From positions 1 through 12,726 of the forward strand of contig JAJYOH010000107.1 of assembly GCA_021796315.1 (NCBI GenBank): a stretch of DNA of 12,726 nt. Direction: 5' to 3'. This stretch comes from Chloroflexota bacterium. Its GTDB lineage: Bacteria > Chloroflexota > Anaerolineae > Anaerolineales > Villigracilaceae. This document shows positions 1 to 12,726 of this stretch, piece after piece (within the stretch, counting starts at the first letter, position 1; each line of letters opens with the position of its first letter). The notes under the pieces are model-generated. The model was given only the letters and a program-made list of their open reading frames with translations, did not search any database and was not told where the DNA came from. A program made the position numbers and the translations under genes.

Positions 1-1
1 T

Positions 2-568
2 CGCGCCTTCGCTCGTTTCTATCCCACCATTGCAATTGATGGTTGTGACAAACGCTGCGCGGCACGTGCGACCGAGATGTATTCGGGTAAACCGGCAGCC
101 AATGTTGTCGTGACAGATCTCCTGGCCGAATATGGGTTGGGCAAACCTGAAGGTTCACGACGCTTGAACGCAGTTGGGATGCAGGCCGTTGAGGCAACCA
201 GCCAGCGCACGATCGAATTGGTGGACGACTTGCTCGGAAAGCACTGGAATCGCCTCGCGGGGGAATTTGTTGAAGAAGATCAAAAGTCGGAAGCACAAGC
301 ACCGGTCGAGGCGACCTGCTCGTGTGGTTCCGGTATCCCCATCCAAAAAGTTGAGATCAACGGGCGAACGGTTACGCTGGTTGCCCTTCCACTCATTTTC
401 CAACAATTCCGCGATGCAGGAAAAACACCCACCGTTGCAACTGTCCGTGAACTGCTGGAAACGGTCAAGATTTACAACCCTGTCTCTGCCAATGAAGAAT
501 CAGATTACGCGACGGCATTGGAGCGTGAATATGCCGCGTTTTGTGAAAGACAGGAGACAACCGTATGA
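2..568 (+). CDS. DGC-motif putative zinc-binding protein, 5' end cut by window edge
   Basis: The reading frame is open from base 2, so the true start lies outside the window; 188 residues are visible. Near the start is a D-G-C-D-K-R-C-A stretch (Cys15 and Cys19 of the visible part), the hallmark of the DGC family, whose conserved cysteines are thought to bind zinc. A second Cys pair (C-S-C-G, about residues 106-108) opens a C-terminal region with the pattern V-E-I-N-G-R-x-V-x-L-V-A-L-P-L-I-F, which looks like a separate small domain. No membrane segment or signal peptide is visible, so a cytoplasmic protein is likely. The stop overlaps the next start in ATGA at 565, which points to translational coupling with the OsmC-like gene. 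The biochemical role is unknown; a metal or thiol function is inferred from the cysteines and the neighbours. Confidence 0.75.
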   Translation, partial: RAFARFYPTIAIDGCDKRCAARATEMYSGKPAANVVVTDLLAEYGLGKPEGSRRLNAVGMQAVEATSQRTIELVDDLLGKHWNRLAGEFVEEDQKSEAQAPVEATCSCGSGIPIQKVEINGRTVTLVALPLIFQQFRDAGKTPTVATVRELLETVKIYNPVSANEESDYATALEREYAAFCERQETTV

Positions 569-1035
569 GCCGCACTGCTGTCTACAACACGAGCGTTTCC
601 TGGAAGGGAGAGCATTGGGGACGTATTGTTATGGGGAATGGACCCGAAATGGACTTCTCCGCCCCGCCAGATGCACAGGGGCATCCCGGCGTGCTCACCC
701 CCGAAGATGCGTTTGTCGCTGCCGCCAATACCTGCATCATGATGATGTTCATCTGGGCGACCGAGCGATTCAAACTAAATCTAATTTCCTATGAGTGCCG
801 CGCCGAAGGCACGAAGTTGATCGAACTGGATCGCACCGAGATCTTCACACACTTGCGCTTTTGGCCAGTCATCCGCATCGCGGCTGGCGATGATAAGCCC
901 GAGATCATCGAGGCGCGTACCCGCCGTGCCTTGCAGTCAGCCAAAAAATATAGTTTGGTCGCCAATTCGGTCAAATCCGAAATTGTCATCGAGCCAACCA
1001 TCACCATTGAAACTGAGAAGGAGGTTTCTTTATGA
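565..1035 (+). CDS. OsmC/Ohr-family protein lacking the second active-site cysteine
   Basis: This 156-residue protein has the OsmC layout: an N-terminal beta-rich part (V-S-W-K-G-E-H-W-G), then T-P-E-D-A-F-V-A-A-A-N-T-C, which matches the helix carrying the first peroxidatic Cys (Cys57). Characterised OsmC/Ohr enzymes reduce organic hydroperoxides with two cysteines. The second normally sits in a K-Y-C-P-x-x-N/S motif. Here that place reads K-K-Y-S-L-V-A-N-S, with Ser130 instead of Cys, so classical two-Cys peroxidase chemistry is unlikely. Cys78 (Y-E-C-R) is an extra cysteine elsewhere. An AGGAG at 552-556 supports the start, which overlaps the DGC gene by 4 bp; the stop overlaps the following thioredoxin gene by 4 bp. 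A role in thiol or sulfur-transfer chemistry is inferred from context. Confidence 0.8.
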   Translation: MSRTAVYNTSVSWKGEHWGRIVMGNGPEMDFSAPPDAQGHPGVLTPEDAFVAAANTCIMMMFIWATERFKLNLISYECRAEGTKLIELDRTEIFTHLRFWPVIRIAAGDDKPEIIEARTRRALQSAKKYSLVANSVKSEIVIEPTITIETEKEVSL

Positions 1036-1286
1036 TTACCGTCAAAGTTTTAGGACCCGGTTGTGACAACTGCAAAAAAGTTGAAACGACTGCGCGCCAG
1101 GCACTTGCCAGCATAGGCGTGCAGGCTGAGATTATCAAAGTTGAAAATTATAACGAGATTATGCAGTACCCAATTCTCTCCACGCCCGGCCTGGTTATCA
1201 ATGAGAAATTGGCTTGCGCCGGGCGTGTTCCTAGCGTGTCCGAAGTGACCACCTGGCTGGCGGATGCCGCCATGCAAGAGGCGTGA
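1032..1286 (+). CDS. Small CxxC thioredoxin-fold protein (MTH895/TM0996 type)
   Basis: This 84-residue protein has a beta strand (I-T-V-K-V-L-G) leading straight into G-P-G-C-D-N-C-K, a redox-active CxxC (Cys11, Cys14). It also has the T-P-G-L-V-I-N segment, where Pro52 fits the cis-proline of thioredoxin folds, and a C-terminal A-G-R-V-P-S followed by a helix. This is the pattern of the archaeal/bacterial 'redox-active disulfide protein 2' or thioredoxin_3 family. It probably exchanges thiols or disulfides in the cytoplasm. Cys62, in the strand before A-G-R, is an additional cysteine. A strong AAGGAGG at 1018-1024 sets the start, which overlaps the OsmC stop. The partner protein cannot be told from sequence. 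Confidence 0.85.
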   Translation: MITVKVLGPGCDNCKKVETTARQALASIGVQAEIIKVENYNEIMQYPILSTPGLVINEKLACAGRVPSVSEVTTWLADAAMQEA

Positions 1287-1342
1287 GGTGGAATTTTCGC
1301 AAGCGATGTATTGTCTTCCACAATAACTCGAGAAAGTCTCCT

Positions 1343-1350
1343 AAAGGAGG
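1343..1350 (+). promoter_or_regulatory. Ribosome binding site that fixes the start of the second small thioredoxin
   Basis: AAAGGAGG lies 5 bases before the ATG at 1356. The frame is open further upstream (to 1311) but has no comparable site there. CTCCT at 1338-1342 directly precedes it and is complementary to AGGAG. Confidence 0.75.
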
Positions 1351-1355
1351 ATGAC

Positions 1356-1616
1356 ATGAAAATCGAGATTTTGGGAACTGGTTGCTACAAATGCGTTGAA
1401 CTCGAAACACTGATTGACGAGGTTCTTCAGGAACTTGGCAAGACCGATGTTGAAGTAGTGCGCGTGAACGATGAAAAACGAATTCAACACTTCATCCCAT
1501 TGGATGAAATCCCCGGCTTGCTGATTGATGGCATACTGGCGAGCACGCGCGAACTTCCTCCACGAGAAAAATTGGTCGAATGGCTCTCCGGTGTTTCTGT
1601 ATCAGAAACAAGATAG
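1356..1616 (+). CDS. Second small CxxC thioredoxin-fold protein
   Basis: This 86-residue protein is a paralogue-like relative of the gene just upstream. It starts with M-K-I-E-I-L-G-T-G-C-Y-K-C, giving a CxxC at Cys10 and Cys13, and has I-P-G-L-L-I-D with Pro53 at the cis-proline position. A C-terminal P-P-R-E-K-L-V-E-W-L helix closes the fold. The start at 1356 is chosen over the in-frame upstream codon at 1311 because of the strong ribosome binding site and because the protein then begins at the first strand, as in the family. The dipeptide between the cysteines (Tyr-Lys versus Asp-Asn) differs from the first copy, so the two may have different redox potentials or partners. It is separated from the previous gene by 69 bp. 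Confidence 0.85.
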   Translation: MKIEILGTGCYKCVELETLIDEVLQELGKTDVEVVRVNDEKRIQHFIPLDEIPGLLIDGILASTRELPPREKLVEWLSGVSVSETR

Positions 1617-1716
1617 ATTTTGTTGCACAGTATTTTCAATAGTGATGCCCAGAATATCGAGCAGGCCAAAATACATGTAATTGATTGCTGCACAAGTCAA
1701 GAAAGGAAAAACAAGC

Positions 1717-2130
1717 ATGAGCCTGATTGCGCCCTTGCTTCAGACCTCGCACACCTTTGCCATTGTTGGCGCGTCGCAAGATCGAAACAAATATGGCTAT
1801 GAAGTCTTTGATATCCTCACACGGCATGGACACACCGTTCTGCCCATCAACCCGAAATACGCCGACATTGACGGTGTTATCTGTTATCCATCCCTGCCCG
1901 ACCTGCCGCGTAACCCTGATGTGGTTCTGACTGCCGCACCTGCCATCGTTAGCGAACAAATTGCAAGAACTTGTGCCGCGCAGCGCATTCCCATTTTTTG
2001 GATGCCGCCCGGCACCGAGACAGACGCCGCGCTCGAAATCTGCAAACAAAATGATGTGACCGCCATCCACGGATATTGCCCTGTGTTTGTGTTGAAGTTG
2101 CCGCGCGAACGCTGGGTCGAACTGCCGTAA
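1717..2130 (+). CDS. CoA-binding domain protein (YccU-like, CoA_binding_2)
   Basis: This 137-residue protein carries the Rossmann-type start F-A-I-V-G-A-S (about residues 14-20), followed by K-Y-G-Y-E-V and V-L-P-I-N-P-K. Those features match the stand-alone CoA-binding family related to succinyl-CoA synthetase alpha. It also has the family's W-M-P-P-G-T-E stretch (about residues 95-101) and a late G-Y-C-P motif (Cys121). The family is known to bind CoA; its cellular role is not established. The start at 1717 follows GAAAGGAAAA and begins at the expected N-terminus; an upstream in-frame TTG at 1681 would add 12 residues without family support. The gene sits 100 bp after the thioredoxins and 12 bp before the thioredoxin-VKOR gene, so co-transcription with the latter is likely. 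Confidence 0.8.
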   Translation: MSLIAPLLQTSHTFAIVGASQDRNKYGYEVFDILTRHGHTVLPINPKYADIDGVICYPSLPDLPRNPDVVLTAAPAIVSEQIARTCAAQRIPIFWMPPGTETDAALEICKQNDVTAIHGYCPVFVLKLPRERWVELP

Positions 2131-2134
2131 GGAG
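2129..2134 (+). promoter_or_regulatory. Ribosome binding site supporting a TTG start
   Basis: AAGGAG overlaps the stop codon of the CoA-binding gene and lies 8 bases before the TTG at 2143. This supports TTG as the start of the thioredoxin-VKOR fusion, which needs that start to have a signal peptide. Confidence 0.7.
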
Positions 2135-2142
2135 AAAACAAT

Positions 2143-3207
2143 TTGACGCGCCTCGTCACTCTCTTAGCCCTCATCTTGCTCGCCACCGCTCGGACCGTTT
2201 TCTCCGTCTCCGCCCAAACTGCCAAGCCGCCCATTGTTCATGCTGTACTTTTTTGGATGAACGGCTGCCCACACTGCGAAGAAGTCATCCAAAATGTGCT
2301 TCCGCCATTGCGTGAAAAATTTGGAGAGCAATTCGATTTGTCCATGATCGAAGTGGTAACCATGCAGGATGTTGAAATTCTTTATGAGGTCGCCGCATCG
2401 TACAACATTTCCAAGGAACAGACAGGCGTTCCTTTTCTCATTATTGGCGACCATGTCCTGATCGGTTCACAACAGATTCTCGATGAACTTCCCAATTTGA
2501 TCGAACGATACCTCGCACAAGGCGGCGTGGACTTGCCTGCGAATCCCACCATCACAAAACTCCTGTCGCAGACATCTCCCGCATTTTCCTCGACCCCTAA
2601 CCTGCCCGCCGTTACCGAGCCTGCTCCTCCCATTGATATGGCTTCGGTTACCTCCACGCACATGCAATCAAACGGCTTCACGTTAGCCATCATCATCATG
2701 ATCGGAATGGGACTCGTCTTGCTCTACAGCTTGATAGCCTTCGCCTTCGGTAAGACCTTCCAATTTCCAGCTTGGGGCGATTGGCTCATCCCCATTTTGA
2801 TTCTTATTGGCATCGGCGTAGCGTCATATCTCTCGTACGTAGAAACCCAATCTGTGGAAGCCGTGTGCGGATCTGTCGGTGATTGCAATACGGTGCAACA
2901 AAGTCGCTATGCCAGATTGTTTGACATCCTGCCTGTTGGTGTTCTGGGTTTAATGGGTTACATCGCCTTGCTTGCCGCATGGCTGGTACGGAGATTTATC
3001 CCCAAGCTTGAGAAACATGCCGCAATCGGATTCTTTAGTATGGCGTTCTTTGCAGTAGTCTTCTCACTTTATCTCACCTACCTTGAACCTTTTGTCATTC
3101 GAGCCGTCTGCATCTGGTGTCTCTCATCGGCGGTGATTATGACCTTACTTCTATTGCTTGCTATACCATCAACGATCCGTCAGTTTGCCTTATCGGAGGA
3201 TAAATAG
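2143..3207 (+). CDS. Thioredoxin-VKOR fusion, disulfide-forming membrane protein
   Basis: This 354-residue protein begins at TTG. Residues 1-24 look like a signal peptide (hydrophobic core L-L-A-L-I-L-L, then V-S-A-Q). Residues 30-125 form a thioredoxin-like domain with G-C-P-H-C (Cys42, Cys45) and T-G-V-P-F (Pro97, cis-proline position). A Pro/Thr/Ser-rich linker (about 130-175) leads to about five membrane helices from residue 178 on. These carry the VKOR signatures: Cys242 and Cys248 (C-G-S-V-G-D-C) and the C-I-W-C pair (Cys323, Cys326) followed by L-S-S-A. VKOR proteins oxidise a thioredoxin-like partner and pass electrons to quinone, making disulfides outside the cytoplasm. The thioredoxin domain comes first here, the reverse of the well-known VKOR-thioredoxin order. 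A function in oxidative protein folding is well supported; a link to arsenic is only contextual. Confidence 0.88.
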   Translation: MTRLVTLLALILLATARTVFSVSAQTAKPPIVHAVLFWMNGCPHCEEVIQNVLPPLREKFGEQFDLSMIEVVTMQDVEILYEVAASYNISKEQTGVPFLIIGDHVLIGSQQILDELPNLIERYLAQGGVDLPANPTITKLLSQTSPAFSSTPNLPAVTEPAPPIDMASVTSTHMQSNGFTLAIIIMIGMGLVLLYSLIAFAFGKTFQFPAWGDWLIPILILIGIGVASYLSYVETQSVEAVCGSVGDCNTVQQSRYARLFDILPVGVLGLMGYIALLAAWLVRRFIPKLEKHAAIGFFSMAFFAVVFSLYLTYLEPFVIRAVCIWCLSSAVIMTLLLLLAIPSTIRQFALSEDK

Positions 3208-3932
3208 CCCCGATGAGCGGCTCGTTTGGATGTAGGATGAATGCTGGATCCCGCCGATGACGCCGAGTGCCGCAAAACCACGCCAGCGTATACGCAACTG
3301 CGCCAGTGGCTGGTCGGCTTGAGACAGCACAATCGGAAAAAGAATCAGGGTTAACGCCAGGAGCGCACCAAAAGCGGTGACTGTTGGATTTTCACGAAAG
3401 GTATGCTGAATCGCCGTCTTCTCGAACACCGGCGTAATTCCCCATATCATGCTGGCCGCGATTCCAGCCACAAAGCCTGTTGATGCACAAGAGCCCGCAG
3501 AGGTTCAAACACATCATGCCAAGGTGGGAGCGAGAGCAGGTAAGCTCCAAAAATCAACAAGCCCATTCCAATCATTGGAACTGGCTGCGGCATCTCCCGT
3601 AATGTAACAGACGATACCATCAGTGCAGCTGCTGGGCTGAAAACAAATAATGGCGCGACCAGCGAGACATCACCCTCCTTCAAAACCTGCGTTGCTGCCA
3701 GGTGTGCCAGGGCGTTCAGAATCGCCGAGCCAAGAATGCCAATGAAGAACCAATCATCCACGCGTGGGACGGGTCCAAAGAACAGGGTGAGATTGAGTCC
3801 CAGCAAGGGCAAGCCGAGTGCTTGTCCTGCCTAAGCTACAACGGAAACGTCAGTATCAGCCAGCAGGCGTTTGTTGATGATTGAATTGAATGAAGCTAGT
3901 AGCGCTGCACACAGGGCGAAGAAGATCCACAT
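3190..3932 (-). pseudogene. Broken EamA/DMT-family transporter gene
   Basis: Reading the minus strand from an ATG at 3932-3930 gives M-W-I-F-F-A-L-C-A-A-L-L-A-S-F-N-S, a typical first EamA helix. A TAG at 3833-3831 then interrupts the frame; the expected residue could be Trp (TGG). The frame continues with hydrophobic helices (W-F-F-I-G-I-L-G-S-A-I-L; L-V-A-P-L-F-V-F-S-P-A-A-A-L; G-L-L-I-F-G-A-Y-L-L) until about 3490. There the homology-like reading shifts to another frame, which resumes as G-F-V-A-G-I-A-A-S-M-I-W-G-I-T-P-V-F-E-K, the start of the second EamA repeat. It ends at 3190 after only about 90 residues of that repeat, overlapping the end of the VKOR gene by 18 bp, so the last helices are missing. 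EamA proteins export or import small metabolites across the inner membrane; this copy is not expected to work. The substrate is unknown. Confidence 0.8.
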
Positions 3933-3998
3933 TTTTGTTTTATAGCACCGCTATTCGTCACTGGAATAAAAGTCACTTGGGACAGATGACATATTTCA

Positions 3999-4026
3999 TT
4001 GACTATACTCTAGTATGGAATATAAT
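3999..4026 (+). promoter_or_regulatory. Sigma70-type promoter of the ars operon
   Basis: TTGACT (3999-4004) and TATAAT (4021-4026) are separated by 16 bp. This is close to the housekeeping consensus and directly precedes arsR. Transcription should start near 4032-4035, that is, at or very close to the arsR ATG at 4034. Confidence 0.8.
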
Positions 4027-4050
4027 TCAATGTATGTTGAACTATATTCC
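4017..4050 (+). promoter_or_regulatory. Probable ArsR operator, 14-bp inverted repeat over -10 box and start codon
   Basis: GGAATATAATTCAA (4017-4030) and TTGAACTATATTCC (4037-4050) are reverse complements except at one position, with a 6-base centre TGTATG that holds the ATG of arsR. The core TTCAA-N6-TTGAA resembles the known ArsR/SmtB operator pattern. Binding here would cover the -10 box and the transcription start, giving repression by occlusion. Confidence 0.8.
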
Positions 4051-4432
4051 GAGTGACATCCGTCCATCCCCTGTAAACTTGGAAACTTTAGCAGAGCGTC
4101 TCAAGGTATTAGCTGAGCCCAAACGCCTGCTCATTTTGGAAATGATTATCCAGGGCATGCAATGCAACTGTGAACTGGGCGACGCCCTGCAAATGGCGCC
4201 CAACCTAATCTCGCATCATTTAAGCAAACTACGCAAAGTGGGTTTGGTGAACGCCGAACGTGATCCGTTGGACTCGCGTTGGGTATATTACTCTGTCAAC
4301 AAAGCTGCTCTGGACGATCTCAACACTTCTTTTGGCTCGTTTTTCGATCCTGAAAGAATCCAACCTCGACGTTTGACCTGTGGTCCACAAACACCGGTGT
4401 GTGCGCCAGATTCAACCATTTCTAAAAAGTAG
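4034..4432 (+). CDS. arsR: ArsR-family arsenite-responsive repressor
   Basis: This 132-residue protein has a winged helix. L-E-T-L-A-E-R-L-K-V-L-A-E-P-K-R-L-L-I-L (about residues 16-35) is the typical first helices, and N-L-I-S-H-H-L-S-K-L-R-K-V-G-L-V is the recognition helix. The wing follows with R-D-P-L-D-S-R-W-V-Y-Y-S-V. Q-C-N-C-E-L-G-D (Cys44, Cys46) sits where the E. coli-type ArsR has its Cys-x-Cys arsenite site. Two more cysteines occur in the C-terminal tail (C-G-P-Q-T-P-V-C). The frame is open upstream to 3890, but the promoter's -10 box ends only 8 bp before this ATG and there is no ribosome binding site. The mRNA is therefore probably leaderless, and longer versions would start upstream of transcription. 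It should repress its own operon until arsenite or antimonite binds. Confidence 0.88.
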   Translation: MLNYIPSDIRPSPVNLETLAERLKVLAEPKRLLILEMIIQGMQCNCELGDALQMAPNLISHHLSKLRKVGLVNAERDPLDSRWVYYSVNKAALDDLNTSFGSFFDPERIQPRRLTCGPQTPVCAPDSTISKK

Positions 4433-4470
4433 TTTTTTTGCCTAAACCCTTCAATGGAGATTGAAATATT

Positions 4471-4830
4471 ATGAGTAATGTTATTCCCCTACTAAGCACC
4501 CTGCCGATTTCGATTGCCCCGGCTGACGTGGAATTCTTCGACCCGCCGATGTGCTGTCCCACAGGTTTATGTGGGCCAACCCTTGATCAAACCTTGCTTG
4601 ATGTAAATGAAATGATCCTGGCTCTCCAACGTGATAACCTGCGGGTGGAGCGATATCAGATGGCGAGCAATCCTAATACCTTTCTGGGCAACATCGAGGT
4701 GATGAGACTAGTGCGCGAGAAACAGATGGAAGCCTTGCCGATCATTGTTGTGCGCGGAAAGGTTATCAAGGTGGGTGCATATCCGAGTGCTGACGAAATC
4801 CGTTCAGCTCTTAGTGGAGCAACAAAATGA
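4471..4830 (+). CDS. arsD: ArsD arsenite metallochaperone
   Basis: This 119-residue protein has M-C-C-P-T-G-L-C-G-P at residues 27-36. Cys28, Cys29 and Cys34 match the vicinal pair and third cysteine (Cys12, Cys13, Cys18) that bind arsenite in characterised ArsD. The rest follows the thioredoxin-like ArsD fold (V-E-R-Y-Q-M-A-S-N-P-N-T-F; A-L-P-I-I-V-V-R-G-K-V). ArsD hands As(III) to the ArsA ATPase and raises its affinity. The N-terminus is about 15 residues longer than in plasmid R773 ArsD; no other start codon fits, and GGAGA lies upstream. The stop overlaps the arsA start by 4 bp, consistent with coupled synthesis of the two partners. Confidence 0.93.
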   Translation: MSNVIPLLSTLPISIAPADVEFFDPPMCCPTGLCGPTLDQTLLDVNEMILALQRDNLRVERYQMASNPNTFLGNIEVMRLVREKQMEALPIIVVRGKVIKVGAYPSADEIRSALSGATK

Positions 4831-6680
4831 CTCAATTTATTTTCTTCTCTGGTAAGGGTGGTGTGGGCAAAACCAGTATGGCGTGTGCGCACGCCGTCCG
4901 ATATGCTGACGAGGGCAAGCGCACATTGATTGTCACTACTGATCCTGCCTCCAACCTGGCTGATGTTTTTGAACAGGAGATTGGACACCAGGTTACGCCG
5001 ATTGCGGGCGTCCCCAATTTATCTGCGATGGAAATTGACCCTGACAAAGCCACGCAGGAATATATTGACCGCGCCATGTTACCCATCCGCGCGGCTTTTC
5101 CTCCGCAAATTGTGCAGGTGATGGAGGAGCAGATGAGTGGTCCCTGTACGGCGGAAGTGGCAGCTTTCGACCGCTTCACTGATTTTCTGGATGTTCCAGC
5201 CAATAACGGAATCATCTTTGATATTGTGATCTTCGATACCGCGCCAACTGGTCACACCATTCGATTACTGGAATTGCCCGCCGAGTGGAGTCAGTCCATT
5301 GATGCGGCGAGCGCCGGCAGCGGTCAAACTTGTCTCGGTCCAGCAGCAGCTATTCAGGACGCGAAACACAAATATGAGCGCGCCCTGGCCGCCATGCGGC
5401 AAGCGGAGCAGACCAGCTTTGTGTTCGTGCTGCACCCTGAGGCGATTTCGATTAAAGAAACTCACCGCACAATCAACGAGTTGAGCAAGCTCGACATCGG
5501 AAACTATCGCCTGATCATCAACGGGACCATCCCACCCGAAGGTGCTCAGAATCCGCTCTTTGCCGCGCGTGCTGAAATGCAGTCGCGTTATCTGAATCAA
5601 ATCGAGCGTGAGTTTTCCTTCCCCAAGCAACGCATGCATCTGCTGGCAGACGAAATCAAGGGCGCGCAAAAATTACGTCAGGTGGGAAAAATTTTCTTCG
5701 ACGGTGAACCAGCCTCAAAGGCGGATGAAGCGGCAGGAGTCCAATTTCAAAGCGAGACGTTCGCTTCATCCCTCGACCTCGTGCGGGCGCGCGTACAACC
5801 TAATGGTCATCAGCGGACGGTTTTCTTCGCCGGCAAAGGCGGTGTAGGCAAGACAGTCGCCTCGTGCATTACGGCCATCTGGCTGGCGCGACAGGGAAAT
5901 AAAACTTTACTATTGACCACGGATCCGGCTGCGCATTTGGGTGATGTTCTGGACACAGTTGTTGGCGACGAGGTTAAGGAAGTCAGTGGACTTTCGAATC
6001 TCTGGGCGGTCAATATTGACCCGAAAGCTGCGGCAGAAACGTACAAGACCCGCATCCTCGAAGATGCCCGTCAGCGTGGGCGACCCGCATCAGCCATCCT
6101 GATGATGGAAGAGGAACTCAATTCGCCCTGTACGGAAGAGATGGCGGCATTCGATAAGTTCATTGAATACGCTTCACAGGATGAATGGGATGCGGTGGTC
6201 TTCGATACTGCGCCGACAGGTCACACGTTGCGATTGTTGGAATTGCCCGTTGACTGGAGCAAGCAGATCGACGTAAAAGTTTTCGCCTCCGTGGATGCAA
6301 CCACTGCAGATGATGTTGCCAAGGCACGCTTCGCAAAAGTCATCGAGATGATGTCAGACCCTGAAAAAAGCACATTTGCCTTTGTGATGGTTCCAGAGTC
6401 CACGCCCATTCTCGAAGCCTGGCGTGCTGCGCAGGAACTGGGTACGGTTGGCGTTCAGCCCGGATTGGTGGTTGCCAACATGGTGATCCCACCGGAGCAA
6501 ACCACCACGTCTTATGTGCAATCCCGCCGTACCATGCAGGAAAAATATCTCAAGGAAATTGCGAAACGTTTTCGTGTACCAATGGTACAGATCCCATTGC
6601 TGCCCCATGAGATCAAAGGCTTGCAGATGCTAACTGAAATGGGTGAGCAGATGTATGGGCTGGAAAATGTGACGGTATGA
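4827..6680 (+). CDS. arsA: ArsA arsenite-stimulated ATPase, two-domain form
   Basis: This 617-residue protein holds two homologous ATPase halves. Each has a deviant Walker A motif (S-G-K-G-G-V-G-K-T at 8-16; A-G-K-G-G-V-G-K-T at 335-343) and the ArsA signature D-T-A-P-T-G-H-T (137-144 and 460-467). The three cysteines that bind As(III) in E. coli ArsA (113, 172, 422) have clear counterparts: Cys107 in G-P-C-T-A-E, Cys169 in T-C-L-G-P and Cys435 in S-P-C-T-E-E. The linker between the halves is about residues 293-328. ArsA docks on the membrane exporter and drives arsenite efflux with ATP. All catalytic and metal residues are present, so it should be active. It is coupled by ATGA overlaps to arsD upstream and to the small gene downstream. 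Here its partner would be Acr3 rather than ArsB. Confidence 0.96.
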   Translation: MTQFIFFSGKGGVGKTSMACAHAVRYADEGKRTLIVTTDPASNLADVFEQEIGHQVTPIAGVPNLSAMEIDPDKATQEYIDRAMLPIRAAFPPQIVQVMEEQMSGPCTAEVAAFDRFTDFLDVPANNGIIFDIVIFDTAPTGHTIRLLELPAEWSQSIDAASAGSGQTCLGPAAAIQDAKHKYERALAAMRQAEQTSFVFVLHPEAISIKETHRTINELSKLDIGNYRLIINGTIPPEGAQNPLFAARAEMQSRYLNQIEREFSFPKQRMHLLADEIKGAQKLRQVGKIFFDGEPASKADEAAGVQFQSETFASSLDLVRARVQPNGHQRTVFFAGKGGVGKTVASCITAIWLARQGNKTLLLTTDPAAHLGDVLDTVVGDEVKEVSGLSNLWAVNIDPKAAAETYKTRILEDARQRGRPASAILMMEEELNSPCTEEMAAFDKFIEYASQDEWDAVVFDTAPTGHTLRLLELPVDWSKQIDVKVFASVDATTADDVAKARFAKVIEMMSDPEKSTFAFVMVPESTPILEAWRAAQELGTVGVQPGLVVANMVIPPEQTTTSYVQSRRTMQEKYLKEIAKRFRVPMVQIPLLPHEIKGLQMLTEMGEQMYGLENVTV

Positions 6681-6973
6681 GTAAATCAATTCTTGTTCAA
6701 ATCATCGGTGCGCCGATTGCCTGCGTCGATGGCGTAAAGGATACCTGGCGTGATGTGGCTCACTGGGCAGCAGGACAATTAAGTGTGCACTTTGGTGATG
6801 ATGTGCAAGTTAAATACTATGATTTATTTGATGGGGATTGCCCGCCCATGCCAAACAACGCGCAGTTGCCTTTGGTAATGATCGCGGGTGAAGTCATCAG
6901 TAGTGGCGGGAAAATTGCGGTGCCCGTCCTTCGGCGGAAAATCGAATCTATTTTGGAGAAGCAAACTGCATGA
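6677..6973 (+). CDS. Small YuzD-like (thioredoxin-fold?) protein between arsA and arsC
   Basis: This 98-residue protein is predicted cytoplasmic. It begins with a strand (I-L-V-Q-I-I-G-A-P-I-A-C, Cys16), then a helix (D-T-W-R-D-V-A-H-W-A-A-G-Q-L), a strand (V-Q-V-K-Y-Y-D-L-F) and L-P-L-V-M-I-A-G, where Pro65 could be a cis-proline. The layout recalls the YuzD/DUF1462 disulfide oxidoreductase family, which I recognise only by pattern. There is no CxxC; Cys16 and Cys55 are the only cysteines. It overlaps arsA and arsC by 4 bp each, so it is embedded in the operon and made with the arsenic proteins. A job in thiol transfer to ArsC or in arsenite handling is an inference. It could also be a structural helper. 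Confidence 0.6.
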   Translation: MSKSILVQIIGAPIACVDGVKDTWRDVAHWAAGQLSVHFGDDVQVKYYDLFDGDCPPMPNNAQLPLVMIAGEVISSGGKIAVPVLRRKIESILEKQTA

Positions 6974-7374
6974 AACGCAAAGTCTTATTTTTATGTACCG
7001 GTAATTCGTGCCGCTCGCAAATGGCGGAAGCCATTGTCAACGCGCGGTTGGGCGATGAATGGGAAGCCGTCAGTGCAGGCACAAAGCCGGCGGGCTTCGT
7101 ACATCCGAAGGTGCTGGAAGCGCTTCGAGAAATCGGGATCCAGCACGAGGGTCGCTCAAAAATGGCGGACGAGTTTCGGGATGTGAATTTCGACCTAGTT
7201 GTCACGGTCTGCGATTCGGCGGCAGAGGAATGTCCTGTGTGGCTGGGTAAAGGGAAGCGCACTCATCACAGTTTTCCCGATCCTGCGCTGACCGATAACA
7301 TGGATGATTTTCGTAAAGTGCGCGAAGACATTGCACGTGTCATTCCAGCAATTCTGGAGCAATATGAATATTGA
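6970..7374 (+). CDS. arsC: Thioredoxin-coupled arsenate reductase
   Basis: This 134-residue protein has the low-molecular-weight phosphatase-like P-loop C-T-G-N-S-C-R-S (Cys9, Cys14), where Cys9 attacks arsenate. The redox pair is Cys81 and Cys88 in V-V-T-V-C-D-S-A-A-E-E-C-P, and F-P-D-P (Asp104) supplies the general acid. This is the Staphylococcus pI258-type ArsC, which reduces As(V) to As(III) through a cysteine relay and is recycled by thioredoxin. All key residues are present and the length is normal for the family. It overlaps the preceding gene by 4 bp. The product arsenite would go to ArsD/ArsA/Acr3 made from the same transcript. Confidence 0.95.
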   Translation: MKRKVLFLCTGNSCRSQMAEAIVNARLGDEWEAVSAGTKPAGFVHPKVLEALREIGIQHEGRSKMADEFRDVNFDLVVTVCDSAAEECPVWLGKGKRTHHSFPDPALTDNMDDFRKVREDIARVIPAILEQYEY

Positions 7375-7681
7375 TCTGTTATATTTCGAAGGTTGTCCTT
7401 CATGGGAGGGTGGAATGCAAAATCTGATTGCCGCCCTGGAAGCCGAGGGATTGGAAGCTGAAATCCACTTGGTAAACGTAACTGACAATCAGGAAGCCGC
7501 ACGGCTAAGGTTTTTAGGTTCACCTTCCTTTCAAATGAACGGTGTGGATTTGTGGAACGAAGCGCGCGAAGGTTACGATCTGAGTTGTCGTTTGTATTCC
7601 ACCCCGGATGGTATGAAGGGCGCGCCTACAATAGAAATGTTGCGCAAAAAGTTGTATGCCATGCGTGATCAATTGATATAA
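7364..7681 (+). CDS. Single-cysteine thioredoxin-like protein
   Basis: This 105-residue protein starts inside the end of arsC (11 bp overlap), with GGAG at 7356-7359. It has the pattern M-N-I-D-L-L-Y-F-E-G-C-P-S-W, where Cys11 sits at the thioredoxin active-site position but the partner cysteine is replaced by Trp. R-F-L-G-S-P-S-F gives the cis-proline, and a late L-S-C-R-L-Y motif carries a second, distant cysteine. Proteins of this type are common next to mercury and arsenic genes and are often labelled 'thioredoxin family' or 'alkylmercury lyase-like'; their role is not proven. With one active-site Cys it may form mixed disulfides or bind a metal(loid) rather than act as a classical oxidoreductase. 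An upstream start at 7304 in the same frame was rejected because it has no binding site and lies deep inside arsC. Confidence 0.8.
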   Translation: MNIDLLYFEGCPSWEGGMQNLIAALEAEGLEAEIHLVNVTDNQEAARLRFLGSPSFQMNGVDLWNEAREGYDLSCRLYSTPDGMKGAPTIEMLRKKLYAMRDQLI

Positions 7682-7703
7682 CTCAATTGCACATGCAGTT
7701 GAG
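7682..7703 (+). repeat. Inverted repeat in the leader of acr3
   Basis: CTCAATTG (7682-7689) and CAGTTGAG (7696-7703) pair with one T-G wobble, and the 6 bases between (CACATG) extend the symmetry by two more pairs. It lies directly after the stop of the previous gene and 26 bp before the acr3 start. It could be an mRNA hairpin that sets acr3 translation or protects the transcript, or a second protein-binding site. Its TCAA...TTGA arms echo the arsR operator but with different spacing. Confidence 0.55.
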
Positions 7704-7729
7704 AGAAAATTTGAGTGTGGAGGCATCTC

Positions 7730-8818
7730 ATGTCTGAAATTGCAACAACAAAAGCCCCGGCGCAAAGCCTGAGCAAACAACTCTCTTTTCTTGACCGCTA
7801 TTTGACTCTTTGGATTTTCCTGGCAATGGCGATAGGTGTTGGGATCGGCTTTTTGTTCCCGGCGGGAGTCAAAAGCTTCAATGACGCGGTTTCAGTGGGG
7901 ACGACCAACATCCCGATTGCCATCGGGCTGATCCTGATGATGTACCCACCCTTTGCCAAAGTGAAATACGAGGAGTTGGGGGATGTCTTCCGCAATAAAA
8001 AGGTTTTGACACTCTCGCTTATCCAGAACTGGATCATTGGTCCAATTTTGATGTTCGCGCTCGCCATCATTTTCCTGCGCGGTTATCCCGAATATATGGC
8101 CGGTCTGATCATGATTGGACTGGCCCGCTGCATCGCCATGGTGATCGTGTGGAACGAGCTGGCACACGGCGATACCGAATACGCGGCAGGTCTGGTGGCA
8201 TTCAACAGTGTATTTCAGGTGTTGTTCTACAGCGTGTATGCCTGGGTGTTCATCACCAAACTGCCGCCACTATTCGGGTTGACTGGCTCAGTGGTGAACA
8301 TCACCATCGGTGAAATCGCCAAAAGCGTATTTATCTACCTGGGCATTCCATTCCTGGCAGGTTTTCTTACCCGCACGGTGCTGGTTCGGATGAAGGGCAA
8401 GGAGTGGTATCACAAGGAGTTCGTTCCCAGGATCAGCCCATTGACTTTGATTGCCCTGCTGTTCACGATTGTGGTCATGTTCTCGCTCAAAGGCAACCTG
8501 ATCGTGCAGATACCGATGGATGTAGTACGGATTGCCATCCCACTCCTAATCTACTTTGTAGTGATGTTCCTGGTCTCATTTTGGATGGGACATCGTGTGG
8601 GTGCGGATTATTCACAGACCACGACGCTCTCGTTCACTGCCGCAAGCAACAACTTTGAGCTGGCGATTGCGGTGGCAGTGGCGGTCTTTGGCATTAATAG
8701 CGGCGCGGCCTTTGCGGCAGTGATTGGTCCGCTGGTGGAAGTGCCCGTGATGATCGGCCTGGTAAACGTGGCCTTCTACTTCCAAAAGCATATGTTCAAA
8801 GAAGCGCTGCCAGCATAA
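7730..8818 (+). CDS. acr3: Acr3 arsenite efflux permease
   Basis: This 362-residue membrane protein has about ten hydrophobic segments, starting with [16 protein letters not shown]. It carries the family landmarks: [13 protein letters not shown] with Cys134 in the fourth helix, S-N-N-F-E-L-A-I-A, and G-P-L-V-E-V-P-V-M with Glu338. In characterised Acr3 proteins the matching Cys and Glu are essential for arsenite export. GTGGAGG (7717-7723) supports the ATG at 7730 over an upstream in-frame GTG. It is the last gene of the operon and is followed by a strong terminator. It could export arsenite alone, using the proton gradient, or be energised by the ArsA made from the same operon. Confidence 0.95.
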
Positions 8819-8839
8819 AAAAATCAAAAGCATCAATTG

Positions 8840-8872
8840 AAAGCGGCAGAGAATCATGTCTACCGCTTTTTT
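8840..8872 (+). terminator. Intrinsic terminator of the ars operon
   Basis: AAAGCGG (8840-8846) pairs with CCGCTTT (8863-8869). The stem continues past one mismatch with AGA/TCT, and the 3' arm runs into a T6 tract (8867-8872). It lies 22 bp after the acr3 stop. Confidence 0.9.
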
Positions 8873-9086
8873 CATCATAGATTTCTCAACCAGAAATCTG
8901 TACTTTTTCCCTAGACTTTCTCACGAATTCTGAAGCAGAGCAGAATTATCCATTGATTCACGATGTTGTTATTTATCGAGTGCAGCCGGCCCTGCGCCCA
9001 TGCACGATGGAATCCAAAGATATCATGGATTACCACTCAGTCGGACACATAATCAATAGCAACAATACAAATACGCTGCGCTTAAC
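8873..9086. other. Intergenic stretch between convergent genes, with three short inverted repeats
   Basis: No credible gene is seen. Three perfect inverted repeats stand out: AGATTTCT/AGAAATCT (8879-8899, 5-base loop, followed on the + strand by TTTTT at 8903-8907), AATTCTG/CAGAATT (8926-8947, 8-base loop) and AATCCA/TGGATT (9011-9031, 9-base loop). The first could be a weak backup terminator for acr3. None is followed by a T tract on the minus strand, so the end of the minus-strand arsC transcript is not clear. Confidence 0.5.
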
Positions 9087-9515
9087 CTATGCTTGTTCAA
9101 CCAGCCAGTCTTTGACTCTTTTCTCAATCTGATCGCGTATCTGGCGGAACTTGGCGAGTTTCTCTTCTTCCGATCCGTCGAAAGCTGCAGGATCCTCAAA
9201 AGACCAGTGCATACGATTGGATATTCCAGGCCAGGTGGTGGGGCAATTTTTATCCGCATCGTCACAGACCGTAATGAGATACTGGAATAAAATTTTGCCG
9301 AGATATTCATCCACGCCTTTTGAGCGTTGACCTGAAATATCCATTCCAATTTCAGCCATTACCTTGATTGTGATTGGATTCAAGCCTTTCGGTTCCAATC
9401 CCGCACTATATGCTTCAAATTTATTGCCGCCATATTTGCGCAGGAACGCTTCCGCCATCTGACTGCGAGCCGAGTTCCCCGTGCAGAGAAATAAAATTCG
9501 TTGTTTGTTGGGCAT
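9087..9515 (-). CDS. arsC: Second arsenate reductase, ArsC/LMW-PTPase type
   Basis: This 142-residue protein is read on the minus strand with TAGGAGA just upstream of the ATG. It has the P-loop C-T-G-N-S-A-R-S (Cys11 as nucleophile), the redox cysteines Cys84 and Cys91 in I-T-V-C-D-D-A-D-K-N-C-P-T-T-W-P-G, and F-E-D-P (Asp108) as general acid. It is therefore also a thioredoxin-type arsenate reductase. It belongs to a different subgroup from the operon copy: Ala replaces the second P-loop Cys, and the C-terminal half (E-E-E-K-L-A-K-F-R-Q-I-R-D-Q-I-E-K-R-V) is longer. It points toward the ars operon, convergent with acr3, and has its own candidate promoter, so it can be regulated separately. 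Confidence 0.93.
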   Translation of the reverse strand: MPNKQRILFLCTGNSARSQMAEAFLRKYGGNKFEAYSAGLEPKGLNPITIKVMAEIGMDISGQRSKGVDEYLGKILFQYLITVCDDADKNCPTTWPGISNRMHWSFEDPAAFDGSEEEKLAKFRQIRDQIEKRVKDWLVEQA

Positions 9516-9542
9516 GGAATTCTCCTACGGTGAGTTCGTCAC

Positions 9543-9584
9543 CTTATCCTAAACCACACCTGTTAACAGGCAATTAAGGATAAG
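9543..9584. repeat. Nested palindromes between the minus-strand arsC and the recombinase-like gene
   Basis: A perfect 12-bp palindrome, CCTGTTAACAGG (9559-9570), lies inside a wider perfect 8-bp inverted repeat, CTTATCCT (9543-9550) and AGGATAAG (9577-9584). The two centres differ by 1 bp. A third small repeat, GGTGA/TCACC, lies at 9529-9543. The palindromes cover candidate promoter elements on both strands, so they look like operator sites; a recombination site is an alternative. Confidence 0.6.
9546..9573 (-). promoter_or_regulatory. Candidate promoter of the minus-strand arsC
   Basis: On the minus strand TTGCCT (complement of 9568-9573) and TAGGAT (complement of 9546-9551) are 16 bp apart, each matching four of six consensus bases. 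The match is moderate, but the location, 31 bp upstream of the ATG, fits. Confidence 0.45.
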
Positions 9585-9591
9585 TTATGAG
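9563..9591 (+). promoter_or_regulatory. Candidate promoter toward the recombinase-like gene
   Basis: TTAACA (9563-9568) and TATGAG (9586-9591) are spaced by 17 bp. The -35 box lies inside the 12-bp palindrome. The leader would be about 120 bases long. Confidence 0.4.
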
Positions 9592-9717
9592 GGGGTAAAG
9601 ATTAACTACCAACATCAATTTAACGACACAAGAAATGGACCCGGATTATCAACTTATTAAAATCTGCGTCATGAACATCACACATTTTGTTTTTTTACAG
9701 TCGATCCGGGAGCAGGC

Positions 9718-10533
9718 ATGAATATCCACACTTCGCGTGCATGCAATGCCGCACAACGCGATTATCTTACCTTCGTTGAAAGTAGCCGGCATAACGATCT
9801 TGCAAGTTGGGTCAGCAACATGCAGTCACGTGGCCTGGCAGACAACACCGTCCGACAACGAGTCTATCTGGTTCGCAAATGGTTGGGAAGTAACGAGAAT
9901 ATAGCATTACCAACCCGCCGCAATGTGCGCGAACCAAAATGGCTGAACCTGGAACAAGTACAGGCCATGCTTGCCGTAATACCCAACAATGAACGTGGTC
10001 GCCGTGACTTTGCTATGATCACAGCCTTTCTCCTCACCGGTCGGCGATTGGGTCAGGTAAGCAGTTGGAGATGGATCGATTTCCAACAGGGTTATCGAAA
10101 CCAAACAACCAAAAATTTGAGTTTTCCAAAAGCGGTCTTGGATGCGCTGCAAGCCATCCGATCAGGGTGCACGGATGCACATTCCAGCACCATGCCCCTA
10201 TCTTTTACTGCCCAAGATGAAGACTATATTTTCGCTTCTTCCCATTGCCAATTACAGAGATACAAGAATCAAAACAGCATATTGAAAAAGCAGCCACTCA
10301 GCCCGCAAGAAATAAACCGTCGCATTAGACGTTATGCGCGCCTGGCAGGGCTGGAGCCTCAGGGTATCACCACTGAAGCCCTGCGACATACACAAAGCGA
10401 ACTCGACAAAAATACACTTATCACCCTAGTTGAGAAAATACTTAACCATCGTAACGCAAGCCCGGTACGTTGGAAACACATCGAACGCGATGGACGGCTG
10501 CATGGAATTGGCCGTCGAGGCCATCGTATATAA
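9718..10533 (+). CDS. Tyrosine-recombinase-like protein without the catalytic tyrosine
   Basis: This 271-residue protein has an N-terminal core-binding-like helical part (about residues 10-60: L-A-S-W-V-S-N-M-Q-S-R-G-L; T-V-R-Q-R-V-Y-L-V-R-K-W-L). A catalytic-like domain starts at W-L-N-L-E-Q-V-Q-A-M-L. L-L-T-G-R-R-L-G-Q-V holds the first Arg (Arg110), and T-K-N-L-S-F-P may hold the Lys (Lys132). T-E-A-L-R-H-T is the H-x-x-R box with Glu220 where His is usual and Arg223 kept. L-N-H matches the last His (His244). The nucleophile position reads V-R-W-K-H, so Trp252 replaces Tyr, and no tyrosine follows His244. DNA strand cleavage of the normal kind is therefore not expected. A GGGAG lies 7 bases before the start. 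Its place at the head of a three-gene set suggests a DNA-binding or regulatory role; a decayed integrase is the other reading. Confidence 0.72.
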   Translation: MNIHTSRACNAAQRDYLTFVESSRHNDLASWVSNMQSRGLADNTVRQRVYLVRKWLGSNENIALPTRRNVREPKWLNLEQVQAMLAVIPNNERGRRDFAMITAFLLTGRRLGQVSSWRWIDFQQGYRNQTTKNLSFPKAVLDALQAIRSGCTDAHSSTMPLSFTAQDEDYIFASSHCQLQRYKNQNSILKKQPLSPQEINRRIRRYARLAGLEPQGITTEALRHTQSELDKNTLITLVEKILNHRNASPVRWKHIERDGRLHGIGRRGHRI

Positions 10534-10584
10534 ATTGAGAAAGCCTGGCAGCACAGACACGATCTCCAGCATTGAGAATATCCC

Positions 10585-11343
10585 ATGAAATTTATCACTA
10601 TCAACCGCATTCTCTGGGCCGTCTATATTGCCCTATTAGGCGTACTGCTCCCCCACACTGCCTGGGTCTTCCAAAACTTTGAACCGGAAAACAAAACCGA
10701 CACGATCACATTTGTAGCTTGGGCCGCCGCTTTCGCCTTCGAGGCTTCCATCGCTGCCCTGACGCATAAACTATCTGAACACATTGAACACACTCCAAAG
10801 CGTCTTTCAGCGTGGTTAAAATTCCGGCATCGATATATGAACGCCTATTCACTTGGGCTTGCATCATCCGTTGTAGTTTCATCGATGGCCAACCTTGCGC
10901 ATGCGGTCGAGTTTGGCAGGCCAATGACCATCATCACCGAATGGAATATTCCCTTCAGTGCCTATGCACTGGCCTTCGGAGCGGTCCTGCCGCTGGTGTC
11001 TTTGATCTTCGCACGCGTTCTATCCAATGTAGTTGAGACCGAAGCTGAGGAGGATCCCACTTTCATTGAAGCGAAATCAACCATTGCCGACCTTCGTCGG
11101 CAGCTACGGGAGAGCGAAGCTCAACGAAAAGCCGCCGAAGAAGCCCGTATGAACACTGAAGCCAAATTCGGAATGAGAGGCGCACAACTCACCAATCTTT
11201 TATCGGACGACAAACGGGAGCGGATTCTTGCCGCACATAAGCTCTGGTCTCAACTTCCGGGTTCAGCAATCGCTATGATTGCAGATGCATCGCCATCCTA
11301 TGTATCGGAAGTTCTCAAAGCCATCGTAATAGAAGAAACATAA
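10585..11343 (+). CDS. DUF2637-like membrane protein with coiled coil and C-terminal helix-turn-helix
   Basis: This 252-residue protein has four predicted membrane helices: about 9-29 (L-W-A-V-Y-I-A-L-L-G-V-L-L), 41-62, 86-107 and 124-146 (A-L-A-F-G-A-V-L-P-L-V-S-L-I-F-A). A charged, Ala/Arg/Glu-rich segment at about 150-196 is likely a coiled coil. The C-terminal D-K-R-E-R-I-L-A-A-H-K-L to P-S-Y-V-S-E-V-L-K-A-I (about 209-246) reads as a helix-turn-helix. The four-helix block followed by coil and DNA-binding end resembles the DUF2637/SpdB2-like proteins of actinobacterial conjugative elements; I assign this by pattern only. It would place a DNA-binding end on the cytoplasmic side of the membrane. 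It starts 51 bp after the recombinase-like gene and ends 2 bp before the next gene, so co-transcription is very likely. Confidence 0.65.
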   Translation: MKFITINRILWAVYIALLGVLLPHTAWVFQNFEPENKTDTITFVAWAAAFAFEASIAALTHKLSEHIEHTPKRLSAWLKFRHRYMNAYSLGLASSVVVSSMANLAHAVEFGRPMTIITEWNIPFSAYALAFGAVLPLVSLIFARVLSNVVETEAEEDPTFIEAKSTIADLRRQLRESEAQRKAAEEARMNTEAKFGMRGAQLTNLLSDDKRERILAAHKLWSQLPGSAIAMIADASPSYVSEVLKAIVIEET

Positions 11344-11345
11344 CG

Positions 11346-12623
11346 ATGCAAAAAACGGATTATTTGTCACACCTCCCGCTTGAATGGAATCCGATCTGCC
11401 CGCCGCATAGAAGGGAAACAAAATTGGATGTCTTCAAACACAGCCTTTCGGCCACGGATGGCCTGCCACCCTATGCACAGGCACGCATCATTGACCTGAT
11501 CTCAAACCAGCTTCGTAAAGTGCGACCACATGCCTGTCTTTGGGTCTCAGTCGATACTCCCGGAAATTGGTATCTTGATGAGATCAGGCGTCTTGTGAAG
11601 GGCAGGATCCCAACGGCGATCCTGCCGGTCAACCAAGCTCCCATCGATGGGTGGGATTTTCATCCTGATATTATTGCCTATCTCGAAGATGAAAATGATG
11701 ATTGTCCCCGGACAATGAATCGTTTCGCCGCCAGTGAATTTGGACTCAAAGACAGTAGCTTGCGCATTCTGCGCATCCTGGCACGCTTGAGGAATGCCCA
11801 TACTCCGGAGATTACCTCATTGGCCGGTTACAGCGAGACCTATGTTCGTAAACTCCTGAAGGAAATGCGCGATAGGCGACTGGTCGAATGGAAAAAGATC
11901 GGTAAGTACGATAGCTGGGAGATCAAAACCCAAGGGTTACGCCTGGCACACCGCTCATGGAACCTGCCAAAGAAAGTACACTTTGCTCCGTATCGGCGGG
12001 AATTCCGATACGCCGGCGAACATCACCGACGCGTATCGCGCATGTGGCGGGCTTGGTTGGAAACCGCATATCCATCAGTTAAAATCTGGGAATGCTGGAC
12101 CGAAGTATCCGTTCTTCATGGAATTCCGGACGCTCTAGCCTGGGGTCGAGTGAGCGGTTGGGAATGCCTGTTCTGGCTGGAGGTGGATAGTGGACACAGT
12201 TCCAGGAAAGTCATGGAAAGGAACTATGGGAGGAGACTGAGAACGATCTACACTCATTCGTACACATGGCAAATGCCGATTGTGGTCTGCATCCTAGGGC
12301 CGCGCTGGGTAGTGGAAGAATTTAAATTCTGCATTCCAAGCCTTTACCCTAGTGTTGCCATTATCGGGCACGACTGGCGAGAATTTGGAAAATTACCAAC
12401 CTACGAATTTGGTCAGTGGCATGAGGATCTGGATGAGACCGAATATCGGCACAATCTCTGCCCTCGAGGAAAGTTATCCTTTAATCCTGCGCATTACCCT
12501 TCGAAAACAAAAACCAAAAAGATTTCAAAACTGCCAAAACAAAAATCGGACAAGCCGAGGTTCATCGCCCCATCAACAATCGAGAACGAAAAATACTGGG
12601 GAAGAGATCCATACGATTTGTAA
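11346..12623 (+). CDS. Replic_Relax-like protein, winged helix plus PD...ExD nuclease-like domain
   Basis: This 425-residue protein has an N-terminal part (1-125) that I do not recognise. It is followed by a winged-helix region at about 137-200 (L-R-I-L-R-I-L-A-R-L-R-N; Y-S-E-T-Y-V-R-K-L-L-K-E-M; R-L-V-E-W-K-K). Further on come G-I-P-D-A-L-A-W-G (Pro260, Asp261... by count P260-D261) and W-L-E-V-D-S-G-H-S-S-R-K (Glu279, Asp281). This arrangement matches the Replic_Relax family of plasmid and phage proteins, whose C-terminal fold looks like a PD-(D/E)xK nuclease; members include relaxation or replication-initiation factors. The tail (about 385-405) is Lys-rich and probably contacts nucleic acid. 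It follows the membrane protein by 2 bp. Cleavage activity is not proven. Function in replication, transfer or regulation of an element is inferred. Confidence 0.65.
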   Translation: MQKTDYLSHLPLEWNPICPPHRRETKLDVFKHSLSATDGLPPYAQARIIDLISNQLRKVRPHACLWVSVDTPGNWYLDEIRRLVKGRIPTAILPVNQAPIDGWDFHPDIIAYLEDENDDCPRTMNRFAASEFGLKDSSLRILRILARLRNAHTPEITSLAGYSETYVRKLLKEMRDRRLVEWKKIGKYDSWEIKTQGLRLAHRSWNLPKKVHFAPYRREFRYAGEHHRRVSRMWRAWLETAYPSVKIWECWTEVSVLHGIPDALAWGRVSGWECLFWLEVDSGHSSRKVMERNYGRRLRTIYTHSYTWQMPIVVCILGPRWVVEEFKFCIPSLYPSVAIIGHDWREFGKLPTYEFGQWHEDLDETEYRHNLCPRGKLSFNPAHYPSKTKTKKISKLPKQKSDKPRFIAPSTIENEKYWGRDPYDL

Positions 12624-12726
12624 CGGAAAGCCGGTTTTACTTGAACAATAGGCCAAAATAGTGCGTAATGAAAGTGGCGGGACGGGGGTGCACTCATTTG
12701 CACAATATGGTTTCCCCCAAAAATAG
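12624..12726. other. Non-coding end of the window with G-tract/C-tract and small hairpin
   Basis: No gene is seen after 12623. GTGCA (12688-12692) and TGCAC (12699-12703) form a perfect hairpin with a 6-base loop, nested inside GGGGG (12684-12688) and CCCCC (12714-12718), followed by AAAAA. It is not a typical terminator, because no T tract follows on the + strand. Read on the minus strand, a T5 run precedes the structure. Its role is unknown. Confidence 0.35.

What the first reader, a model, noticed from the sequence alone, without database searches (positions are those of the whole stretch)
9718..12623. Three-gene set: tyrosine-less recombinase, membrane-tethered HTH protein, Replic_Relax-like nuclease-fold protein
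The order and tight spacing (51 bp and 2 bp gaps) suggest one transcription unit. The proteins combine a recombinase fold without its nucleophile, a four-helix membrane protein with a cytoplasmic coiled coil and helix-turn-helix, and a winged-helix protein with a PD...ExD motif. None of the three is explained by arsenic resistance. Together they could tether and process DNA at the membrane, as in plasmid replication or partition, conjugation, or control of an integrated element. I know of no named system with this exact composition, but I cannot search.
Basis: partly seen in the sequence, partly recalled or inferred. Interest (0 to 1): 0.75.

Follow-up and report, generated by a model that had tools for sequence, protein, structure and literature searches.

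The report
DNA-handling genes of a mobile element
Next to an arsenic-resistance operon sit three genes that look like part of a bacterial mobile element: a recombinase-shaped protein that has lost its cutting residue, a membrane-anchored DNA-binding protein and a relative of DNA-nicking enzymes, which may work together to mark, hold and nick the element's DNA.

Summary
Genes at 9718-10533, 10585-11343 and 11346-12623 (gaps 51 and 2 bp) encode (1) a tyrosine-recombinase-fold protein without the nucleophile, (2) a four-helix membrane protein with a cytoplasmic coil and HTH-like end, (3) a winged-helix protein with PD...ExD. (1) is not decayed: 65 of 65 close homologues have tryptophan at the assigned nucleophile position, glutamate for the box II histidine, and a conserved tail LHGIGRR. 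A more degenerate relative with that tail lies in a viral contig that has its own integrase. (3) is a remote relative of Replic_Relax, the MOBC relaxase family (E 3.4e-9), with its acidic residues kept in nearly all of 120 homologues. In Anaerolineales it belongs to the backbone of integrated elements; (1) and (2) were not found there (0 of 19 loci). Equal contig lengths link (1) to the close subfamily of (2) (6 pairs, 0.29 expected) and (3) only weakly. So two genes look like a conserved pair; the third is a separate element gene joined to it here. Best reading: a mobilization or maintenance module; (3) nicks, (2) tethers, (1) binds DNA without cutting. Function is inferred.

The parts
9718..10533 (+). 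Gene 1 (Rec): tyrosine-recombinase-fold protein without nucleophile, 271 aa; N-terminal core-binding-like helices (about 1-60), catalytic-domain fold (about 74-251)
10375..10386 (+). Gene 1 box II: E220 in place of the catalytic histidine, R223 kept
   Evidence: E and R in 65 of 65 homologues; aligned with XerD and with element integrases
10471..10473 (+). Gene 1 W252, at the position assigned to the nucleophilic tyrosine
   Evidence: W in 65 of 65; register inferred, not reached by the profile alignments
10498..10518 (+). Gene 1 conserved tail LHGIGRR (residues 261-267)
   Evidence: Each residue 64 or 65 of 65; in 5 of the 6 hits left out, one as LHGIGQR; in viral contig L060
10585..11343 (+). 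Gene 2 (MemHTH): four membrane segments, cytoplasmic helical stretch, HTH-like end, 252 aa
10594..11022 (+). Gene 2 membrane part (segments 4-27, 41-59, 90-108, 128-146; basic loop 60-89)
   Evidence: Hydropathy and charge count
11263..11316 (+). Gene 2 HTH-like segment, residues 227-244 (SAIAMIADASPSYVSEVL)
   Evidence: Conserved block in A2, position; HTH by eye, no family model matched
11346..12623 (+). Gene 3 (RR): N-terminal alpha/beta part, winged helix, PD...ExD domain, basic tail, 425 aa
11727..11960 (+). Gene 3 winged helix (residues 128-205)
12126..12131 (+). Gene 3 P261-D262
   Evidence: P 120 of 120, D 119 of 120
12180..12188 (+). Gene 3 E279-V280-D281
   Evidence: E 120 of 120; D 115 and E 5 of 120
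9543..9584 (.). Imperfect inverted repeat (11-nt arms, 20-nt spacer) before gene 1: candidate operator or terminator, weak
   Evidence: significance not tested

Best explanation
The genes are a DNA-handling module of a mobile element of Anaerolineales (Chloroflexota) or a near relative. Shown by sequence and model: gene 3 is a remote Replic_Relax/MOBC-like protein with PD...ExD kept; gene 2 is a membrane protein with an HTH-like cytoplasmic end; gene 1 has the tyrosine-recombinase fold but lacks the box II histidine and, by my placing, the nucleophile. Inferred: gene 3 nicks one strand at a transfer or replication origin without a covalent link, as described for MOBC relaxases; gene 2 binds DNA near by and holds the complex at the membrane; gene 1 binds specific DNA without cutting, as repressor of the module or as site-recognition partner.
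Confidence: 0.5

Rival explanations
1. Maintenance rather than transfer: gene 2 tethers the element's DNA to the membrane for segregation, gene 1 is the site-binding protein, gene 3 assists replication.
For: Gene 2 relatives lie in elements with DnaB, sigma-factor, ParB-like, FtsK-like or terminase genes; RR lies in elements with ParA and primase-like genes. No Rec of this family was found in samples of 396 and 251 genomes while the protein database holds 65 close clusters, as might be if they lie on DNA that is rarely binned. Replic_Relax proteins are also reported in Bacillus phages thought to be plasmid prophages (PMC10454425, PMC9658697, passages).
Against: No ParA or replication gene among the window proteins tested; the acidic site of gene 3 is fully conserved, which partition alone does not need.
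Confidence: 0.25
2. No joint function: three unrelated element genes that are neighbours in this contig by chance.
For: RR without the others in 19 of 19 genome loci; MemHTH without a constant neighbour; a Rec relative without MemHTH or RR match in L060.
Against: Rec and close MemHTH pair above chance; 51- and 2-bp spacing; one further clean contig each for Rec-RR and MemHTH-RR.
Confidence: 0.15
3. Gene 3 is a defence nuclease, since its relatives lie near restriction-modification genes.
For: 12 of 19 loci hold at least one gene of four Hsd-type clusters (Pfam run on one member of each cluster); a CRISPR-like repeat array lies about 10 kb from one RR in G364 (cas genes not checked).
Against: The defence genes vary while ParA, integrase, primase-like and small HTH genes recur; PADLOC matches of two RR proteins lie within residues 110-201, the winged-helix region; here the neighbour is an arsenic operon.
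Confidence: 0.1
4. Gene 1 is itself a relaxase of the tyrosine-recombinase-like kind (MobK, TcpM, MpsA), using another nucleophile.
For: Such relaxases exist (PMC8152469, PMC6414798, passages).
Against: MobK and TcpM need a tyrosine; those proteins are described as lacking the core-binding domain that Rec has; box II histidine also lost.
Confidence: 0.05

Closest known systems
Replic_Relax (PF13814) / MOBC relaxases (CloDF13 MobC, pAD1 TraX)
   Same: Winged helix followed by PD...ExD, restriction-endonuclease-like; on mobile elements
   Different: Below the Pfam cut-off; an extra N-terminal part of about 125 residues; coupling-protein genes were not searched for beside it
MrpR (YopR) of SPbeta and SroF of phi3T
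   Same: Tyrosine-recombinase fold used as repressor in a mobile element
   Different: MrpR keeps K and Y and lost the first arginine; Rec keeps two arginines and lost the box II histidine and the tyrosine; Rec has the LHGIGRR tail; Rec is closer in fold to Xer proteins
Tyrosine-recombinase-like relaxases MobK, TcpM, MpsA
   Same: Recombinase fold used by mobile elements
   Different: They keep the tyrosine and lack the core-binding domain; Rec is the reverse
DUF2637 membrane proteins
   Same: Membrane helices plus cytoplasmic part in mobile elements (recalled)
   Different: The family model does not match gene 2 relatives

Membership tests
Replic_Relax (PF13814) | Pfam gathering score | tested here: not met
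   Window protein: no match up to E 1; 8 of 36 relatives match at E up to 5, best 0.0058
Replic_Relax (PF13814) | Profile homology over winged helix and PD...ExD | tested here: met
   hhalign with 35 canonical segments: probability 96.1, E 3.4e-9
MOBC relaxase | Conserved restriction-endonuclease-like acidic residues | tested here: met
   D262 119, E279 120, D or E281 120 of 120; no residue-by-residue match to TraX or MobC made
MOBC relaxase | Nicks oriT without covalent intermediate | not testable with these tools
   Needs protein and DNA
MOBC relaxase | Coupling protein or oriT near by | not tested
   Contig ends 103 bp after gene 3; T4CP families not searched in the RR loci
Active tyrosine recombinase | Tyrosine-recombinase fold | tested here: met
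Active tyrosine recombinase | Box II histidine and nucleophilic tyrosine | tested here: not met
   E in 65 of 65 and W at the assigned site in 65 of 65; 13 control integrases keep H and, read by eye, GH...Y
Active tyrosine recombinase | Box III histidine or tryptophan | tested here: inconclusive
   By my placing residue 244: H in the window's row and 1 other of 65, N 37, S 13; register not secured
MrpR-type repressor | Recombinase fold with lost catalytic residues | tested here: met
MrpR-type repressor | Binds DNA and represses | not testable with these tools
   Needs binding and reporter assays
Tyrosine-recombinase-like relaxase (MOBM type) | Tyrosine needed for transfer | tested here: not met
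   No tyrosine at the assigned position in 65 of 65; 52 of 65 have none in the last 50 residues
DUF2637 (PF10935) | Match to the family model | tested here: not met
   No match at the MemHTH places of 9 genomes or records; two sub-threshold hits elsewhere in G285; none of the 14 control genomes passed the cut-off, so there is no positive control

The most novel reading that the evidence does not exclude
A membrane-tethered DNA-nicking complex of a new make: a MOBC-like nuclease, a four-helix membrane protein with its own DNA-binding end as anchor, and a whole family of tyrosine-less recombinase-fold proteins whose invariant LHGIGRR tail docks the partners or the origin.
Probability: 0.2. Interest if true: 0.75.

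Novelty: new variant of a known kind. Interest (0 to 1): 0.45.

Why it matters
The Rec family is a clear case of a recombinase fold retired from catalysis and kept under strong selection, with a new C-terminal motif: a second possible route, besides MrpR, from cutter to binder. The RR family is a candidate relaxase missed at the curated Replic_Relax threshold, and it sits in integrated elements that often hold restriction genes, so it would help to find such elements in Chloroflexota, whose mobile elements are little studied as far as I know (recalled).

Tried and rejected
Rejected: gene 1 as a decayed integrase (full fold, conserved family). Gene 2 as DUF2637. Gene 3 as CARF or CasR protein: PADLOC matches lie in the winged-helix region. 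Homology of gene 2 with element membrane protein C8 or small HTH protein C2, and of Rec with C5: hhalign probabilities 0.1, 0.3 and 0.1.

Limits of the Rec search: hits in 2 of 396 and 2 of 251 genomes (overlapping samples) have no LHGIGRR tail in six frames of the DNA held, so I do not count them as Rec; at most 6 to 10 candidates per genome were scored, so a Rec could have been missed. Of 3 viral contigs, L059 has no tail, L060 has it, L061 is cut off before it. Searches with the distant group P0308-P0311 found nothing in viral contigs or in 298 genomes, without a positive control; a search with the L060 protein found only L060 and L061 again.

Led nowhere: RR in viral contigs, none, nor in 11 viral records; RR and MemHTH in the plasmid and phage collections, none; canonical Replic_Relax protein of L062 in plasmids, none; the CloDF13 record has no gene named MobC in its table; exact direct repeats from the tRNA regions of L002, L009, L017 (14 bp) and in G364_a and G226 (22 bp), none; in G364_b only local repeats and the CRISPR-like array were printed (15 rows at most); Rfam, none; one short tandem repeat inside gene 3. 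The PD...ExD domain of gene 3 got no solved-structure match of its own because the winged helix filled the list; the best viral matches, proteins of Bacillus phages G and JL, cover 234 and 258 columns at query TM 0.29 and 0.31. The count of equal contig lengths without size filter was weaker: 7 against 1.5, 3 against 0.8, 3 against 1.0; the filter dropped pairs too long for their contig. One 2222-bp contig appears for all three families but can hold only two of the proteins.

Full report
The window is a 12.7-kb contig (P0001's longest contig is 12726); no whole genome is held for it. Its first 9.5 kb are an arsenic-resistance region: ArsR-type HTH, ArsD, a double ArsA, a phosphatase-like arsenate-reductase candidate, an SBF-family transporter, plus OsmC, thioredoxin and VKOR proteins (10 ORFs run); another phosphatase-like gene lies on the minus strand at 9087-9515. 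Then follow the three genes of the finding, and 103 bp later the contig ends.

A Rec relative in a viral contig. On checking, L060 (IMG/VR contig of 45 kb) proved to hold a relative at 9989-10654 (66 bits, E 2.6e-19): it keeps RYARLAGL, WK and LHGIGRR but has lost the box II arginine as well. The same contig has a separate integrase-like gene at 6333-7271 with HRFRHTF and LGHSSLDMVKEY, and, by eye, a ParB-like gene and an Xre-type repressor-like gene. No MemHTH or RR was found in it. So where this protein occurs, another protein can do the integrating; this favours a binding role. L061 is cut off before the tail.

Gene 2 (MemHTH). 486 relatives (120 listed). Four hydrophobic segments (third marginal); loop 60-89 carries six K/R, so N- and C-terminus lie inside. 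The end SAIAMIADASPSYVSEVL (227-244) reads as an HTH by eye; no family model confirms it. Relatives were found in 8 viral contigs and 3 of 396 genomes, one a partial match, in elements with DnaB, sigma-factor, ParB-like, FtsK-like or terminase genes, without a constant neighbour.

Gene 3 (RR). 206 relatives, 120 listed. Model pLDDT 75.7: N-terminal alpha/beta part, winged helix, then H225-241 E246-250 E265-269 E272-280 H287-308 E312-318; residues 254-262, with the PD, are of low confidence. Profile comparison with 35 canonical Replic_Relax segments from genomes of the same class gives E 3.4e-9. A canonical one, L062, sits beside long frames that look to me like coupling-protein ATPases (by eye). 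PMC5357655 lists PF13814 as MobC (passage); PMC12857230 describes MOBC relaxases as PD-(D/E)XK relatives without an observed covalent intermediate (passages). PMC3756968 describes a plasmid with a Replic_Relax protein and an ars operon (passages), a parallel to this window.

Context of RR. The one genome scan gave 19 loci; they are not independent: L006 and L007 carry the identical RR, and several loci come from one assembly. Recurring genes: a small HTH-like protein (C2, 14 of 19 loci; HTH_11 below its cut-off), tyrosine integrase (C3, 13), ParA (C4, 13), C5 (10), a primase-like protein (C6, 9), an HTH_36 protein and a DnaC-like ATPase (6 each) (Pfam run on representatives from L002 and L009). 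12 of 19 loci hold at least one gene of four Hsd-type clusters. Three loci in two long-contig genomes show the same backbone genes; in G364 one integrase lies next to tRNA-Met. None of the 19 loci has MemHTH, and the Rec-profile hits there are four integrases at 16 to 21 bits, against 430 for the window's Rec. None of 14 RR-bearing genomes has a MemHTH at E 1e-10.

Do they belong together? I could not read the metagenome contigs. Where database clusters list a longest contig of identical length and both proteins fit on it, Rec (71) and close MemHTH (34 of the 120 listed; set drawn) match in 6 cases against 0.29 expected with lengths jittered by 7% (0 of 1000 trials reached 6); other MemHTH 0 against 0.42. 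Rec-RR 2 against 0.38 (60 of 1000 trials), close MemHTH-RR 2 against 0.14 (12 of 1000), other MemHTH-RR 0 against 0.37, with one shared contig too short for all three. So Rec + MemHTH looks like a real pair; RR is loosely joined.

Mechanism. Shown: the architectures and residues above. Inferred: nicking by RR, tethering by MemHTH, binding without cutting by Rec. MrpR (PMC10516654, passages) shows that such a fold can be a repressor; MpsA with MpsB, MobK and TcpM (passages) show that it can serve transfer, but those keep or need the tyrosine. I favour the regulator or site-recognition role.

Novelty. The searches listed no paper on this set, judged by titles and abstract openings; some searches listed 15 of 44, 12 of 391, 6 of 16 and 8 of 56 papers, so this is no proof. 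I call it a new variant of a known kind: remote relatives of known parts in a combination I did not find reported.

Noticed in passing
L001-L019, downstream of RR; G364 (L099/L100 joined, 29.7-30.6 kb): 12 of 19 RR loci hold type I restriction-modification-type genes, and in G364 a CRISPR-like repeat array lies about 10 kb from RR: these elements may carry defence cargo next to a constant backbone.
   Followed up: partly
L060:9989-10654: A viral contig of 45 kb encodes a Rec relative with the LHGIGRR tail and further lost catalytic residues, next to a separate integrase-like gene.
   Followed up: partly
P0308-P0311: Distant short relatives of Rec keep EWK or EWR and LHGIG[RQ]R; P0310 has a C-terminal extension that looks like a LuxR-type HTH.
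   Followed up: partly
L048 and L049 (genome G371): One genome carries two related elements with MemHTH, a cold-shock-like small gene beside it and several genes in the same order; in L048 also an FtsK-like and a ParB-like protein.
   Followed up: partly
L002:5864-9058: The primase-like element protein (1064 aa) matches a PADLOC model of reverse-transcriptase-associated DnaG-like proteins (E 8.4e-34).
   Followed up: no
window 1-9515: Arsenic region with OsmC, thioredoxin and VKOR genes beside the usual ars genes, and two phosphatase-like genes on opposite strands.
   Followed up: partly
L019: The most distant RR (37% identity) lies after an M23 peptidase and a membrane-protein-like gene and before restriction genes: perhaps a different backbone.
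   Followed up: no
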